Below are positions 1 through 64,000 of a stretch of DNA of 64,000 nt, one piece after another; the first letter of the stretch is position 1, and each line of letters starts with the position of its first letter. Source of the stretch: Adhaeribacter arboris. Lineage in GTDB: Bacteria > Bacteroidota > Bacteroidia > Cytophagales > Hymenobacteraceae. The notes under the pieces were generated by a model. It saw only the letters and a program-made list of their open reading frames with translations. It made no database searches and was not told the origin of the DNA. The position numbers and the translations under genes are program-made. The stretch is from the NCBI RefSeq assembly GCF_003023845.1, contig NZ_PYFT01000001.1, positions 1,302,001 through 1,366,000 of the forward strand, given 5' to 3'.

Positions 1-676
1 CGTTTGTAGAGTCTTGTTTTTGTCCTGCGCGCAAGTAATTTAAAGCAAAAACATCTTCTTTTCTAGCAAAATAAATCTTTAATAATTGATTATAGGCTTC
101 AATTAAATCAGGGGAACGGCGAATAGCAGATTTAAAGTTGCGAATGGCTTCGGTGGTATCTCTTGTTTGAGCATAAGCTAAGCCCCGATAGAAATAAATA
201 TATTCGTTTTGGGGTATTTCTTCGGCGGCGTCGTTTAAATATTGCAAAGCCATTCCGTACTTTTTGCTAAAAAGATATAACTCGCCCAGGAGCACGTCTA
301 AATCGGTACTTCGGTAATTTAAATCTTCGGCGCGGGTAGCCGCCGTAAGGGCAGCAGGATAATTACCCGTTTTCCGTAGAATTTGAGCCTTCCGAAAATA
401 ATATTCTCCTTTTTCTTCGTCCTGGGCAATGGCTTGGTTAACATCTTTCAGAGCCGCTGCGTCGTTATTGGCCTCTACGTAAAATTGAGCCCGTTTAAAA
501 TAATGGGCTGCATTCTGAGGATCCCGCTTAATAGCAGCGCTGATTTCTTTCAACGTAAAAGCTGGGTCGTACTTCACTTGGCGGAGGTCAATCATTCTAT
601 CTTGGCTTTGTTCCGGAGAAGAACAGGATAAAAGTAGAAGACCGCAAATTAAGTAAAGAAGTTTCTGCTGTAACAT
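1..676 (-). CDS. TPR-repeat lipoprotein, 3' end cut by window edge
   Basis: Reading the minus strand from an ATG at 676 gives an open frame that runs off the window at base 1, about 225 residues. The N-terminus is a lipoprotein signal: a hydrophobic LLYLICGLLLLSC stretch with the lipobox cysteine near residue 18, followed by Ser-Ser. The rest is helical repeats of TPR type, with segments such as AAHYFKRAQFYVEANNDAAA, GEYYFRKAQILRKTGNYPAA and IYFYRGLAYAQTRDTTEAI, spaced about 34 residues apart. The protein is expected to be anchored in the periplasm or outer membrane and to act as a protein-interaction scaffold; no specific partner can be named. The C-terminus is not visible. The call as a TPR lipoprotein is firm, the function is unknown. 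Confidence 0.85.
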   Translation of the reverse strand, partial: MLQQKLLYLICGLLLLSCSSPEQSQDRMIDLRQVKYDPAFTLKEISAAIKRDPQNAAHYFKRAQFYVEANNDAAALKDVNQAIAQDEEKGEYYFRKAQILRKTGNYPAALTAATRAEDLNYRSTDLDVLLGELYLFSKKYGMALQYLNDAAEEIPQNEYIYFYRGLAYAQTRDTTEAIRNFKSAIRRSPDLIEAYNQLLKIYFARKEDVFALNYLRAGQKQDSTN

Positions 677-990
677 GCTGCCCCTTGAATCCATTGGTTA
701 TACCTGCAGCAAAATTATTAATTTTTAACGTTTATTAAGATACGTTTTCCTCGATATGTTGCTCCGAAATTAAATTAGGAAAGTAGTAAAACTATAATCA
801 CTAGCATCTTTAAAGGAGGTAAGAATAATGCTAGCTTTCATAGTAAGGCTTTTTGATTCTATTTTCTTTTAAAACTAAGTACTTTTAAACAGTTGGTTTT
901 AAATTGCAAGGACTTTTATTCTTCCTAAATAGTATTAATGTATAAAGCATTTAAGATTATAATGCTAAAGAACTCCATTTAAAGAATTAC
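677..990. other. Intergenic region with SD-preceded 14-codon ORF
   Basis: This gap lies between the start of the TPR lipoprotein gene and the end of the DUF5686 gene, both on the minus strand. It is AT-rich and holds no gene of normal size. On the plus strand TAAAGGAGGT (811-820) precedes an ATG at 828 by 7 bases and opens a 14-residue frame ending at 872. CTAGCAT (801-807) and ATGCTAG (828-834) form a 7-base inverted repeat that encloses the purine-rich site. Whether the micro-ORF is expressed cannot be told from sequence. Confidence 0.4.
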
Positions 991-3483
991 TTATAGCTTA
1001 AACTGTAAAGAAAATTTCAAACCAAATTTTTTAACATCCGGATTCTGCAGATAAGTTAACCGGTGAAAAGCATCAATCCGTAAAACTTTAAAAATATTCT
1101 CTACGGCGTAACCCGCTTCTATATAAGGCGTTTCATTTAAAGTTTTAACTGGTTCCTGCAGCGTACCGTTTAAACCAATGGGAGCAATTATATCTTGATT
1201 TTCTTTACCTAAGCGGCCATATAATACATTAGATGTTCCTACTACCCGCCATTTTAATTTTTTGATTAAGGGCAAGCGATTAAACAGCAAACCTTCAAAG
1301 TATTGTTCGTAATGTAAGGAGGCGTAGGTATCGCTAGCAAATTCAAAATAATTCATCAGATTAAATGTTTGGGCGTAATAAAATGGGGTTTCGTTGCCCA
1401 AATGCATTTCCAGTAAAGGATAAGGCACCGGAGAATAAATTTTACCTGCTTCAATCCGATACATGGCATTTCCTAAACGGCCCATTACAAAATCGTGTTT
1501 TACGCCTACGTCCATTCGCTGGTAATCAACCGTGGAACCAAATAATCCCTTTAAACCTAAGGTGTATTTAAAGGTAAATACCGGCCAATGATTTGCTGAT
1601 CCTAAACTTATCCGTTCGTTGTCGTTTTGTACAAATACCTCATTCTGAGCGTAGCGGGTGAAAAAAGTAATAGCCGAGCTGGAAAAATCCCGGGTTAAAA
1701 CTTTGGGTTGTTCACCTTCTTGTCGGTAATAAGCAAAATCATAGTCCGGTTTAAAAATGCGGTTACTCAAGGAAATTCGCTGCGTTAATCCCGGAAAAAT
1801 ATCCCTTTGCAAATAGCTGCTTGTTTGGGTCACGTAAAAAGGCCGCCTTAAATCGCCAAACCTAGAAAACCCCGTTAAGAAATAGCTATCCGCTAATTTT
1901 TCCGACATTAAACCAACCCGTTCAATGTCTTCGCGGCGCGTAAATCCAATTTCACTCCATTTTTTACGAGAAATTATGTAACGCCCGGAAGCTTCGTACT
2001 TAACTCTTTTATCCATTGTACCGTAGGCGGCAAAGCCGCTCAATTCCCATTTATTACTAAAATCGGCGTTGGTTTTACCCCCTATTTGAAATCGATTTCC
2101 TTCCACGTTGTTATTGGCGTAGAAGTAAGGATAGCGGCCAATACTAACCGGACCCGCTTTAAAGTAACCGGTTGTTAGTACGGTAACAATATCGGTGAAT
2201 CGTTTAATCCGGGGAGTGGCTTTAATAGAATCAATCAAAAAGTAAACCTGCTTCTCGGCGGTTGTCAAAGTATCGTGCCGATTTTGTTCCCAGAAACTTT
2301 CGGAATTACTATTTGCCTTTTGAGCTAAAATTATGGGTTGATCAAAGAAGTTAGACTTTTGCTCTTGATTGACCACAATGTTTTTGTAAGAAGTATTTAT
2401 TTTAGCAATAATTCCGGGCCGTGTCTCACTAATCCGAGCCAGGTTCATTACAATTTCCGTTTTAGAAGGTAACCAAGTTCCTCCATCGGCAGGTAAAGCT
2501 TCCTGTACTAAATGGATTTTTTCAACAAAATTGATATTAGCTGCTTTACTAACGATGACATCAATTTTACGCAAGGCAAAAACTGAATCAGCTATCCAAA
2601 TAATGCCGTTGAAAGCTAAATCCTGGGCGCGTTTTGGTTCTATTTTAATCTTGTAACACCGGGTTTTACCTATGTACACGCTATCGAGTAAATCATACTC
2701 ATAGGCACTTTTCCAGCCGTCGGCAATGGGACTAATAAAATTTTTCTTTAAAACACTTACCCAGTTTTGGTAAAAATTATAATCCTGGTATGAATTACCA
2801 ATTACTTGCGCCACTAAATTGCCATCCTGAATACCATAACCCGTCACTTTAGAGGCTTTTACAATTTCTTTGGTTTTACGTGGGTCGCGGTTATAGTAAA
2901 AATCAGAAACTGCCTCGGAAATAAAAAAAGGCAAAACTCTTTTTCCGTCTTCGCTCTGCATATACATTTGCGAATCTACTACCGCCGTAAGAGCCGACCG
3001 TAATCCAATTTTATTTTTTTTAGGACTTAGATTATCAATATCGAACTGCATTTTGGTGTATGCTTCGTACTGATAGGCCCTTAAGCGCCGTTTATCGTTG
3101 GTTTTCTTATGGTCAATTACTTGCCGCATAATGCGAAAAGCGGGATTTTCGCCGGGACGGATAACCACTTCCTGCAGATTTAAGGTACTGGCAATTAATT
3201 TAAAGTTAAGTTCCTGAATGGCTAATCCTCGTTTAAGAGCCTTAGATTGGGTACGATAACCAACAAAAGATACTGTTAAAGAATCCGGAAGTTTAGTAAG
3301 TTTGATATTAAAAGCACCTTTTTCGTCGGTGGTAGTACCCATGTTGGTGTTTTTGATATAGACGTTCACGAAGGGCAAAATTTCACCAGTAGTACCATCG
3401 GTTACTTTCCCAAAAATCCGATTTTGAGCCCGAACCGTTAGTACTGCGAAGCAAAGGATGGATATAATCAGAAACTTATACAA
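991..3483 (-). CDS. DUF5686 / carboxypeptidase-regulatory-like outer membrane protein
   Basis: The 830-residue product starts with a signal peptide (residues 1-19, ending VRA-Q). It continues with a carboxypeptidase-D-type regulatory beta-sandwich (about 20-105: GKVTDGTTGEILPFVNVYIK, then GTTTDEKGAFNIKL and SFVGYRTQS), then a long DUF5686 region to the end. The C-terminus finishes with alternating hydrophobic strands and a terminal FSLQFKL, as in outer-membrane barrels, so an outer-membrane location is inferred. The family is typical of Bacteroidota and its substrate is unknown. The start is a TTG at 3483: an in-frame TGA sits two codons upstream and no ATG occurs before residue 48, so TTG is the only start that keeps the signal peptide. 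The gene is separated from the upstream operon by a terminator and about 170 bp, so it is probably transcribed alone. Confidence 0.88.
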   Translation of the reverse strand: MYKFLIISILCFAVLTVRAQNRIFGKVTDGTTGEILPFVNVYIKNTNMGTTTDEKGAFNIKLTKLPDSLTVSFVGYRTQSKALKRGLAIQELNFKLIASTLNLQEVVIRPGENPAFRIMRQVIDHKKTNDKRRLRAYQYEAYTKMQFDIDNLSPKKNKIGLRSALTAVVDSQMYMQSEDGKRVLPFFISEAVSDFYYNRDPRKTKEIVKASKVTGYGIQDGNLVAQVIGNSYQDYNFYQNWVSVLKKNFISPIADGWKSAYEYDLLDSVYIGKTRCYKIKIEPKRAQDLAFNGIIWIADSVFALRKIDVIVSKAANINFVEKIHLVQEALPADGGTWLPSKTEIVMNLARISETRPGIIAKINTSYKNIVVNQEQKSNFFDQPIILAQKANSNSESFWEQNRHDTLTTAEKQVYFLIDSIKATPRIKRFTDIVTVLTTGYFKAGPVSIGRYPYFYANNNVEGNRFQIGGKTNADFSNKWELSGFAAYGTMDKRVKYEASGRYIISRKKWSEIGFTRREDIERVGLMSEKLADSYFLTGFSRFGDLRRPFYVTQTSSYLQRDIFPGLTQRISLSNRIFKPDYDFAYYRQEGEQPKVLTRDFSSSAITFFTRYAQNEVFVQNDNERISLGSANHWPVFTFKYTLGLKGLFGSTVDYQRMDVGVKHDFVMGRLGNAMYRIEAGKIYSPVPYPLLEMHLGNETPFYYAQTFNLMNYFEFASDTYASLHYEQYFEGLLFNRLPLIKKLKWRVVGTSNVLYGRLGKENQDIIAPIGLNGTLQEPVKTLNETPYIEAGYAVENIFKVLRIDAFHRLTYLQNPDVKKFGLKFSLQFKL

Positions 3484-3650
3484 AACTCAAAGAATTTGAA
3501 GGCAAAATTAAATTCAAATATTTAAAATAACCTTATACTAGTTTATAAGTTTTCAACAAATCAGTAAATTTATTCACATGTTTATAAATAATTGGAATAT
3601 AAGGATGAATATAACTAAAAATAACCATAACAATGGGTAAATTTCAACAT

Positions 3651-3675
3651 AAAAAAAGCCGGTTTAATACCGGCT
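3651..3675 (-). terminator. Rho-independent terminator of parE-parC-TPR operon
   Basis: On the minus strand AGCCGGT (3675-3669) and ACCGGCT (3663-3657) form a 7-bp stem with a five-base loop, followed by a run of T (3656-3651). It lies 27 bases past the stop of the TPR gene and closes the operon. Confidence 0.85.
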
Positions 3676-3701
3676 TCTGTATGTCAATAAACTTTTATTC
3701 A

Positions 3702-4481
3702 TTAACTTGGGCTTAGGTCATTTAGCATGACTTTGCAGCGTCGGCTAAGTTCTAAATCATCAGAGGTAACGGGTTGCACTTGCAGGGCATTTTGTAAAAT
3801 AGCAATACTCTGATCAATTTCTTTCATTTCGCGGTACACTATCGCTAAATCATAATAGTAGTTCAGGTTCTTACCATCTAGCTTTATTGCTTTTTGAAAG
3901 CAGTTAACCGCTTGGAGATTGCTGGCTTCCGACTTAGTACAGCCTTTAACTAATTTAGAAATGGTACATTCAAACACATTCATGTTCGCAACTTTGTAAT
4001 GCCAACGGCCTAATAATTGCCATGCGCTGGCATAATTGGGGTTAGCTGCCAAAGCTTTGTCTAAATGCGATTTGATTTCTTTAAGGTTACTAATTCGCGC
4101 CTTTGTACCCGATACAAAAGATAAATTGGCAATAGCCAAGGCCATTACGTAATTAGATTCCGCACCTTGTTTTTTAATTTTTAAAGCTTTTTCCGCAAAG
4201 TCCTTCGCTAAAATAAAATGTTCTCCTTTTTGTAATTCATCGGCATAGCGTAAACCAATCCGGGAATGCAATAAGCTAATTTTATAAAGTGCTTCGTAAT
4301 GTTCGGGATTAACTACTAAAACTTCTTCAAATTTTTGAAGTGCTTCGGCGTCTTTGTATTCACCTAATAGCTGATTAGCTTCCCGGACAAGTTCATCAGA
4401 GGTGTTGTTAGAGAAGGCCCGGAAGCAAATACACAGCAACACGAGCCACACCCCAATAGATTTGTTCCAGACCTTTATCAT
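3702..4481 (-). CDS. TPR-repeat exported protein
   Basis: A 259-residue protein with an N-terminal signal-like segment (IGVWLVLLCICFRAFS) followed by TPR helices: DAEALQKFEEVLVVNPEHYE, LDKALAANPNYASAWQLLG, CFQKAIKLDGKNLNYYYDLA and SIAILQNALQVQP. The central spacing, with a WQLLGRWHYKVANMN stretch, is reminiscent of the regulator-of-microtubule-dynamics-like TPR proteins found in Bacteroidota. The name is only a fold resemblance, and a role as a periplasmic scaffold is inferred. It starts 19 bases after the parC stop and ends just before a terminator, so it is the last gene of the parE-parC operon. A function linked to topoisomerase IV is not implied by the sequence itself. Confidence 0.8.
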   Translation of the reverse strand: MIKVWNKSIGVWLVLLCICFRAFSNNTSDELVREANQLLGEYKDAEALQKFEEVLVVNPEHYEALYKISLLHSRIGLRYADELQKGEHFILAKDFAEKALKIKKQGAESNYVMALAIANLSFVSGTKARISNLKEIKSHLDKALAANPNYASAWQLLGRWHYKVANMNVFECTISKLVKGCTKSEASNLQAVNCFQKAIKLDGKNLNYYYDLAIVYREMKEIDQSIAILQNALQVQPVTSDDLELSRRCKVMLNDLSPS

Positions 4482-4500
4482 ACTAGTAACTTTTATATAC

Positions 4501-7239
4501 TTAAAATAAATTTAACTGTCGCTTCTTCGGTTTTACATCCAAAGTTGTATTATTTTGTTCTACGGAATCTATCAGAATCAGTTTGTCAGTATTTTTAGAT
4601 TCACTTGGTACTTCTATCTGGTTATCAGACAAAGCAGTAACTCCCACGGCAGGTTTCACTAAACGTCGTGAGGCCAAATCTTTAACGGGTTTGGCGATAA
4701 CTTCTTCTGAAACAGGTTTGATTAAGTTTATTCCGAATATTTTGAAGTAATTTAATTTATTACCGGTAGCTTTCCAACCTTTTACGTCGATAAATTCACT
4801 TAATAATATATTTTCCGTTTCTTTTTCCGATTTTTTATCCCGTTGAAGTTTAATTTCAATTTGGGGTTCCGGCTGCGTAGAAACAACTAACAACTTAGAA
4901 CCTTTATTTTCGGAGATAAAAATAAACCGCTTGCCAATAGTGGAAGTCTCAATCTTAAACCGTTTCACATAAGTATTCTTATTTTCGCCATCAAAATGAA
5001 CGGCTGAGATTACCCCTTCCGGATCAAACTTTTGAATTATTTCTATATTGGCCACATCGTAATGATTGGTCAGCTCAAACGAAGTTTGTTCATACGAACC
5101 ATCTTTGTATACGACCAGAATGGTATCATCGGTATTAAAGGACCCAAGGTAACGGCCGCGCGATTCAGTATTTAAACGACCAATTACTTCATCGTAATAT
5201 ATTTCGCGCCCGCCCAAGGTAGACTCACCGCGGCTTTTTTGCATAATTTTTTTCACCGGGTACTTGGTCACCATATTTCCCATCGAACCTTTGCCTTTAA
5301 TCATTAACTCGGCAAAGTCAAAATCAAACGTTTTTACCCGGGCCGTGGAGGCAGGCGTTAAGGTTATGTTCACTACCTCCGATTCGCTATTAGGATTGGC
5401 GGTTAAATAATGAACTTTAGTGCCTTTATTTCCTTTGGTTAAATCATATTCCTTATCGCGGGTAATACCGTTTACCGAAAAACGTTTGGCATACGAAATT
5501 CCGGAGGAGCCATCTACGTAAATCATGTTGTACACCATGTGTTCATCATTTTTGTTATAGATACCCGCATAAATAATATCCTTGCCTACAAAAGTTTTCT
5601 CGGCAATTTTAATTACCCGGAACTTACCGTCTTTGGTAATCGCAATAACATCATCCATATCCGAACAATCCGTTATGAATTCGGAGTTTTCATCTTTTTT
5701 CAGATTATAACCCACAAAGCCATCTACCCGGTTTACATACAACTTTTGGTTAGCAATGGCTACTTTCTGAGCCGTTATAACATCGAAAGTGCGAATCTGC
5801 GTTTTGCGGTCGCGGCCAGTGCCATACTTCTTCAGTAGATTCTCGAAGTAAGCAATAGAGAAGCGGATGATGTTTGCTAAGTTATCAGCGGTTTCCGCCA
5901 TCTCTTCTTCCAGTTTCTTGATATATTCATCCGCTTTGAAAGAATCGAATTTAGAAATCCGTTTAATTTTTATTTCCGTCAGACGAAGAATATCCTCGGT
6001 CATAACTTCGCGGCGCAATAGTTTCTTGAAAGGTTTTAGTCCTTTGTCGATGGCTTCCAGAACCGCTTCCCAGGTTTCACATTCTTCTATCTTGCGGTAA
6101 ATGCGGTTTTCGATGAATATTTTTTCTAGCGACGACATGTGCCATTTGTAGTCCAGCTCAGCCATCTTAATTTCGAGTTCGAGCTGCAATAAATCTACCG
6201 TTTTCTGGGTAGAAATTTTCAGAACTTCGTCTACGGTTAAAAAGTGAGGTTTATCCTCAATAATTACGCAGGTATTCGGCGACATGGAAACTTCGCAATC
6301 CGTGAAAGCATACAGCGCATCAATGGTTAAGTCGGGTGATACACCGGGTGGCAGTTGCACGTGTATTTCTACGTTAGCCGCGGTATTATCAATTACCTTC
6401 TTAATTTTGATTTTATTATTCTCACTCGCCTTTACGATGGATTCCATCAAAGCAGTAGTCGTCGTTCCGTAAGGGACATCGCGAATAATGAGCAAGGTTT
6501 TATCTACCTTCTCGATCGTGGCGCGAATACGAATCCGGCTGCCCCGGGCACCTCCTTTGTAGTCGGTTACATCAATCATCCCGGCCGTCGGGAAGTCCGG
6601 AAAAAGCTGCGTTGGCTTTTTCTTCAGCACGTCAATGGAAGCCTTAATCAGCTCCTTAAAGTTGTGCGGCATTATCTTGGTAGACAAACCTACCGCAATA
6701 CCTTCTACCCCTTGCGCCAACAACAGCGGGAATTTAACCGGCAAGGTTACTGGTTCATTTTTCCGGCCATCGTAAGATGCCTGCCAAACGGTAGTATCCG
6801 GATTATAAACAACATCTAAAGCAAATTTAGATAAACGGGCTTCAATGTAACGGGCAGCGGCGGCACTGTCGCCGGTACGTACATCGCCCCAGTTACCTTG
6901 CGTTTCTATTAATAAATCTTTCTGGCCCAGATTTACAATAGCATCGCCAATAGAAGCATCGCCGTGCGGGTGATACTGCATGGTTTGCCCGATAACATTA
7001 GCCACTTTGTTAAAGCGGCCGTCATCCATCTCTTTCATGGCGTGCAGGATGCGGCGCTGCACGGGTTTTAAGCCGTCTTCAATGGCTGGTACCGCCCGCT
7101 CCAGAATTACGTAAGAAGCGTAATCCAGGAACCAGTTTTGGTACATACCATCCACGGCGGTAATTTCGTGGATCTTCTCCTCACCAGCAAACGGTTCTGC
7201 TCCGTTTAACAGGTTATCGTTTTCTGTATCGTTAAGCAT
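4501..7239 (-). CDS. parC: DNA topoisomerase IV subunit A (ParC/GyrA family)
   Basis: The 912-residue protein is the breakage-reunion subunit of a type IIA topoisomerase, which cuts and reseals both strands and decatenates replicated chromosomes together with ParE. The winged-helix region has [20 protein letters not shown] (56-75), and the catalytic tyrosine is Tyr131 in [11 protein letters not shown]. The quinolone-determining segment reads [11 protein letters not shown]: the residue equivalent to E. coli ParC Ser80 is Ala95, and Glu84 corresponds to Asp99. The C-terminal half carries the beta-pinwheel blades, then a charged tail ending KKRQLNLF. The gene overlaps parE by 8 bases (ATGCTTAA), which argues for translational coupling. 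Assignment to ParC rather than GyrA rests on this pairing with ParE and on the tail. Confidence 0.93.
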
Positions 7240-9106
7240 AAACTTCCTCTTCTACGTCCTCAACAATGTCTTTTTCCACTTTGAGGTTATCAATAATAAA
7301 ATTCTGGCGCTCCGGCGTGTTCTTACCCATGAAATAACTTAGTATTTTCTGAATGGAAGTTTCGGTATTTAAAATAACCGGTTCTAACCGAATATTATCG
7401 CCGATAAATCTTCCAAACTCGTCCGGTGAAATTTCACCTAAGCCTTTGAAGCGGGTAATTTCCGGGTTCTTGCCTAGCTTCTTCATGGCAGCCTGCTTTT
7501 CTTCTTCATTATAGCAATAAATGGTTTCTTTCTTATTGCGCACCCGGAACAAAGGCGTTTCCAGGATATATAAGTGGCCGTTCTTTACTAAATCAGGGAA
7601 GAACTGCAAAAAGAACGTTAGCAACAACAAGCGAATGTGCATACCATCTACGTCGGCATCCGTAGCAATAACTACCCGGTTGTAACGCAAATCTTCCAGG
7701 CTTTCTTCAATATTTAAGGCGTGTTGCAGGAGATTAAATTCTTCGTTTTCGTATACCACCTTTTTCTTTAAGCCGTAGCAGTTTAAAGGCTTCCCGCGTA
7801 AGCTGAATACCGCTTCCGTATCAACGTTACGAGATTTAGTAATAGACCCACTAGCCGAGTCACCCTCCGTAATAAACAAGGTAGAAAGCAGGTGCTTTTC
7901 GTTTTGCTCATCGGTAAAATGCACCCGGCAATCGCGCAGTTTCCGGTTATGCAAATTGGCTTTCTTGGCACGTTGGTTGGCTAATTTTTTAATCCCAGCC
8001 ATATCCTTGCGCTCGCGTTCGCTTTGCTCAATCCGGCGCTTCATGGCATCCCACACCTCTTTATTTTGCCGGAGATAATTATCTAAATGCTCTTTAACAA
8101 AATCATTGATGTAATTACGAACAGACGGACTATCGGGTCCCATTAGAATAGAACCTAATTTGGTTTTGGTTTGCGACTCAAAAACGGGCTCCTGCACCCG
8201 AATACTTATTGCTGCAATAATGGAAGCTCGAACATCAGAAGCTTCGTATTCCTTTTTATCAAATTCTTTAATTGTTTTAGCAATTGCTTCCCGAAAAGCA
8301 GCCAGGTGGGTACCTCCCTGAGTAGTGTATTGACCATTCACAAATGAGTAATATTCTTCGCCGTATTCATTACCATGAGATAAAGCAATCTCAATATCTT
8401 CGCCTTTCAGGTGAATAATGGGGTAGCACAGAGCTTCTACATCCGTTTTATGGGATAATAAATCTTTTAAACCGTGCTCGGAATAAAATTTCTGACCGTT
8501 GAAGTTAATGGTTAAACCAGCGTTCAGGTACACGTAATTCCGGATCTGATTTTCCAAATATTCCGGAATAAATCTATAATTTTTAAAAATGGTATCGTCG
8601 GGCACAAAGGTGATTAAGGTACCGTTCCGTTGGGTGGATTCTATCACGGGATGATCATGCAACAACTCTCCCCGCTCGAACTCAGCCGTTTTAATTTGGC
8701 CATCACGAATAGATTGTACTTTAAAATAGCTGGCTAAAGCGTTGGTAGCTTTGGTACCTACTCCGTTCAATCCGACTGATTTCTGAAAAGCTTTGCTATC
8801 GTACTTACCACCGGTATTTATTTTACTCACGCAGTCGATTACTTTACCTAAAGGAATACCCCGGCCGTAATCGCGCACCTGCACCTTATGGTCCGTAATT
8901 TTTATTTCGATGGTTTTACCGTTGCCCATCACGTATTCGTCGATGGAATTATCAATAATTTCTTTTACCAGAATGTAAATACCATCATCCTGCGAAGAAC
9001 CATCCCCTAGTTTACCAATGTACATACCCGGCCGTAGCCGAATGTGTTCCCGCCAATCTAAGGAGCGGATACTATCTTCGGTGTAATTATTTGTTACTTC
9101 TGCCAT
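7232..9106 (-). CDS. parE: DNA topoisomerase IV subunit B (ParE)
   Basis: The ATPase subunit of topoisomerase IV, 624 residues, close to normal ParE length. The GHKL ATPase domain comes first, with catalytic Glu49 and Asn53 in [11 protein letters not shown], the DYGRGIP motif at 79-85 and the ATP-lid GLNGVGTKA at 112-120. The TOPRIM domain carries [11 protein letters not shown] (metal-binding Glu near 414) and [10 protein letters not shown] near 486. The C-terminal part, [15 protein letters not shown], is the usual ParE/GyrB end, and the large insertion of proteobacterial GyrB is absent. It is the first gene of the operon parE-parC-TPR. About 320 bp of AT-rich DNA upstream separates it from a divergent permease gene and must hold the promoter. 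Confidence 0.95.
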
Positions 9107-9424
9107 TCTTTCGGAAAAGAGTAAATTTTATAGAAAATTTTAAGTTAAAAGTATTGAAAAAAAGTATAACCCCGAAAAGCAGACACGTATAAGGCCTGTG
9201 GGTTATTAGAAAAACAATGCTAATTATATTGGCATTCTTAGATCAATGCTACATGTTGTACACTGCCCTTGATTAACTAAAACAAAGCTCAAGAGGTTCA
9301 ATAAAACCTGGTAATTTCGTCTTGAGACTTCTTTTATTTAGCTATTGTAAAACTATTCAGTTGTTGAAATTAGCTAATTTTTCTGGAATTTACTATTTAT
9401 TTATGCTAAAATTTTTACTAAATA
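9107..9424. other. Divergent intergenic region parE / AI-2E permease
   Basis: An AT-rich 318-bp gap between two divergently transcribed genes, expected to contain both promoters. I saw no reading frame, strong hairpin or convincing TAnnTTTG element that I could place with confidence. Confidence 0.5.
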
Positions 9425-10572
9425 ATGGAAATTAATCTACCTAAATACTTTAAATACACCATTATCTTATTAGGATTAGTATTGCTCATCTGGTTTCTGC
9501 AAACCTTTAAATCCATACTAGTACCTATTTGCTTTGCCAGTTTGTTTGCCTTATTGTTGGTTCCTCTCTGCCAACGTTTGGAAAAGTGGCGTGTACCCCG
9601 GCCTTTGGCAATCTTAATTTGTATTGTGGTGGTAATTGCTTGTTTGGGTGGTCTTATATGGCTTTTATCGGCGCAATTAATCAGTTTTATACAAGAGTTA
9701 AATACCCTGTCGGATAAGGTAAACGAATATATTCAGAAAATTCAAGTATTTCTGCTCCAAAATTTTGGTATAAAACCCACCAACGGACGGGAGTTCATCA
9801 CTAAAAACATCGGGACGCTGCAGCAAACCGGCACCACCATTTTAAGCGGAACTTTATCTTTAACCACCGGCGCCTTAAGCGTACTCACCATTATTCCCAT
9901 TTACATTTTTTCATGCTTTATTACCGCGATCATTTCCGGCGGTTCCTGTTTAAATTTATAACCCGCGATAAACGCTCCACTTTAGTTACTACTATTGATA
10001 ACATCCAGAAAGTAGTGGAAAGTTATATTTCCGGGTTAATAATAGTTATTGTAATTGTAGCCGTGTTAAACATGACCGGATTAATGATTATGGGCGTTCC
10101 GTATGCCGTATTCTTCGGAATTTTTGCTTCGGTGCTTACTATTATACCCTACATTGGTATTTTAATTGGCGCGGCGCTGCCCGCTTTATACACCCTGGTA
10201 CAAACGGGCTCGCTGGTAGATGCTATTTTTGTAATTGGTATTTTCGCGTTTGTGCAGTTTCTGGAAGGAAATTTTATTACGCCCAATATTACTGGTTCTA
10301 AGGTAAGCATTAATCCTTTTGCGGCTGTACTTGCTTTAATAATCGGGGGTGAAATCTGGGGCGCGGCCGGTATGATTTTATCCATTCCCATCATAGCCAT
10401 TCTTAAAGTATTGTTCGATGCGTATGAACCTTTAGAACCTTTTGGTTTCTTGTTAGGCGATATTAACAGCAACTCCGACCAACCGAATGTATTTTCGAAA
10501 CTATCTAACCGGGTACGGACTCTTCTGAACCTGAAAAAAGAAAAAGAAGAACAAGATAAAGTTTCTAAGTAA
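9425..10572 (+). pseudogene. AI-2E family transporter, split by a one-base frameshift
   Basis: Two adjacent frames (9425-9961 and one continuing to 10572) together make one AI-2E/PerM-family permease of about 382 residues. The first half has IILLGLVLLIWFLQTFKSIL and PRPLAILICIVVVIACLGGL membrane segments. The second has GVPYAVFFGIFASVLTIIPY, the family motif FVQFLEGNFITPNITGSKV and GGEIWGAAGMILSIP. Continuity breaks at the T-run 9906-9911: adding one T restores IPIYIFFMLYYRDHFR across the junction. Family members export small molecules or ions; AI-2 transport should not be assumed. The missing T in a six-base homopolymer is either a sequencing error or a recent inactivation. The intact sequence on both sides favours error or a very young mutation. 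Confidence 0.85.
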
Positions 10573-10672
10573 TAAAGTAAGTTGCCTTGATTTTAAAACT
10601 TAAAAAGTTATAAAACAGTATAGGTTAATAGTTTAAATTCTGATTATAACCTTTATCTTATTTGAAAAAACT

Positions 10673-11146
10673 ATGAATGTGAATCAAGATGACAATCTAA
10701 CTAGGGCAATTAACGACCTGGTAGAAACCTGTAAAGACGGCATGAAAGGCTACGAAACTGCCGCCGAAAATGTAAGCGATCCGCAACTAAAAACCGAGTT
10801 AAGCCACTTAGCCCAACAACGCGCGCAGTTTGTCAGCGAACTGGAAAGTCAGGCGCAGCAATACGGCATTAGCGCTCAAAACGAAACAACCATTGAAAGC
10901 GTGGCCATGGAAGCAGCGGGAGCCGTGCACCGGGGTTGGATTAATTTAAAATCTGTCATTGTCGGGAACAGCAATGATGCTATCCTGAGTGAATGCGAAA
11001 ACGGCGATGCAGCGGCCCTGAAAACGTACGAAACGGCTTTAAATGCGCAAGGCTTACCGGCGGAAATCCGGGATATTGTAGAAAAGCAACACAGCGAAAT
11101 TCTGGAGGCAAAAAACCGCCTAACTACCATGAAACGTTCGCTTTAA
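10673..11146 (+). CDS. PA2169 family four-helix-bundle protein (DUF2383)
   Basis: A 157-residue, almost entirely helical soluble protein. It starts NLTRAINDLVETCKDGMKGY and has a central EAAGAVHRGWINLKSVIVG and a late DAILSECENGDAAALKTYE, the pattern of the DUF2383/PA2169 ferritin-like four-helix family. The glutamates and histidine at helix positions (ETCKDGMKGYETAAE, HRGW, ECENGD) are those expected in this fold, but metal binding is not established for the family. It often appears in stress-induced gene sets; no regulation is visible here. The gene ends in its own terminator at 11175-11199, so it is probably transcribed alone. Confidence 0.85.
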   Translation: MNVNQDDNLTRAINDLVETCKDGMKGYETAAENVSDPQLKTELSHLAQQRAQFVSELESQAQQYGISAQNETTIESVAMEAAGAVHRGWINLKSVIVGNSNDAILSECENGDAAALKTYETALNAQGLPAEIRDIVEKQHSEILEAKNRLTTMKRSL

Positions 11147-11174
11147 CTTAAAACTTAAAACTTTAATTGGTAAG

Positions 11175-11199
11175 AGCAGCTGTGGTAGCTGCTTTTTTT
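11175..11199 (+). terminator. Rho-independent terminator after PA2169-type gene
   Basis: AGCAGCT (11175-11181) pairs with AGCTGCT (11187-11193) around a GTGGT loop, followed directly by a T-run to 11199. It lies 28 bases after the stop codon. Confidence 0.88.
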
Positions 11200-11398
11200 A
11201 TGGGTAATCCATCTTCCTTCCTGCTTTAAATTAAATCTTTCTGTTTTAGTATTTACTATTAATTTTAGTAATTTTAAACAAATCTTAGCATGAAAGACTT
11301 AGGTTACACTAAGAGTATCTACCAAATATTTGAAACTCTGCCCCTGTTAGCCGTTGTTATACCCCTATACGATTTTACTTAAACTAAATTTAGCTGCA

Positions 11399-12802
11399 TT
11401 GTACGCTATAATAGATATCGAAACAACCGGAGGACAACCTACCCAGGACCGGATTACAGAGATTGCCATTTTTATTCACGATGGTAACCAGGTGGTAGAT
11501 CAATATAATACCCTGATTAATCCGGAACGCCCTATCCCCTTTTTCATTACTCAACTTACTGGTATAACCGATGATATGGTTCGGGAAGCGCCGAAGTTTC
11601 ACGAAATAGCAAAAGATATTGTGCAGCTTACCGAAGGTAAAATCTTTGTGGCGCATAATGTGCGTTTTGATTATTCCTTCCTTAAAAAAGAATTTTCCGA
11701 CTTAGGTTTTAATTATCAGCGCAAGACCCTTTGTACCGTGCGCTTAAGCCGCTCGCTTATTCCGGGTTTGCCTTCTTACAGTTTAGGCAAGCTGTGTAAA
11801 AGCGTAGACATTGATTTACAAATGCGGCACCGTGCCATTGGCGATGCAGAAGCTACGGCTAAATTGTTCGATAAACTAATTAAATTAAACCAACCGGCCA
11901 TCATTAACTCGGAGGATGCTTTACTGCCCAGTAACAAAAAGTTTTTCTCGAACGAGGCCCGCACTTCGTTGCTGCCGCCGGCTATTTCCAAGTCACAGAT
12001 TGATGCTTTACCGGATGCTCCGGGAGTGTATTATTTTTACGATGAAACCGGAGAAATAATTTACGTTGGCAAAAGCATTAATATCCGGAAACGAGTTATT
12101 CAGCATTTTAACATTGACGTTAAAAGTAAAAAATCCATAGAATTTAAAAACCGGATTGCCGATATTTCTTATGAGTTAATGGGCAATGAGCTGGTGGCGC
12201 TGCTTTTTGAATCCGACGAGATTAAACGTTTGAAACCCCATTATAATCGCCAGCAGCGGCGCAGCGTTTTTAACTCGGGGATATATGCCTATTACGACCA
12301 GAATGGTTACAAGCGTTTAACGTACCAAAAGGTATCATCTACTAATCCACCCTTAATTGCTTTATCCAATCATTTTAAATCCAAAGATTTTTTGTTTCAT
12401 AAAGTTGCTAAGTTTAATCTGTGTCAGAAACTCTGCGATTTGTATAAAACCAACGGCGCCTGTTTTGATTACCAGGTGCACCAATGCAAAGGAGCCTGCA
12501 TTAACCAGGAACCACCCGAAGAATATAACGCCCGGGTGGAGGAAGCGATTGAATCGTTTACTTTTGAAAATGATGCTTTTGTGATTATCGGGAAGGGACG
12601 GGTAGCCGGTGAGCGTTCCATTGTTTGCATTGAAAACGGTCGTTACATGGGCTTTGGCTTCGTGGATGAAACTTTTAGCGCTTCTCATCTAGAGGATTTT
12701 AAAAGCGCCATTAAACCGTACAACGACAATAAAGATATTCAGCAAATAATTCGTGGTTATCTGCGCACCAAACACCGCGATAAGGTTATTATTTTTGAGT
12801 AA
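11399..12802 (+). CDS. DnaQ-like 3'-5' exonuclease fused to GIY-YIG (UvrC-type) nuclease
   Basis: The protein joins two nuclease domains. Residues 1-170 are a DEDD exonuclease like the polymerase III epsilon subunit: the first motif is LYAIIDIETTGG, then FVAHNVRFDYSFLKKEF and the late HRAIGDAEATAKL. From about residue 200 a GIY-YIG domain follows, with PGVYYFYDETGEIIYVGKS, as at the N-terminus of UvrC. The long C-terminal region has a cysteine-rich CQKLCDLYKTNGACFDYQVH stretch. This fusion is known in Bacteroidota and Actinobacteria and is thought to act in DNA repair. The longest frame opens with an ATG at 11354, but the conserved domain begins at a TTG at 11399 and the 15 extra residues are not family-like, so I place the start at TTG. 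Its 3' end abuts a long inverted repeat shared with the convergent topoisomerase gene. Confidence 0.85.
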   Translation: MYAIIDIETTGGQPTQDRITEIAIFIHDGNQVVDQYNTLINPERPIPFFITQLTGITDDMVREAPKFHEIAKDIVQLTEGKIFVAHNVRFDYSFLKKEFSDLGFNYQRKTLCTVRLSRSLIPGLPSYSLGKLCKSVDIDLQMRHRAIGDAEATAKLFDKLIKLNQPAIINSEDALLPSNKKFFSNEARTSLLPPAISKSQIDALPDAPGVYYFYDETGEIIYVGKSINIRKRVIQHFNIDVKSKKSIEFKNRIADISYELMGNELVALLFESDEIKRLKPHYNRQQRRSVFNSGIYAYYDQNGYKRLTYQKVSSTNPPLIALSNHFKSKDFLFHKVAKFNLCQKLCDLYKTNGACFDYQVHQCKGACINQEPPEEYNARVEEAIESFTFENDAFVIIGKGRVAGERSIVCIENGRYMGFGFVDETFSASHLEDFKSAIKPYNDNKDIQQIIRGYLRTKHRDKVIIFE

Positions 12803-12993
12803 ATGGTTGAAGTGTTGCTTTAGTGTTGGATTGATGAATTGTTAAAGTGTTAGATTGTTTGTCGTTATAGTGCTTACTTGTTAATTCAATCTTAAAAGTA
12901 AACTTTATTGCTTTCTTCATCTACCTATTTAACACTAAAGCAACCCAACAATTTATCAATTCATCAATATAACCATTCAACACTTCAACCATT
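12802..12993. repeat. Long intergenic hairpin, locus A (convergent genes)
   Basis: AATGGTTGAAGTGTTG at 12802-12817 and its exact complement at 12978-12993 are perfect 16-base arms. Between them further shared words recur on both sides (ATTGATGAATTG and TTGCTTTAGTGTT), in a different order. The left arm starts at the last base of the exonuclease stop codon. The right arm includes the stop codon of the convergent topoisomerase IB gene. No U-tract follows. It belongs to the same group as loci B to E in this window. Confidence 0.75.
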
Positions 12994-14055
12994 AGGTAAG
13001 GCGCTTTTCAGCATTTGAATAACCATTTTTTCCGTCGAAGAAAGATACGGTTCGTTGGGTTGGTCGGCGTCGTGTTTTTTAAGATAATCTAATAATTGGT
13101 CGCTTTTAAATATTTCTAAAACCTGGGGATGCACGTAATATTTACTGCAAACGGCGGGCGTATTACCCAAGCCTTTGGCTACGGTTTTAAAAGCATTTTT
13201 TACCGATTTTTCCTTTTCCAGTTCCGGATTTTCGTCGAGTAATTTTTCTAGGCATTCTACCATTAAAACGGTCCCGCCCCAAGTCCGGAAATCTTTTGCC
13301 GTAAAATCGGCGCCGCTAATTTCCTGAATGTATTGGTTTACTTGGCCCGATTCTAAAGTTTGCCGCGTACCATCTTCGTCGTAATACTGGAAAAGATCAT
13401 AGCCCGGAATATCTTTACATTTTTTTACTAATTTGGCTAAACGCCGGTCTTTAATATCAATTTCGTGACTTACACCTTTTTTACCCACAAACTGAAATTT
13501 TACCTGGTCGCCCTCAATGGCCACGTGTTTATCGCGAAGCGTAGTCAAGCCGTATGATTTATTTGCTTCGGCGTATTGGCGGTTACCAATCCGGATTAAA
13601 GACTGATCTAATAAATTTAAAACAATAGCCGTTACCTTGCGTTGGTTTAAGGCTTTAATTTGAATATCCTGTTCTATTTGCTGGCGAATAAGGGGCAACG
13701 TTTCACCAAAGGCAATCATGCGGCTAAATTTTGTAAGGCTCCGCGTATTGCGCCAATCCGGGTGATAGATATATTGTTTGCGCCCTTTTGTGTCGCGGCC
13801 CGTTGCCTGAATATGTCCGTTAGGCGAAGGGCAAATCCATACATTTTCCCAGGCGGGCGGAATGATTAATTTTTTTAAACGGTCCAGAATTTTAGGGTAA
13901 GTAATTTTCTCGCCTTTTTTATCAATAAACGTAAAACCCTGGCCACTTCTCTGGCGACTAAATCCTTTGCCGGTATCCGGAATATATCTTAACCCTGCTT
14001 CAACGGCTGATTGTTCCGGATCGGCGTATAGAACATGTACGTCTTTTTCTTCCAT
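12985..14055 (-). CDS. Type IB DNA topoisomerase (poxvirus/eukaryote-like)
   Basis: A 356-residue single-subunit topoisomerase that nicks one DNA strand through a 3'-phosphotyrosine to relax supercoils. The N-terminal DNA-binding part has GFTFIDKKGEKITYPKI and IIPPAWENVWICPSPNGHIQ. The catalytic core contains NQRKVTAIVLNLLDQSLIRIGN, GLTTLRDKHV and FTAKDFRTWGGTV. The active-site tyrosine is one of Tyr306/307 in CSKYYVHPQ. The length matches bacterial TopIB. It is transcribed towards the exonuclease gene, and the two genes share the long hairpin at their 3' ends. It is non-essential in most bacteria that carry it; a role in relaxing DNA under stress is inferred only from the family. Confidence 0.92.
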   Translation of the reverse strand: MEEKDVHVLYADPEQSAVEAGLRYIPDTGKGFSRQRSGQGFTFIDKKGEKITYPKILDRLKKLIIPPAWENVWICPSPNGHIQATGRDTKGRKQYIYHPDWRNTRSLTKFSRMIAFGETLPLIRQQIEQDIQIKALNQRKVTAIVLNLLDQSLIRIGNRQYAEANKSYGLTTLRDKHVAIEGDQVKFQFVGKKGVSHEIDIKDRRLAKLVKKCKDIPGYDLFQYYDEDGTRQTLESGQVNQYIQEISGADFTAKDFRTWGGTVLMVECLEKLLDENPELEKEKSVKNAFKTVAKGLGNTPAVCSKYYVHPQVLEIFKSDQLLDYLKKHDADQPNEPYLSSTEKMVIQMLKSALPNG

Positions 14056-14216
14056 TAACTTTAGAGTAACTCGTTTACTTTACCTCAATTGGCTCATAAA
14101 AGTTGTAGGTAACATTTAAAACTTTATAAAAGTAAAGGAATGCAGCATAATGCGCGGCTTACGTAACTGTTTTGCTGTTAAAGCTTATTCATTCCATTCA
14201 ATCAAATTATATAAGT

Positions 14217-14627
14217 ATGACATACAAGGGAGCTTCGTTGTTAGTTCTTTTCTGGGGTATTATAAATCTCATCGGTGCAGGTATGGCGTATTATTTTATG
14301 GGTTCCTTCGCCCAGGCCATTGCCATACAGGGTTTGTTAAGCGGAATTTTGGGGTTTAGCATCGGGCATTTTCTGAACCGGGGAAGAAAACAGGCGTTTA
14401 TTTTAGCTTTAGCCTCCTGCTTAATCTGCGTATTCCTTTTAGGTCAGTTAACTACCAATGCCTTTAATCAAGAACCAAATTTATTTTTCAGCGATGCTCT
14501 GGCAACCCAGCCCCAGGATATTTCTTTACTTGTTACTTCGGCAATGTTAACCTTTACCGTTTTGGTGCTTTTGCTTTTATTAATTTTTGCCCGGTCTATT
14601 TATGTCAGTTTCCGGAATGAAGTTTGA
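14217..14627 (+). CDS. Small four-segment membrane protein, unknown
   Basis: I do not recognise the family. From the ATG at 14217 (MTYKGASLLVLFWGIINL) the product has 136 residues and about four membrane helices: SLLVLFWGIINLIGAGMAYY, a glycine-rich AIQGLLSGILGFSIGHFL, AFILALASCLICVFLLGQL and LLVTSAMLTFTVLVLLLLLI. The frame extends upstream to 14172, but those 15 residues are polar and unlike a membrane protein start, so the inner ATG is preferred. The gene is divergent from topoisomerase IB and is followed by the M48 lipoprotein gene. Confidence 0.65.
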   Translation: MTYKGASLLVLFWGIINLIGAGMAYYFMGSFAQAIAIQGLLSGILGFSIGHFLNRGRKQAFILALASCLICVFLLGQLTTNAFNQEPNLFFSDALATQPQDISLLVTSAMLTFTVLVLLLLLIFARSIYVSFRNEV

Positions 14628-14845
14628 ATTTTATTTTTTTTATCCTGCATATTAGCACAAGCCCGGTACGTATCCAAGATAAACGCCTCAACTCAAATTT
14701 GATAGCTTTATTTCTATATTCAAAAAGGAATAAGATAGCTTAGAATTTGTGTTTTGCTGCTCTATTTAGCTGGATAAAATGGCACAATTTTTCCATTATA
14801 CTTTCTCACAATTGCCATTGTTTAAAATTCCAATTACTACTTTTT

Positions 14846-15667
14846 ATGTCCAGAATTTTTCAGAAAATCACCTTTTTAGGCTGTCTTTTTGCTACCATAA
14901 GTTTAGGCGGCTGTACCCAAGATAAAAACGGCGACCGTTTAATTTTCTCCATTGAAGATGATATTAAATTGGGTGCCCAAGTCTCGCACGAAGTAGATTC
15001 TACTTACCTGGCCAAAGGACAATTACTTGACCCAACTAACCCTAAAAATAAAGTTGCCTACGACCATTTAAACCGCATTGTAAACAAAATTTTAAATTCC
15101 GGCAGAGTAAGCTACCGCACTGAATTTACCTGGGATACTAAAATTATTAAGGATGATAACGTACTAAATGCTTTTGCTACTCCCGGCGGACACATTTACG
15201 TTTATTCCGGTTTAATTAAATACCTGGATAACGAAGATCAGTTTGCCGGCGTATTGGGCCACGAAATTGCGCACGCCGATCAACGCCACTCAACCAAACA
15301 ACTACAACGGCAATACGGGTTAACCTTATTACTTTCGGTGGCGCTCGGCGATAATCCGGGTACATTAACCCAGATAGCTACCAGTTTAACGACGCTTAAA
15401 TTTGACCGGGACGCGGAAAGAGAAGCCGATGATTACTCGGTGGTCTATTTGAGTGGTACCAATTACTATGCTTGCAACGGCGCGGCCGGCTTTTTTGAAA
15501 AAATAATAAAAGAAAACCAACAAGGCCGCACCCCCGAATTCCTTAGTACTCACCCTGACCCTGGTAACCGGGTAGAAGCCATTAACAAAAAAGCTACCTC
15601 CGAAGGTTGCCGGACCCAGTTTTCCGGAGCAACTACCTACCAGGACTTTAAAAACAGCTTAAATTAA
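14846..15667 (+). CDS. M48 family metalloprotease, lipoprotein
   Basis: A 273-residue zinc protease of the M48/Ste24-HtpX type, tethered to a membrane by a lipid. The start at ATG 14846 gives a lipoprotein signal, FLGCLFATISLGGC, with Cys23 as the lipidation site; the longer frame from 14747 would bury this signal. The catalytic motif is HEIAH at 139-143 inside GVLGHEIAHADQRHS, and the third zinc ligand lies in RDAEREADDYSVVY. The family motif NAFATPGGHIYVYSGL is present. Such lipoproteins (BepA/LoiP-like) are thought to degrade misassembled outer-membrane proteins. A second M48 gene lies at 20933-21745. A terminator follows immediately. Confidence 0.9.
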   Translation: MSRIFQKITFLGCLFATISLGGCTQDKNGDRLIFSIEDDIKLGAQVSHEVDSTYLAKGQLLDPTNPKNKVAYDHLNRIVNKILNSGRVSYRTEFTWDTKIIKDDNVLNAFATPGGHIYVYSGLIKYLDNEDQFAGVLGHEIAHADQRHSTKQLQRQYGLTLLLSVALGDNPGTLTQIATSLTTLKFDRDAEREADDYSVVYLSGTNYYACNGAAGFFEKIIKENQQGRTPEFLSTHPDPGNRVEAINKKATSEGCRTQFSGATTYQDFKNSLN

Positions 15668-15696
15668 CGGAGATAACCCAAATACTCCGTAACCGT

Positions 15697-15733
15697 AAAT
15701 CCTAAGGAGAAATCTTCTTAGGATTTTATTTTT
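15697..15733 (+). terminator. Terminator between M48 and App1-like genes
   Basis: AAATCCTAAG (15697-15706) and CTTAGGATTT (15717-15726) form a 10-bp stem with a 10-base loop, then TATTTTT. It ends only six bases before the ATG of the next gene, so that gene would need a promoter within or upstream of this hairpin, or depends on read-through. Confidence 0.75.
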
Positions 15734-15738
15734 GGCAC

Positions 15739-16890
15739 ATGTCAGACTGGAAAAACAACTTCGTTCATTTTATTGGCCAGGTAGAAGAACAATTTGATGA
15801 TCTTACTTTTAAATTAAGAAAGAGATTAAATTACTTTCATCCGGTACAAATTGTACCCTACCGCAGTTATGGTACCCCAAATCGTTTATACATCAAAGGT
15901 AGAGTACTCGAAGACAAAGGTATTGCGCAAGCTCAGGACAAAGATACGGTGCTGAATAACCTGCTGAACATGTATAAGCGCTTCGAAAGCGACGAGGTAA
16001 TGAATGCCCGTTTAAAAATTGAATTTCAGGGCCAGGAGCACGAAATAGTTTCTGATAGAGAAGGGTATTTTGTATTAAATATGGAACCTTCTACTCCCTT
16101 GCAATTAGATAATATCTGGCACCCGATAGAAATAAAACTCTTGGATGCACCGGTCCCTTTTACGACCGATATCCACGCTATCACCGAAGTTTTAGTACCT
16201 CCCCCGGATGCCGAATATGGCATAATCAGCGATATCGACGACACTATTATCCATAGTAACGCTTACAGTGCCTTGGGCATGTCGCGGATAGTATTTTTAA
16301 ATAATGCCCGCACCCGCTTGCCTTTTGCCGGCGTCTCTGAGTTTTACAAATCACTTCAACTCGGGCGAAATGGCAAGCGCAACAATCCGTTTTTCTACGT
16401 TTCCAGCAGCCCCTGGAATATGTACGATCTGCTAAAAGATTTCCTGGATTTAAATCAAATTCCGGCGGGGCCGCTTTTACTGCGTGATTTTGGTTTGATG
16501 CAGAATAAGTTGGTAGGTTCCAGTCACATGGGCCATAAGTTTAAAGAAATCCAGAATATTTTGCTTACGTACCCGAATCTTAATTTTGTGTTGATTGGAG
16601 ACAGCGGCCAGGAAGATGCGAATATTTACCGGGAAGTGGTAAAACAATTCCCGGGGCGGATTTTAGCCATTTACATCCGCGATGTGCAGTTACCCGAACG
16701 CGAAAAAATAGCTTTAGCTGTTTCAGAAGATATGAAAGGTCACGAGGTTCCCATGCTAGTGGTTGATAATACCGTGGAGGCAGCGGAACACGCCGCCAAA
16801 ATAGGTTTAATCTTCCAGGAAGCCATTCCGGCCATCCAAACCGACAAAGAACAGGACAAAGGCCATGAACCCGGTAAAGAGTCAGTTTAG
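15739..16890 (+). CDS. App1-type phosphatidate phosphatase domain protein (DUF2183)
   Basis: A 383-residue protein whose C-terminal half is a HAD-like phosphatase of the App1 family: the nucleophile motif is DIDDT (Asp165, Asp167, Thr169) in YGIISDIDDTIIHSNAY. Later motifs are FFYVSSSPWNMYDLL and FVLIGDSGQEDANIY. The N-terminal half, with YIKGRVLEDKGI and a beta-rich segment, is the usual leader region of bacterial relatives. Yeast App1 converts phosphatidate to diacylglycerol; substrate identity for the bacterial proteins is not proven. No signal peptide is visible, so a cytoplasmic location is inferred. The stop codon lies within the left arm of the long hairpin at locus B. Confidence 0.85.
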   Translation: MSDWKNNFVHFIGQVEEQFDDLTFKLRKRLNYFHPVQIVPYRSYGTPNRLYIKGRVLEDKGIAQAQDKDTVLNNLLNMYKRFESDEVMNARLKIEFQGQEHEIVSDREGYFVLNMEPSTPLQLDNIWHPIEIKLLDAPVPFTTDIHAITEVLVPPPDAEYGIISDIDDTIIHSNAYSALGMSRIVFLNNARTRLPFAGVSEFYKSLQLGRNGKRNNPFFYVSSSPWNMYDLLKDFLDLNQIPAGPLLLRDFGLMQNKLVGSSHMGHKFKEIQNILLTYPNLNFVLIGDSGQEDANIYREVVKQFPGRILAIYIRDVQLPEREKIALAVSEDMKGHEVPMLVVDNTVEAAEHAAKIGLIFQEAIPAIQTDKEQDKGHEPGKESV

Positions 16891-17062
16891 TTGCTGGTTG
16901 TTGGTTGAAAAGTTGAAAGGTAGAAAGTTGATCCACGTTTAAAAATTTAGCCAAGGTTAAAATAAGTACCTTTTCAATAAAAGTGGCTTTTCAATAAAAA
17001 GTATCTATAAAATAACTTTTAACTTTCTAACCTTTCAACTTTCCAACCAACAACAACTAAAT
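16886..17062. repeat. Long intergenic hairpin, locus B (convergent genes)
   Basis: Bases 16886-16929 and 17021-17061 are nearly perfect inverted copies of about 40 bases, built from repeated words TTGTTGG, GTTGAAAG and AGAAAGTT; the only differences are a few bases and a short insertion. The left arm starts at the stop codon of the App1-like gene and the right arm ends just before the stop of the convergent mtgA. The loop (about 90 bases) contains two tandem copies of a TTTTCAATAAAA segment. No U-tract follows the stem on either strand. Confidence 0.8.
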
Positions 17063-17782
17063 TCAAATAGCGTCTTGCATGAGTAGCTTAACGCTGGCAG
17101 TGCCGCCCATTAGCCGCATATTCCGGGTAACAAACCGGCGTTTTTTTAAGGTATACGAACTTGGCTTTTTTACGGAATATCTAATTGGGTTAGGTAATAC
17201 CGACGCAATTAAGGCAGCCTGAGAAGCAGTTAAATTTTTGGCCGAAGTATGATAATATTTTCGGGCCGCGGCTTCAATCCCAAAAACCTGATCTCCCATT
17301 TCGGCAATGTTCACGTAAACTTCCATAATCCGGTGTTTGCTCCAAAAGACTTCAATGAGCATGGTAAAATAAGCTTCTACCAACTTCCGGATATAACTGC
17401 GGCCATGCCATAAAAAAACATTTTTAGCGACTTGCTGGCTGATGGTACTGCCGCCGGCAATACGTTTGCTTTTTAAATTTTTCTTAAACGCGCCTTTTAT
17501 CGCTTTGTAATCAAACCCATCGTGAAGCATAAATAACTGGTCTTCGGCGGCCATAATCGCCAAAGGCACATTGGGCGACACCTCTTCCAAGGCTACAAAG
17601 TCGTACCGGATGTTTGGATTTACTTTATTTTTCTGGCCGGCTTTGGCGCGTCGTTCTATCATGTGCAGAGTAGCCGGGGGCATAAACCATTTATAAACCA
17701 GTACCCACAAAATACTCAGCACGAATAAAATTAACACCAACTTTAAAGTCAGGTCGCGAATCAGTTTCAGATTAATAGCCAT
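17063..17782 (-). CDS. mtgA: Monofunctional biosynthetic peptidoglycan transglycosylase
   Basis: A 239-residue membrane-anchored GT51 glycosyltransferase that polymerises lipid II into glycan strands. The N-terminal helix LVLILFVLSILWVLVY anchors it in the inner membrane. The GT51 motifs follow in order: AIMAAEDQLFMLHDGFDYKA (catalytic Glu in AAEDQ), GGSTISQQVAKNVFLW, RKLVEAYFTMLIEVFWSKHR with IMEVYVNIAEMGDQVFGIE, and AALIASVLPNP. No transpeptidase domain is present, hence monofunctional. The frame could start at a TTG at 17797, but ATG 17782 gives the usual short N-terminus. It runs towards the App1-like gene. Confidence 0.93.
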   Translation of the reverse strand: MAINLKLIRDLTLKLVLILFVLSILWVLVYKWFMPPATLHMIERRAKAGQKNKVNPNIRYDFVALEEVSPNVPLAIMAAEDQLFMLHDGFDYKAIKGAFKKNLKSKRIAGGSTISQQVAKNVFLWHGRSYIRKLVEAYFTMLIEVFWSKHRIMEVYVNIAEMGDQVFGIEAAARKYYHTSAKNLTASQAALIASVLPNPIRYSVKKPSSYTLKKRRFVTRNMRLMGGTASVKLLMQDAI

Positions 17783-17920
17783 TGCCCAAAAATACAAAGG
17801 TTCTCCGCTCCGAAATAATTAAATTTACCTTCTTTTTACTTCCTTTTTCGGGTTGTTCCTCTAACTTTCCGGGGCAGAGTTGGTTAAAACTGTAACAGGT
17901 TTTACGGCTTCCTTATTATT

Positions 17921-18556
17921 ATGGCAAATTTTATTCCTTTGTTTCCTTTAAATATTGTCGTCTACCCGGGCGAGAAAATCAATCTGCATATTTTTGAACC
18001 TCGCTACAAACAATTAATTCAAGATTGCTTTGCAACTAGTAAACCATTTGGTATTCCGGCTTTTCTCAAAAAAGGAGTCAGCGAAATTGGCACCGAAGTT
18101 CATATCAACAGCATCGACAAAACCTACGCTAGCGGCGAAATGGACATTAAATGCAAAGGCGGCAACTTGTTCCGGATAATTAATTTTTACCGCCAGTTGC
18201 CTTCTAAACTATACGCGGGCGGCGAAATAGAAATTTTAACTGATTTGGATGATGAAGATCCCATTTTAAAGGTGCAAATTCAAGAGAAGATTCAACACTT
18301 ATACGAAATTTTGGGGCTGGCTACCTTGTACATTAATTTGCCGGAAAATTTTAAAATTTACGACATTGCCCACCAATTAGGATTAACCTTGGAGCAGGAA
18401 TACGTATTACTCCAGTTCCGGCGCGAAAGCGAACGACAGGAAATGGTTTTAGCGCATTTAATCGCTATTTTACCAGTTGTAGAACAAACGGAACGTTTAA
18501 AAGAACGGGTAAAGCTTAACGGTCATTTTAAAAACCTTATTCCGCCCAACTTTTAA
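17921..18556 (+). CDS. LON peptidase substrate-binding domain protein
   Basis: A 211-residue protein made only of the Lon N-terminal domain, without ATPase or protease. It opens FIPLFPLNIVVYPGEKINLH and FEPRYKQLI, the hallmark of the family, and continues with the beta-rich PUA-like fold and a C-terminal helical bundle (LEQEYVLLQFRRESERQEMV). Stand-alone LON-N proteins are of uncertain function and may bind proteins. It is followed after 64 bp by a metallophosphoesterase on the same strand, so the two may share a transcript. Confidence 0.88.
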   Translation: MANFIPLFPLNIVVYPGEKINLHIFEPRYKQLIQDCFATSKPFGIPAFLKKGVSEIGTEVHINSIDKTYASGEMDIKCKGGNLFRIINFYRQLPSKLYAGGEIEILTDLDDEDPILKVQIQEKIQHLYEILGLATLYINLPENFKIYDIAHQLGLTLEQEYVLLQFRRESERQEMVLAHLIAILPVVEQTERLKERVKLNGHFKNLIPPNF

Positions 18557-18620
18557 CAAATTTACAAGTACATCCATAATTAAATTTGTTAAACGGAGTA
18601 ATCATTGAAAGCAGTGGAAT

Positions 18621-19820
18621 ATGCATCTACCAGAATATTTTTTACCGGCTTTATTTATTCTGGTAGTTATTATCGGGTTTTACGCGTGGTACCGCGAACG
18701 GCGGCAGCGCTATAAGCCTTATATTAAACAAAAAACCACTATATTTTCTACCGAATCGTATCCGAATCAGAAGCCGCAACAGGCTATTTGCCTGATTGGC
18801 GATACGGGTAATATCACCGACTCCAATAACGACCCCATCGTTAAGCTGCTTCGAACCTGGTTAAAGGAAAACCCGTTAAATGGTACCCTCATTTTTCTGG
18901 GTGATAATATATATCCGGTTGGATTACCGCCCATCGGGCATAAAACCCGTAACATCGCGGAAAAGCGCCTGAAAGTGCAATTAGATTTGGTGCGGGAATA
19001 TCCGGGTCAGGTATTTTTTATCAGCGGTAACCACGATTGGAACAAAGGCCGGGCAAATGGCTTGGAGTACGTTTTACGCCAAGAAGAATACATTACTAAA
19101 TACTTAAACCGGCCTCATTGTTATTTACCTTCTGGCGGTTGTCCTGGCCCGATTGTGCGGCATTTATCCGATGATATTATGCTGATTTTTATTAATACGC
19201 AATGGTGGGTGCAGAAGGGAGTCCGGCCTTTGGGTAAATCCTTTAATTGCAGCACACATTCCGAAGCGGATTTTTTTCAACAATTAGAGGATCTCTTAGT
19301 TCTTTACCCGCATAAACAAAAAATTATTGCCGCTCATCATCCATTGTACAGCAATGCCTTACACGGCGGTAAATTTACTTTAAAACAACACGTATTTCCG
19401 TTAACGGCCGCTCACAAAAAATTTTATGTTCCATTACCGGTAGCGGGCTCTATTTACCCGGTGTACCGCAAACTCTACGGACCGGAAGAAGATATGTCGA
19501 ACCCGCGCTACCGGCGCTTACGCCGGAAACTTTTACATTTGTTTCAAAAGCATAAAAACATTATTTACGCGGCCGGGCACGATCATAACTTGCAATATTT
19601 CGCGCTTAAAAACAATCATTACCTGGTAAGCGGATCCGGATCCAAAACGGCTTTTGTGCAGAGCGGCGGCCGGGCTACTTTTGTGCACGAACATAAAGGA
19701 TTTTTTGTAGTAGATTATTTCGATGCGAATACTATCTGGTTGAGCGCTCTGGAACCACCCCAACCAGGTACCACCGATAAGTACAAAATAGCTTTCCGCA
19801 GAAAAATAAATATTATTTAG
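18621..19820 (+). CDS. Membrane-anchored calcineurin-like metallophosphoesterase
   Basis: A 399-residue protein with an N-terminal membrane helix (LPALFILVVIIGFYAWY) followed by positive residues, then a metallophosphoesterase domain. The metal-binding motifs are in order: CLIGDTGN (Asp-X-Gly), FLGDNIYP (Gly-Asp-Asn), SGNHDWNKG (Gly-Asn-His-Asp), AAHHPLYSN and AGHDHNLQYF. All ligands are present, so a two-metal phosphoesterase is expected; the substrate is unknown. The stop codon overlaps the 3' end of the convergent lipid-kinase gene by four bases. Confidence 0.87.
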   Translation: MHLPEYFLPALFILVVIIGFYAWYRERRQRYKPYIKQKTTIFSTESYPNQKPQQAICLIGDTGNITDSNNDPIVKLLRTWLKENPLNGTLIFLGDNIYPVGLPPIGHKTRNIAEKRLKVQLDLVREYPGQVFFISGNHDWNKGRANGLEYVLRQEEYITKYLNRPHCYLPSGGCPGPIVRHLSDDIMLIFINTQWWVQKGVRPLGKSFNCSTHSEADFFQQLEDLLVLYPHKQKIIAAHHPLYSNALHGGKFTLKQHVFPLTAAHKKFYVPLPVAGSIYPVYRKLYGPEEDMSNPRYRRLRRKLLHLFQKHKNIIYAAGHDHNLQYFALKNNHYLVSGSGSKTAFVQSGGRATFVHEHKGFFVVDYFDANTIWLSALEPPQPGTTDKYKIAFRRKINII

Positions 19821-20722
19821 TTCGTCTGCTCCACCGGCACCACAACCCGCAAACTTTTGGGCAGTAGCTTTACGTCAATTTTTTTACCTAACTCTACTAC
19901 TTCGCCGTCGATTTGGGCCAGGGTATCGGTATAGTTATAAATAGTGGCCGATTTACAAGACAAAATGCGCGTATACTCCGATTCTTCCGGCGTTTCGGTA
20001 TATAGGTTATACATTAACTTAAAAGCCGCCATTTTCGGGAAAGATTCAATTAAACAAATTTCAAAAATACCATCGTCAATAATTCCGTGAGGATTAATTT
20101 TAACGTTACTCCCAAAAGCATTAGAATTAGTAATGGTGAGCATAAAAGCTTCGCCTTCAAATGTTTCCTGATCTGTTTCGACGCGATACTGGTGGCATTC
20201 GTAATTTAAATACTCCTGAAAGGCAATTAAGGCGTAGGTTTGCGGTCCGCGCGATTCTGCCTCACTGTAACGGGCTACTACTAAGGCATTAAACCCTAAA
20301 TCGCCAATGTGAAAACAAGGATGACCGTTAAGCTCTAAGGTATCAATGGCTTTAATGGTATGGTTACTCACCAAGGCCAAAGCTTCTTCCATGTTTTGCG
20401 GAATTCCCAGATCTTTTGATAAGCCGTTACCCGAACCAAGCGGAATAATTCCCAAAGGAGTGGAAGTATGATTAACTACTTTAGCGGCTAAACCAACCGT
20501 TCCATCACCGCCCGCCGCAATAATAGCATCCGGTTCATACGTTCGCACTTGTTGCTTTAATTTGGTAAAGTCCCCTTCGCCGGTAGTTTTATATACTTTA
20601 TACTTTATCTGATGTTGGTGGCAATAATCTGAAATAGCCTTTACTAAATCACCTTTATCAACATCTCCTGATATTGGATTAATTATGAATAAGAGTTTAT
20701 GAAAGGACGCGTTTGCCGGCAT
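19817..20722 (-). CDS. Diacylglycerol kinase family lipid kinase (YegS/LCB5-like)
   Basis: A 301-residue soluble lipid kinase. The nucleotide-binding glycine loop is IIAAGGDGTVGLAAKVV (GGDGT motif) followed by PLGIIPLGSGNGLSKDLGIP, both diagnostic of the DAGK catalytic domain. The C-terminal beta-sandwich includes NPHGIIDDGIFEICLI and a final VVELGKKIDVKLLPKSLRVV. Family members phosphorylate diacylglycerol or related lipids at the inner membrane surface. The gene is convergent with the metallophosphoesterase gene, overlapping it by four bases. Confidence 0.9.
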   Translation of the reverse strand: MPANASFHKLLFIINPISGDVDKGDLVKAISDYCHQHQIKYKVYKTTGEGDFTKLKQQVRTYEPDAIIAAGGDGTVGLAAKVVNHTSTPLGIIPLGSGNGLSKDLGIPQNMEEALALVSNHTIKAIDTLELNGHPCFHIGDLGFNALVVARYSEAESRGPQTYALIAFQEYLNYECHQYRVETDQETFEGEAFMLTITNSNAFGSNVKINPHGIIDDGIFEICLIESFPKMAAFKLMYNLYTETPEESEYTRILSCKSATIYNYTDTLAQIDGEVVELGKKIDVKLLPKSLRVVVPVEQTN

Positions 20723-20858
20723 AGTTTTTACGGATGAACAAAGTAAGTATTAATACTAATATAAAACGAATTGGTTAAAGAAGCAGCTACTTTTTGCTTG
20801 ATTTAATTGTAACACAAAAATTCTTATTACTTTAAACTACGTTGAAAATTGCTTCAAA

Positions 20859-20892
20859 ATAAAAACCGTCCTTTTTATTTTATTAAGGACGG
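20859..20892 (-). terminator. Rho-independent terminator after M48 gene
   Basis: On the minus strand CCGTCCTT (20892-20885) pairs with AAGGACGG (20873-20866), followed by TTTTT (20865-20861). It lies about 40 bases past the stop of the M48 gene at 20933. Confidence 0.82.
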
Positions 20893-20932
20893 CTTTCAGA
20901 AAATGCAGCATTCTATTTACAGAAAATTAAAA

Positions 20933-21745
20933 TTAGGGAGTTAAACCGGAGGGCAAACCGTTCGGAAATTCCTGGGTTATGGCTTGTTCAATTTTAACGA
21001 TCCGGTTCTCCGGATTAGGATGCGTCTGAAAAAACTCCGGGGTACTGGAAGCGCCTCCCCGCGAAGAAGCCAAAATATTCATCACCTCAATCATAGACCG
21101 GGGATCGTAACCGGCGGAAGTAGTAAACCGAACGGCTAAATTATCGGATTGGAGCTCATCGTCCCGGCCGTATTTCAAGGTCATCAGTTTGGCAATGGCG
21201 GCCGCAGCAATGGGGCCGGCTACACTGCGCGGATTATCCGGGTCGTAAGTAGCGACTCCGGCTGCTCCCGCTAATCCTTGGGTTAACTTGGCTTTGGCTA
21301 ATTGCTGTGCCGAATGCCGCGCCACCACGTGCCCAATTTCGTGCCCCAGTACGCCTGCTACTTGTCCTTCGGTTTTTAATTTACTCAATAGTCCGGCCGT
21401 AATAAATACCTGGCCTCCCGGTAAAGCAAAAGCATTTACGGTTTGCTCATCGGCTAATAAATGAAAATCAAATTGGTAGGGAGTTTTACCGGCATCGGTT
21501 TGTTGCACAATACGTTGGCCAATTTCTTTAACCCCGGCCGCTGCCTCCTTATCGGGATGCAAGCCACCGTACTGCGCCGCCATTTGAGGAGCCGCCTGCA
21601 AGCCTAAAGCAATTTCCTGGTCAACGGTCATGTCGATGTGCTGCATTTCGCCGGTAACGGTATTTTCCTCGCGTTTGCACCAGTACGTAACCAACGAAAA
21701 GCCCGCAATTAATAAAGCAATAATGTATCTTAATCCTCCTCTCAT
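20933..21745 (-). CDS. M48 family metalloprotease (second copy)
   Basis: A 270-residue periplasmic zinc protease. The N-terminus has one hydrophobic segment (YIIALLIAGFSLVTYWC) that may be a signal anchor or a lipoprotein signal; the cysteine context is not a clean lipobox. The zinc motif is HEIGH at 135-139 in GVLGHEIGHVVARHSAQQ, and the third ligand region reads KYGRDDELQSDNLAV. Other family motifs are NAFALPGGQVFITAGLL and FFQTHPNPENRI. It resembles the M48 lipoprotein at 14846-15667 in general plan but is clearly diverged. It ends in its own terminator and has 500 bp of upstream non-coding DNA. Confidence 0.88.
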   Translation of the reverse strand: MRGGLRYIIALLIAGFSLVTYWCKREENTVTGEMQHIDMTVDQEIALGLQAAPQMAAQYGGLHPDKEAAAGVKEIGQRIVQQTDAGKTPYQFDFHLLADEQTVNAFALPGGQVFITAGLLSKLKTEGQVAGVLGHEIGHVVARHSAQQLAKAKLTQGLAGAAGVATYDPDNPRSVAGPIAAAAIAKLMTLKYGRDDELQSDNLAVRFTTSAGYDPRSMIEVMNILASSRGGASSTPEFFQTHPNPENRIVKIEQAITQEFPNGLPSGLTP

Positions 21746-22247
21746 AGTTTTATTTTTGTTTTAGACAAACCTGCCATTTTAAAAGTAGTATTATTTAGTT
21801 GCCTTTTTTCTATTAAGAATGGATGCAAAATACTCGCAACTAATGAAACAAGCGCGTTCCAAATTTATACTAGTTTTCGCCTGGTATATATCCGTATAAC
21901 TCGTAAATTCTGATTACATGAACGGCTTTTGTTGAGGATAGTTTCAGGAGATGCCACAACGCTCTCCTCTCGCTTTAATCAAGAATCCTGATCATTATTT
22001 CTTACATAATTACTTGACACATAAACCATTGTATAACATTTTATTTTTCAGTAAGCTACAATATTCTACTTTGGTTCGAGTAAAAGTTGCATTACCATCC
22101 TTTCTTAAATTTAAACTTTGCGGAAAATAAATTCTGGTTTTCTGTTTAAATTAAATTTCCCTATTGGCTAATTATAAAAATAAATTCCACAAAAAAGCCA
22201 TTCTGAACTAAATCAAAATGGCTGTATTTTCGGATAAAAAAGTATAC
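21746..22247. other. Intergenic region upstream of M48 gene
   Basis: A 500-bp AT-rich gap between two minus-strand genes. It contains the terminator of the upstream L,D-transpeptidase gene (22191-22223) and presumably the promoter of the M48 gene. I see no further reading frame or structure. Confidence 0.5.
22191..22223 (-). terminator. Rho-independent terminator after L,D-transpeptidase-like gene
   Basis: On the minus strand AGCCATT (22223-22217) and AATGGCT (22202-22196) form a 7-bp stem with a 14-base loop, followed by TTTTTT. It lies 25 bases past the stop codon. Confidence 0.8.
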
Positions 22248-23048
22248 TTAACTGGCGCTTAAAGCGAAAATTTGCGTCGCGAAAGAATCAATGGCCGATG
22301 CTTCGGTAAGGAAAGGAGAAGAATAGGTTTTATCGGGTCCGTAAATGTACAAACAGGTATTATTTTTAATTTTATTAACAATTGGTTGCGTTTCTTTCAT
22401 TGGTAAAGCCGGACAACCTAAACTGCGGCCTAAACGGCCATATCGTTTAATAAAATCAGCACTTACATAATCGGCCCCGTGAATAACTACTGCCCGGACC
22501 AGTGCATTGGTGTTAAAGTTTTGGTCCAGACCATTTAATTTTAAAGATAAGCCGTGTTTACCCTGATAGGTTTGAGCAGTTAAATAAAAACCCAGACTAC
22601 TTTTAAAAGAATTAGGTTCGTTAGAAAAAGAGCGGGCAAATTCATCGCCGGTGCCTTTCCCGTGAGCTACATACGTGTTAAAAAGTAATTTTTTCTGATG
22701 CAAGTCTATTACCCACAAACGTTTTTGCCGGCTCGATTTACTAAAATCAATAATGGTTAAAATAGGTTTGATAGAACTGCCGGGTTTATGCTGAATATTA
22801 TAATAACCTACCAAAGCTTTCCGGAAGAGATTAAAATCTAATTTCGCTTTATCTAAACCCGTTTGCATAAACAAAGTATGCAAATACGTTTCGAAAGCCT
22901 GGGTTTTAACCGCCACCGATATTTCATCGGCCGCCATGTGTTTTTTAGTAAAGTTATTTTTCAGAGAAGAACCCGGCGCAAAGCTTTTGGCCGGATACCC
23001 AAAACTCACCATTAAAAAAGCGAAATAATAAATATATCTTTTAATCAT
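22248..23048 (-). CDS. Murein L,D-transpeptidase catalytic domain protein
   Basis: A 266-residue exported protein with a signal peptide (YIYYFAFLMVSFGYPAKSFA). Its C-terminal half matches the YkuD-like murein L,D-transpeptidase family: LWVIDLHQKKLLFNTYVAHG, then the conserved VIHGADYVSADFIKRYGRLG and RSLGCPALP with the catalytic cysteine and preceding histidine. The enzyme class makes or edits 3-3 cross-links in peptidoglycan, or attaches proteins to it. The N-terminal 110 residues are helical and unassigned. It has its own terminator, so it is likely monocistronic. Confidence 0.85.
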   Translation of the reverse strand: MIKRYIYYFAFLMVSFGYPAKSFAPGSSLKNNFTKKHMAADEISVAVKTQAFETYLHTLFMQTGLDKAKLDFNLFRKALVGYYNIQHKPGSSIKPILTIIDFSKSSRQKRLWVIDLHQKKLLFNTYVAHGKGTGDEFARSFSNEPNSFKSSLGFYLTAQTYQGKHGLSLKLNGLDQNFNTNALVRAVVIHGADYVSADFIKRYGRLGRSLGCPALPMKETQPIVNKIKNNTCLYIYGPDKTYSSPFLTEASAIDSFATQIFALSAS

Positions 23049-23180
23049 TAATCGGGAATAAATTTATTTTCTGAACGACAAACGCCACTTTTTATTTAAT
23101 TTGTTCCGATAAAGATGCCGAAGAAAGTTAATAAGTTTTTCCGGTGCCGTCGAAACTAGTTATTAAAAGTCGGATATTTC

Positions 23181-23582
23181 ATGTTTTTAGCTAATCAATT
23201 AATTTGCCGCTTGTCTTTTGCTATTGTATTGTGGGGATTAGCCGCTGGCTGTAGGCCAAAAATATCTTTTCCGGATTTTAATTCCCAAGCCTGGATGAGC
23301 GATTCCTTTGCATGCCAATCCGTGCGCAGTAAAATGATTCCCGAATTAAAAAAGATTAAATCGAAACTTGAAGGATTAGCTACTACCCAAGTAATGGGAG
23401 TTTTAGGGAAACCGGACGGCGAAGCTTTACTGGCCAGTAATGAGCGGATTTATTATTATTATTTACAGCCGGGTTCCCAATGCCAGAACTCCCGCGAATT
23501 ATCCACGGCCAATAAATTAATGGTGCGCTTTGACGCACTGGAAAGAGTGAAAGAAGTTTTGTTCGAACAACCCATACCTTAA
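23181..23582 (+). CDS. Small lipoprotein with BamE/SmpA-like fold
   Basis: A 133-residue protein with a lipoprotein signal: SFAIVLWGLAAGC gives lipobox LAAG-Cys near residue 24. The rest contains LEGLATTQVMGVLGKPDGEA, then IYYYYLQPGSQC and LMVRFDALERVKEVLFEQP. The order helix, LGKPD turn and two beta strands resembles the SmpA/BamE fold, where the turn is typically GxPD. The resemblance is by eye, and a role in outer-membrane assembly is not claimed. It is divergent from the L,D-transpeptidase gene and convergent with the DUF4199 gene. Confidence 0.65.
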   Translation: MFLANQLICRLSFAIVLWGLAAGCRPKISFPDFNSQAWMSDSFACQSVRSKMIPELKKIKSKLEGLATTQVMGVLGKPDGEALLASNERIYYYYLQPGSQCQNSRELSTANKLMVRFDALERVKEVLFEQPIP

Positions 23583-23598
23583 CGGAATCAAATAAATA

Positions 23599-23622
23599 AG
23601 CCGCAACTAATTGGTGGCGGCT
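23599..23622. terminator. Weak hairpin between convergent genes
   Basis: AGCCGC (23599-23604) and GCGGCT (23617-23622) form a 6-bp stem with a 12-base loop. On the minus strand it is followed by TATTTATTT, which is poor in contiguous T. It may serve the DUF4199 gene. Confidence 0.45.
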
Positions 23623-23651
23623 CTATGGGGTATTCAGCTAAGATTTATACG

Positions 23652-24137
23652 CTAAATTTCATTAGCTTCTTTGCGCACTTTGTCTTCGCTACGAGAACGG
23701 TCGAAGTACATCATGGTAATATAGCCGGTAAAGGCACCAATCATTATTCCTAGTAGAGCATTAGCCCCGAAAAGCATTAAAGGCGATAAATTAGAGCCAA
23801 AATAATCTTGGGTCCGTAAGTCAGCCGTAAACTTCTGATCCACAAAATAAGTGTATAAGAACATAAATATGCCGTTTACTAAGGCGCTTACTAAACCAAC
23901 AATAAAACCAATTCCCAGGCCGCTCAGGTAATACATGCCTTTACTTTTATGGCGCGAGTAGTAATATATAGCCATTCCAGTAGCCACAATTATAAGGAGC
24001 ATACCCAGAAAACGAACCGTATCGTTGCTATCTAAGCCGATAACTTTTAAAATTAGGAAATAAACAATCATCGCTAAACCACCATAAATGCCGTAACGGA
24101 TGCCGGTTTTTTCGAGGGAAGGAGTATTGGAAGCCAT
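23652..24137 (-). CDS. DUF4199 domain membrane protein
   Basis: A 161-residue inner-membrane protein with about four transmembrane helices: GIYGGLAMIVYFLILKVIG, FLGMLLIIVATGMAIYYY, GIGFIVGLVSALVNGIFMF and LFGANALLGIMIGAFTGYIT. The arrangement matches the DUF4199 family common in Bacteroidota, of unknown function. ATG 24137 is preferred over a TTG at 24143. It is divergent from the ABC-F gene, with a 350-bp gap between the starts. Confidence 0.82.
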   Translation of the reverse strand: MASNTPSLEKTGIRYGIYGGLAMIVYFLILKVIGLDSNDTVRFLGMLLIIVATGMAIYYYSRHKSKGMYYLSGLGIGFIVGLVSALVNGIFMFLYTYFVDQKFTADLRTQDYFGSNLSPLMLFGANALLGIMIGAFTGYITMMYFDRSRSEDKVRKEANEI

Positions 24138-26106
<1,969 letters not shown>

Positions 26107-26124
26107 TTTACTTTGTTTATGCAA

Positions 26125-26142
26125 CCATTTATACATAAATGG
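26125..26142. repeat. Short palindrome after ABC-F gene
   Basis: CCATTTAT and ATAAATGG form a near-perfect 18-base palindrome 19 bases after the ABC-F stop and 43 bases before the next gene. It has no U-tract; it could be an operator or a weak hairpin. Confidence 0.35.
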
Positions 26143-26184
26143 CATCTACCATTAATCAGTTTCACTTAATACCACAACTTTAAA

Positions 26185-27018
26185 ATGACTACCTTATTTA
26201 TAAATAAAAAAGCTTTCGGTATATTACTGGGAGCTTTATTTTTTTATTCCGTTTCCGGAGTGCAAGCGCAGGTTAAGGATTCTACCAACCAAAAACCGGC
26301 TCTTAATAATGAATTGCCCGGAGCGCCCGTGCCGGTACCCACCCAGCCCAACTCAACATCGCCGGCTACACAGCCAACCGCTCCGGTTCAACAACCCGCG
26401 CCGCAAAAACAACCCGTTCCCAGAACCACGCAGCCCCAGCAGGATGACCAAGGTGCGCCCGTTTACCAGGCCGATCCTAATTTAGAGCCACTGCACCGGA
26501 AACCAATATCAGAAATTAATAAATCCGGGGAAGAAGCGCCCCAAACTTTCCTGGACCGGACATTTATTGGCAGTACCGGTGGAATAGGTTTTGGTTCGGA
26601 TTCTTATTCGGGCTCGTACTTTAATATTAGCTTATCTCCGTTTGTAGGGTACCGGATTCTGAGCCGTTGGGCGGTAGGTCCCGGAGTTACGTATGAATAC
26701 GTGGGAAGCAATGGCTATCACCTTTCTACTTACGGCGGTAAATTATTTACCCAGGTAGATTTGTTTAAAGGTATTTTGTTTCACGCCGAACATGAATTAT
26801 TAAGTGTTGCCGATTTAGAATTGAATACCAGTCAGCAAATTGTAGAAACGCGTCGTAACATCAGTTCTACTTTAGCGGGCGGCGGTTATCGCCAAATGAA
26901 TGGTAATTTTGGGATGGATTTATACGTCTTGTTCAACTTAAATAACGGTGTGTACCAGTACCGTTCCAACCCCGTGGTGAGAGTAGGCTTTATTTATAAT
27001 TTACATTCCCGCCGTTAA
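26185..27018 (+). CDS. Outer-membrane beta-barrel-like protein with Pro/Gln-rich linker
   Basis: A 277-residue exported protein: signal peptide AFGILLGALFFYSVSGVQAQ, then a low-complexity linker (about 37-105) rich in Pro, Gln and Thr. After that comes about 160 residues of alternating beta strands, including FIGSTGGIGFGSDSYSGSYF, VGYRILSRWAVGPGVTYEYV and a terminal NPVVRVGFIYNLHSRR. This is the pattern of a small eight-stranded outer-membrane barrel. I do not recognise a specific family and no function is assigned. Its 3' end carries intergenic hairpin E and a bidirectional terminator shared with the convergent lmo0937-type gene. Confidence 0.7.
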   Translation: MTTLFINKKAFGILLGALFFYSVSGVQAQVKDSTNQKPALNNELPGAPVPVPTQPNSTSPATQPTAPVQQPAPQKQPVPRTTQPQQDDQGAPVYQADPNLEPLHRKPISEINKSGEEAPQTFLDRTFIGSTGGIGFGSDSYSGSYFNISLSPFVGYRILSRWAVGPGVTYEYVGSNGYHLSTYGGKLFTQVDLFKGILFHAEHELLSVADLELNTSQQIVETRRNISSTLAGGGYRQMNGNFGMDLYVLFNLNNGVYQYRSNPVVRVGFIYNLHSRR

Positions 27019-27129
27019 TCATTTACCAATTACCATTTATTAACTACCAATTATTTTTCCGGTTTGTTTTATTTACTGGATATACAACAGACCATTAATA
27101 ATACCTGGTAAAAGGTAAATGGTAAATGG
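27019..27129. repeat. Intergenic word-repeat inverted region, locus E
   Basis: The left side (about 27023-27050) reiterates TTACCA/ATTTA words and the right side (about 27107-27129) reiterates GGTAAA/ATGGT words, so the two halves are imperfect inverted copies. The left half begins right after the stop codon. It fits the pattern of loci A to D but is less perfect. Confidence 0.55.
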
Positions 27130-27137
27130 TATAAAAG

Positions 27138-27169
27138 CAAAAACCACCTGTTTTACCAGGTGGTTTTTT
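27138..27169. terminator. Bidirectional terminator between convergent genes
   Basis: AAAAACCACCTG (27138-27149) and CAGGTGGTTTTT (27156-27167) form a long stem with a six-base loop, with T-runs available on both strands. It serves the beta-barrel gene on the plus strand and the lmo0937-type gene on the minus strand. Confidence 0.88.
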
Positions 27170-27194
27170 TATGCCAATAAGAAATTCAAATCTA

Positions 27195-27347
27195 TCAAGC
27201 GCCCCGGATTAATCTCAGGAGAATGGCAATTACTGCTATCACCAACAGAATATGGATCAAGCCTCCTACGGCATCCGGAAAGCCCAGAAAGCCAATTAAC
27301 CATAAAATAATTAACACAACGGCGATAATATACAAAGTGTTTCCCAT
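27195..27347 (-). CDS. lmo0937 family micro-membrane protein (copy 1)
   Basis: A 50-residue protein starting MGNTLYIIAVVLIILWLIGF and ending LRLIRGA. Two hydrophobic helices flank a short LGFPDAVGGLIHILLV turn, the pattern of the lmo0937 family of very short membrane proteins. The family is often stress-inducible; its function is unknown. A nearly identical second copy lies 64 bases upstream on the same strand, so the pair is a tandem duplication and may be co-transcribed, ending at the terminator at 27138-27169. Confidence 0.85.
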   Translation of the reverse strand: MGNTLYIIAVVLIILWLIGFLGFPDAVGGLIHILLVIAVIAILLRLIRGA

Positions 27348-27411
27348 AGTTTTTTGTTGTTTAGGTTTGTATTGGTAAAGGTTAGAGATAGATAAAAATT
27401 AAATGAAAGCA

Positions 27412-27564
27412 TTAAGCTCTACGGATTAACCGCAAAATAACGGCAATAACCGCAATAACTAACAAAATGTGAATTAAGCCTCCCACAGCACTGGGAAAGC
27501 CTAAATAGCCAATTAGCCAAAGAATTACTAAAATTACTGCAATTACATAAAGCAAATTTCCCAT
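27412..27564 (-). CDS. lmo0937 family micro-membrane protein (copy 2)
   Basis: A 50-residue paralogue of the neighbouring gene, starting MGNLLYVIAVILVILWLIGY and ending LRLIRRA. It shares the same length, the same two hydrophobic helices and the same GFPxAVGGLIHILLVIAVIA core, differing mostly by conservative changes. The sequence around the start codon (TTCCCATAGTTTTT on the plus strand) is also shared with copy 1, so the duplication includes the translation start region. Confidence 0.85.
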   Translation of the reverse strand: MGNLLYVIAVILVILWLIGYLGFPSAVGGLIHILLVIAVIAVILRLIRRA

Positions 27565-27975
27565 AGTTTTTATTTGATATAGTTTGGTTCGGATGAATAA
27601 ATTGGCTGAGTAGAATAACTCTAGAAATAGCTTTATTTATTCCGTTTTTTGTTTTTACGCACAAACATCAGAAAAGATTTATATTGGATTATTTTTTAAA
27701 ATTAATGGGCAAGTACCATTTTATTTAAATTTTTGATCAAATTACTTTTATCGGTTAATTATTTTATTAAAATACCAGATAATTAGACACTTATCGCTTT
27801 TACCATTAACAATAATAGTAATATAAGATAATTCAGACCGCTAATTCAATTATTGCTATTAATTTAACTTTTTAAAGGTAAATAGCCATTAGATTAATAT
27901 TATAAAATATATATTTGCATTTTTTATAAAATCCCTTTATAATTTAATTCTTATAAAAAATAATAAAAAAATTCT
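27565..27975. other. AT-rich divergent intergenic region
   Basis: About 410 bp, very AT-rich, between the lmo0937-type pair (minus) and the dehydrogenase gene (plus). No reading frame is visible. It must hold promoters for both directions; one candidate element lies at 27910-27917. Confidence 0.5.
27910..27917 (+). promoter_or_regulatory. Candidate Bacteroidota -7 element
   Basis: TATATTTG fits TAnnTTTG and lies 58 bases upstream of the dehydrogenase start codon. The region is so AT-rich that a chance match is possible. Confidence 0.35.
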
Positions 27976-28862
27976 ATGAAGAAAATTGCGGTTATTGGTT
28001 CGGGCACGATGGGAAACGGTATCGCGCATGTTTTTGCGCAGCACCAATTTAAGGTAAACCTGGTGGATATTTCAGCCGAGGCTTTACGTAAAGCGCAGCA
28101 AACTATTGCCAAAAATCTGGACCGGATGGTGGCTAAAGAACAAGTAACCCCCGCACAGAAGGAGCAAACCATTCAAAATGTTACCTTTGAAACCGATCTT
28201 GCCAACGGGGTGCAGGACGTAGACTTAGTTATTGAAGCCGCCACGGAAAATCCAGAGATAAAAAAGCAGATTTTCCGGGATTTAGAGGTAAACACCCCCC
28301 TGAAACTATTCTGGCCACAAATACTTCGTCGATTTCTATTACGCAAATTGCCTCCGTCACCAATCGTCCGGATAAAGTAATTGGGATGCATTTCATGAAT
28401 CCGGTGCCGGTAATGAAGCTGGTAGAAATTATAAAAGGCTACAATACCTCCGAAGAAGTTACTCAAACTATTTTTCAGCTTTCGCATACTTTAGGTAAAA
28501 CGCCGGTAGCGGTAAACGATTACCCGGGCTTTATTGCCAACCGGATATTAATGCCCATGATTAACGAAGCCATTTATAGTTTATACGAAGGAGTTGCGGG
28601 TGTTACCGAGATTGATACCGTAATGAAATTAGGCATGGCGCACCCGATGGGGCCGCTCCAATTGGCTGACTTTATTGGCTTAGATGTATGCTTGTCTATT
28701 TTAAAAGTATTGCACGAAGGTTTCGGGAACCCCAAGTACGCCCCCTGCCCTTTATTAGTGAACATGGTACAAGCCGGTCACAAAGGCGTAAAATCCGGTA
28801 ATGGCTTTTATTCTTATACTCCCGGCAGCAAAGATTTAGTGGTAGCTGAGCGGTTTCGGTAG
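27976..28862 (+). pseudogene. 3-hydroxyacyl-CoA dehydrogenase, split by a one-base frameshift
   Basis: Two frames (27976-28380 and one resuming through 28862) form one 3-hydroxybutyryl/3-hydroxyacyl-CoA dehydrogenase of about 295 residues. The NAD-binding Rossmann motif is AVIGSGTMGNGIAHVFA. The C-terminal domain starts [18 protein letters not shown] (catalytic His in HFMNP), then [19 protein letters not shown] and [18 protein letters not shown]. The break is at the C-run 28295-28300: one additional C restores the expected [20 protein letters not shown] through the junction. It would act in beta-oxidation or butyrate metabolism using NAD(H). Both halves are otherwise clean, so this is a sequencing indel or a very recent mutation. 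Confidence 0.88.
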
Positions 28863-29145
28863 AGGCAGGTTACAAGTTGCAAGTTGCAGGTTACAAGTAG
28901 GAAGGTTTTAAAGTTGAAAGATTAGAAAGTTGAGGGTGTGGCGCAGAATTATAGGAACTAAAATTTTAAGTTTTTCCACTATGGCGCGGAAATTTCTTCC
29001 GTGACTTGCTTTTACTAATAGTTATGCCTCTCTTCGCTCTTAATCGGCACTATCTACTACTAAAGAGAGAGGCACGGAAGTAACTTCCGCGCCATAAGGA
29101 ACTTTACAACCTTTCAACTTTAAAACTTTACAACCTTCCAACCAA
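28863..29145. repeat. Nested intergenic hairpin, locus C (convergent genes)
   Basis: The outer arms are perfect 16-mers, GTTTTAAAGTTGAAAG at 28905-28920 and its complement at 29111-29126, embedded in longer stretches of reiterated words (AAGTTGCA, AAGGTTGTAAAG). Inside them sits a separate 115-bp palindromic element (28981-29095). The whole region separates the convergent dehydrogenase and dapD genes and holds no reading frame. Confidence 0.75.
28981..29095. mobile_element. MITE/REP-like palindromic element
   Basis: The terminal inverted repeats are 23 bases (28981-29003 and 29073-29095) and match at 21 positions; each begins ATGGCGCGGAA and ends CTTCCGTG. Each terminal repeat is itself nearly palindromic around GGAAGTNACTTCC. 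An inner pair, TGCCTCTC at 29025 and GAGAGGCA at 29067, extends the fold. There is no coding capacity and no obvious target-site duplication. It could be a non-autonomous mobile element or a REP-type repeat. Confidence 0.5.
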
Positions 29146-29961
29146 CTAAACTGCCACGCTGTTTTCGCGCAGAGCTTCGTTTAAAGAGGTTTTTAAATCG
29201 GTGCTTTCTTTCCGCTGGCCAATAATTAAAGCGCAAGGTACCTGGTAATCGCCGGCCGGGAATTGTTTGGTGTACGAACCAGGAATAACTACCGAACGCG
29301 GTGGCACATAACCATTGTAAATGACGGGTTCGGGTTGCGTTACGTCAATAATTTTAGAAGAGCCGGTAATACAAACGTTTGCGCCAACTACGGCTTCTTT
29401 GCCAATGTGGCATCCTTCCACTAAGATGCACCGGGAACCAATAAAAGCCCCGTCTTCTACAATTACCGGCGAAGCCTGCACGGGTTCCAGAACGCCGCCT
29501 AATCCTACTCCCCCACTCAGGTGCACATTCTTACCCACTTGCGCGCAAGAACCCACGGTAGCCCAGGTATCTACCATGGTACCTTCGTCCACGTAAGCGC
29601 CAATATTTATATACGACGGCATCATAATTACCCCTTTGGCCACGTAGGCGCCGTAACGGGCAATAGCGTGGGGTACCACCCGCACGCCCAACTGTTCGTA
29701 ATTTTCTTTTAAAGCCATTTTATCGTGAAACTCAAATGGCCCGACTTTAATGGTTTCCATTTTCTGGATGGGGAAATACATTAAAACTGCTTTCTTAATC
29801 CATTGATTTACTTGCCATTTACCCTCACCGGTAGGTTCGGCCACCCGCATCCTTCCTTTTTCAAGATTTTCAATTACTTCGCGAATAGCATCGGTGGTTT
29901 GTGCTTCCTGCAATTTGGTCCGGTCGGTCCAGGCTTCTTCAATTAGTTGCTGCAATGTCAT
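29146..29961 (-). CDS. dapD: Tetrahydrodipicolinate N-succinyltransferase
   Basis: A 271-residue enzyme that transfers a succinyl group from succinyl-CoA to tetrahydrodipicolinate in the lysine/diaminopimelate pathway. The N-terminal helical domain is followed by a left-handed beta-helix of hexapeptide repeats (about residues 100-235): GVIMMPSYINIGAYVDEGTM, DTWATVGSCAQVGKNVHLSG, GVGLGGVLEPVQASPVIVED and GAFIGSRCILVEGCHIGKEA. All are diagnostic of DapD. Its length is typical. The start at 29961 lies only 53 bp from the start of the divergent glycosyltransferase, so the two promoters must overlap. Confidence 0.95.
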   Translation of the reverse strand: MTLQQLIEEAWTDRTKLQEAQTTDAIREVIENLEKGRMRVAEPTGEGKWQVNQWIKKAVLMYFPIQKMETIKVGPFEFHDKMALKENYEQLGVRVVPHAIARYGAYVAKGVIMMPSYINIGAYVDEGTMVDTWATVGSCAQVGKNVHLSGGVGLGGVLEPVQASPVIVEDGAFIGSRCILVEGCHIGKEAVVGANVCITGSSKIIDVTQPEPVIYNGYVPPRSVVIPGSYTKQFPAGDYQVPCALIIGQRKESTDLKTSLNEALRENSVAV

Positions 29962-30014
29962 GTTCGTCGTATATGAGAGTATATTCGTGGCGTAAAAGTA
30001 GCAGATTCTCTCTA

Positions 30015-31142
30015 ATGAAGAAAACCCGCATCTTACTATCTTCCGTTTTAAAGCCCGTTAATGACACCCGGATGTTCGAAAAAATCGGCGCCACTTTGGC
30101 CCGTTTACCCCACACGGAGGTCCATATTGCCGGCTTTCCGGGCGAAATTCCTTCTACCAGCGAACGCATTACCTTTCATCCATTCCATTATTTTAAAAGA
30201 ATAAGCTGGGGCCGGATAAAAGTACAGTATCAGTACTGGCAATTGCTGCGGCAACTTCGGCCACAATTATTAATTATCAGTACGCACGAGCTTTTATTCA
30301 TTTCTATCTTCTATAAGCTGCTCTACAGCGGAAAAATCTGGTACGATGTCCGGGAGAATTATTTTCTGAATTTAACCACTCAAAATACTTATTCCCTTTT
30401 TTCGAAATATATAGTAGCGTATATAGTCCGGATGGTAGAATATCTTACTTCTCCGTTTATAAATTATTATTTACTCGCCGAAAGAAGCTACGCTACGGAG
30501 TTGCCTTTCTTAAAAAATAAATATATCGTTCTGGAAAACAAGTTTAAGCCAAGCAAGTCCTCTGTTCCTACAAATAAAAAATTCCCGGTTCGCTTAAATT
30601 CTAAAAAAGTTAAAATGCTTTATTCGGGAACCATCTCGGAGATGTACGGCATTTTTGAAGCCGTAGAATTAGCCCGGCAATTACACCAGCAACATCCGGG
30701 CTTTTCCCTTACCATAATTGGCTATTGCGCTTTCCCGGCAACATTACAAAAGCTGCAATTCTTTATTCAGGATAAGCCTTATATTACCTTAATTGGGGGC
30801 GATCAGCTCGTGCCGCACCAACAGGTTATTCAGCATATTCAGCAAAGTGATGTTGGGTTGTTGCCTTACCAGCCCCATCCCAGCACTTTTAATTGCACTC
30901 CTACTAAATTATTCGAATACCTGGCCAATGGATTGCCCGTTTTAGTGCAGCAAAATCCCTATTGGGCAAATCGCGTACATCAGTATCAGGCAGGTATTAA
31001 CCTAAATTTTCGAACATTCAATGCGCAGGATTTGATCGAACAATTGCAAAAAAAAGCATTTTTCCCGCGGGGTATTCCTACCGAAATGTTCTGGGAAACA
31101 GAGGAATCCAAATTAATTCAATTATTTACTATATCATTTTAA
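30015..31142 (+). CDS. Glycosyltransferase, GT4-like
   Basis: A 375-residue GT-B-fold glycosyltransferase. The N-terminal domain starts KKTRILLSSVLKPVNDTRMF with an acceptor-binding pattern typical of the fold. The C-terminal domain has KMLYSGTISEMYGIFEAVEL, FSLTIIGYC, then SDVGLLPYQPHP and CTPTKLFEYLANGLPVLV, the donor-binding E-x7-E-like region of GT4-type enzymes. Donor and acceptor are unknown. The open frame extends upstream to 29901 inside dapD, but those 38 residues are unlike the family, so ATG 30015 is chosen. It stands alone, divergent from dapD. Confidence 0.82.
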   Translation: MKKTRILLSSVLKPVNDTRMFEKIGATLARLPHTEVHIAGFPGEIPSTSERITFHPFHYFKRISWGRIKVQYQYWQLLRQLRPQLLIISTHELLFISIFYKLLYSGKIWYDVRENYFLNLTTQNTYSLFSKYIVAYIVRMVEYLTSPFINYYLLAERSYATELPFLKNKYIVLENKFKPSKSSVPTNKKFPVRLNSKKVKMLYSGTISEMYGIFEAVELARQLHQQHPGFSLTIIGYCAFPATLQKLQFFIQDKPYITLIGGDQLVPHQQVIQHIQQSDVGLLPYQPHPSTFNCTPTKLFEYLANGLPVLVQQNPYWANRVHQYQAGINLNFRTFNAQDLIEQLQKKAFFPRGIPTEMFWETEESKLIQLFTISF

Positions 31143-31214
31143 GATTAACTTGATAATAATATTAAATATTTTTAAAAATAATTTTAGACTTATCTAAAAA
31201 TTAAAATTTTTGTT

Positions 31215-31222
31215 TACATTTG
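31215..31222 (+). promoter_or_regulatory. Candidate Bacteroidota -7 element for fabH
   Basis: TACATTTG matches TAnnTTTG and lies 18 bases before the fabH start codon, leaving a short leader. No clear -33 element was found. Confidence 0.4.
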
Positions 31223-31240
31223 CTTCGAGAAAAAATACCT

Positions 31241-32242
31241 ATGAGAAAATCTAAAATTGCAGGAGTTGGTCATTATTTACCCGAGAAAGTAGTAACCAAC
31301 GCGGATTTAGAAAAAATAATGGAAACCTCAAACGAGTGGATTCTGGAACGCACCGGCATCGAAGAACGCCGCTATTTTGAACCTGGGAAAGATACTACCG
31401 CTAATATGGGAGCGAAAGCCGCCGTAAAAGCATTAGAAATGGCAGGTTTAGATAAATCGCAGTTAGACCTGATTGTATTTGCTACCTTAAGTCCGGATTA
31501 TGTTTTTCCGGGTTCGGGCGTATTGTTGCAGCGCGACTTAGGTTTAAAAAATATTCCGGCAATAGATGTGCGTAACCAATGTTCCGGTTTTATTTATGCC
31601 TTATCCGTAGCCGATCAGTTTATAAAAACGGGCATGTACAACAACGTGCTGGTAGTGGGCTCCGAGATTCATTCTTCCGGATTAGATATGACTACCCGGG
31701 GCCGAGCCGTATCGGTAATTTTTGGAGATGGCGCCGGCGCCGTGGTACTTACTCCTTCCGAGGATGATACAAAAGGAATTTTATCTACGCATTTACACGC
31801 AGATGGCGAACTGGCCGAAGAATTATCTTGCCTGGCTCCCAGCAGCAACGCTCCGGAACGGCTAACGCACGAGATGATTGAAAATGCCTCTATTTATCCC
31901 ATCATGAACGGGCAGACGGTATTTAAGAATGCCGTGGTACGTTTCCCGGAAGTGATTATGGAAGCCTTAAATAAAAATGGTTACCAACCAAGCGATATTG
32001 ATATGCTTATTCCGCACCAGGCTAATTTGCGGATTACCTCTTTTATTCAGCAAAAAATGGGCTTACCCGCCGAAAAGGTTTTTAGTAATATTCAGCGCTA
32101 TGGCAATACTACGGCCGCTTCCGTGCCCATTGCTTTAAGCGAAGCTTTGGCCCAAGGAAAAATAAAATCCGGTAACTTGGTTTGCTTGGCGGCTTTTGGC
32201 AGCGGTTTTACCTGGGCCTCTGCCCTTATCAGGTGGAACTGA
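31241..32242 (+). CDS. fabH: 3-oxoacyl-[acyl-carrier-protein] synthase III
   Basis: A 333-residue KAS III that condenses acetyl-CoA with malonyl-ACP to start fatty-acid synthesis. The catalytic triad is visible: Cys114 in DVRNQCSGFIYAL, His in LIPHQANLRI and Asn in YGNTTAASVP. Other motifs are TSNEWILERTGIEERRYF and the late AFGSGFTWASALIRW. The frame opens earlier at 31220, but ATG 31241 gives the normal start (MRKSKIAGVGHYLPEKVVTN). The gene ends in the left arm of hairpin locus D. Bacteroidota often carry more than one KAS III; use of a branched starter cannot be told from the sequence. Confidence 0.93.
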   Translation: MRKSKIAGVGHYLPEKVVTNADLEKIMETSNEWILERTGIEERRYFEPGKDTTANMGAKAAVKALEMAGLDKSQLDLIVFATLSPDYVFPGSGVLLQRDLGLKNIPAIDVRNQCSGFIYALSVADQFIKTGMYNNVLVVGSEIHSSGLDMTTRGRAVSVIFGDGAGAVVLTPSEDDTKGILSTHLHADGELAEELSCLAPSSNAPERLTHEMIENASIYPIMNGQTVFKNAVVRFPEVIMEALNKNGYQPSDIDMLIPHQANLRITSFIQQKMGLPAEKVFSNIQRYGNTTAASVPIALSEALAQGKIKSGNLVCLAAFGSGFTWASALIRWN

Positions 32243-32425
32243 TTATAGTTGTTAGTTGGTGGTTGTTAGTTGTTGGTATTTAGTCTATGGTCGATAGACG
32301 ATAGTCCACCGTCGACAGAATTATCAGATCACTAAACTATCAAATGCTGAATTGCTAAAAATACAACTTTACAACCTTCTAACTTTACAACGTTCTAACA
32401 ACCATCAACGAACAACTAAAAAGAA
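32243..32425. repeat. Long intergenic hairpin, locus D (tandem genes)
   Basis: Bases 32246-32269 and 32395-32418 are inverted copies over 24 bases with two mismatches, composed of GTTAGTTG/GGTTGTTAG words. Inside lie further CTTTACAACCTT/CTAACTTTACAAC words and a short palindromic stretch around TCGATAGACGATAG. The left arm begins three bases after the fabH stop and the right arm ends seven bases before the GTG of the regulator gene, so the leader of that mRNA could fold into this hairpin. Confidence 0.75.
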
Positions 32426-33082
32426 GTGCTGAGTTATACCGAAGAAAATTATATTAAAACCATTTACAAGCTAGCGCAAATTGGCAATCAAGAGGTAAAT
32501 ACCAATGCCATTGCGGAAGGGCTGCAAACCAAAGCGGCTTCGGTGAGCGACATGCTTCGGAAGCTAAGTGGCAAAAATATTATTTATTATGTTAAGTACA
32601 AAGGAGTATCATTAACGCCGGAAGGACAGCAAATTGCCTTACAGATTATTCGTAAGCACCGGCTTTGGGAAGTTTTTCTGGTAGAAAAACTTAAATTTAA
32701 TTGGGACGAGGTACACGAAGTAGCCGAAGAACTGGAACATATAACTTCTCCCCTGCTGGTACAGCGCCTGGATGAGTTTTTAGGATTCCCGAAAATAGAT
32801 CCGCACGGCGATCCAATTCCAACCGCCGAAGGCATTATAGATTACCCGGACCAAGTGGTGGTAGCAAATTTGGGCCTTAATACCAGCGGGGTAGTGAGTA
32901 GCGTTAAGGATACCCAACCCCTATTTCTACAACACCTGGATAATATAGGACTATGTTTGGGTATGAAAATAACGATCGTGAATCAGATTGCTTACGATAA
33001 ATCTTTGGAAATTAAACTGGATGATCATAAAACCTTATTGATTTCGCACGAAGTTGCCCGGAACATCCTGGTAATTGTTTAA
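32426..33082 (+). CDS. mntR: DtxR/MntR family metal-dependent regulator
   Basis: A 218-residue repressor. The N-terminal winged helix is MLSYTEENYIKTIYKLAQIG, with AASVSDMLRKLSGKNIIYYV as the recognition region. It is followed by the dimerisation/metal-binding domain LTPEGQQIALQIIRKHRLWE, DEVHEVAEELEHITSPLL and the FPKIDPHGDPIP motif. The C-terminal 70 residues form an SH3/FeoA-like domain. Such proteins bind Mn(II) or Fe(II) and shut down uptake genes. The adjacent Nramp transporter is the obvious target, which favours MntR over an iron regulator. The start is GTG at 32426. Confidence 0.88.
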   Translation: MLSYTEENYIKTIYKLAQIGNQEVNTNAIAEGLQTKAASVSDMLRKLSGKNIIYYVKYKGVSLTPEGQQIALQIIRKHRLWEVFLVEKLKFNWDEVHEVAEELEHITSPLLVQRLDEFLGFPKIDPHGDPIPTAEGIIDYPDQVVVANLGLNTSGVVSSVKDTQPLFLQHLDNIGLCLGMKITIVNQIAYDKSLEIKLDDHKTLLISHEVARNILVIV

Positions 33083-33338
33083 ATACCATGCTTTCGCACG
33101 TGGAGGAAAGTTATAATGAAAGTAATATAAATAATTCGACGAAATTAGTTTAGACTACTAATTAAGATAACTTTTTGATTTCTAAATATTTATTAGTCGA
33201 ATAACGAATAACGAACAACCAATAACCAATAACTAGTTCTTACTATTAGCCTTCAAACAGCGCCATTATTATTAAGCAGTTAATTCACCAAATTACATAA
33301 AAGAATATCCTGGATTAATCATCTTTACCTTCTTGTCT
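33083..33338. repeat. Intergenic inverted and dispersed repeat, locus F
   Basis: TAATTCGAC at 33132-33140, followed by GAAATTAGTTTAGA, recurs with two changes at 51252-51274 (locus G). A complementary GTCGAATAA at about 33197 and a tail of CGAATAAC/CAATAACC words (33197-33235) make an imperfect inverted structure. The region separates the regulator from the metal transporter and may hold its operator. Confidence 0.55.
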
Positions 33339-35225
33339 ATGTTAAATCAAAATACTTTACCCAGGAGTAAATCTTTAGAAGAAGTAAATGCCTCGGTAGA
33401 TACCACCCACCAGAAAAGTTTTTGGCGAAAATTATTCGCTTTTATGGGACCTGCCTACCTGGTAAGTGTCGGCTACATGGACCCAGGAAACTGGGCGACC
33501 GACATTGCCGGGGGCAGTCAGTTCGGCTACAAGTTAATTTGGGTATTACTTATGTCGAACTTAATGGCGCTGCTGCTGCAAAGCTTAAGTGCGCGCCTGG
33601 GAGTAGTCCGGGGCAAAGATTTAGCCCAGGCCTCCCGCGAATCGTACCCCAAAATCATTAATATTCCGCTTTATATCTTAGCCGAAATAGCTATTGCTGC
33701 CTGCGACCTGGCCGAAGTACTGGGAATGGCGATTGGTTTACAGCTTTTGTTTGGGTGGCCGTTAATTTGGGGCGTAAGTTTAACCGTGCTCGATACCTTC
33801 CTGCTCTTATTTTTGATTAACCAAGGCATGCGCAAAATGGAAGCCTTCATTTTGGTGCTGGTGAGTATTATTGGGGGCGCTTTTGTGCTCGAAATGCTTT
33901 TTGCCAAACCGGCATTTAGCGATATTGCTTCTGGCCTAATCCCAAGTATCCCGAATAACACTGCTTTGTACATTGCCATTGGTATTATCGGCGCCACGGT
34001 TATGCCGCATAATTTGTATTTGCATTCGTCGCTGGTGCAAACGCGTAAGTTCGAACGGTCTATCGATGGAATCAGAAAGGCTATAAAATTTAATTTTATT
34101 GATTCCGCCATTGCCTTAAACCTGGCCTTGTTCGTAAACGCCGCCATCTTAATTTTAGCGGCCACCGCTTTTCATAAAAACGGCATGTTTGCGGTTGCTG
34201 AAATAAAAGATGCGCACAAATTCTTAGCTCCTTTATTGGGTACTAAATGGGCACCCATCTTATTTGCCGTCGCTTTAATTGCGGCCGGCCAAAGTTCCAC
34301 GCTTACCGGTACCCTGGCCGGACAAATAGTCATGGAAGGTTATTTAAACTTGCGCATTCAACCGTGGCTCCGGCGCATGATAACCCGTTTATTGGCCGTA
34401 GGTCCGGCTTTATTTGTGATTATTTATTTCGGGGAAGAATATACGAGTAAACTACTGGTATTGAGCCAGGTAATATTAAGTATGCAATTAGGCTTTGCCG
34501 TTATTCCGCTTATTCATTTTGTCAGCAACCGAAACGGAATGGGTGAATTTGTCATCGGAACCTGGATTAAGATCGGCGCCTGGCTAGCGGCTACGGTAAT
34601 CATTCTTTTAAATATCAAATTGGTTTTTGAAGAAATTTCCGGCTGGCTGGCTACAGCTTCGCATCCAACGGTTATCTGGCTCACGGCAGTTCCTTTAGCT
34701 GTAGCTGCTTTATTTTTGCTTTTGTACATAACTTTTCAACCTTTGGTGGTAAATGCTTTACGACCGCATACGGTAGCGCCGCATCACCGGGCCGTAGAAT
34801 ACCAGCCGCTAGCCAAACCTATTTACTCGCGCATTGCCATTACCTTAGATTTTAGCGAAGTAGATAAACACGTCATAAACAATGCTCTGGCCATCGGCAA
34901 CCAAGCGGCCGAATACGTCCTCATTCATATTGTAGAAACCGCTGGAGCTTTAGTTTGGGGCGAAGACATTGAAGATTTTGAAACCAGCTCCGACCAGAAA
35001 AACCTGGATCGTTACGCCAAAGACTTGCGCGAAAAAGGGTACCGGATTAAGGTAGAATTAGGATACGGCAACCCGAAGAAATGCATTCCGAAGATTGTAA
35101 AGAACTTTGACGCCGAATTATTGGTGATGGGGTCGCACGGCCACCGTTTAATGAAAGATTTAATTTTAGGCACTACCATCGACTCGGTCCGGCACTCCGT
35201 AAAAATTCCGGTTCTGGTGGTTTAA
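33339..35225 (+). CDS. mntH: Nramp Mn/Fe transporter fused to a UspA domain
   Basis: The 628-residue protein joins two modules. Residues 1-440 are an Nramp divalent-metal:proton symporter with about 11 membrane helices: the metal-binding first motif is SVGYMDPGNWATDIAGGSQF and the sixth-helix motif is IIGATVMPHNLYLHSSLVQT. Residues about 490-628 are a universal-stress-protein domain ending MGSHGHRLMKDLILGTTIDS plus VRHSVKIPVLVV, where GSHGHRL marks the nucleotide-binding USP type. The fusion occurs in Bacteroidota and suggests cytoplasmic nucleotide sensing by the transporter. A TTG at 33333 is possible, but ATG 33339 is preferred. The regulator immediately upstream supports manganese homeostasis. 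Confidence 0.93.
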   Translation: MLNQNTLPRSKSLEEVNASVDTTHQKSFWRKLFAFMGPAYLVSVGYMDPGNWATDIAGGSQFGYKLIWVLLMSNLMALLLQSLSARLGVVRGKDLAQASRESYPKIINIPLYILAEIAIAACDLAEVLGMAIGLQLLFGWPLIWGVSLTVLDTFLLLFLINQGMRKMEAFILVLVSIIGGAFVLEMLFAKPAFSDIASGLIPSIPNNTALYIAIGIIGATVMPHNLYLHSSLVQTRKFERSIDGIRKAIKFNFIDSAIALNLALFVNAAILILAATAFHKNGMFAVAEIKDAHKFLAPLLGTKWAPILFAVALIAAGQSSTLTGTLAGQIVMEGYLNLRIQPWLRRMITRLLAVGPALFVIIYFGEEYTSKLLVLSQVILSMQLGFAVIPLIHFVSNRNGMGEFVIGTWIKIGAWLAATVIILLNIKLVFEEISGWLATASHPTVIWLTAVPLAVAALFLLLYITFQPLVVNALRPHTVAPHHRAVEYQPLAKPIYSRIAITLDFSEVDKHVINNALAIGNQAAEYVLIHIVETAGALVWGEDIEDFETSSDQKNLDRYAKDLREKGYRIKVELGYGNPKKCIPKIVKNFDAELLVMGSHGHRLMKDLILGTTIDSVRHSVKIPVLVV

Positions 35226-35297
35226 ATGGTATACTTTAAATTTTGTAGAATTCAAGATTAAACCCCCGGAACAAATACGGACTTACGGCTTGTTGCG

Positions 35298-35366
35298 TTA
35301 AGAATAGGTACCATTCGTTTATTCCGCTGAATACCTGGGTAAACCTTGGATTGTACCTATTCTTAA
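35298..35366. repeat. Perfect 14-base inverted repeat upstream of thioredoxin-like gene
   Basis: TTAAGAATAGGTAC (35298-35311) and GTACCTATTCTTAA (35353-35366) are exact inverted copies around a 41-base loop. The right arm ends 13 bases before the ATG of the next gene. No U-tract follows, so it is not a classic terminator; it may be a regulatory hairpin or operator pair. Confidence 0.6.
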
Positions 35367-35379
35367 AATAATATCAACT

Positions 35380-35943
35380 ATGCCCTTCGCCCGAATTCTG
35401 TCTTTTTTATTGCTGATTAACCTGGTGTTTACTTTTTCTACACATGCCGGTAATATGAGCAACCCTAAACCCGGTAAAGTTAAAAAAGCTACTATCCAGT
35501 GGCTTACCTTTGAAGAAGCCGTAGCTAAAAGCAAAAAAGAACCCCGTAAAATTTTTATTGACGTATACACCGACTGGTGCGGTTGGTGTAGAAAAATGGA
35601 AAAAAGTACCTTCACCGACCCAACGATTGCCGATTACGTGAATAAAAATTTTTATGCCGTACGTTTAGATGCCGAAGGAGAAACTCCCATCACGGTAAAT
35701 GGCAAAATTTATAAATATAATGAGGCCAACCGTTCCCATGAGCTAGCCTTTGCTCTGCTGCAAGGACAATTAAGCTTTCCCACTACGGTGTACCTCGACG
35801 AAAATTTAAAAATGATTTCGCCGGTACCAGGCTACCTCGATGTAAAAACGTTTCGGAATATTATTACCTACTTTGGGGAAAACCATTACAAGAAAGTAAC
35901 TTTCGCTCAATTTACGTCCGGACAAAAGCCAACCGGTAAATAA
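35380..35943 (+). CDS. Exported thioredoxin-like protein (CGWC)
   Basis: A 187-residue protein with a signal peptide (ILSFLLLINLVFTFSTHAG) and a thioredoxin fold: KIFIDVYTDWCGWCRKMEKS, with the redox pair Cys67 and Cys70. FADP-type residues FTDPTIADYVNKNFYAVRLD and the late cis-proline region LSFPTTVYLDENLKMISPVP are present. The family resembles DsbD-gamma/SoxW-like periplasmic thioredoxins, and it probably reduces or protects periplasmic thiols. It starts after the inverted repeat at 35298-35366 and precedes mnmE by 20 bp, so co-transcription with mnmE is likely. Confidence 0.85.
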   Translation: MPFARILSFLLLINLVFTFSTHAGNMSNPKPGKVKKATIQWLTFEEAVAKSKKEPRKIFIDVYTDWCGWCRKMEKSTFTDPTIADYVNKNFYAVRLDAEGETPITVNGKIYKYNEANRSHELAFALLQGQLSFPTTVYLDENLKMISPVPGYLDVKTFRNIITYFGENHYKKVTFAQFTSGQKPTGK

Positions 35944-35963
35944 CCAACAATCTAATCTCTAAA

Positions 35964-37349
35964 TTGTCAACCGCATCCTATTTTTCTAATAAAGATACCA
36001 TTGTAGCCGTAGCTACTGCTGCCGGAAGGGGAGCCATTGCTGTCATTCGTTTATCCGGACCGCAAGCCATTATAATTGCTCAATCCGTTTTCCGGGGCAA
36101 AGACTTACGCCAACAAGCTACTCACACCATACATTTTGGCACCATCCGCGATGGGGCCCGGTTAGTAGATGAAGTTTTAATTTCCTTGTTTTTAGCGCCT
36201 CACTCCTACACCAAAGAAAACGTGGTCGAAATTTCCTGTCATGGTTCCGACTATATCGTGCAGGAAATAATTAAGCTTTTACTAAAAAATGGTGCTCGCC
36301 TGGCCCAGGCCGGTGAATTTACCAAACGGGCTTTTTTAAACGGGCAGTTTGATTTAGCCCAGGCGGAAGCAGTAGCTGACTTGATTGCCGCCGACTCGGC
36401 GAAATCGCACGAAGTAGCTTTAAAACAAATGCGCGGCGGTTTTTCCGCCGAAATTAAAGCCCTTAGGGGGCAACTTATTCATTTTGCCTCTTTAATTGAG
36501 CTGGAACTGGATTTTGGCGAAGAAGACGTAGCGTTTGCCGATCGTTCGGCGCTTGAAAACCTGATTCACGAATTACAAAGGCTTATCCGTAACTTATTGC
36601 AATCTTTTGCTTTAGGCAATGTTATCAAGAACGGCGTCCCTACGGTTATTGTGGGCAAACCCAATGCCGGTAAATCTACTTTGCTCAACGTATTACTGAA
36701 CGAAGAAAAAGCCATTGTTTCCGAAATACCAGGTACCACCCGGGATTTTATTGAAGATGAAATATCCCTTGAAGGCATTACCTTCCGGTTTATTGATACC
36801 GCCGGCCTGCGCGAAACTCAGGATAAAGTAGAAGCTATTGGGGTAGAACGCTCGCGCCAGAAAATAGAAGAAGCGGCTCTTATTATTTATTTGTTTGATG
36901 TTAATGAGCTATCCCCCGCGGAACTGGGTTCAGAACTACAAGCCTTAAATACTTCCGGCAAGCCCGTTTTAGCCGTAGCCAACAAAGTGGATTTGGCGCG
37001 TAATCTTGAACCAGCCGCTTACGAAACGGTAGTACCTGTGTTATATATTGCCGCCGCCGACAAAGTAGGTATTGAAACCCTTAAGCAAAAGTTAATTTCT
37101 ACGGTAAACCAAGGTAACTTAAATACCGGTTCCAGCACCATTGTTACCAATCTTCGGCACTACGCCAGCTTAGAACAAACCAACCAAGCCCTCGATGCTG
37201 TTTTACAAGGCTTAGCTCAAGGTATCAGCGGTGATTTCCTAGCCGCCGATATCCGGCGCGCCTTATACGCCCTAGGTGAAATTACCGGTGAAATTACTAC
37301 GGATGATTTGCTGGAAAATATTTTTAGTAAGTTTTGCATTGGAAAGTAA
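35964..37349 (+). CDS. mnmE: tRNA uridine-5-carboxymethylaminomethyl modification GTPase
   Basis: A 461-residue GTPase that, with MnmG, modifies the wobble uridine of certain tRNAs. The N-terminal tetrahydrofolate-binding domain is TIVAVATAAGRGAIAVIRLS, then VVEISCHGSDYIVQEII. The helical domain includes QFDLAQAEAVADLIAADSA. The G domain has P-loop GKPNAGKST (231-239), EIPGTTRDF, DTAGLRE and NKVD. The conserved C-terminus is IFSKFCIGK, where the cysteine (residue 458) is essential in the family. The start is a TTG at 35964: no in-frame ATG lies nearby and the next residues match the family start. Confidence 0.95.
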   Translation: MSTASYFSNKDTIVAVATAAGRGAIAVIRLSGPQAIIIAQSVFRGKDLRQQATHTIHFGTIRDGARLVDEVLISLFLAPHSYTKENVVEISCHGSDYIVQEIIKLLLKNGARLAQAGEFTKRAFLNGQFDLAQAEAVADLIAADSAKSHEVALKQMRGGFSAEIKALRGQLIHFASLIELELDFGEEDVAFADRSALENLIHELQRLIRNLLQSFALGNVIKNGVPTVIVGKPNAGKSTLLNVLLNEEKAIVSEIPGTTRDFIEDEISLEGITFRFIDTAGLRETQDKVEAIGVERSRQKIEEAALIIYLFDVNELSPAELGSELQALNTSGKPVLAVANKVDLARNLEPAAYETVVPVLYIAAADKVGIETLKQKLISTVNQGNLNTGSSTIVTNLRHYASLEQTNQALDAVLQGLAQGISGDFLAADIRRALYALGEITGEITTDDLLENIFSKFCIGK

Positions 37350-37533
37350 TTTTGACATACAGGATAAAAAACTCCTGGATAATAATACCTGAATGAATCG
37401 TATTTCCTAAGTTGTCCTTTAAAAATAAAACATTGCTTTTTAAACACTTACATTTAATTACTTTATTTAATTGAACCATAGGTCAAAAAAGGACGAAAAA
37501 GAAATTTATAGGGTTCACTTAAATTTAACTTAC

Positions 37534-37755
37534 ATGTATACAACCACCATCGCCATTAATAATCCGGAAGTTTATATTAAAAGTCCGCATTTACTTAGAG
37601 AAGATGTACTTACCAGGCTTTGTGCGGAAGCGGAAGCTATTAATGGTACGAAACCAGGTAAAGATGAAATTGACATAATAAGCGGTTTCCCGGAACTCCT
37701 AAATAATGAATTATTACCATTTAAAGTAGAATGGGAGATTATACCGAAAGTATAA
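37534..37755 (+). CDS. Small protein of unknown function
   Basis: A 73-residue frame from ATG 37534, MYTTTIAINNPEVYIKSPHL, continuing as a soluble, acidic sequence. I do not recognise it. The frame extends upstream to a TTG at 37471. A strong terminator 11 bases after the stop is good evidence that the gene is real and expressed. Two small unknown genes on the opposite strand lie just downstream. Confidence 0.6.
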   Translation: MYTTTIAINNPEVYIKSPHLLREDVLTRLCAEAEAINGTKPGKDEIDIISGFPELLNNELLPFKVEWEIIPKV

Positions 37756-37762
37756 CCTAGAA

Positions 37763-37795
37763 GAAAGCCCCTCCTTAAAAAGGAGGGGCTTTTTC
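37763..37795 (+). terminator. Rho-independent terminator of the small plus-strand gene
   Basis: AGCCCCTCCTT (37766-37776) and AAGGAGGGGCT (37780-37790) form an 11-bp perfect stem with an AAA loop, then TTTT. Confidence 0.92.
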
Positions 37796-37961
37796 ATAAA
37801 TTAATTGTGCCTTTAGTAGGGTGTTAAATACTTTATAAAAAGCTAATTTCTCCTTCTACTTTGGGAGTTTCTTCCCTTCTGCTTTTTATATCTGTTTTCT
37901 CTTAAATTAAATATTATTTCAACACTTCCTTGATTGTCCGCTTAGAGTAAGTGGTTGAAAT

Positions 37962-38252
37962 TTAATCTTCGTCCTGAAGCAGTAACTGAAGCTCTAAGTA
38001 TTCAGGAGTCATATTCAGTTCACTGACCACGTAAAACCCAACATTTCTTAGTAATTCTAATTCCACTTTGCTAAATCCAAAAATCTTATTAAACCTGGCT
38101 AAATCGACCAACATTCCTTTGGTTGGCGTATAAGGAAGGTAAAAAACAACCCCATTTACTTTTTTAAGAATGGAAAAGTGTAGCCCTTTATTTTCAAAAT
38201 CATACAGGTAATTATCTACTGGTCCTTGTAATAAGTAAAATGCTACTTTCAT
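37962..38252 (-). CDS. Small protein of unknown function (VDLxxF type, 1)
   Basis: A 96-residue soluble protein, MKVAFYLLQGPVDNYLYDFE at the start, with a central KGMLVDLARFNKIFGFSK and a C-terminal EYLELQLLLQDED. I do not recognise the family. The next upstream gene on the same strand encodes a protein with a similar central motif (GMRIDLGQF) and end (DYLEICLA), so the two may be diverged paralogues forming a small operon. The order is 38609 to 38331, then 38252 to 37962, with a 78-bp gap. Confidence 0.6.
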   Translation of the reverse strand: MKVAFYLLQGPVDNYLYDFENKGLHFSILKKVNGVVFYLPYTPTKGMLVDLARFNKIFGFSKVELELLRNVGFYVVSELNMTPEYLELQLLLQDED

Positions 38253-38330
38253 TTTCTTAAATCGTACGTTTTAAAAGCAGGGTAGTATTTACTTTGCCGT
38301 TCTAGGTAATGGTAAGGTTGTAATCGGAGT

Positions 38331-38609
38331 TTAAGCTAAGCATATCTCTAAATAATCTTTACAGATAATAACATCTTTTATCTTATGATGGGAGTTATTA
38401 TCGTCAATCCATTCTTTAATGGTATCATCCAGTTTGTCGTAAAATTGGCCTAAATCAATTCGCATACCTACCTGAGGGATCACGGGTAATTGAACTTTGT
38501 GGCTCAGGAAGTATTCGTAAATAACCTTGTTTATTTGTTGAATTGCTTCTTGTTCTTCCTGGGCGTATCCGGTAATAGCATCTTCAATGGAAAGTATGGC
38601 ATCAATCAT
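38331..38609 (-). CDS. Small protein of unknown function (VDLxxF type, 2)
   Basis: A 92-residue acidic protein starting MIDAILSIEDAITGYAQEEQ, with central QVGMRIDLGQFYDKLDDTIK and end IICKDYLEICLA. The pattern Gly-Met-x-x-Asp-Leu-x-x-Phe plus a Tyr-Leu-Glu near the C-terminus is shared with the protein encoded at 37962-38252. No function can be assigned and no signal peptide or membrane segment is visible. Confidence 0.6.
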   Translation of the reverse strand: MIDAILSIEDAITGYAQEEQEAIQQINKVIYEYFLSHKVQLPVIPQVGMRIDLGQFYDKLDDTIKEWIDDNNSHHKIKDVIICKDYLEICLA

Positions 38610-39005
38610 ATTAAGATAGTTTAGAGGTTGTTTATATTGGATTTAGCTTAACATTCTATTTTACTGGTTCTGTAAATTAAATTTCCCTTTTCCGGTTAAA
38701 CACAAACTTTAGTAAGTCAGCCGTGATGAGACACAAAGTGCCTGGGTACAATCTAGGGTACTAAGGGTAATTAAAAAAGGTAGGAGTGATTTTTTCGCAA
38801 TATACGTAAATAGGGCCCTATAGAGTTGTTACCAAGTTAGGACAGTATTTCGGCAAACAACATCAAGTGGGTTTTAATGGGCTATCTTTCGGCTAATACA
38901 AAGCAATCAAAGGTTAGTCATCCTGACCTCGGATTGCTTTGTATTAGCTGGTTATACTCGGCCCATTAAAATAAAGGAAACAATCCAAAACAAAACTGTT
39001 TCTTG
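38610..39005. other. Intergenic region with 100-bp palindrome
   Basis: About 400 bp without a reading frame, between the start of the small-protein pair and the end of the hydrolase gene, both on the minus strand. Its main content is the palindrome at 38872-38971. The rest is AT-rich; I see nothing else in it. Confidence 0.5.
38872..38971. repeat. 100-bp imperfect palindrome
   Basis: The outer arms TTTTAATGGGC (38872-38882) and GCCCATTAAAA (38961-38971) enclose perfect inner 16-base arms, CTAATACAAAGCAATC (38893-38908) and its complement (38932-38947), around a 23-base loop. It lies 35 bases past the stop of the dienelactone hydrolase gene and lacks a U-tract on the minus strand. Confidence 0.7.
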
Positions 39006-39893
39006 TTACTTCAATTTTGTGTTAAAAAAATCGATGGTACGTTTCCAGGCAAGCTCTGCCGCCGCTTTGTCGTAACGGGGAGTGGTATCGTTATGAAAGC
39101 CATGATTGGCATTCTCGTACATGTAAGCGGTGTATTCTTTTTTATTTTCTTTCAGGGCTTTTTCATACGCCGGCCATCCTTCATTCACGCGGGTATCCAG
39201 GGCGGCATAGTGTAATAACAAAGGTGCCTTGATTTTTGGAACATCTGCTACTTCTGGCTGGCCGCCATAAAAGGGTACAGCGGCGGCTAGATCCGGAATA
39301 CGCACGGCCATCATATTGGCAATCCAACCACCGAAGCAAAAACCGACTACTCCTACTTTACCATTACAATCCTTGTTATTTTTTAAATAGTCATAAGCCG
39401 CGATAAAATCTTCCAACATTTCATTTCGGTCGCGTTTACTTTGCAACTCTCTACCTTGATCATCATTGCCCGGATAACCGCCTAAGGGCGTTAAAGCATC
39501 CGGCGCAATGGAAATGAATCCGGCTAAAGCTGCTCTTCTGGCTACGTCTTCAATGTGCGGATTTAAACCCCGGTTTTCGTGAACTACAATAATGCCCCCT
39601 AATTTCTTTTTAGCATCGGCGGGCCGGGACAACAAGGCCTTAATGGTACCGCCTCCTTTAGTAGAGGAATAATTTACGTATTCTGATTTTAAGCGAGAAT
39701 CGTCCGCTTTAATTTGAATGCCACCTTTGTAATCGGGCATGAGAAAGCTCATCAGAGAGGCTACCGTAAGACCACCAACCGCGTAGGCGGAAAGTTTTTG
39801 CATAAATTCCCGCCGGTCTACCCGGTTATGCGCGTAATCATCATAAAGGTCAAATACTTCTTGTTTGATGTCTTCTTTTTTTATGTCGCTCAT
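39006..39893 (-). CDS. Dienelactone hydrolase family protein, Tat-like signal
   Basis: A 295-residue alpha/beta hydrolase. Residues 25-50 carry a twin-arginine-like signal, [20 protein letters not shown] (Arg27-Arg28), so export folded is inferred. The hydrolase has the dienelactone-hydrolase triad: Cys186 in [10 protein letters not shown], Asp233 in HYAALDTRV and His264 in [10 protein letters not shown]. The oxyanion-side motif is [18 protein letters not shown]. In the family a cysteine nucleophile hydrolyses lactones or esters; the natural substrate is unknown. It is transcribed alone, with a 100-bp palindrome at its 3' end. Confidence 0.88.
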
Positions 39894-40176
39894 GTTCGTT
39901 GGTCCTAAATTTATTCCTGAATATAAATAATTTTACATTACCCGCTTTCATTTTCATAAAAGCAAAGATTTATTTAGAATGGATCGACCATTTCTTGCCC
40001 AAATGGACTAAATGACATTACTTTTCTAAATAATCATCTGGTGAAAAATTGTTTAACTATAAAATGAGCACTTAAATATTTAATTTTTATTTAAGCTGAT
40101 TTCAAAAAAATGACACTTTAATTTTCCCAATTTCTACTATTGGGTTAGTTGAAAATTATATTGTAACGAAGAATTG

Positions 40177-41544
40177 TTATCCAGGTAAAGTTCTGGAATA
40201 GGCTTTATGGGTTTGCCACCAACTGGTAACAGCCAACAGTGCTAAACCAAGCACCAGCCAAATTGCGTAATCAGCGAGTTGTTCAACCCCGATAGTTATA
40301 ATATTGGCTTGACCTGATACCCGTTCCAGCACCCAGGCCAATGCTGCCATTCCCGCCAGCATTGCTCCCACTATTCGGGTAGCCTTATAAATACGGGTTT
40401 GACTTAATAATATCAGCCAGGGAATTACCAAGGCAACAATACTTAATTGCATTAACTCAATACCTAGATTAAAGCCAAATAGGCTCCACAACAGCGGACC
40501 AGATTCAAGGTGCAGGTTGGTGAGAGTATCGGCAAAAGCTAATCCATGCACCAAGCCAAAACCACCTGCCACCCATGCCTCCCGACCAGGAAAAAGGGGC
40601 CGAATGGCGTGTACCGCGGAAACCAGGATAGACACGGCAATGAGAATTTCTACCGGTTGGCTGGGCAACTTTACCCATGCTAGCGTACCCAATAGCAAAG
40701 TGAATGAGTGCCCAATAGTAAAAGCAGTTACAATCAGCAGCAAACGCCGAAGGCTATAACGCACTCCCCCAAACCCATGCCATTTACTACCTGTAACCAG
40801 CAAAGGAGCCGGCAGTAGAAGCACTAGTAAAAAAAGTAAATGGTCTGTACCTTCGGCAATATGGCGAATTCCGAGCTGTACCATCGCCCGAAATCCCGTC
40901 CAGAGGCTACCCGTTTTCAGGTTCACCGGCAGAGTTGGTATCCGGTTATTAATAATATCCAGTTCAATAACGCCTACTTGGGCCGGAGACTCTTCCACTA
41001 CCTGCCCCCGCACCCAATCTTGCCGAACAGAAACCAGAATTTTATGCGTGACGACCTGATGAAGAACTGCATCGTAGCGAAATACAAACTGCCTAACATC
41101 TTGCCCGACTGGTGGTACTAATCGAACTTGGGCCGTTAATTCGCGGTAAGTGCCATTAATTGGGTTCTTGGTTTCTTGTACTTTTAATGCCCCCACTGCT
41201 ACAGCCCAAGGTTGGCCGTTGAGGCTTACCGGTCGAATGTGCTGAGATAAGTATTCCCGCAAATCAGGGCCAAGCCGGGCCACCAGACCAGTAGAAGAAT
41301 CATTAACCGCATGCCCAAAAGCAGCTTGTAATTCACTCAAAGGAATCTGCACTTCGGCGTCAATCCGGTCGGACTGGATATTGAGTAGTACCACGGAATT
41401 AGGCATTGGGTGCGCTAGTGACGTATAAAACCGGCTTACTATTAGCAGACTGATGAGCAAAAACCTCCGCCAACCGGCTGGATAACAGAGGGTAAAAAAT
41501 AAGTGCTTCACTTTAATAAATATAGGTAAGTTATTGCCCGCCAT
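40177..41544 (-). CDS. HupE/UreJ family membrane protein
   Basis: A 455-residue inner-membrane protein. After a hydrophobic N-terminus (LLISLLIVSRFYTSLAHPMP) there is an external beta-rich domain (about 45-215). About seven helices follow, with the family motif HIAEGTDHLLFLLVLLLPAP, GHSFTLLLGTLAW and VHGLAFADTL. The last helix region is GVEQLADYAIWLVLGLALLA. The HupE/UreJ domain is best known from hydrogenase and urease accessory loci, where nickel transport is suspected, but it occurs widely in other contexts and no nickel enzyme is seen here. It starts inside the end of the DUF3500 gene (14-base overlap), so the two are coupled. Confidence 0.82.
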   Translation of the reverse strand: MAGNNLPIFIKVKHLFFTLCYPAGWRRFLLISLLIVSRFYTSLAHPMPNSVVLLNIQSDRIDAEVQIPLSELQAAFGHAVNDSSTGLVARLGPDLREYLSQHIRPVSLNGQPWAVAVGALKVQETKNPINGTYRELTAQVRLVPPVGQDVRQFVFRYDAVLHQVVTHKILVSVRQDWVRGQVVEESPAQVGVIELDIINNRIPTLPVNLKTGSLWTGFRAMVQLGIRHIAEGTDHLLFLLVLLLPAPLLVTGSKWHGFGGVRYSLRRLLLIVTAFTIGHSFTLLLGTLAWVKLPSQPVEILIAVSILVSAVHAIRPLFPGREAWVAGGFGLVHGLAFADTLTNLHLESGPLLWSLFGFNLGIELMQLSIVALVIPWLILLSQTRIYKATRIVGAMLAGMAALAWVLERVSGQANIITIGVEQLADYAIWLVLGLALLAVTSWWQTHKAYSRTLPG

Positions 41545-42646
41545 AGTCGCTGGTACGGTCGCGCCATACGGAATGTGGGTGCGGAGTACCCCGGATCACA
41601 ATGCCCCCCTGATACGAAAACTCAATCCAGACACTCGGACCATCAATGCGGATATAGTCATTCTCTGAGGTAACGGCGGTTGAACCCGCAAAGGCAATGT
41701 AGGTATTATCCAGCTCGGAAGTGTATTTGTTCAGGAAGGCAGTAGCTGTTTCGCTATCCAGGTCATTTGTGTATAACTGAATGGCATTCAGGACCAAAGT
41801 TTTCTTGTCGGCACTCAGACTACCTACCTGCAGGCCCTGCTTAGTAGTAGGAAACTGCGCGTCTTTACCCGGGCCTAGCAATACGTCGTTAAAAGAGGAA
41901 GAAAGCTTGGCTGTAGTTTGTTCCGCGCTGCTTAAGGCTCCCAACATGGCCGCAAATGCTTGTCGCTCTTGTTCCATTGGCTGGTAGTTTTTGTTATTGG
42001 CCGAAACAGCATCCATAGGCTCAATGGCCCGAAAGGAAGGGGTTACACCCGCAATGGTACCGTTATTATAGGTATTGGCAAACGTGTAGTGGTGGCCGCC
42101 AAATTGTAACTCCCATAAACCAGTAACACTAGGTATACCCAAGAAAGCTAAGTAGTAATTACCGGCACCGTAGGTAGAACCTCCACCGGCAGTATTTAGA
42201 TAATCGTCGGCAACTAAATTACCCAGCATTTCGTCGTAGCCCTCATTGCTGGTGTTCAGCGTTAGTACTGCAACCATCATGTCCCTGAAGGCAGCTAATT
42301 GCGTTTCATCTAGCGACGCCAGATCCAGCCCCACCCGGTTACGGTATAAACCTTCGGGCAAGTTAGACCAACGCTGGGCATTGGCTTTGCTGTACGTTAA
42401 CTGTACCGCCGATAATTGCGTGGCATCAAGCGTAGACTTAAAAGATTCGGCCAGACATACCACTTTTGCCAAGCCGGTAGCTGAGCCGCAAGTGGTATTG
42501 GCGCTGGTAGTGTTTGACAATACTGTTGTGATGGAGGTGGAGAAATCAGGTGTTGTAGTCGAATCGTCTTCGTTCTCCTTACAGCCAGTTATAACATTTA
42601 ACAGAAGCACGGCTGGCAAAGCATAGATTACAAAATGTTTTCTCAT
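41531..42646 (-). CDS. DUF3500 domain lipoprotein
   Basis: A 371-residue exported protein with a lipoprotein signal: IYALPAVLLLNVITGC, lipobox cysteine near residue 22. The DUF3500 domain follows: QRWSNLPEGLYRNRVGLDL, NLVADDYLNTAGGG, GLWELQFGGHHYTFANTYN and the C-terminal WIEFSYQGGIVIRGTPHPHS. DUF3500 proteins are of unknown function. The gene shares 14 bases with the HupE/UreJ gene downstream, which suggests a fixed partnership; in other genomes such pairs are plausible but I cannot check. The cluster of histidines (GGHHYTF, HPHS) hints at metal binding. Confidence 0.82.
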   Translation of the reverse strand: MRKHFVIYALPAVLLLNVITGCKENEDDSTTTPDFSTSITTVLSNTTSANTTCGSATGLAKVVCLAESFKSTLDATQLSAVQLTYSKANAQRWSNLPEGLYRNRVGLDLASLDETQLAAFRDMMVAVLTLNTSNEGYDEMLGNLVADDYLNTAGGGSTYGAGNYYLAFLGIPSVTGLWELQFGGHHYTFANTYNNGTIAGVTPSFRAIEPMDAVSANNKNYQPMEQERQAFAAMLGALSSAEQTTAKLSSSFNDVLLGPGKDAQFPTTKQGLQVGSLSADKKTLVLNAIQLYTNDLDSETATAFLNKYTSELDNTYIAFAGSTAVTSENDYIRIDGPSVWIEFSYQGGIVIRGTPHPHSVWRDRTSDYGGQ

Positions 42647-42937
42647 AAAATAAAAACTTAATTAGAAAGGCTGGCTTACAGCGAAACAAGTATTAATTGG
42701 ATAAGTAAATTTACCTGTACCCGGATGGAATGCAGCTTATGTATAGATAAAGAGGCTTTATTTATCGGTGAATGGGTGATTTATCAATACAGGAACATCT
42801 GCAGGAAAAGCTCTTTAATCCGGAAAATTTTAAAATTATACTAGTTGGGATTTAAACACAACATTAACGCAATATATGTACTACCTAATTTGGCCTGCTC
42901 TCGTAATACAATCAAATCAAGAGAGGAGCAGAAGAGA
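42647..42937. other. Divergent intergenic region DUF3500 / small lipoprotein
   Basis: About 290 bp of AT-rich DNA between divergent genes. It holds the purine-rich GAGAGGAG site just before the lipoprotein start at 42938, a reasonable ribosome-binding sequence. I see no other structure. Confidence 0.45.
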
Positions 42938-43339
42938 ATGAAAATGATAAAGCAGATCCTAGTGTTTTGTTTTTTGTTGTTATTGATAGGAATAACCGCT
43001 TGCAAAACCAGTAACACTTCTACCAATTCCACCAATACGGCTAACAGAAATCTGGCACCCCAAAATGTTGATATACGGGGAAGCATTAGTACGAGGCATT
43101 ATGAGCAAGGACAGGTCATGATTGAAGTAGAAAGCTTTACTGCGCAGGGAACCCGGTATAATCGAGCGTACGTACTCGTTTTACCCACCACGCAAATTGT
43201 TGGCCCGGATGGTCAGTCTATTAGTTTAAGCGAGTTACAACAAGGGCAAATGGTAGCTGCTTTTTTAAGAGGCGGTGGCAAAGGAAATTTGGTAGGATTA
43301 GGCGTTGCCCGAAAATTGTGGGTAGAGGCAGGTATTTAA
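42938..43339 (+). CDS. Small lipoprotein, unknown
   Basis: A 133-residue protein with a clear lipoprotein signal, ILVFCFLLLLIGITAC, then a Ser/Thr/Asn-rich linker (about 22-42) and a compact beta-rich domain with RYNRAYVLVLPTTQIVGPDG and ISLSELQQGQMVAAFLRGGG. The domain resembles a small OB/SH3-type fold by strand pattern only. The ATG at 42938 is chosen because GAGAGGAG precedes it and because the upstream extension in frame to 42845 has no signal-peptide character. No partner is obvious. Confidence 0.7.
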   Translation: MKMIKQILVFCFLLLLIGITACKTSNTSTNSTNTANRNLAPQNVDIRGSISTRHYEQGQVMIEVESFTAQGTRYNRAYVLVLPTTQIVGPDGQSISLSELQQGQMVAAFLRGGGKGNLVGLGVARKLWVEAGI

Positions 43340-43470
43340 AACAGGGCAAATGAATCCTACATTCCTGCTCCGTTCTTCATCTACTACCGAAAACCTATTT
43401 TTTAAATTAATTGTTAGGTAAGTTTTAAGGATTTTCAAACTAACCAGTTTAAGAAGTACTCTTGCAATTA

Positions 43471-44061
43471 TTATTTAGTTAAAAGGAAAACTAAAAGGCT
43501 TTTTGGACCGTGGGCACCCAGCACCAACGATTGCTCGATATCGGCGGTTTTAGAAGGACCGGCAATAAAGGTGGCGAACCCATAATCCAATGTTCCGATT
43601 TTAGCGTAAGCATCGTGCATAGTCGGTACAATATTTTCCGGATGGATAATTAACGCCAGGTGCTGGGCAATAAACGGTAAGGCCCGTTCCTGCAACAAAT
43701 CCTCCGTTACCCAAACAGCACCATTTTCGGCTACGGCTAAATGAGCTTCCACCACGGCTAACTCTAAGTCGGCAAAAGCATGGGCGTTGGCGTAAGTAAT
43801 GCCGGTATCCACTAATTCGGTTAATTCCTTTGCCGAAGTAAATATGGTTTTATTGCCAAATTCTTCTTTTAAAATCGTATTTATTTGGGCATAAGAAGAA
43901 ACCGGGTGCACCTCCCCTCCTATGGCTTGTACCACTTCCGAAAACTTTTGTGCTAAATCGGTAAAAGGCTGCTCAAAAAACGGAATAGCGGGTAAACTTG
44001 TATTTTCCGGTTGATTCCTTTTTACGGCATCTAATATCTTTTCGCGGCTATGCATGACCAT
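43471..44061 (-). CDS. lutC: Lactate utilization protein C (LUD domain)
   Basis: A 196-residue LUD-domain protein, third subunit of the LutABC complex that oxidises L-lactate to pyruvate. Motifs include VGxE-type EVVQAIGGEVHPVSSYAQIN, AELAVVEAHLAVAENGAVWV and IVPTMHDAYAKIGTLDYGFA, followed by FIAGPSKTADIEQSLVLGAH. Its start overlaps the end of lutB by 14 bases. It is the last gene of the lutA-lutB-lutC operon on the minus strand. It has no cofactor motif of its own. Confidence 0.9.
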   Translation of the reverse strand: MVMHSREKILDAVKRNQPENTSLPAIPFFEQPFTDLAQKFSEVVQAIGGEVHPVSSYAQINTILKEEFGNKTIFTSAKELTELVDTGITYANAHAFADLELAVVEAHLAVAENGAVWVTEDLLQERALPFIAQHLALIIHPENIVPTMHDAYAKIGTLDYGFATFIAGPSKTADIEQSLVLGAHGPKSLLVFLLTK

Positions 44062-45436
44062 TCTGCTGGCGGTTTTTTTTATACCAATCGTGGAAAGATT
44101 CCTTGGGAGGTTCGGGCATATCGCGTTGCTTAAACCAAGGGTTTAAATTATTATTAATTACAAAAGGAGTAGTTTTCATAAACCATTTGCCGGTTTTACC
44201 CGCCATCCGGTAAAAAGCCGGGTGACTAAAAGTAAAAGCCATTCCCTGCATCGCTGCTTTTTTAGCAGCAGGGGCATATCCTTCCTGTACCAAGACCTGC
44301 CGCCATTTGTACAACTGATCGTGAATATCAATCTTTACCGGACAAACATTAGTGCACGAGCCGCACAACGTTGAGGCAAATGGTAAATCGGCGTAATCTT
44401 TCATATTCAGGTTGGGCGCCAGAATAGAGCCAATGGGTCCGGCAATGGCATTGTGATAACTGTGCCCTCCGCTTCGGCGGTAAACCGGGCAGGTATTCAT
44501 GCAGGCGCCGCACCGGATACATTTTAAAGAATTACGGAAATCTTTGCGGCCTAATTGGCGGCTGCGCCCATTATCAACCAGCACAATATGCATTTCCTGG
44601 CCAGGCCGGGGCTTTTTAAAATGACTGCTGTAAGTAGTAATGGGCTGACCGGTAGCGCTACGGGTTAACAGGCGCAAAAATACTCCCAAATGCCGGCGGA
44701 GCGGAATAAGTTTTTCAATGCCCATACAGGCAATATGTACCTCAGCTAAGTGGGCTCCCATATCGGCGTTGCCTTCGTTCGTACACACCACAAACTCCCC
44801 GGTTTCAGCTATGGCAAAATTAACGCCGGTAATAGCTATTTTACGGGTCAGGAATTTTTCGCGTAAATGCAAACGGGCGGCGGCGGTTAAAAAGTCCGGA
44901 TCGGCATTTCCGGCCGGGGTGCCCAAATGCAGGTGAAACAACTCTCCTATTTCTTCTTTCTTTTTATGAATACACGGTAATACAATATGACTAGGCGGCT
45001 CTTCCGCTAATTGCACAATGCGTTCTCCTAAATCGGTATCAATTACTTCTATTCCTTCCTGCTGAAGATACTCGTTCAGGTGACATTCTTCGGTGAGCAT
45101 GGATTTGCTCTTGACGAGCTGCGATACGCCCTGCTTTTGCAAAATACTTTTCACAATGGCATTATGTTCTTGCGCATCGGCGGCCCAATGCACCTGAATA
45201 CCATTTTTTAAAGCGTTTTCTTCAAACTGAATTAAATATTCGCTCAAATTAGCCAGAACATTGTGCTTAATCTGGGAGGCCAGGTTGCGTAATTCTTCCC
45301 ATTCGGGTAAGGTATGGGCGGCTTTATCGCGTTTGGCCCGCACCCACCACAAAGTCTGGTCGTGCCAGTTTACCCGTTCTTCATCCTGGTTAAATTTATC
45401 TGCTAAGGCGGGGTGTTCGGCTATTGTTTTAGGCAT
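44048..45436 (-). CDS. lutB: Lactate utilization protein B (LUD plus 4Fe-4S)
   Basis: A 462-residue iron-sulfur protein of the LutABC lactate oxidase. The N-terminal LUD domain has SKSMLTEECHLNEYLQQEGI, DTDLGERIVQLAEEPPSHIV and GVNFAIAETGEFVVCTNEGN. The C-terminal ferredoxin-like part binds two 4Fe-4S clusters: CIRCGACMNTCPVYRRSGGH and CGSCTNVCPVKIDIHDQLYK. Its start overlaps the lutA stop by 8 bases (ATGCCTAA), the same arrangement as parE-parC, and its end overlaps lutC by 14 bases, so the three are tightly coupled. Confidence 0.93.
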   Translation of the reverse strand: MPKTIAEHPALADKFNQDEERVNWHDQTLWWVRAKRDKAAHTLPEWEELRNLASQIKHNVLANLSEYLIQFEENALKNGIQVHWAADAQEHNAIVKSILQKQGVSQLVKSKSMLTEECHLNEYLQQEGIEVIDTDLGERIVQLAEEPPSHIVLPCIHKKKEEIGELFHLHLGTPAGNADPDFLTAAARLHLREKFLTRKIAITGVNFAIAETGEFVVCTNEGNADMGAHLAEVHIACMGIEKLIPLRRHLGVFLRLLTRSATGQPITTYSSHFKKPRPGQEMHIVLVDNGRSRQLGRKDFRNSLKCIRCGACMNTCPVYRRSGGHSYHNAIAGPIGSILAPNLNMKDYADLPFASTLCGSCTNVCPVKIDIHDQLYKWRQVLVQEGYAPAAKKAAMQGMAFTFSHPAFYRMAGKTGKWFMKTTPFVINNNLNPWFKQRDMPEPPKESFHDWYKKNRQQNGHA

Positions 45437-46172
45437 AGCTATTTAAGATTTCGGCAATATGTTTTACCTGTACTTTACTTTTTTGACGTCGTAAAATGCC
45501 TTCCAGGTGCATTAAACAACTCATATCGGCTCCGGTTATAAACTCGGCGCCGTGCTCCAGGTGATCTTTTACCCGGTCTTTTCCCATTTTGGCGCTGATA
45601 GCTTCTTCGGTTACACAAAAGGTGCCGCCAAATCCACAGCATTCGTCTTTACGGCTCAATTCAATCAGTTCCAGGTCTTCTACCATGCGCAATAATTTCT
45701 CGGGTTTGGAGAATGGTTCGGCTACCAGTTCGCTCATCTGCGAAATTTTTAAACCTCTTTGTCCGTGGCAACTCTGGTGCATGCCTACTTTGTACGGGAA
45801 TCGGGCCTTTAAATTTTCTATTTTTAAGATATCCGTTAAAAATTCCGTCAGCTCATAAATTCTTTTCCGGATATGGTGAGCAACTGGCTCGTCAGCAGCA
45901 TTTTCCGCGTGTAAATGGTCTTTAATATGCAACACACAACTGCCCGAGGGCGAAACAATATAGTCTACGTCTTTAAAATTTTGCATAAACAAATTATTGC
46001 AGCCTTGGGTTAAGTGCGCGAAGCCGGAATTTGCCATGGGCTGACCGCAACACGTTTGATTAAAAGGATACACCACTTGTAGTCCTTGTTTTTCCAACAG
46101 CTCCAAAGTAGCAATCGCCGCCTTCGGGTAAAACTGATCCACGTAACAAGGAATAAATAAGCCTATTGTCAT
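45429..46172 (-). CDS. lutA: Lactate utilization protein A (Fe-S oxidoreductase)
   Basis: A 247-residue protein with two CCG domains that bind Fe-S cofactors: NQTCCGQPMANSGF near residue 40 and KDECCGFGGTFCVTEEAISA near residue 180, each with the double-cysteine motif. The start IGLFIPCYVDQFYPKAAIAT is typical of LutA/YkgE. It is the first gene of lutABC, expected to convert L-lactate to pyruvate for growth on lactate. I see no GntR-type regulator next to it. Upstream is a 360-bp AT-rich region that should hold the promoter. Confidence 0.92.
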   Translation of the reverse strand: MTIGLFIPCYVDQFYPKAAIATLELLEKQGLQVVYPFNQTCCGQPMANSGFAHLTQGCNNLFMQNFKDVDYIVSPSGSCVLHIKDHLHAENAADEPVAHHIRKRIYELTEFLTDILKIENLKARFPYKVGMHQSCHGQRGLKISQMSELVAEPFSKPEKLLRMVEDLELIELSRKDECCGFGGTFCVTEEAISAKMGKDRVKDHLEHGAEFITGADMSCLMHLEGILRRQKSKVQVKHIAEILNSYA

Positions 46173-46532
46173 AAATGAACTAGATACGATTGAACCTACT
46201 ATTTCAGTTTTAAAGTATACTTGGTAAAAGGCAATGTGATTAAAAATTTAAAACCGGAACCTTTAAATATAGAACCTGGGTCTTTTCCACAGCAAGAATT
46301 TCAGTAAGAAAAATCTTCAACTAAAATTAGGAGAATCACAAATGGTAAGTATCCTGTACTGTACTGTTGGTTACCCGATAATTTTTAAGAATTAGAAAAT
46401 GTTATAAATACTTTTTTCTTCTTACCATTATTTTCCCTACTGGTAACGCTTGGTAAAAAAATTACTTTTCGGCTATCCAAGTTAAATTCCGTTCGTAAAC
46501 GTTTAGAAATTGTTTTAACTAAAATTACGGCT
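46173..46532. other. Intergenic region upstream of lutA, with an unstarted open frame
   Basis: From about 46385 to 46532 the plus strand is open in the same frame as the gene at 46533. It would encode a hydrophobic stretch (FFFLPLFSLLVTLGKKITF) followed by a basic coiled-coil segment (LNSVRKRLEIVLTKITAMDE). No ATG, GTG or TTG precedes it in frame. It may be an N-terminal extension with a rare start codon, or a damaged gene start. Confidence 0.4.
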
Positions 46533-46811
46533 ATGGATGAGAAAATGGAAGGAATGGATGAAAGTATGAAAGCCATGCAACGGCGTTTAGAGGAAGTAGG
46601 TAAAAATAATGAGGGGCAGAATATAAATATTGGCGGCAATAAAAAAGTGCAAGACCAGGACCAGGACAGAATGAATCCGGGAGCAATGGCAGGTGCTGCC
46701 GGGGGTACAGGCGGTCTTGGTACCGATAAAAATTCGGGCGGTGAACTGGGTGTTCCCACCGGAGAAGGCGTTAACGGTCATGTAGGGGGAACCGGCACGG
46801 AAAACGGCTAA
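46533..46811 (+). CDS. Small coiled-coil, glycine-rich protein, unknown
   Basis: A 92-residue protein: a charged coiled coil (MEGMDESMKAMQRRLEEVGK) followed by Asn-rich and then Gly-rich low-complexity sequence (GAMAGAAGGTGGLGTDKNSG and GEGVNGHVGGTGTENG). The family is not recognised. It is followed by a strong terminator at 46833-46866, which supports transcription. The frame is open for 50 codons upstream of the ATG and encodes a plausible membrane helix plus more coiled coil, so the true product may be longer (see the upstream region). The reverse strand here also has a long open frame, which I take to be a shadow. Confidence 0.55.
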   Translation: MDEKMEGMDESMKAMQRRLEEVGKNNEGQNINIGGNKKVQDQDQDRMNPGAMAGAAGGTGGLGTDKNSGGELGVPTGEGVNGHVGGTGTENG

Positions 46812-46832
46812 ACTTAAAAATCCAAGTAAAAC

Positions 46833-46866
46833 AAAAAAGCTTTCTTAGGATGGAGAAAGCTTTTTT
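46833..46866. terminator. Strong terminator hairpin
   Basis: AAAAAAGCTTTCT (46833-46845) and AGAAAGCTTTTTT (46854-46866) form a 13-base stem counting the A-T pairs, with an eight-base loop. It can act on either strand. Confidence 0.88.
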
Positions 46867-47071
46867 GTTTTGCTGTAAACCTTGGGTATTTTAAATTAAG
46901 CGTTAGGACAAAAGCAGTAATTGAATAGGGAAAAAGCTAACAATCTAATTATCTTAAGCTGATTAAAACCCACTCCAGATTCTGATTTTATTGCTTTAAT
47001 CTAAGAAAAACACTGATCTTTAATAAATTATGTTCGTCTTTTAGATCCTATTATTGGGTATTTAGTGGCCT

Positions 47072-47349
47072 TTATATTTTCTGAAAGGGGGTGTTTAAAA
47101 CATCAAAGGCATAACCAATGTCGTACAGCCAAGCAGCTACCAAAAACATTACTAATTTAGCTTTGTTTTATTCACTTTTATATGCAATTTTTCGGCGGAT
47201 TTTATCCGTTCTTTGGTATGTTCCAAGGTAAAAAACATAGTAGCTGCCGGTACCTTTTCGGTTAAAAGAGCCGTAGCACAAGCTTTTGTTTCTTCCAGAA
47301 TTAGCCGAATCAAGAGTAGGTAAGCAAAGTTTGGGCTGGTTAGGCGCTC
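47072..47349 (-). pseudogene. Decayed HD-domain phosphohydrolase fragment
   Basis: Translating the minus strand from 47349 gives an open stretch containing TKACATALLTEKVPAATMFF then TLEHTKERIKSAEKL. It is interrupted by stop codons near 47155 and resumes one frame over with LVMFLVAAWLYDIGYAFDVL to a stop at 47072. The order LLTEKxP, F/YHxLEHT, AAE and LxxAAWxHDxGY is that of bacterial HD-domain hydrolases, including those attached to DUF5706 (Pycsar-effector-like) proteins. Both catalytic histidines are changed: FFTLEHT instead of YHxLEHT, and YD instead of HD. No start codon fits and the C-terminal part is missing. I regard it as a dead remnant; the family call is by eye. Confidence 0.55.
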
Positions 47350-47356
47350 ATTTTTG

Positions 47357-47562
47357 TAAAATGAAAAATGCTGGTAAGTAAAATAGCCGTTTGCAGCAAT
47401 GCCTTAGCGGAATAAGATTGCTGTCGCAAATAATACATGGCTATTAAGGTCTATAAGGCTTTGAATCTGCTTATTCTGTAGTAATTAAAATACTCTGGGT
47501 TTGGTACTTTAAAAATTTCCATTGAGTTTTTATTCAGGAATTCCCGGGCTTTTAAAGCTTCT
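47357..47562 (-). pseudogene. Second decayed coding fragment, possibly TPR-like
   Basis: Upstream of the HD fragment on the same strand one frame encodes EALKAREFLNKNSMEIFKVP, then NPEYFNYYRISRFKAL, a TAG stop, and TLIAMYYLRQQSYSAKALLQ TAILLTSIF. The helical pattern with YYLRQQxYxxA resembles TPR helices. It is not in frame with the HD fragment and may come from a different gene. Confidence 0.35.
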
Positions 47563-48123
47563 TAAAAGAAATATAAACCGCTGAACTTCAAAAAAAACTA
47601 TTATAAATTTAAAGATATATAACTATTTCTTTGCTTTTACTTTTAAATAAACCTTCCTTATCCTCAGGGCTGTTTGTAGTTGGAAAAATTCAGATGTTTA
47701 ATGATTTTGCTATAATAGATATTATTTCAAACTCTTGGAAATAAGTTTAATTCAATCTTGGCTACATTTTCCTCTCAGAAGATAGCGGGTTAGCGGGCAC
47801 AGTTATGGAAGGAGTATATCTAAATACCGATTGGACCATTCATAATTTTTAGAGGAAGTCTGTTTATTCTTTGCATTTTTCTTCCGCAAGAATGGTAACT
47901 ATAATTGCCTTTTGGTTAATAATTGCCTTGCTCTTATCCGATTGCGCTACCTTTTTTTGTTAAAAGTGCCCTAAAAATGAACACTAAACTGTTCGGTTTC
48001 GCGACACTTTTCTGGAAAGCTTTAAGTAGAAAGTAGCTTAATGAGCTTGTTTAAGCCCTTTCTCCTTTTGGCAGATCATTTGTTAAACAAATATGAAGAT
48101 AATCCACTTTCATCCAGACCAGC

Positions 48124-48459
48124 ATGGGGAGAACTTATTTAGGAGAATTTGAAGAGTTAGTTTTATTAACCGTAGCCTCCCGTAAAGAAGAGGCGTACGG
48201 GGCCGCCCTCACCCAAACCATTCACCAGCAAACGGGGCGGATCGTGGTCCTGAGTGCCGTGCACGTCGCCTTGTACCGGCTAGAAGAGAAAGGTCTGGTT
48301 ACTTCCTCGCTGGGAGGAGCGACCCAGGAAAGAGGGGGACGCCGGAAAAGATTGTTTCGCATCACGGCTTACGGCCTGCAAGTACTAACGGAAATCCGGC
48401 AGGTACGCGAAGAATTGTGGCAACTAATCCCAAAAAACATCCAGCCTTTTTCGCTATGA
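48124..48459 (+). CDS. PadR family transcriptional regulator
   Basis: A 111-residue winged-helix protein typical of short PadR regulators: YLGEFEELVLLTVASRKEEA, YGAALTQTIHQQTGRIVVLS then AVHVALYRLEEKGLVTSSLG and GGRRKRLFRITAYGLQVLTE. PadR proteins usually repress the neighbouring gene until a ligand binds. Its stop codon overlaps the ATG of the permease gene (ATGA at 48456-48459), so translation of the two is coupled, and the permease is the likely regulated partner. Confidence 0.92.
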   Translation: MGRTYLGEFEELVLLTVASRKEEAYGAALTQTIHQQTGRIVVLSAVHVALYRLEEKGLVTSSLGGATQERGGRRKRLFRITAYGLQVLTEIRQVREELWQLIPKNIQPFSL

Positions 48460-51107
48460 AAATGAAACTGCAACCACCGGCCTGGCTCGACCAGCTTTTA
48501 ACCTGGCGCCTCCCTGCCGAACAGTTGGAGGAAGTACAGGGGGATCTGCACGAATTATACAATCAATGGACCGAAGAAAAAGGGAAAAGAAAAGCCCAAT
48601 GGCAATATACCCTTTCTGTCTTGAGCTTCTTACGGCCTCTGCCCAAACGGAATAGCCACTTTTCCCAAACTAACTATTCATCCTTAATTTTTCAATCCGA
48701 TATGATTCGTAGTTATTTAAAAATTGCTTTTCGCACTCTGGCGCGCAACAAAGTTTACTCGGCTATTAACGTGATGGGGCTCAGTATTGGCTTAGCGGCC
48801 GCCATGCTGATCATGCTCTATACCAAAGATGAACTCAGCTACGACCGTTTCCATCGCAATAACCCGCACATTTACCGGATTACCGGCAAGAATATTACCC
48901 CGGAAGGTAAAGTCAGCAATTTGATGGCCAGTACCGGTTTGTTCCAAGGACCAAAATTTGCAGCAGCCGTGCCGGAAATTCAGTCCTTTGTTCGCTTTCA
49001 TGAAAACCGTCATGACCTGAAGCGAGGGCAAGAAATTATTAGTCAAACTATTTTGCGAGCGGATTCCAGTTTCTTTTCCATCTTTTCCTTTCCGCTGCGG
49101 AGAGGCAATCCTAAAACGGCTTTGCAACAACCTAATTCGGTGGTGATTTCGGAAAAAATGGCCGAGCAACAGTTCGGAACCACGGATGCCCTGGGCAAAG
49201 TCATTTTCTTAAAAGATTCCTTTGCCAAAGACAGCCAATTTGCACCCTACCTGATAACCGGAGTGGCTCGAAATTCCCCGCAAAATTCGTCGATAAAGTT
49301 TGATGTGCTGCTGCCGTTCGTAGAAAAAAAAGAAGACATGCAAGACAACGAGAACTGGTTTAATATCTTCTTGAACACTTTCGTAGTACTGCGCCCGGAT
49401 GCAAACATTAAAGCGGTGGAAGCAAAAATGAACCGCGTTTATCAAGCGGATGCCAAAGAGGCTATCCTGAAGGCGGCGGAAAAATACGGATTTAAAGACC
49501 GGCAGGAATTTAGTTTACAACCTTTCACGGCCATGCACCTGAGTAAAGATTTACCGGCCGATAATGGGCTAGTGGACGCGAGTAATCCGATGTTCAGTTA
49601 CATTTTATCCGGTATTGCGGTGTTCATTTTACTAATTGCCTGTATTAACTTTATTAATTTAACCGTAGCGCGGTCGCTCAAGCGGGCCCGGGAAATTGGT
49701 GTCCGGAAGGTAATGGGAGGTGGACGTTTGCAACTAACGGTTCAATTTCTGGGCGAATCGTACGTGTTATGTTTCCTGGCCTTTTTATCGGCTTTGGCTT
49801 TGGTGTACCTAACTTTGCCTACTTTTAATCAACTGGCCAATAAAGCCCTTTCGCTTTCTTATTTACTCGATACCAAATTGGTGATGGGCTATTTAGCATT
49901 ATTCCTGGTAACCGGACTATTATCTGGTTTTTATCCAGCGTTGGTGCTATCGAGTTATAATCCCGTTCAGACCTTGTACAATCGATTTAACTTAGTGGGT
50001 AAAAATTACTTGCAGAAGTTTCTGGTGGTGCTGCAATTTGCTATTGCCTCCTTTCTGATTATTGGAACGCTAACGATTTATTCGCAATTCAATTATCTCA
50101 CCCGTAAAAACCTGGGTTATGATGATAAGCATGTCATAAGCGTTGAAAAGGCAAATTTAACCCGACCAGAAGCAAAGTTATTGCAAGAACAATTAACGCA
50201 GAATCCAAACATTTTAGCCGTTGCTCCCAAAAATGGCGGCAGATGGGGAACCCTGGCTAAAGTCAACGGCGATGCGGAAATTAATTTTGAATACGAAACC
50301 GTTGATCCGGCCTATTTGTCCTTGTTCAAAATTCCGGTAATAGCCGGACGAAACTTTTCGCGCACTCATCCTTCTGATTCGGTAAAATCGGTACTGGTGA
50401 ATGAAGCATTTGTGGAACAAGCAGGCTGGAAAGCGCCCCTTGGACAAACGGTAGATTTTTGGTACAATAATGAAAAATACACCGTAATTGGCGTAGTGAA
50501 AAATTATCATTACGCTGCGTTAAATGAGAAAATCGGTCCCCAACTATTCACGATGCGAGCAAAGAATGGCTATGGGAAAATCTTCCTCAAAATTAAACCG
50601 CAAACCGAAAGTGCGAGCCTGCAGTACCTGGAAGAAACATTTACCAAGCTATTTCCCCTTCACGCCTACAAGTATGAATTTCTGGATGAAAATAATTTAA
50701 AAAAGTACGAAGCAGAAGCCAAATGGAAACAGATCATGCTATTTGGCGCGCTCCTAACTATTTTTATTTCCTGCATCGGTCTTTTTGGGTTAGCTACGTT
50801 TACCGCCGAACAGCGCACGAAAGAGATTGGCATTCGCAAAGTGCTGGGTGCTTCGGTCACCAGTATAGTCCGTTTACTTTCTTCTGACTTTCTGAAATTA
50901 GTTGGTTTCTCCTTTGTATTTGCCTTCCCGGCGGCATATTACGCCACTGCCAAGTGGCTACAAAACTATCCTTACCGCATTGATATAAGCGCCTGGACCT
51001 TTGTAATAGCGGCCGTATCAGCTGTTTTAGTTGCCTTTTGCACGGTTAGCTTTCAATCCATTCGGGCAGCACGCGTGAACCCGGTGAAAAATCTACGGAG
51101 TGAATAA
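48456..51107 (+). CDS. MacB/FtsX-like ABC transporter permease with prefix domain
   Basis: An 883-residue permease. Residues 1-65 form the cytoplasmic prefix domain seen in PadR-associated permeases (PPAWLDQLLTWRLPAEQLEE, VQGDLHELYNQWTEEKGKRK). The rest is two MacB-type halves: LKIAFRTLARNKVYSAINVM then GLSIGLAAAMLIMLYTKDEL, a large periplasmic domain, and FtsX helices in ISGIAVFILLIACINFINLT-like and ARSLKRAREIGVRKVMGGGR regions, repeated at the C-terminus (FGLATFTAEQRTKEIGIRKV). The ATPase partner is not in the window. The ATG at 48456 in the ATGA overlap is preferred to a GTG at 48417. Substrates of such exporters are often antimicrobial peptides or lipoproteins; none is implied here. Confidence 0.9.
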   Translation: MKMKLQPPAWLDQLLTWRLPAEQLEEVQGDLHELYNQWTEEKGKRKAQWQYTLSVLSFLRPLPKRNSHFSQTNYSSLIFQSDMIRSYLKIAFRTLARNKVYSAINVMGLSIGLAAAMLIMLYTKDELSYDRFHRNNPHIYRITGKNITPEGKVSNLMASTGLFQGPKFAAAVPEIQSFVRFHENRHDLKRGQEIISQTILRADSSFFSIFSFPLRRGNPKTALQQPNSVVISEKMAEQQFGTTDALGKVIFLKDSFAKDSQFAPYLITGVARNSPQNSSIKFDVLLPFVEKKEDMQDNENWFNIFLNTFVVLRPDANIKAVEAKMNRVYQADAKEAILKAAEKYGFKDRQEFSLQPFTAMHLSKDLPADNGLVDASNPMFSYILSGIAVFILLIACINFINLTVARSLKRAREIGVRKVMGGGRLQLTVQFLGESYVLCFLAFLSALALVYLTLPTFNQLANKALSLSYLLDTKLVMGYLALFLVTGLLSGFYPALVLSSYNPVQTLYNRFNLVGKNYLQKFLVVLQFAIASFLIIGTLTIYSQFNYLTRKNLGYDDKHVISVEKANLTRPEAKLLQEQLTQNPNILAVAPKNGGRWGTLAKVNGDAEINFEYETVDPAYLSLFKIPVIAGRNFSRTHPSDSVKSVLVNEAFVEQAGWKAPLGQTVDFWYNNEKYTVIGVVKNYHYAALNEKIGPQLFTMRAKNGYGKIFLKIKPQTESASLQYLEETFTKLFPLHAYKYEFLDENNLKKYEAEAKWKQIMLFGALLTIFISCIGLFGLATFTAEQRTKEIGIRKVLGASVTSIVRLLSSDFLKLVGFSFVFAFPAAYYATAKWLQNYPYRIDISAWTFVIAAVSAVLVAFCTVSFQSIRAARVNPVKNLRSE

Positions 51108-51410
51108 AAGAGTAAAAAGTAACCGGACAAAAATGTGTTAAACCATTCCGACCTGCCGAAAAAACCTAGTGAGCTACCTAGCCGGGTAGTTTCCTCCGGA
51201 AGGACACCCCTACTAAAGTTGCTCTATTCAAACTCATTTTAATTGCTTCAGTAATTCGACTAAATTAATTTAGATTGCCATTTATTTAATCTGGTGATTG
51301 GTAAATTTTTACTAATCGAAATAACCAACAACTACTTACTACCAATTAGTATAACCAATAATCCGTAGGAAAATACTTTGCCCGCATTTTCCTACGGATG
51401 CACCTAATTT
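51108..51410. repeat. Intergenic region with repeats, locus G
   Basis: Small hairpins lie at about 51171-51186 (CTACC/GGGTAG) and 51192-51205 (TCCT/AGGA). TAATTCGAC at 51252-51260 with the following AAATTAATTTAGA recurs at locus F (33132-33154). AATAACCAACAAC words follow. A perfect 14-base inverted repeat, ATCCGTAGGAAAAT (51361-51374) and its complement (51386-51399), lies 12 bases past the stop of the minus-strand hydrolase gene, without a U-tract. Confidence 0.6.
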
Positions 51411-52511
51411 TTAGGCACTGCCGCTTCCGTTATAAGTTTCCCAAGATAAAGTTAAGGTACAACCAGAACCATTGGAAATAGGGAATCCGGTTAAATGAGC
51501 GCCGGCATAAAACTCTTGTTCAAAAGTGAGTTGCAGCGGCAAGGGTGGAATCAGGCTGTCGGGTATCCGCAGACTCAGAGCCGAGGTATACTTAGGTGGC
51601 AGGTATTTGGCAAAGAACATGGAAATTACATCGGCGGTTATTACCGGGGTTCGGGTACATGGCCCGCGGCCATTCTCGCAGGAACTGGTGCCGGATTGTA
51701 AATAATCCCAGTGGCGGCCATCTTTAAAAATAGCCAGGTGCTTCTGCAGGGCCAGGGAGGACCATAAGGTATTACTCACATTGGTAAACCAATCATCGGT
51801 TCCCCGGACAAATAAGGAAGGCTTATTCCAGCCTTGAATAGGCAAGGGTCCGGATGGCCAATCTTCCCACACCCCGGCAATGGAAACAAAAGCGGCTAAT
51901 TGATTCATGCTGGCAAATCGGGCCGCCAGCAAAGCGCCAAAGGAATGACCGATTATACCCGTATGCACCGCCGAAGAATAAAGTAAATTACTATGCGGCC
52001 AGCCCAATCGCATCCAGGTTACTATTTGGCCCAGGCGGGTTAAACTAGGGTGTTCCGGGTGGGAAGGATGGATAGAAATACCGGGCATTTCGGGCACCAC
52101 TACCACGTAGCCACACCGGGCCAGTTGAGCCGGTAATTGAAACCACTTCGTATAATGATTCATTTCGTCGCAATGGCCGTGGGCTAGAATTATAAGCGGA
52201 TAAAGGTAACGGGCCGGTAAAATAGCAGCATTTTGGGGCGAACCATCGATACTCGGGTAAAATACCCGGCATTTACCCGGTACCCCGTCGGTGGCACTAT
52301 AGTCTTTAAATCCGTAAAATACCGGGGTTAAGGCGTGTGGCTGCCAGCTAATGGGCGAAGGATTTGGGGGATTATCTTTACAGCTTCCTAATAAAAGTCC
52401 GCCTAAGCCCAGGCCGGCTAACTGCATAAAGGTGCGTCTGTTAAAGGCACGGGAATTTGCCAGGTTGCCAGATTCTAAACTGTTTATAAGGGATGGATTA
52501 TCTGTTTTCAT
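51411..52511 (-). CDS. Exported alpha/beta hydrolase, Tat lipoprotein signal
   Basis: A 366-residue protein. The N-terminus is a twin-arginine signal (Arg25-Arg26 in FNRRTFMQLAGLGLGGLLLG) with a lipobox ending at Cys44. The hydrolase domain resembles cutinase/PET-hydrolase or chlorophyllase-type folds: LIILAHGHCDEMNHYTKW, nucleophile Ser190 in GIIGHSFGALLAARFA, acid near Asp239 in FVRGTDDWF and His267 in GRHWDYL. The C-terminal domain (about 310-366) is beta-rich. The natural substrate is unknown; an extracellular ester or polymer is plausible from the secreted setting. It precedes three T9SS cargo genes on the same strand. Confidence 0.8.
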   Translation of the reverse strand: MKTDNPSLINSLESGNLANSRAFNRRTFMQLAGLGLGGLLLGSCKDNPPNPSPISWQPHALTPVFYGFKDYSATDGVPGKCRVFYPSIDGSPQNAAILPARYLYPLIILAHGHCDEMNHYTKWFQLPAQLARCGYVVVVPEMPGISIHPSHPEHPSLTRLGQIVTWMRLGWPHSNLLYSSAVHTGIIGHSFGALLAARFASMNQLAAFVSIAGVWEDWPSGPLPIQGWNKPSLFVRGTDDWFTNVSNTLWSSLALQKHLAIFKDGRHWDYLQSGTSSCENGRGPCTRTPVITADVISMFFAKYLPPKYTSALSLRIPDSLIPPLPLQLTFEQEFYAGAHLTGFPISNGSGCTLTLSWETYNGSGSA

Positions 52512-52663
52512 AGTAGATTATAGTTTGGAATAGAAGATGAAATGCATATTTGTCCGCGATAAAGGGGCGTACAGGATAGTTGTAAGAAGGAAGGGGCTTA
52601 GTTAAGTAAGTTTACCTTCCGGATGGGAATGCAGAATCTCTTTTTGAATTACTTCCTTAGCAA

Positions 52664-54190
52664 TTACTTATGAAGTACCATTTTCTTGGTGTCCACCCGT
52701 TCATTTTCTACCAGTAGCGAGTAGTAATAAATACCCGGAGTAAATTGACCGCCTTCAATTTGTAACTGACCATTTCCGTTGGCCGCCACCGGATAGGTTT
52801 TAACAATTTTGCCGTTGAAATCGGTGATTTCAATAACCGCACTACCGGCTTTTTGCGGCACATAATAGTGAATGGAGGTAGTTTGAGTAAAAGGATTAGG
52901 CGCATTTTGGGTAAGCACGGCCAGATTAGTATCCGCACTCTTTTGGGCGGAACCCGTATTACCCGGTAGCGATCGGGCGCCTAAAAGCTGATTTACCTGG
53001 GCGGTGAGCTTTTCTATTTGCTGGTCCTGGAGGGTTATTTTCTCCTCTTGTTCCTGGACCGCTTTTACCAGGATAGGAATGAGCCCGGTATAGTTTAAGG
53101 CTTTAAATTCAATAATTTCCGATTTAATTTGCGGTTGCCGCACGATATTTCCTTTCGCATCCACCTTGGACGGCAATGCTTCCAGGGCAGTATCAAACTT
53201 GGTATTCTTTACCAGGCCGGGCAGTACTTTTTCAACTTCTTGGGCCAGCAGGCCGTACTGTTCTTCGGTCGGCAATTTTAATAGTTTGTAAGCGCCATCC
53301 TGGCGGTATTGGTATTTCTTTGGGTGCAGCTGATTTATAATGCCCAAGGCGCTGGTAAAATCCTGGATATTTTGTTTTAGCTTTTGGTCGGAACTGGAAT
53401 AATAGCCGCCATTTACAAATATACTTTTGTTAAAATAGGCAGCATAGGTAGCGTGGGTAGTAGTAGCATACAAACCATAATTCGTGGACGAGGACCCAAA
53501 TAATCCGAGCCCCGATTGACTAAATGCCGAAACTCCAGTGCCGCTACCGCCGTGACTTCCTTCCACTCCTGCGGTTCCCGCTTGCCCGTTTTGAGCATGC
53601 CCCGACACACCGCTGCCATAAAGAGAGGCATACCCCACAATGCCGCTGCCTGGTCCGTCGGTAACGCCCATGATAGTAGCGCTTGAAAAAATGGCGGATA
53701 AATTACGAACATACACGGCGTTACCATAACCTGATTTTTCGCTGTACAAGGCAGAAGCGTTTACCGGATCTTTTACAAAAATACCCCCGCTGCCAATAGC
53801 TACCGCGCCCCCTTTAAAATTTAAATTAAGGGTATCCGCCACTCCGTTCTTTCGTGCCTGTATCTTATTAAAATCAAAGGCAAGATTATTGGATTTAAGC
53901 GAACCTATTAAAAAGTTGTCCGTGGTAGAAAGCGAAACATTGCCTCTAGAAGGTATATGCAGGAGCGCTTGGGGGGAAATAATGCCGATTCCTACAAAAC
54001 CATTACCGAGTATACGCATGCGTTCCCGGTTATTGGTCCGGAAGACAAGTGATCTATCATCTTTGGTACCAATAAAGTTTGAGGCGGGATTGGTGCCCGT
54101 ATTACCCGTAAGCGACCAATTCTGGGCTTGAGCGGATAGGGTAGCTGCGCCAAACAGGATAGCAGCTATAATTATATTTCTGTTTTTCAT
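52664..54190 (-). CDS. Tail-fiber-type (peptidase S74) protein with T9SS sorting domain
   Basis: A 508-residue secreted protein. A signal peptide (IIIAAILFGAATLSAQAQ) is followed by beta-rich fiber-like repeats. A peptidase S74 intramolecular chaperone domain comes next (from about residue 265: YYSSSDQKLKQNIQDFTSAL, HPKKYQYRQDGAYKLL, EEQYGLLAQEVEKVLPGLVK), then a coiled coil (KITLQDQQIEKLTAQVNQLL). The C-terminal 75 residues, starting NAPNPFTQTTSIHYYVPQ and ending MVLHK, are a T9SS type A sorting domain. S74 domains trimerise fibers and then cleave themselves off; here the cut would release or expose the C-terminal part. Together with T9SS targeting this suggests a surface-attached trimeric fiber. 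Confidence 0.88.
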   Translation of the reverse strand: MKNRNIIIAAILFGAATLSAQAQNWSLTGNTGTNPASNFIGTKDDRSLVFRTNNRERMRILGNGFVGIGIISPQALLHIPSRGNVSLSTTDNFLIGSLKSNNLAFDFNKIQARKNGVADTLNLNFKGGAVAIGSGGIFVKDPVNASALYSEKSGYGNAVYVRNLSAIFSSATIMGVTDGPGSGIVGYASLYGSGVSGHAQNGQAGTAGVEGSHGGSGTGVSAFSQSGLGLFGSSSTNYGLYATTTHATYAAYFNKSIFVNGGYYSSSDQKLKQNIQDFTSALGIINQLHPKKYQYRQDGAYKLLKLPTEEQYGLLAQEVEKVLPGLVKNTKFDTALEALPSKVDAKGNIVRQPQIKSEIIEFKALNYTGLIPILVKAVQEQEEKITLQDQQIEKLTAQVNQLLGARSLPGNTGSAQKSADTNLAVLTQNAPNPFTQTTSIHYYVPQKAGSAVIEITDFNGKIVKTYPVAANGNGQLQIEGGQFTPGIYYYSLLVENERVDTKKMVLHK

Positions 54191-54313
54191 TTCTTTTTAC
54201 TGTTTTATAATGAGTTGGTGGTATTTGTTCTTTAGTAAGATGGGTTAAAGAGTAAATGATTAGTTGATGGAATTGATTTTAAAGTTCTTTCCAGGTCTGA
54301 AAAGCCTAAGATG

Positions 54314-54354
54314 GGGAATGGTAGAAATGCTTTTATTCGTTTTCTACCATTCCC
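54314..54354. repeat. Perfect 14-bp hairpin after S8 protease gene
   Basis: GGGAATGGTAGAAA (54314-54327) and TTTCTACCATTCCC (54341-54354) are exact inverted copies with a 13-base loop, starting 20 bases past the stop of the minus-strand subtilase gene. No U-tract follows. Similar hairpins follow the M6 protease gene (59022-59062) and the hydrolase gene (51361-51399). Confidence 0.7.
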
Positions 54355-54373
54355 AGTATTGATGACCTTGTGG

Positions 54374-57300
54374 CTATTTAACTAAAATAACTTTTTGAAC
54401 GGTTACCGCGTGGGAAGTACTTAGCCGGAGGATATAGATACCCCCTTTTTCGGAAGTAATTTGCCAGCTCAATTCATACTTTTTGCCGACTTCTACTGTT
54501 CCTTTAAACAAGGTTTTTACTTCCGTACCCTGATTATCGTACACCTTAAGGTTAACTAATCCGGTTGTTTCCGGGGTAAAATCAATAGAAAGTTTATCCG
54601 TGAAAGGGTTGGGATACGTATTTAGGCGAAGGGTTTGTTTTACCGGCCCTTGTTCCGGCGCTAAGGTTGGTTCCACTTCTGAGATAGCTTCCGCTGGTGG
54701 CGCTATGGCTCCACCTGTAGGCGATACTTTTACCAGCCAGTAATCCGTGCCTCCCTGAGTCGGTTGGGTTCTATCACCCGAAAGATCCGATTCTGATCTA
54801 CCCCCGAGCAAATATCCGCCATCTGTTGTCTGCACCACGGAACGTAAGTTATCATCGGCATTGCCGCCAAAACGCTTGTCCCATTGTTTAGTACCGCTGT
54901 TATTAGTTTTTACAATCCAGTAATCGTAGCCGCCCTGACTGCCTTGTGATTTATCGCCGCTGTTGCCGGAGTTGGAACGGCCACCTAATAAGTAACCGCC
55001 ATCGTTCGTTTGAATGAGGGACTGAAGTTCTTCCACATCGGTGCCGCCAAAGCGTTTATCCCATAATTTGGTGCCGCTGCTGTTCATCTTCACGAGCCAG
55101 TAATCGGTACCGCCCTGGTTGGTTTGCGAATGATCGCCGCTGGCGTATGATCCGGAAGTACCCCCTACTAAGTAGTTACCATCGGAAGTACGAATTAGCG
55201 TTTGTAAGTCATCGTTTAAGCTGCCACCAAAGCGTTTGTCCCATTGCTTCGCCCCATTCGCATTAATCTTAATAACCCAGTAATCTCTACCACCCCGCGA
55301 AGGTTGGGTTTTATCGCCATTTTGTCCCGAAGTGGAGCGGCCACCGAGCAACAAACTGCCATCGGTATTTAGCACGGCGGCTTCTAACCAATCGTCGCCG
55401 GTGCCACCATAACGCTTGTCCCAGATTTTGTTACCGGTGCTGCTGATTTTAACTACCCAGTAGTCGGTGGCTCCCCAGTTTTCTACGGTTTTATCGCCAT
55501 TGTCCCCGGATAAGGAATGACCCGCCAGAATGTAATCGCCATTGGATAATTGAATTAAAGCGCGTAGATCATCATCTAAAGTACCGCCGAAACGTTTGTC
55601 CCACTGTTTCACCCCGTTGGCATTGACCTTGACTACCCAGTAGTCTTTATTTCCCCGGGAACCTTGGCTTTTATCACCCGCTATCACCGAAACGGAGTTA
55701 CCGCCCAGTAAGTATCCGCCATCGGCCGTAGCAATTAAAGCATTCAGGTTGTCATCGTCGTCGCCGCCAAAGCGTTTGTCCCATTGTTTGTTGCCCAAAG
55801 CATCGGTTTTCACCAGCCAGTAGTCGTTGCCGCCACGGCTGCCCTGGGTTTTATCGCCGCTGACCGAGGAAGGAGAATGACCACCCAGTAAATAGCCGCC
55901 ATCCTTGGTCCGAATGACCCGGGTGAAGTTATCCGTACCAGAGCCGCCAAAGCGTTTATTCCACTGCGAAGAAGCTACCACCGAATTAGCAATGGTAATA
56001 GTATAATCTTCCACTTCGCCGTTGGCAAAATCCGAACAAGCATCGGTACTCGTTACTAAGGTATTATACTTGCTCATTACCCGTAGCCGGCGTTGTCCGG
56101 TAGAAACAGTAGCCGGAATGGTAACAGTAGTACTAAAGAGCTCCGAACTAGCAGTAGGAGAAGCATACACAAATTCTCCGGCATCGTCGAAATCCTGGTC
56201 GTTGTTGTAGTCAATCCAAACCCCGAAGCCTTGCGGAAAAGAACCCGCCTGCACTTTCAGGGAAAATCTTTTTCCTTTAACCACGGTAGTGGTATTCGAA
56301 CCCGTAGCCGGAAAATTGGTATAACCGCCAATTATTCCATCGCAGCCCGATTCGTTGTGCACCAAAGTGTTAAAGCTGAAATTATTAATGTAATCGCCTT
56401 GCTGACAGTTAAGGGTTGGGACACAATAGCCAATAGCCACAGTATAATCTTCGGTTTCGCCCACATTAAAGGTGGTACAAGATTCATTGGCGGCAGGCAC
56501 CGCAAAATATTTGGTTCGTACCCGCATCCGCCGTAAACCGGTCGAAGCATTGGTTGGCACCGTTACCGTTCCGGTAAATACATTTTTGCCGGCCGAAGGA
56601 GATTTATAGACAAATTCGCCGGTATCGTTAAAATCTCCGTCATCGTTGTAATCAATCCACACCCCAAAGCCTTGCGACAGGTTTGGTCCACCTTGCAGGC
56701 TGATAGAATAACTCTGCCCTTTTAAGAGGCGGGTGGTATTGGTCCCTACCGGCTCATAGTTAATATAGTTGGCGGTTTGCCCGTTGCAGCCCGAATTATT
56801 ATTGATAAGGGTATTGAGGCTAAAATTATGAATAAAATCGCCGGAAGAACAAGGATTTTGGATAGCCGGTATACAGTAAGCGGATATGATCCATTGAAAA
56901 GGGCTGGTGCCGGTGCCGGCGGCATTGCTCACCTGGATGTATCCCGAACCCGCTCCAGCCGGCGATTTGGCCATAATGGTAGTTTCGTTCACGACGGTAA
57001 ACTCTGCGCTAACCCCGTTAAAAGTAACCGAACCAGCGCCCAGGAAATTTTTACCAATGATTTTTACGCTGGTACCCACTGGTCCGCCAACCGGTTCAAA
57101 ACCGTAGACAAGCGGTAAGCCCTGAATAAATTGTAAAGCTCGATAAGCATTCACCCGGCCGTATCCCATTTCATTGTTCCAGGTACCGTACGGGTGACCA
57201 GCGAGCGTTAAATATTCATAACCGCCTACTTTTTCGGCTGATTTTTGAAGGGCAATGGTATAATTAAGCGCGCTGTACTCCGGACGAAGGGAAGCCATTA

Positions 57301-58729
57301 ATCCTACTACCCCTGCTGCAATAGGGCAAGCGGCCGATGTACCATCGAACAGGGTGTAATCGTCGTTGACGTACCCGGATAATCCGCTCCGGTCGGTGGT
57401 AATGGTACTAACACCAGGAGCTACAATATCCACGTATCCCCCGTAATTAGAAAAACTGGCTCTTTTATCACTTACATTGGTGGCTCCGACACCTACCACG
57501 AATTCATAATTGGCCGGGTATAAGATAGGCGTATTTTTATTATCGTTGCCGGTTGAGCCCAGGATTACCGCACCCAGGCCTCCCCGACTGTTGTAGTGCA
57601 TGGCCGAAAAACTAGCTTCTACGGTAGCAGCAAAATCATTTGAGCCGAACGTGTAACTATTACTCACCGCGACTACTCCGGGGGTATTGATAATCCGCGA
57701 GGCAGCCCGGGCGATAATGTCGGCATTGGTATACCACCGGCCATTGGGTTCCACGTTGTAGCCCATCATTACTGGCATTACCTTTATATTGTTACCCACA
57801 CTGGAACCACCAATCCGATTGTTGGTGGCACCGGCAATTAAACCGGCGCAGGGAGTACCGTGATTGGCGTACTCATTCTGGGGCAAAGGAGAATTATCAT
57901 CATTGGAGGCATCGTAAGGATTCACTATTTGCCCAGCCATGTCCGGATGGGTTAGGTCATAGCCGTGCCCGTCAATTACAGCTACCACTACCGAAGAAGA
58001 ACCGGCAGTAATGTCCCAGGCTTCCGGGGCATCAATGTCGGCGTCCGAGTCCTGACTGAGGAACCACTGCGAAGGATAGAAAAAATCGTTAGGAAGATAG
58101 TCGGAATGGCCCGAGAACGTAAAATCCGGCTCGGCGTATTCTACCTGGCCGCTTTCAAACAATTTATTCGCCACTCTAAAAACATCCTCTCCTTTTTCAA
58201 TGGCAGCTACGTATATTTTTCGGTCTCCTAAGTCAATTTCTGCTACCAGAGCGGTTTTATGATTATTCAGAAAGGTTTTGACCTGTGCCGGGTTATGGCC
58301 TTTTTTAATTGTGTAGATTATTTTATTGCCGACGTATACTGTTTCTTTCCCGATTTTAAACGCGGGATAAGCCGTAATTACGTCCGGATTACTGGTAAAT
58401 TGTTTCGTAAGGACTGGTACCGCACCGGTCATGGCTTTATTCTGGGAATTTATTCGGTACCGAACTGCATTTACCGGCGCAAATACATCTTCCTGCTGAA
58501 CTTTTGTTACCTGGTTTTGTAGTTGATTGGCAAAAGTTTTTCCTTTGGCAAGATTCACTTTAGAGGCAAAGGATACAAAAACTTCGTTTGTTTGGGGAGT
58601 CAAAAGTACTTTTTTACCTTTTCGGTAATAGGCATACTCAACCGGGTCAGTGAGTTTAGGTTGTGCAACGGCGGTAAAACACAGCAGTAAAAAGCACCAG
58701 AAGGTAGTAGTAAAATTAGTGATTTTCAT
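54374..58729 (-). CDS. S8 subtilase with IPT, two GEVED, seven-repeat cassette and T9SS tail
   Basis: A 1451-residue secreted serine protease. Order: signal peptide 1-22; propeptide-like region to about 210; S8 domain with Asp253 (VVVAVIDGHGYD), His290 (NEYANHGTPCAGL) and Ser465 (FDGTSAACPIAAG); IPT/TIG domain (543-615); GEVED domains (about 620-765 and 770-915), each with QGFGVWIDYN and ending GETEDYT or GEVEDYT. Seven tandem 60-residue repeats follow (about 923-1342), each opening W[DN]KR[FY]GG and carrying GGYLLGG, GDKxQ and DYWxVK. The last 90 residues are a T9SS type A sorting domain (NTYPNPFTDKL to VILVK). Seven repeats with this strand pattern suggest a seven-bladed beta-propeller. The same cassette occurs on the M6 protease encoded upstream. 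Confidence 0.92.
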   Translation of the reverse strand: MKITNFTTTFWCFLLLCFTAVAQPKLTDPVEYAYYRKGKKVLLTPQTNEVFVSFASKVNLAKGKTFANQLQNQVTKVQQEDVFAPVNAVRYRINSQNKAMTGAVPVLTKQFTSNPDVITAYPAFKIGKETVYVGNKIIYTIKKGHNPAQVKTFLNNHKTALVAEIDLGDRKIYVAAIEKGEDVFRVANKLFESGQVEYAEPDFTFSGHSDYLPNDFFYPSQWFLSQDSDADIDAPEAWDITAGSSSVVVAVIDGHGYDLTHPDMAGQIVNPYDASNDDNSPLPQNEYANHGTPCAGLIAGATNNRIGGSSVGNNIKVMPVMMGYNVEPNGRWYTNADIIARAASRIINTPGVVAVSNSYTFGSNDFAATVEASFSAMHYNSRGGLGAVILGSTGNDNKNTPILYPANYEFVVGVGATNVSDKRASFSNYGGYVDIVAPGVSTITTDRSGLSGYVNDDYTLFDGTSAACPIAAGVVGLMASLRPEYSALNYTIALQKSAEKVGGYEYLTLAGHPYGTWNNEMGYGRVNAYRALQFIQGLPLVYGFEPVGGPVGTSVKIIGKNFLGAGSVTFNGVSAEFTVVNETTIMAKSPAGAGSGYIQVSNAAGTGTSPFQWIISAYCIPAIQNPCSSGDFIHNFSLNTLINNNSGCNGQTANYINYEPVGTNTTRLLKGQSYSISLQGGPNLSQGFGVWIDYNDDGDFNDTGEFVYKSPSAGKNVFTGTVTVPTNASTGLRRMRVRTKYFAVPAANESCTTFNVGETEDYTVAIGYCVPTLNCQQGDYINNFSFNTLVHNESGCDGIIGGYTNFPATGSNTTTVVKGKRFSLKVQAGSFPQGFGVWIDYNNDQDFDDAGEFVYASPTASSELFSTTVTIPATVSTGQRRLRVMSKYNTLVTSTDACSDFANGEVEDYTITIANSVVASSQWNKRFGGSGTDNFTRVIRTKDGGYLLGGHSPSSVSGDKTQGSRGGNDYWLVKTDALGNKQWDKRFGGDDDDNLNALIATADGGYLLGGNSVSVIAGDKSQGSRGNKDYWVVKVNANGVKQWDKRFGGTLDDDLRALIQLSNGDYILAGHSLSGDNGDKTVENWGATDYWVVKISSTGNKIWDKRYGGTGDDWLEAAVLNTDGSLLLGGRSTSGQNGDKTQPSRGGRDYWVIKINANGAKQWDKRFGGSLNDDLQTLIRTSDGNYLVGGTSGSYASGDHSQTNQGGTDYWLVKMNSSGTKLWDKRFGGTDVEELQSLIQTNDGGYLLGGRSNSGNSGDKSQGSQGGYDYWIVKTNNSGTKQWDKRFGGNADDNLRSVVQTTDGGYLLGGRSESDLSGDRTQPTQGGTDYWLVKVSPTGGAIAPPAEAISEVEPTLAPEQGPVKQTLRLNTYPNPFTDKLSIDFTPETTGLVNLKVYDNQGTEVKTLFKGTVEVGKKYELSWQITSEKGGIYILRLSTSHAVTVQKVILVK

Positions 58730-59078
58730 GTTTGATTTAAGAAATTAATTAATTGTTAGAAGGATTTTGAAGTTGTATTCCGGCGGAGTACATTTTTATT
58801 TGGCGGTGTGAAACTACCAATCAAGGCTATCCCGCCGGATTAATTTTTACCAGTTAAACAAAGGCCTTTGCTGCTGATTTACAGATTAGTAGCTAACCTG
58901 AGAAAAAGGTTAGCAGGAAAAAGTAAAAAAATTTACTAATGGTAGAAAAGGTTAGAAGGGCGTACGTTTAAAGCCAGGTACACTTAATTAGCCTTAAAAG
59001 TAGGCCTTAATTTAAAAGGTAGAAGATGGTGAAAAAGCCTTAATTGCTCTCCCACCATCTTCCGTAGAGCCCTCTTTA
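58730..59078. other. Intergenic region between the two protease genes
   Basis: About 350 bp without a reading frame. It contains the 10-bp inverted repeat at 59022-59062 near the M6 stop and must contain the promoter of the subtilase gene. No other structure was noticed. Confidence 0.45.
59022..59062. repeat. Perfect 10-bp hairpin after M6 protease gene
   Basis: GAAGATGGTG (59022-59031) and CACCATCTTC (59053-59062) are exact inverted copies with a 21-base loop, starting 17 bases past the M6 gene stop on the minus strand. No clean U-tract follows. Confidence 0.6.
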
Positions 59079-62000
59079 TTATTTTCTCAGGATAACTTTT
59101 TGGTAGGCTGTTGTGCTCGGCGAAACGAGTCTCACCACATACAAATCGGCTTTTTCGGAAGTAACCGGCCAGATTAATTCCATCTTTTTACCCGCTTCCA
59201 CCTGGCCTTTCCACAAAACTTTTACCTCAACCCCTTGGCTGTTGTAAACCTTCACGGTAACAGATTCGGTTTTGAGTGGATGAAAGCGAATGGTAAGTTT
59301 ATTTGAGAAGGGATTGGGAAAAGTTTCTAACCGGAATACTTCTTTCTCTGGCGCCTGCTTGATCAACAAGTCTTGTTTTGGCTCCTCCTGGATACTGGCT
59401 GTGGTAGTAGGCACAATGGCTGCCCCGAAGGATGACACTTTAACCAACCAATAATCTACGAGTCCTTGGGAGGGTTGGGTCTTTTCACCCGAGACTCCGG
59501 ATTTGGAACGGCCGGCTAACACATAATTGCCATAAACGTTTGGTAGTCCGCTTCGTATGTCTTCTTCCAGTAGGGTACGTAAGTCTTCCTCGGCATTGCC
59601 GCCAAAGCGCTGATCCCATTGCTTGGTACCGGTACTGGTGGTTTTCACCATCCAAAAATCATAATCACCTCGGCTACTTTGCGTTTTATCCCCATTGATG
59701 CCCGAATCTGACCTTCCGCCTAACAGGTAACCGCCATCGGCAGTGGCAATAAGCGTTTGCAACTCATCCGACGCGCTGCCCCCGAAGCGTTTATCCCACA
59801 ATTTGGCGCCACTGTTATTAATTGTAATTATCCAGAAGTCGTTCTCGCCCCGACTGCCTTGGGATTTATCGCCGTTTGCGGCCGAGGCCGAGGTACCCCC
59901 TAACAAGTAGTTGCCCTCCGAAGTACGGGTTAAAGCTTGCAGATCATCATCCCCGCTGCCGCCATAGCGTTTGTCCCATTGTTTTACGCCGTTGGCGTTT
60001 ATCTTCACCAACCAGTAGTCTCTTCCACCCCGCGAAGCTTGCGATTTATCGCCATTTTGGCCGGAAGCCGAGCGTCCGCCTAGTAACATGCTACCATCGG
60101 TATTCAGCAGAGTAGCTTCTAACCAATCTTCGCCGGAGCCCCCAAACCGTTTGTCCCAAAGTTTAGTACCCGCGCTATTAATTTTCACTACCCAGTAATC
60201 GCTTCCTCCTCTGGAGGCTTCGGTTTTATCGCCACTGGTGCCGGAGGCCGAATAACCCGCCAGCATATAGTCTCCACTAGGCAATTGTACCAAGGCCCGT
60301 AAGTCATCCTCCCCGGTGCCACCAAAGCGTTTATCCCACTGTTTTACCCCATTAGCATTTATTTTTACTACCCAGTAGTCCTTGCCGCCGCGGGAAGCTT
60401 GCGATTTGTCGCCGGATTTACCCGACAAAGAATTGCCGCCGAGTAAGTAGCCGCCATCGTTGGTAGCAATGAGAGCGTTCAAAAAATCATCTTCCTGGCC
60501 GCCATAGCGTTTATCCCAAAGTTTGTTGCCATCCCCATCCGTTTTCACCAGCCAGAAATCCTTGCGCCCTTGAGTGCCCTGACTTTTATCCCCGCTGGTG
60601 GGCGAAGAAGAATGACCCGCTAGTAAGTAGCCGAAATCCGCCGTCCGGATCATCCGGGAAAAGACATCGGCGCCAGAGCCGCCAAACCGCTTGTTCCACT
60701 TAGTAAGGGATACTTCGCCATCCTTAATGGTAATCGTATAATCTTGCGTTTCGCCATACTCAAATGGGTAGCACGATTGCTCCTTTGTCATAACAGCCCC
60801 ATTCCGACTTCTTACCCGCAAGCGTTTCTGACCGGGAGAAATATTGACCGGAATGGTAATTGTTCCCTTAAACACTCCCGTTCCGGAGGCAGGCGAACGG
60901 TACACAAATTCTCCGGCATCATCGAAATCCTGGTCGTTGTTATAATCTATCCATACACCGAAATTTTGGGCTTTCGGGCCGGATTGCAGGCTGATGGGAT
61001 AACTCTGGCCCAGGTTTACGGAAGTGGTGTAGAAGAAAGGAGTTAAATTGGAGTAATTTCTTGGGTAATCATAACAGCCGTGGTTCTCGTGCACCAGAGT
61101 GTTAAAACTAAAATCATCAATATAATCGCCGGAAGAGCAAGAGTGGGCATATACCGGTACACAGTAATCAATTTCAATTGTGTAGTCTTCGGTTTCCCCG
61201 CTGGCAGCAAAAATTTTATTAGCTTCTAAAGCCGTAGGAACATAATCATAAACGCTCCTTACCCGCAGTCGTTTTATACCCGTAGATATATTCTGAGGAA
61301 TAGTTATGGTTCCGGTGAATACTCCGGTTCCGGCTACGGCCGAGCTGTAGACAAATTCCTCCGGGTCATCAAAAACCTTATTTTCATTATAATCAATCCA
61401 GACACCAAAGCCCTGGGGTCTGGGTCCGGATTGCAAACTAATGGTATAGGTTTGGCCCCGGTGAACCTGGGTGGTTTTACTACCAGTTGGTTCGTGATTG
61501 ATGTAGTTGTTAGCTAAACCGTTGCAACCGGAAGAGTTATTTACCAAAGTATTCAGGCTGAAATTATTGATATAATCGTTAGTGCTGCAATAGGGATAAG
61601 AAAGCGGAAAATCATAGCCGCCCGAAGACAGAACGTCGCCGACGGTAAATAATGCTTTGTATTGAGAAGGAGAGCCGGGTTCGAACACGGAAATACCATG
61701 AATATTAATACCCGTGCTGGCGTTGGTATACGTTCTGGAATTGGGATAAGTAGCATCGTTAAACGCGGTTTTATTACCCGAACCGGGAAAAAGATCGCCC
61801 GCATCACCCCGATTAATCCTGTTGTCTAAATCATTCCGGCCATCTGCTTCTTCTAAATCCACCATTTTCATGTTTTCGTTGGCATTACCTGACTGGCCGG
61901 ATAAGTTAGAGTTAACATGGTAAATGGCCAGGCCACTGCCTCTTAGTCCAACATCCAAGTTTAATTTTTGGCGGTTTTCTATTAAAAAATATTCGTTGGG

Positions 62001-63182
62001 TAAAGCAGTAGGAATCTTATAACCTATGCTGCCAAAATACAAAGAGTAGTTGCCCGGCCGGCTAATTTCCCAAGGTGTCATCCACCCGAGCGTTGTTCTC
62101 GACCAGGCACAAAAATTTCCGGGAGTATGCTCGTCGCCTAGCCAGGCGGCACCCGCCATTAACGACCATTCTCCTAAACCTTCCGAACTACCATCTATAT
62201 CGTATAAATCGGGTAACCCGAGGAGATGGCCAAATTCGTGGCAGAATATTCCCCGGCCTACAATATCATTGGTATAAATTCTTCTTTCCGGATTAATTAT
62301 ATAATCGTCAATCCATACACCATCATACTTTACCTGATTGTTTCCCGCCGATAATACCCACCGGTGCGACCAGATATATTGTAATTGGGAACCTTCTTCT
62401 GCGCCCGGGCCGGCATGAGCCACCATAATTCCGTCCACGTTACCATCTTTGTCATTATCGTATTTAGAAAAATCTACTCCTGCTAACTGGGCGGCATCTA
62501 CGGCTTCCCTTATTAGGGCAGTGGCTCGTTGGTCACCATTTTGGCGGCCATAATACTCGTAATTATGGCCAGCAGTATACCATCCCACTACGTCGGTGTC
62601 TACCAGCAAACTTCCTACGGAACTACTGTAATAAAAATCCCGGAAACTACCAATACCCTTGAATTGGGGATGGTTCATCAGGTTTTCGAAAAAGAAATGG
62701 TTGTAGGTGTTGGGGAGGTCTGGATATTGAATTAGAATAAGAAGGGCTTTTCTTTGACCTGTTACCGGAAAGCCCGCTTTTTGCGGTCCGGATATTGTTT
62801 GTTTGGATTCAAAAAAGGCCGGTGTATTGGCTTTAGCCGGAGCATCGGGTTTAATAGATTTCACCACTTTTTGCAGAAAGGCAGCATCGGCAGGTTTTCG
62901 ATCGCCGGCATTTCTGGCCACTATGCCCGTAGGCACCAGTTTGCCTTTTACTTTATTAGCATATTCGTAGTTGCCGTTTTTATGAACGAGCGTATACCCG
63001 TCTACCGTCTCGGTCCAGGAATTTAACAAATTACCTTTGCCAATAATCGTCAGGGAGGAGCCATCGGCTTGTTTCACGGTAATAGGATACGGTGAAGCCT
63101 GGCAGTTAGAAATTTGCTGAGCCGATACCGGTATCCGCAGCAGAATTAAAAACAGCCAAATAGTAGAAATTTTAATTTTCAT
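59079..63182 (-). CDS. M6 metalloprotease with two GEVED, seven-repeat cassette and T9SS tail
   Basis: A 1367-residue secreted zinc protease. Order: signal peptide 1-22; prodomain; M6 (immune-inhibitor-A-like) catalytic domain with KALLILIQYPD, DFYYSSSVGSLLVDTDVVGW and the zinc motif HEFGH at 315-319 followed by LLGLPDLYD. Two GEVED domains lie at about 520-650 and 650-790 (QGFGVWIDYN and QNFGVWIDYN), then seven repeats of about 60 residues with WDKRFGG, GDKSQ, GGKDYWVVK, and a T9SS sorting domain (ETFPNPFSNKL to VILRK). The seventh repeat has an insertion of about eight residues. Position by position, the repeats resemble those of the subtilase encoded downstream more than each other, so the whole array was duplicated as a unit. 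The two catalytic domains are unrelated. Confidence 0.92.
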   Translation of the reverse strand: MKIKISTIWLFLILLRIPVSAQQISNCQASPYPITVKQADGSSLTIIGKGNLLNSWTETVDGYTLVHKNGNYEYANKVKGKLVPTGIVARNAGDRKPADAAFLQKVVKSIKPDAPAKANTPAFFESKQTISGPQKAGFPVTGQRKALLILIQYPDLPNTYNHFFFENLMNHPQFKGIGSFRDFYYSSSVGSLLVDTDVVGWYTAGHNYEYYGRQNGDQRATALIREAVDAAQLAGVDFSKYDNDKDGNVDGIMVAHAGPGAEEGSQLQYIWSHRWVLSAGNNQVKYDGVWIDDYIINPERRIYTNDIVGRGIFCHEFGHLLGLPDLYDIDGSSEGLGEWSLMAGAAWLGDEHTPGNFCAWSRTTLGWMTPWEISRPGNYSLYFGSIGYKIPTALPNEYFLIENRQKLNLDVGLRGSGLAIYHVNSNLSGQSGNANENMKMVDLEEADGRNDLDNRINRGDAGDLFPGSGNKTAFNDATYPNSRTYTNASTGINIHGISVFEPGSPSQYKALFTVGDVLSSGGYDFPLSYPYCSTNDYINNFSLNTLVNNSSGCNGLANNYINHEPTGSKTTQVHRGQTYTISLQSGPRPQGFGVWIDYNENKVFDDPEEFVYSSAVAGTGVFTGTITIPQNISTGIKRLRVRSVYDYVPTALEANKIFAASGETEDYTIEIDYCVPVYAHSCSSGDYIDDFSFNTLVHENHGCYDYPRNYSNLTPFFYTTSVNLGQSYPISLQSGPKAQNFGVWIDYNNDQDFDDAGEFVYRSPASGTGVFKGTITIPVNISPGQKRLRVRSRNGAVMTKEQSCYPFEYGETQDYTITIKDGEVSLTKWNKRFGGSGADVFSRMIRTADFGYLLAGHSSSPTSGDKSQGTQGRKDFWLVKTDGDGNKLWDKRYGGQEDDFLNALIATNDGGYLLGGNSLSGKSGDKSQASRGGKDYWVVKINANGVKQWDKRFGGTGEDDLRALVQLPSGDYMLAGYSASGTSGDKTEASRGGSDYWVVKINSAGTKLWDKRFGGSGEDWLEATLLNTDGSMLLGGRSASGQNGDKSQASRGGRDYWLVKINANGVKQWDKRYGGSGDDDLQALTRTSEGNYLLGGTSASAANGDKSQGSRGENDFWIITINNSGAKLWDKRFGGSASDELQTLIATADGGYLLGGRSDSGINGDKTQSSRGDYDFWMVKTTSTGTKQWDQRFGGNAEEDLRTLLEEDIRSGLPNVYGNYVLAGRSKSGVSGEKTQPSQGLVDYWLVKVSSFGAAIVPTTTASIQEEPKQDLLIKQAPEKEVFRLETFPNPFSNKLTIRFHPLKTESVTVKVYNSQGVEVKVLWKGQVEAGKKMELIWPVTSEKADLYVVRLVSPSTTAYQKVILRK

Positions 63183-63564
63183 AGGTGGGTTTTAAAATGG
63201 ATTGTTCAAAAAGGTATTTAGTTTGTTTTGGAGGTAAGAAGCAGCGGTCAATCACCGCTTTATCTTAGCAATAAAACTATTCTTAGAAAAATTGGGCAGC
63301 AGAAAGCCTTACCCTGGTTTTTAGTTTAAAAAACCAGGGTAAAAGCAAGAATTAGTGAGTGGAAAATTAAGCTTTAATAAGCTTGCGGCACTTTCCGGTT
63401 TAAATGGAGTGATACTCTAGATTTAGGATATTATGCCTACAGGAGCTATTAAAAGTTGGATAAATGAAACTTAGCCAAATGCGGTATAAACAAAATAACT
63501 CTGCTTTAAAGCTACCAGCAAGTGATTTTAAAATAGTGTGATGTAGCAACGGTAATTAAAACTT
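63183..63564. other. Intergenic region upstream of M6 protease
   Basis: About 380 bp between the methyltransferase stop and the M6 protease start, both on the minus strand. AT-rich; no reading frame and no clear hairpin were seen. It should hold the protease promoter. Confidence 0.45.
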
Positions 63565-64000
63565 TTATTTTCTGCCGGAAATAATTACGGCTCCATAGTC
63601 CAAAGCCGCTTTTTGATCGGGGCATTTCTCGTCTACTACTCTAAAAACTTCCTGCTTAATTTTATCTATGGTGGCGGCGTCGGCTTTACTTAACGCCGCT
63701 ACCACCGGGGCTACTACATCGTTGGTAAAATTCCAGTAAGTATCGTTGTTACCGCAAGGCAATTTGCCTCTTACTTCCGTTTCCGTGATATTTTTTAATC
63801 CGGCTTGTTCAAACAAGTTAGTTATAAAACCGGGAGCGCTACATCGGAACAGACCCGGAGATCCGGGAGGAGGAGCAGGGAGCTGCATATTTTTGTTAAT
63901 AACACCCATGGTGGCCGTGCCCCAGAAATTTTTATCCGGTGTTCCCCAAATGGCAGTAGCTATTCTGCCGCCGGGCTTTAATACCCGGGCCATTTCTTTA
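63565..64000 (-). CDS. Class I SAM-dependent methyltransferase, 5' end cut by window edge
   Basis: The C-terminal part (at least 143 residues) of a UbiE/Methyltransf_11-type enzyme. The visible sequence begins KEMARVLKPGGRIATAIWG, the conserved post-motif loop that follows the SAM-binding Rossmann core. It ends with a substrate-binding region (FEQAGLKNITETEVRGKLPC and WNFTNDVVAPVVAAL) and stop at 63565. The SAM-binding GxGxG motif lies outside the window. The substrate is unknown. Confidence 0.8.
   Translation of the reverse strand, partial: KEMARVLKPGGRIATAIWGTPDKNFWGTATMGVINKNMQLPAPPPGSPGLFRCSAPGFITNLFEQAGLKNITETEVRGKLPCGNNDTYWNFTNDVVAPVVAALSKADAATIDKIKQEVFRVVDEKCPDQKAALDYGAVIISGRK

Follow-up and report, generated by a model that had tools for sequence, protein, structure and literature searches.

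Two protease genes lie side by side on the reverse strand of the window (the whole stretch of 64,000 nucleotides that was analysed). Their catalytic domains differ and their C-terminal parts are alike, which raises the question of how two such enzymes came to share an ending, and what that ending does. One gene encodes an S8 subtilase, identified by a PF00082 match of 125.2 bits and by the motifs VIDGHG, NHGTPCAG and GTSAACP, to which we presumptively assign the catalytic triad. The other encodes an M6 metalloprotease, with 216.3 bits against TIGR03296 (cut-off 110.8) and an HExxH motif (HEFGH at residue 315). Pfam reports an S8 peptidase, a TIG, two GEVED and a Por_Secre_tail domain in the first protein, and an M6 peptidase, two GEVED domains and a tail in the second. 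The two reading frames adjoin and carry catalytic domains of unrelated families, as the earlier note had read them. The features are as follows.

54374..58729, (-): S8 subtilase gene, 1451 residues (open reading frame; PF00082)
57158..57997, (-): S8 catalytic domain, residues 245-524 (PF00082; VIDGHG at 251, NHGTPCAG at 289, GTSAACP at 463)
56903..57115, (-): TIG domain, residues 539-609, in S8 alone, without counterpart in M6 (PF01833)
56438..56668, (-): S8 GEVED domain 1 (PF20009, 80.7 bits)
55994..56227, (-): S8 GEVED domain 2 (PF20009, 85.1 bits)
54704..55963, (-): S8 seven-bladed propeller, 7 x 60 residues, 923-1342 (repeat alignment; predicted structure)
54386..54616, (-): S8 T9SS type A tail, residues 1372-1448 (PF18962, 35.5 bits)
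59079..63182, (-): M6 metalloprotease gene, 1367 residues (open reading frame; TIGR03296)
61917..62738, (-): M6 catalytic domain, residues 149-422 (TIGR03296; HEFGH motif)
61176..61409, (-): M6 GEVED domain 1 (PF20009, 69.8 bits)
60729..60962, (-): M6 GEVED domain 2 (PF20009, 75.9 bits)
59415..60698, (-): M6 seven-bladed propeller, residues 829-1256, with an 8-residue insertion in blade 7 (repeat alignment)
59091..59321, (-): M6 T9SS type A tail, residues 1288-1364 (TIGR04183, 28.2 bits; PF18962, 26.4)

All four GEVED domains exceed the PF20009 cut-off of 24.4 bits (69.8-85.1 bits). Both tails pass the cut-off of 23 bits for the type A sorting domain TIGR04183 (32.0 bits in S8), the M6 tail falling slightly below the PF18962 cut-off of 27. 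The genome encodes SprA (2411.5 bits), the one component by which the T9SS machinery was recognised, and we infer that S8, M6 and the other carriers of this C-terminus are exported by the T9SS.

Residues 618-1451 of S8 and 523-1367 of M6 align with 59.7% identity over 847 columns. Domain matches and repeat alignment agree on the proposed order of two GEVED domains, seven repeats and a T9SS tail in both proteins. The repeats are spaced at 60 residues and begin at residue 923 of S8 and 829 of M6, the alignment placing the M6 insertion in repeat 7. When every repeat of one protein is compared with every repeat of the other, the diagonal is the maximum in 7/7 rows and 7/7 columns (mean identity 0.689 on the diagonal, 0.535 off it), and among the 5040 possible orderings no other attains the diagonal sum. 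In a tree of the 14 repeats the protein label requires seven changes, the maximum possible, so there is no grouping of the repeats by protein. The tree resolves pairs 1, 3, 4 and 7, two of which carry a star, and leaves pairs 2, 5 and 6 on open forks (two of the 11 inner branches are starred and six are open). The suggestion that repeat n corresponds to repeat n, and that the array expanded before it was copied, is borne out: tree and order test support an array that predates its transfer between proteins.

The AF2 model of the S8 propeller alone has 28 strands (pLDDT 75.7, pTM 0.79), predicted to form seven four-stranded blades joined by loops of pLDDT below 50; the model of GEVED2 is of low confidence. 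Foldseek places the propeller model closest to the propeller of CylK (2.2e-27, TMq 0.82, prob 1.00), and a sequence profile matches CylK at 8.4e-36. The Photorhabdus lectins PLL2/PHL, themselves seven-bladed propellers, come next (5.1e-10 and 1.8e-9), and differ in sharing only 13 and 12% identity with the S8 propeller. The models, built on S8 with M6 entering as an alignment row, support the closed, seven-bladed beta-propeller that the earlier note had supposed. The repeats also match the SBBP-repeat propellers of the LipL53 family (NF047494), with 66.7 bits for S8 and 75.3 for M6. These scores are far under the equivalog cut-off of 400 bits, and the model describes a Leptospira lipoprotein.

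The C-terminal propeller of CylK has seven blades and belongs to the same sequence family. In the excerpted account of CylK, a biosynthetic enzyme, the propeller is joined to a calcium-binding domain and has blade-bridging calcium sites, and the active site lies where it meets the N-terminal domain; those excerpts describe neither a T9SS tail nor a GEVED domain (PMC8916777). With CylK as the closest solved relative, the propellers of S8 and M6 might likewise be part of the catalytic machinery. This is very improbable, as the GEVED domains sit between propeller and protease, and this propeller is also the C-terminal module of proteins whose enzymes are unrelated or in which none is recognised.

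It had been proposed that GEVED domains, repeats and tail were copied as a unit. Their histories argue otherwise. Adjoining S8 and M6 propeller genes were sampled from three genomes, G000, G006 and the relative G040. In the GEVED tree S8 is split from M6 across bacterial families (91/91), with one clade of M6 from G000, G006 and G040a (100/97) and another of five S8 (100/99); M6_G040c, which has no GEVED by BLAST, was excluded from this tree and is a long, misplaced row in one further comparison. The propeller trees conflict with this picture, rejecting both an S8 clade (AU 0.0051 for seven blades; 2.9e-81 for blades 3-7 when M6_G040a is included) and one of M6 (2.6e-11, 8.8e-5). The GEVED domains track the protease across bacterial families and the propellers do not; on this conflict, with the segment identities below, copying as a single cassette was rejected.

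The divergence is sharpest in G040, where blades 1-4 of the adjoining S8 and M6 are 92-96% identical and the GEVED domains 55 and 51%, identity jumping at the boundary of GEVED2 and blade 1 in both protein segments and DNA. M6_G040a is nearest to S8_G040a in blades 1-4 and to S8_G040b and d in blades 5-6; since the propellers of the four S8 copies in G040 are all alike, the donor may not be the neighbour. In the window pair the propellers are 58-80% identical, against 57 and 49% for the GEVED domains, a contrast that is moderate and old. Adjoining S8 and M6 thus share an excess of propeller sequence, of the kind that gene conversion would give, strongly in G040 and moderately in the genus, and neighbouring protease genes appear to overwrite each other's propeller with the other domains kept. 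The frames of both adjoining G040 genes and of M6 in G006 are interrupted, so these genes may be decaying or misread; the catalytic part of M6_G006 was excluded from one comparison bearing on the lack of GEVED homogenisation.

The two proteases could instead have taken up their propellers independently, each from the pool of propeller genes in the genome, the likeness then reflecting a common source rather than exchange. The tree with 16 other propellers leaves the three S8/M6 groups on an open fork and would allow this, as would the 30 in-register C-terminal copies found besides that of S8. In the seven-blade tree, which like that of blades 3-7 uses five of the 16, the propellers of S8 and M6 fall into a single clade that excludes five other C-terminal propellers of the genome (100/98). 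For blades 1-4, moreover, the closest match of M6_G040a is the gene beside it, and the two observations make separate recruitment improbable. Support for grouping this genus's S8 propellers with its M6 propellers changes with the rows used: 94/95 with 16 propellers, 76/60 with seven blades and 82/72 with blades 3-7.

The C-terminal propeller is not special to S8 and M6. In the genome stretches fetched, 40 reading frames bear blades, and a permissive search gives 7, 14 or 21 blades in 35 of them (21 in 19, 14 in 8, 7 in 8), the blades it adds scoring about 10-30 bits, or only 4 bits for one in ORF 3762558. A stricter search gives 21, 14 or 7 blades in 14, 7 and 8 frames (29/40) and 20 or 13 in six, which the permissive search fills to 21 or 14. 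With a C-terminal propeller defined as the last seven blades within 130 residues of the C-terminus, all 30 besides that of S8 are in register with it, compared with 9 of 50 propellers elsewhere, and 462 of 465 pairs of C-terminal propellers share a register; the register count omits two split genes (four frames) as well as ORF 2706264, which has three further blade motifs upstream of the start used. PF18962 matches 30 of the 31 frames with a C-terminal propeller, S8 counted. The cassette search that the earlier note had called for thus yields, by sequence, a large family (30 proteins, M6 included) and not a cassette limited to proteases. Eleven of the 30 carriers were scanned; one has weak peptidase matches and one more a metzincin-like motif. 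In all, two carriers besides S8 and M6 have an HExxHxxxxxH motif, which we take to be metzincin-like. As in a gingipain-type arrangement, the T9SS proteases of this genome have modules in common with other surface proteins of the T9SS.

Among other genomes, none of the reading frames in 75 loci from genome_contigs, mostly MAGs and several of them short, bears blades, and M6 with a propeller was not seen there as a widespread architecture; the loci were found by patterns from a five-row M6 alignment, and the set may lack records close to the window's genome. Three M6 frames there have GEVED domains by BLAST against those of S8 and M6. S8 was detected in 4 (E<=1e-60) and M6 in 6 (E<=1e-10) of 59 genomes, and each in 4 of 390 genomes drawn from the order (E<=1e-120), the own genome counted in both sets. 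The larger set contributes one new carrier of each (L216 and L217), without blades in stretches that end inside the gene. No title among the literature matches listed for propellers with T9SS and for SBBP repeats describes the architecture.

We lean, by a little, towards reading the shared C-terminus as a surface-delivery chassis for many front ends, with the propeller as its docking part. The chassis would be the CylK-like seven-bladed propeller directly before the type A tail, and its front ends would include the subtilase, the M6 protease, two proteins with metzincin-like motifs, an FG-GAP/TIG protein and, elsewhere, one or two extra propellers, with intervening GEVED domains optional. The GEVED domains may serve as a spacer or adhere weakly. 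The propeller may attach its enzyme to the cell surface or to a shared ligand outside the cell, and two proteases of different specificity would then act at one place. Gene conversion between side-by-side S8 and M6 propellers would keep the docks alike, with an edge in G040 near the junction of GEVED2 and blade 1. A propeller that occurs in a large family and appears to be overwritten between neighbours does look like a shared fitting for surface enzymes. Alignments, domain matches and trees demonstrate the architecture, blade number, register and differing histories of propellers and GEVED domains; a common target for S8 and M6 is possible.

Matching could also be functionless, the propeller being a stable, ligand-free spacer whose similar arrays convert when in tandem. 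Recombination readily acts on repeat arrays, and the homogenised M6 copy of G040 is the one adjoining S8; the dispersed M6_G040b and c keep their own propeller pair (97/96 in the 16-propeller tree, 96/96 with seven blades, 91/89 with blades 3-7). Matching thus goes with adjacency more than with any visible need for it, and being neighbours may be enough to account for it. Yet the GEVED domains, also duplicated and similar (49-58%), are not homogenised. The register kept in 30/30 carriers suggests constraint, as does the greater likeness of the last propeller (62%, against 52 and 50% for the other two) among the 19 proteins that have 21 blades. Such passive homogenisation is conceivable but doubtful. 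The docking chassis might, more speculatively, be a dedicated T9SS-surface dock for dozens of cargos, the tail-proximal propeller staying the same through constraint and gene conversion, and the outer propellers of 21-blade proteins diversifying into a repertoire of surface binders.

RgpA, Kgp and HagA of Porphyromonas gingivalis, in the part of the source consulted, are T9SS proteins whose modular C-terminal adhesin domains occur in proteases and, as here, in a protease-free protein, and recombination of such surface genes is described (PMC5266723). The gingipain catalytic domains form one family (C25), absent from S8 and M6, to which Pfam gives unrelated S8 and M6 domains, and what the gingipains share are CADs and DUF2436, where S8 and M6 share a propeller. 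What the locus adds is a natural case of a module apparently exchanged between unrelated enzymes, with the break falling at the edge of a domain, and, across the genome, many front ends joined to one candidate chassis. Two questions become testable: whether a propeller beside a T9SS tail serves for docking, and whether it is selection or only recombination between adjacent genes that keeps such devices alike. The GEVED domain belongs to the same Pfam family as in CshA-type fibrillar adhesins, where the available excerpts define it and count it among the stalk domains (PMC10952558); there it comes after the CshA NR2 ligand domain, and here after the protease.

Both protease genes were found as open reading frames where the earlier note had placed them:

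54374-58729, minus strand, S8, 1451 residues: subtilase domain, TIG domain, two GEVED domains, seven 60-residue repeats (blades) and a T9SS type A C-terminal domain (PF18962, TIGR04183; the tail)
59079-63182, minus strand, M6, 1367 residues: M6 protease domain, two GEVED domains, seven repeats with an 8-residue insertion in repeat 7, and the tail

The C-terminus common to the two proteins is 59.7% identical over 847 aligned columns. The proposed pairing of repeat n with repeat n holds: the diagonal of the S8/M6 comparison is the maximum in 7/7 rows and 7/7 columns, and the observed sum is attained by one of the 5040 orderings of the repeats. Clustering of repeats by protein, which the earlier note named as refuting its reading, is not seen in the 14-repeat tree, in which pairs 1, 3, 4 and 7 are resolved (4/7) and the other three lie on open forks.

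The suggestion of a closed seven-bladed propeller agrees with the predicted structure, in which a non-propeller fold did not appear. The AlphaFold2 model of the S8 repeats, computed from an alignment of eight rows (two from the window and six from viral loci), has 28 strands, arranged as seven four-stranded groups; pLDDT is mostly 72-93 in the blade blocks and below 50 in the loops containing GDKSQ. A longer model, including the second GEVED domain and the tail, has a pLDDT of 70, with the GEVED domain below 50. The top-ranked Foldseek match is the seven-bladed propeller of CylK (E 2.2e-27; TM 0.82, normalised to query length). Two Photorhabdus lectins come next, ahead of other folds. CylK is also recovered by sequence (8.4e-36), using a profile built from 31 C-terminal propellers.

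The blade model was run on the window and 20 stretches of its genome, picked from matches among the 150 of 323 candidates that were scored. At least 40 blade-bearing ORFs are present in these stretches, and the genome may hold further carriers. Among the 40, a permissive search counts 21 blades in 19 ORFs, 14 in eight and seven in eight; at a stricter threshold the figures are 14, seven and eight, with 20 or 13 blades in six. Of the remaining five, four are fragments of two split genes, and the fifth is an ORF that begins at a late start codon. Both split genes, C1:4284144-4288553 and C1:1727849-1731324 (contig C1 of the window's genome), are broken up in the assembly, and one of them contains an in-frame TAG. 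A propeller lies within 130 residues of the C-terminus in 31/35 ORFs, and 30 of these 31 have a PF18962 match; the exception, ORF 2639493-2644133, still ends in a tail-like segment of another kind. All 30 C-terminal propellers other than that of S8 are in register with it, as against 9/50 propellers elsewhere (expectation about 1 in 7). Within the set of 19 proteins with 21 blades, all 171 comparisons of third propellers are in register, as against 46 for the first propeller and 62 for the second; likeness is 62% for the third and 52 and 50% for the others. On account of these blade counts, and of the register and likeness of the last propellers, the array of the earlier note belongs to a large propeller family, of which it is the tail-proximal member. 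On C1, giant T9SS genes also form two tandem clusters (2587-2648 kb and 4261-4302 kb), most of the genes having two or three propellers and one having a single propeller.

The front ends of propeller proteins vary. Of 16 proteins scanned with Pfam, 11 have a C-terminal propeller, preceded by GEVED in four and by FG-GAP and TIG in one, the rest having no Pfam domain over the cut-off besides propeller and tail types. In the five proteins left, the propeller lies away from the tail, accompanied by PKD in three, TIG in one and CBM35 in one. An HExxHxxxxxH motif occurs in two propeller carriers, one of which has reprolysin-like Pfam matches below the cut-off.

The S8/M6 protease pair is rare. Adjacent S8 and M6 genes were found in G006, a genome of the same genus, where the neighbours on both sides are the same genes as in the window's genome, and in G040, of another family. 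The latter carries S8 in four copies and M6 in three, each of them bearing blades; in the other seven genomes of its family searched, the M6 GEVED region has no match at E<=1e-40. In a further relative, G003, S8 retains one flanking gene per side, and M6 and the S74 gene, which both adjoin S8 in the window's genome and in G006, are not present at the S8 locus. This S74 gene (52664-54190 in the window), directly downstream of S8 and in the same place in G006, encodes a T9SS-tailed protein with Peptidase_S74.

History was compared segment by segment rather than over whole tails. In the tree of GEVED domains, sequences group by gene, S8 apart from M6, across bacterial families (91/91; inner groups 100/97 and 100/99), and propeller groupings imposed on the GEVED data are rejected (AU 1.7e-63 and 1.8e-34). 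In the propeller trees it is the gene clades that are rejected, both for S8 (AU 0.0051; blades 3-7, AU 2.9e-81) and for M6 (AU 2.6e-11 and 8.8e-5). Simple grouping by genome fares no better, the six G040 propellers included in one of these trees not forming one clade (AU 0.006). In the trees, the propeller and the GEVED domains beside it have separable histories. In the window, S8 and M6 are 57 and 49% identical in the GEVED domains, 58-80% in the blades and 48% in the tail, whereas S8 of the window and S8 of G006 are 78 and 77% identical in the GEVED domains and 58-73% in the blades. Support for grouping the S8 and M6 propellers of the window's genus varies between trees (94/95, 76/60, 82/72). 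The contrast between propeller and GEVED is older in the window pair than in the G040 pair. In a G003 gene (L123:482-4972) compared with C1:2615707-2620218 of the window's genome, the third propellers are 82% identical and the first two 50 and 44%, a further indication of mosaic exchange affecting the propeller next to the tail.

In G040, the propeller of M6_G040a, the M6 copy adjacent to S8_G040a, nests among the S8 propellers of that genome (100/99, blades 3-7). The GEVED domains of these neighbours are 55 and 51% identical, blades 1-4 are 96, 96, 92 and 96% and blades 5 and 6 are 72 and 74%. In 60-base windows of DNA, identity is 45-77% in the GEVED part, 55, 57 and 52% in the last three windows before the propeller, and 72-100% from the propeller start through blade 4. 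The trees and this boundary suggest conversion of propellers between genes. The dispersed copies M6_G040b and c retain their own propeller group in three trees and, as a control, speak for proximity having favoured the exchange. Since the four S8 copies are alike, the donor is not certain, the neighbouring S8_G040a being one candidate. Reading frames are interrupted in M6 of G006 (L106:5124-9212) and in both adjacent protease genes of G040 (L107:5007-13888), so that artefact or decay may be involved there.

The window's genome has 133 T9SS-tail matches at E<=0.001 and encodes SprA; the tail and SprA point to secretion and surface placement of S8 and M6. From its predicted fold and its constraint, the propeller could serve in docking or lectin-like binding. 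The nearest working parallel is that of the gingipains, proteases exported by T9SS whose adhesin modules are also present in a protein lacking a protease (PMC5266723). S8 and M6 differ in that their catalytic domains are unrelated to each other, that their common module is a propeller, and that this module has a history distinct from that of its GEVED neighbours.

Counting the window's own genome, a propeller-plus-tail profile matches at least 33 of 59 genomes at E<=1e-30 and at least 18 of 296 genomes of the phylum at E<=1e-60; beyond the window's genome, the ORFs matched in the phylum set are mostly about 430-620 residues long. Seven loci of viral contigs (IMG/VR; L200-L206) also match the propeller. 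Six of the seven have seven blades, the other being cut by its end. Blade spacing is mostly 47-52 residues in five loci and 58-64 in L205, and in the alignment the stretch containing GDKSQ is mostly absent from L200-L204.
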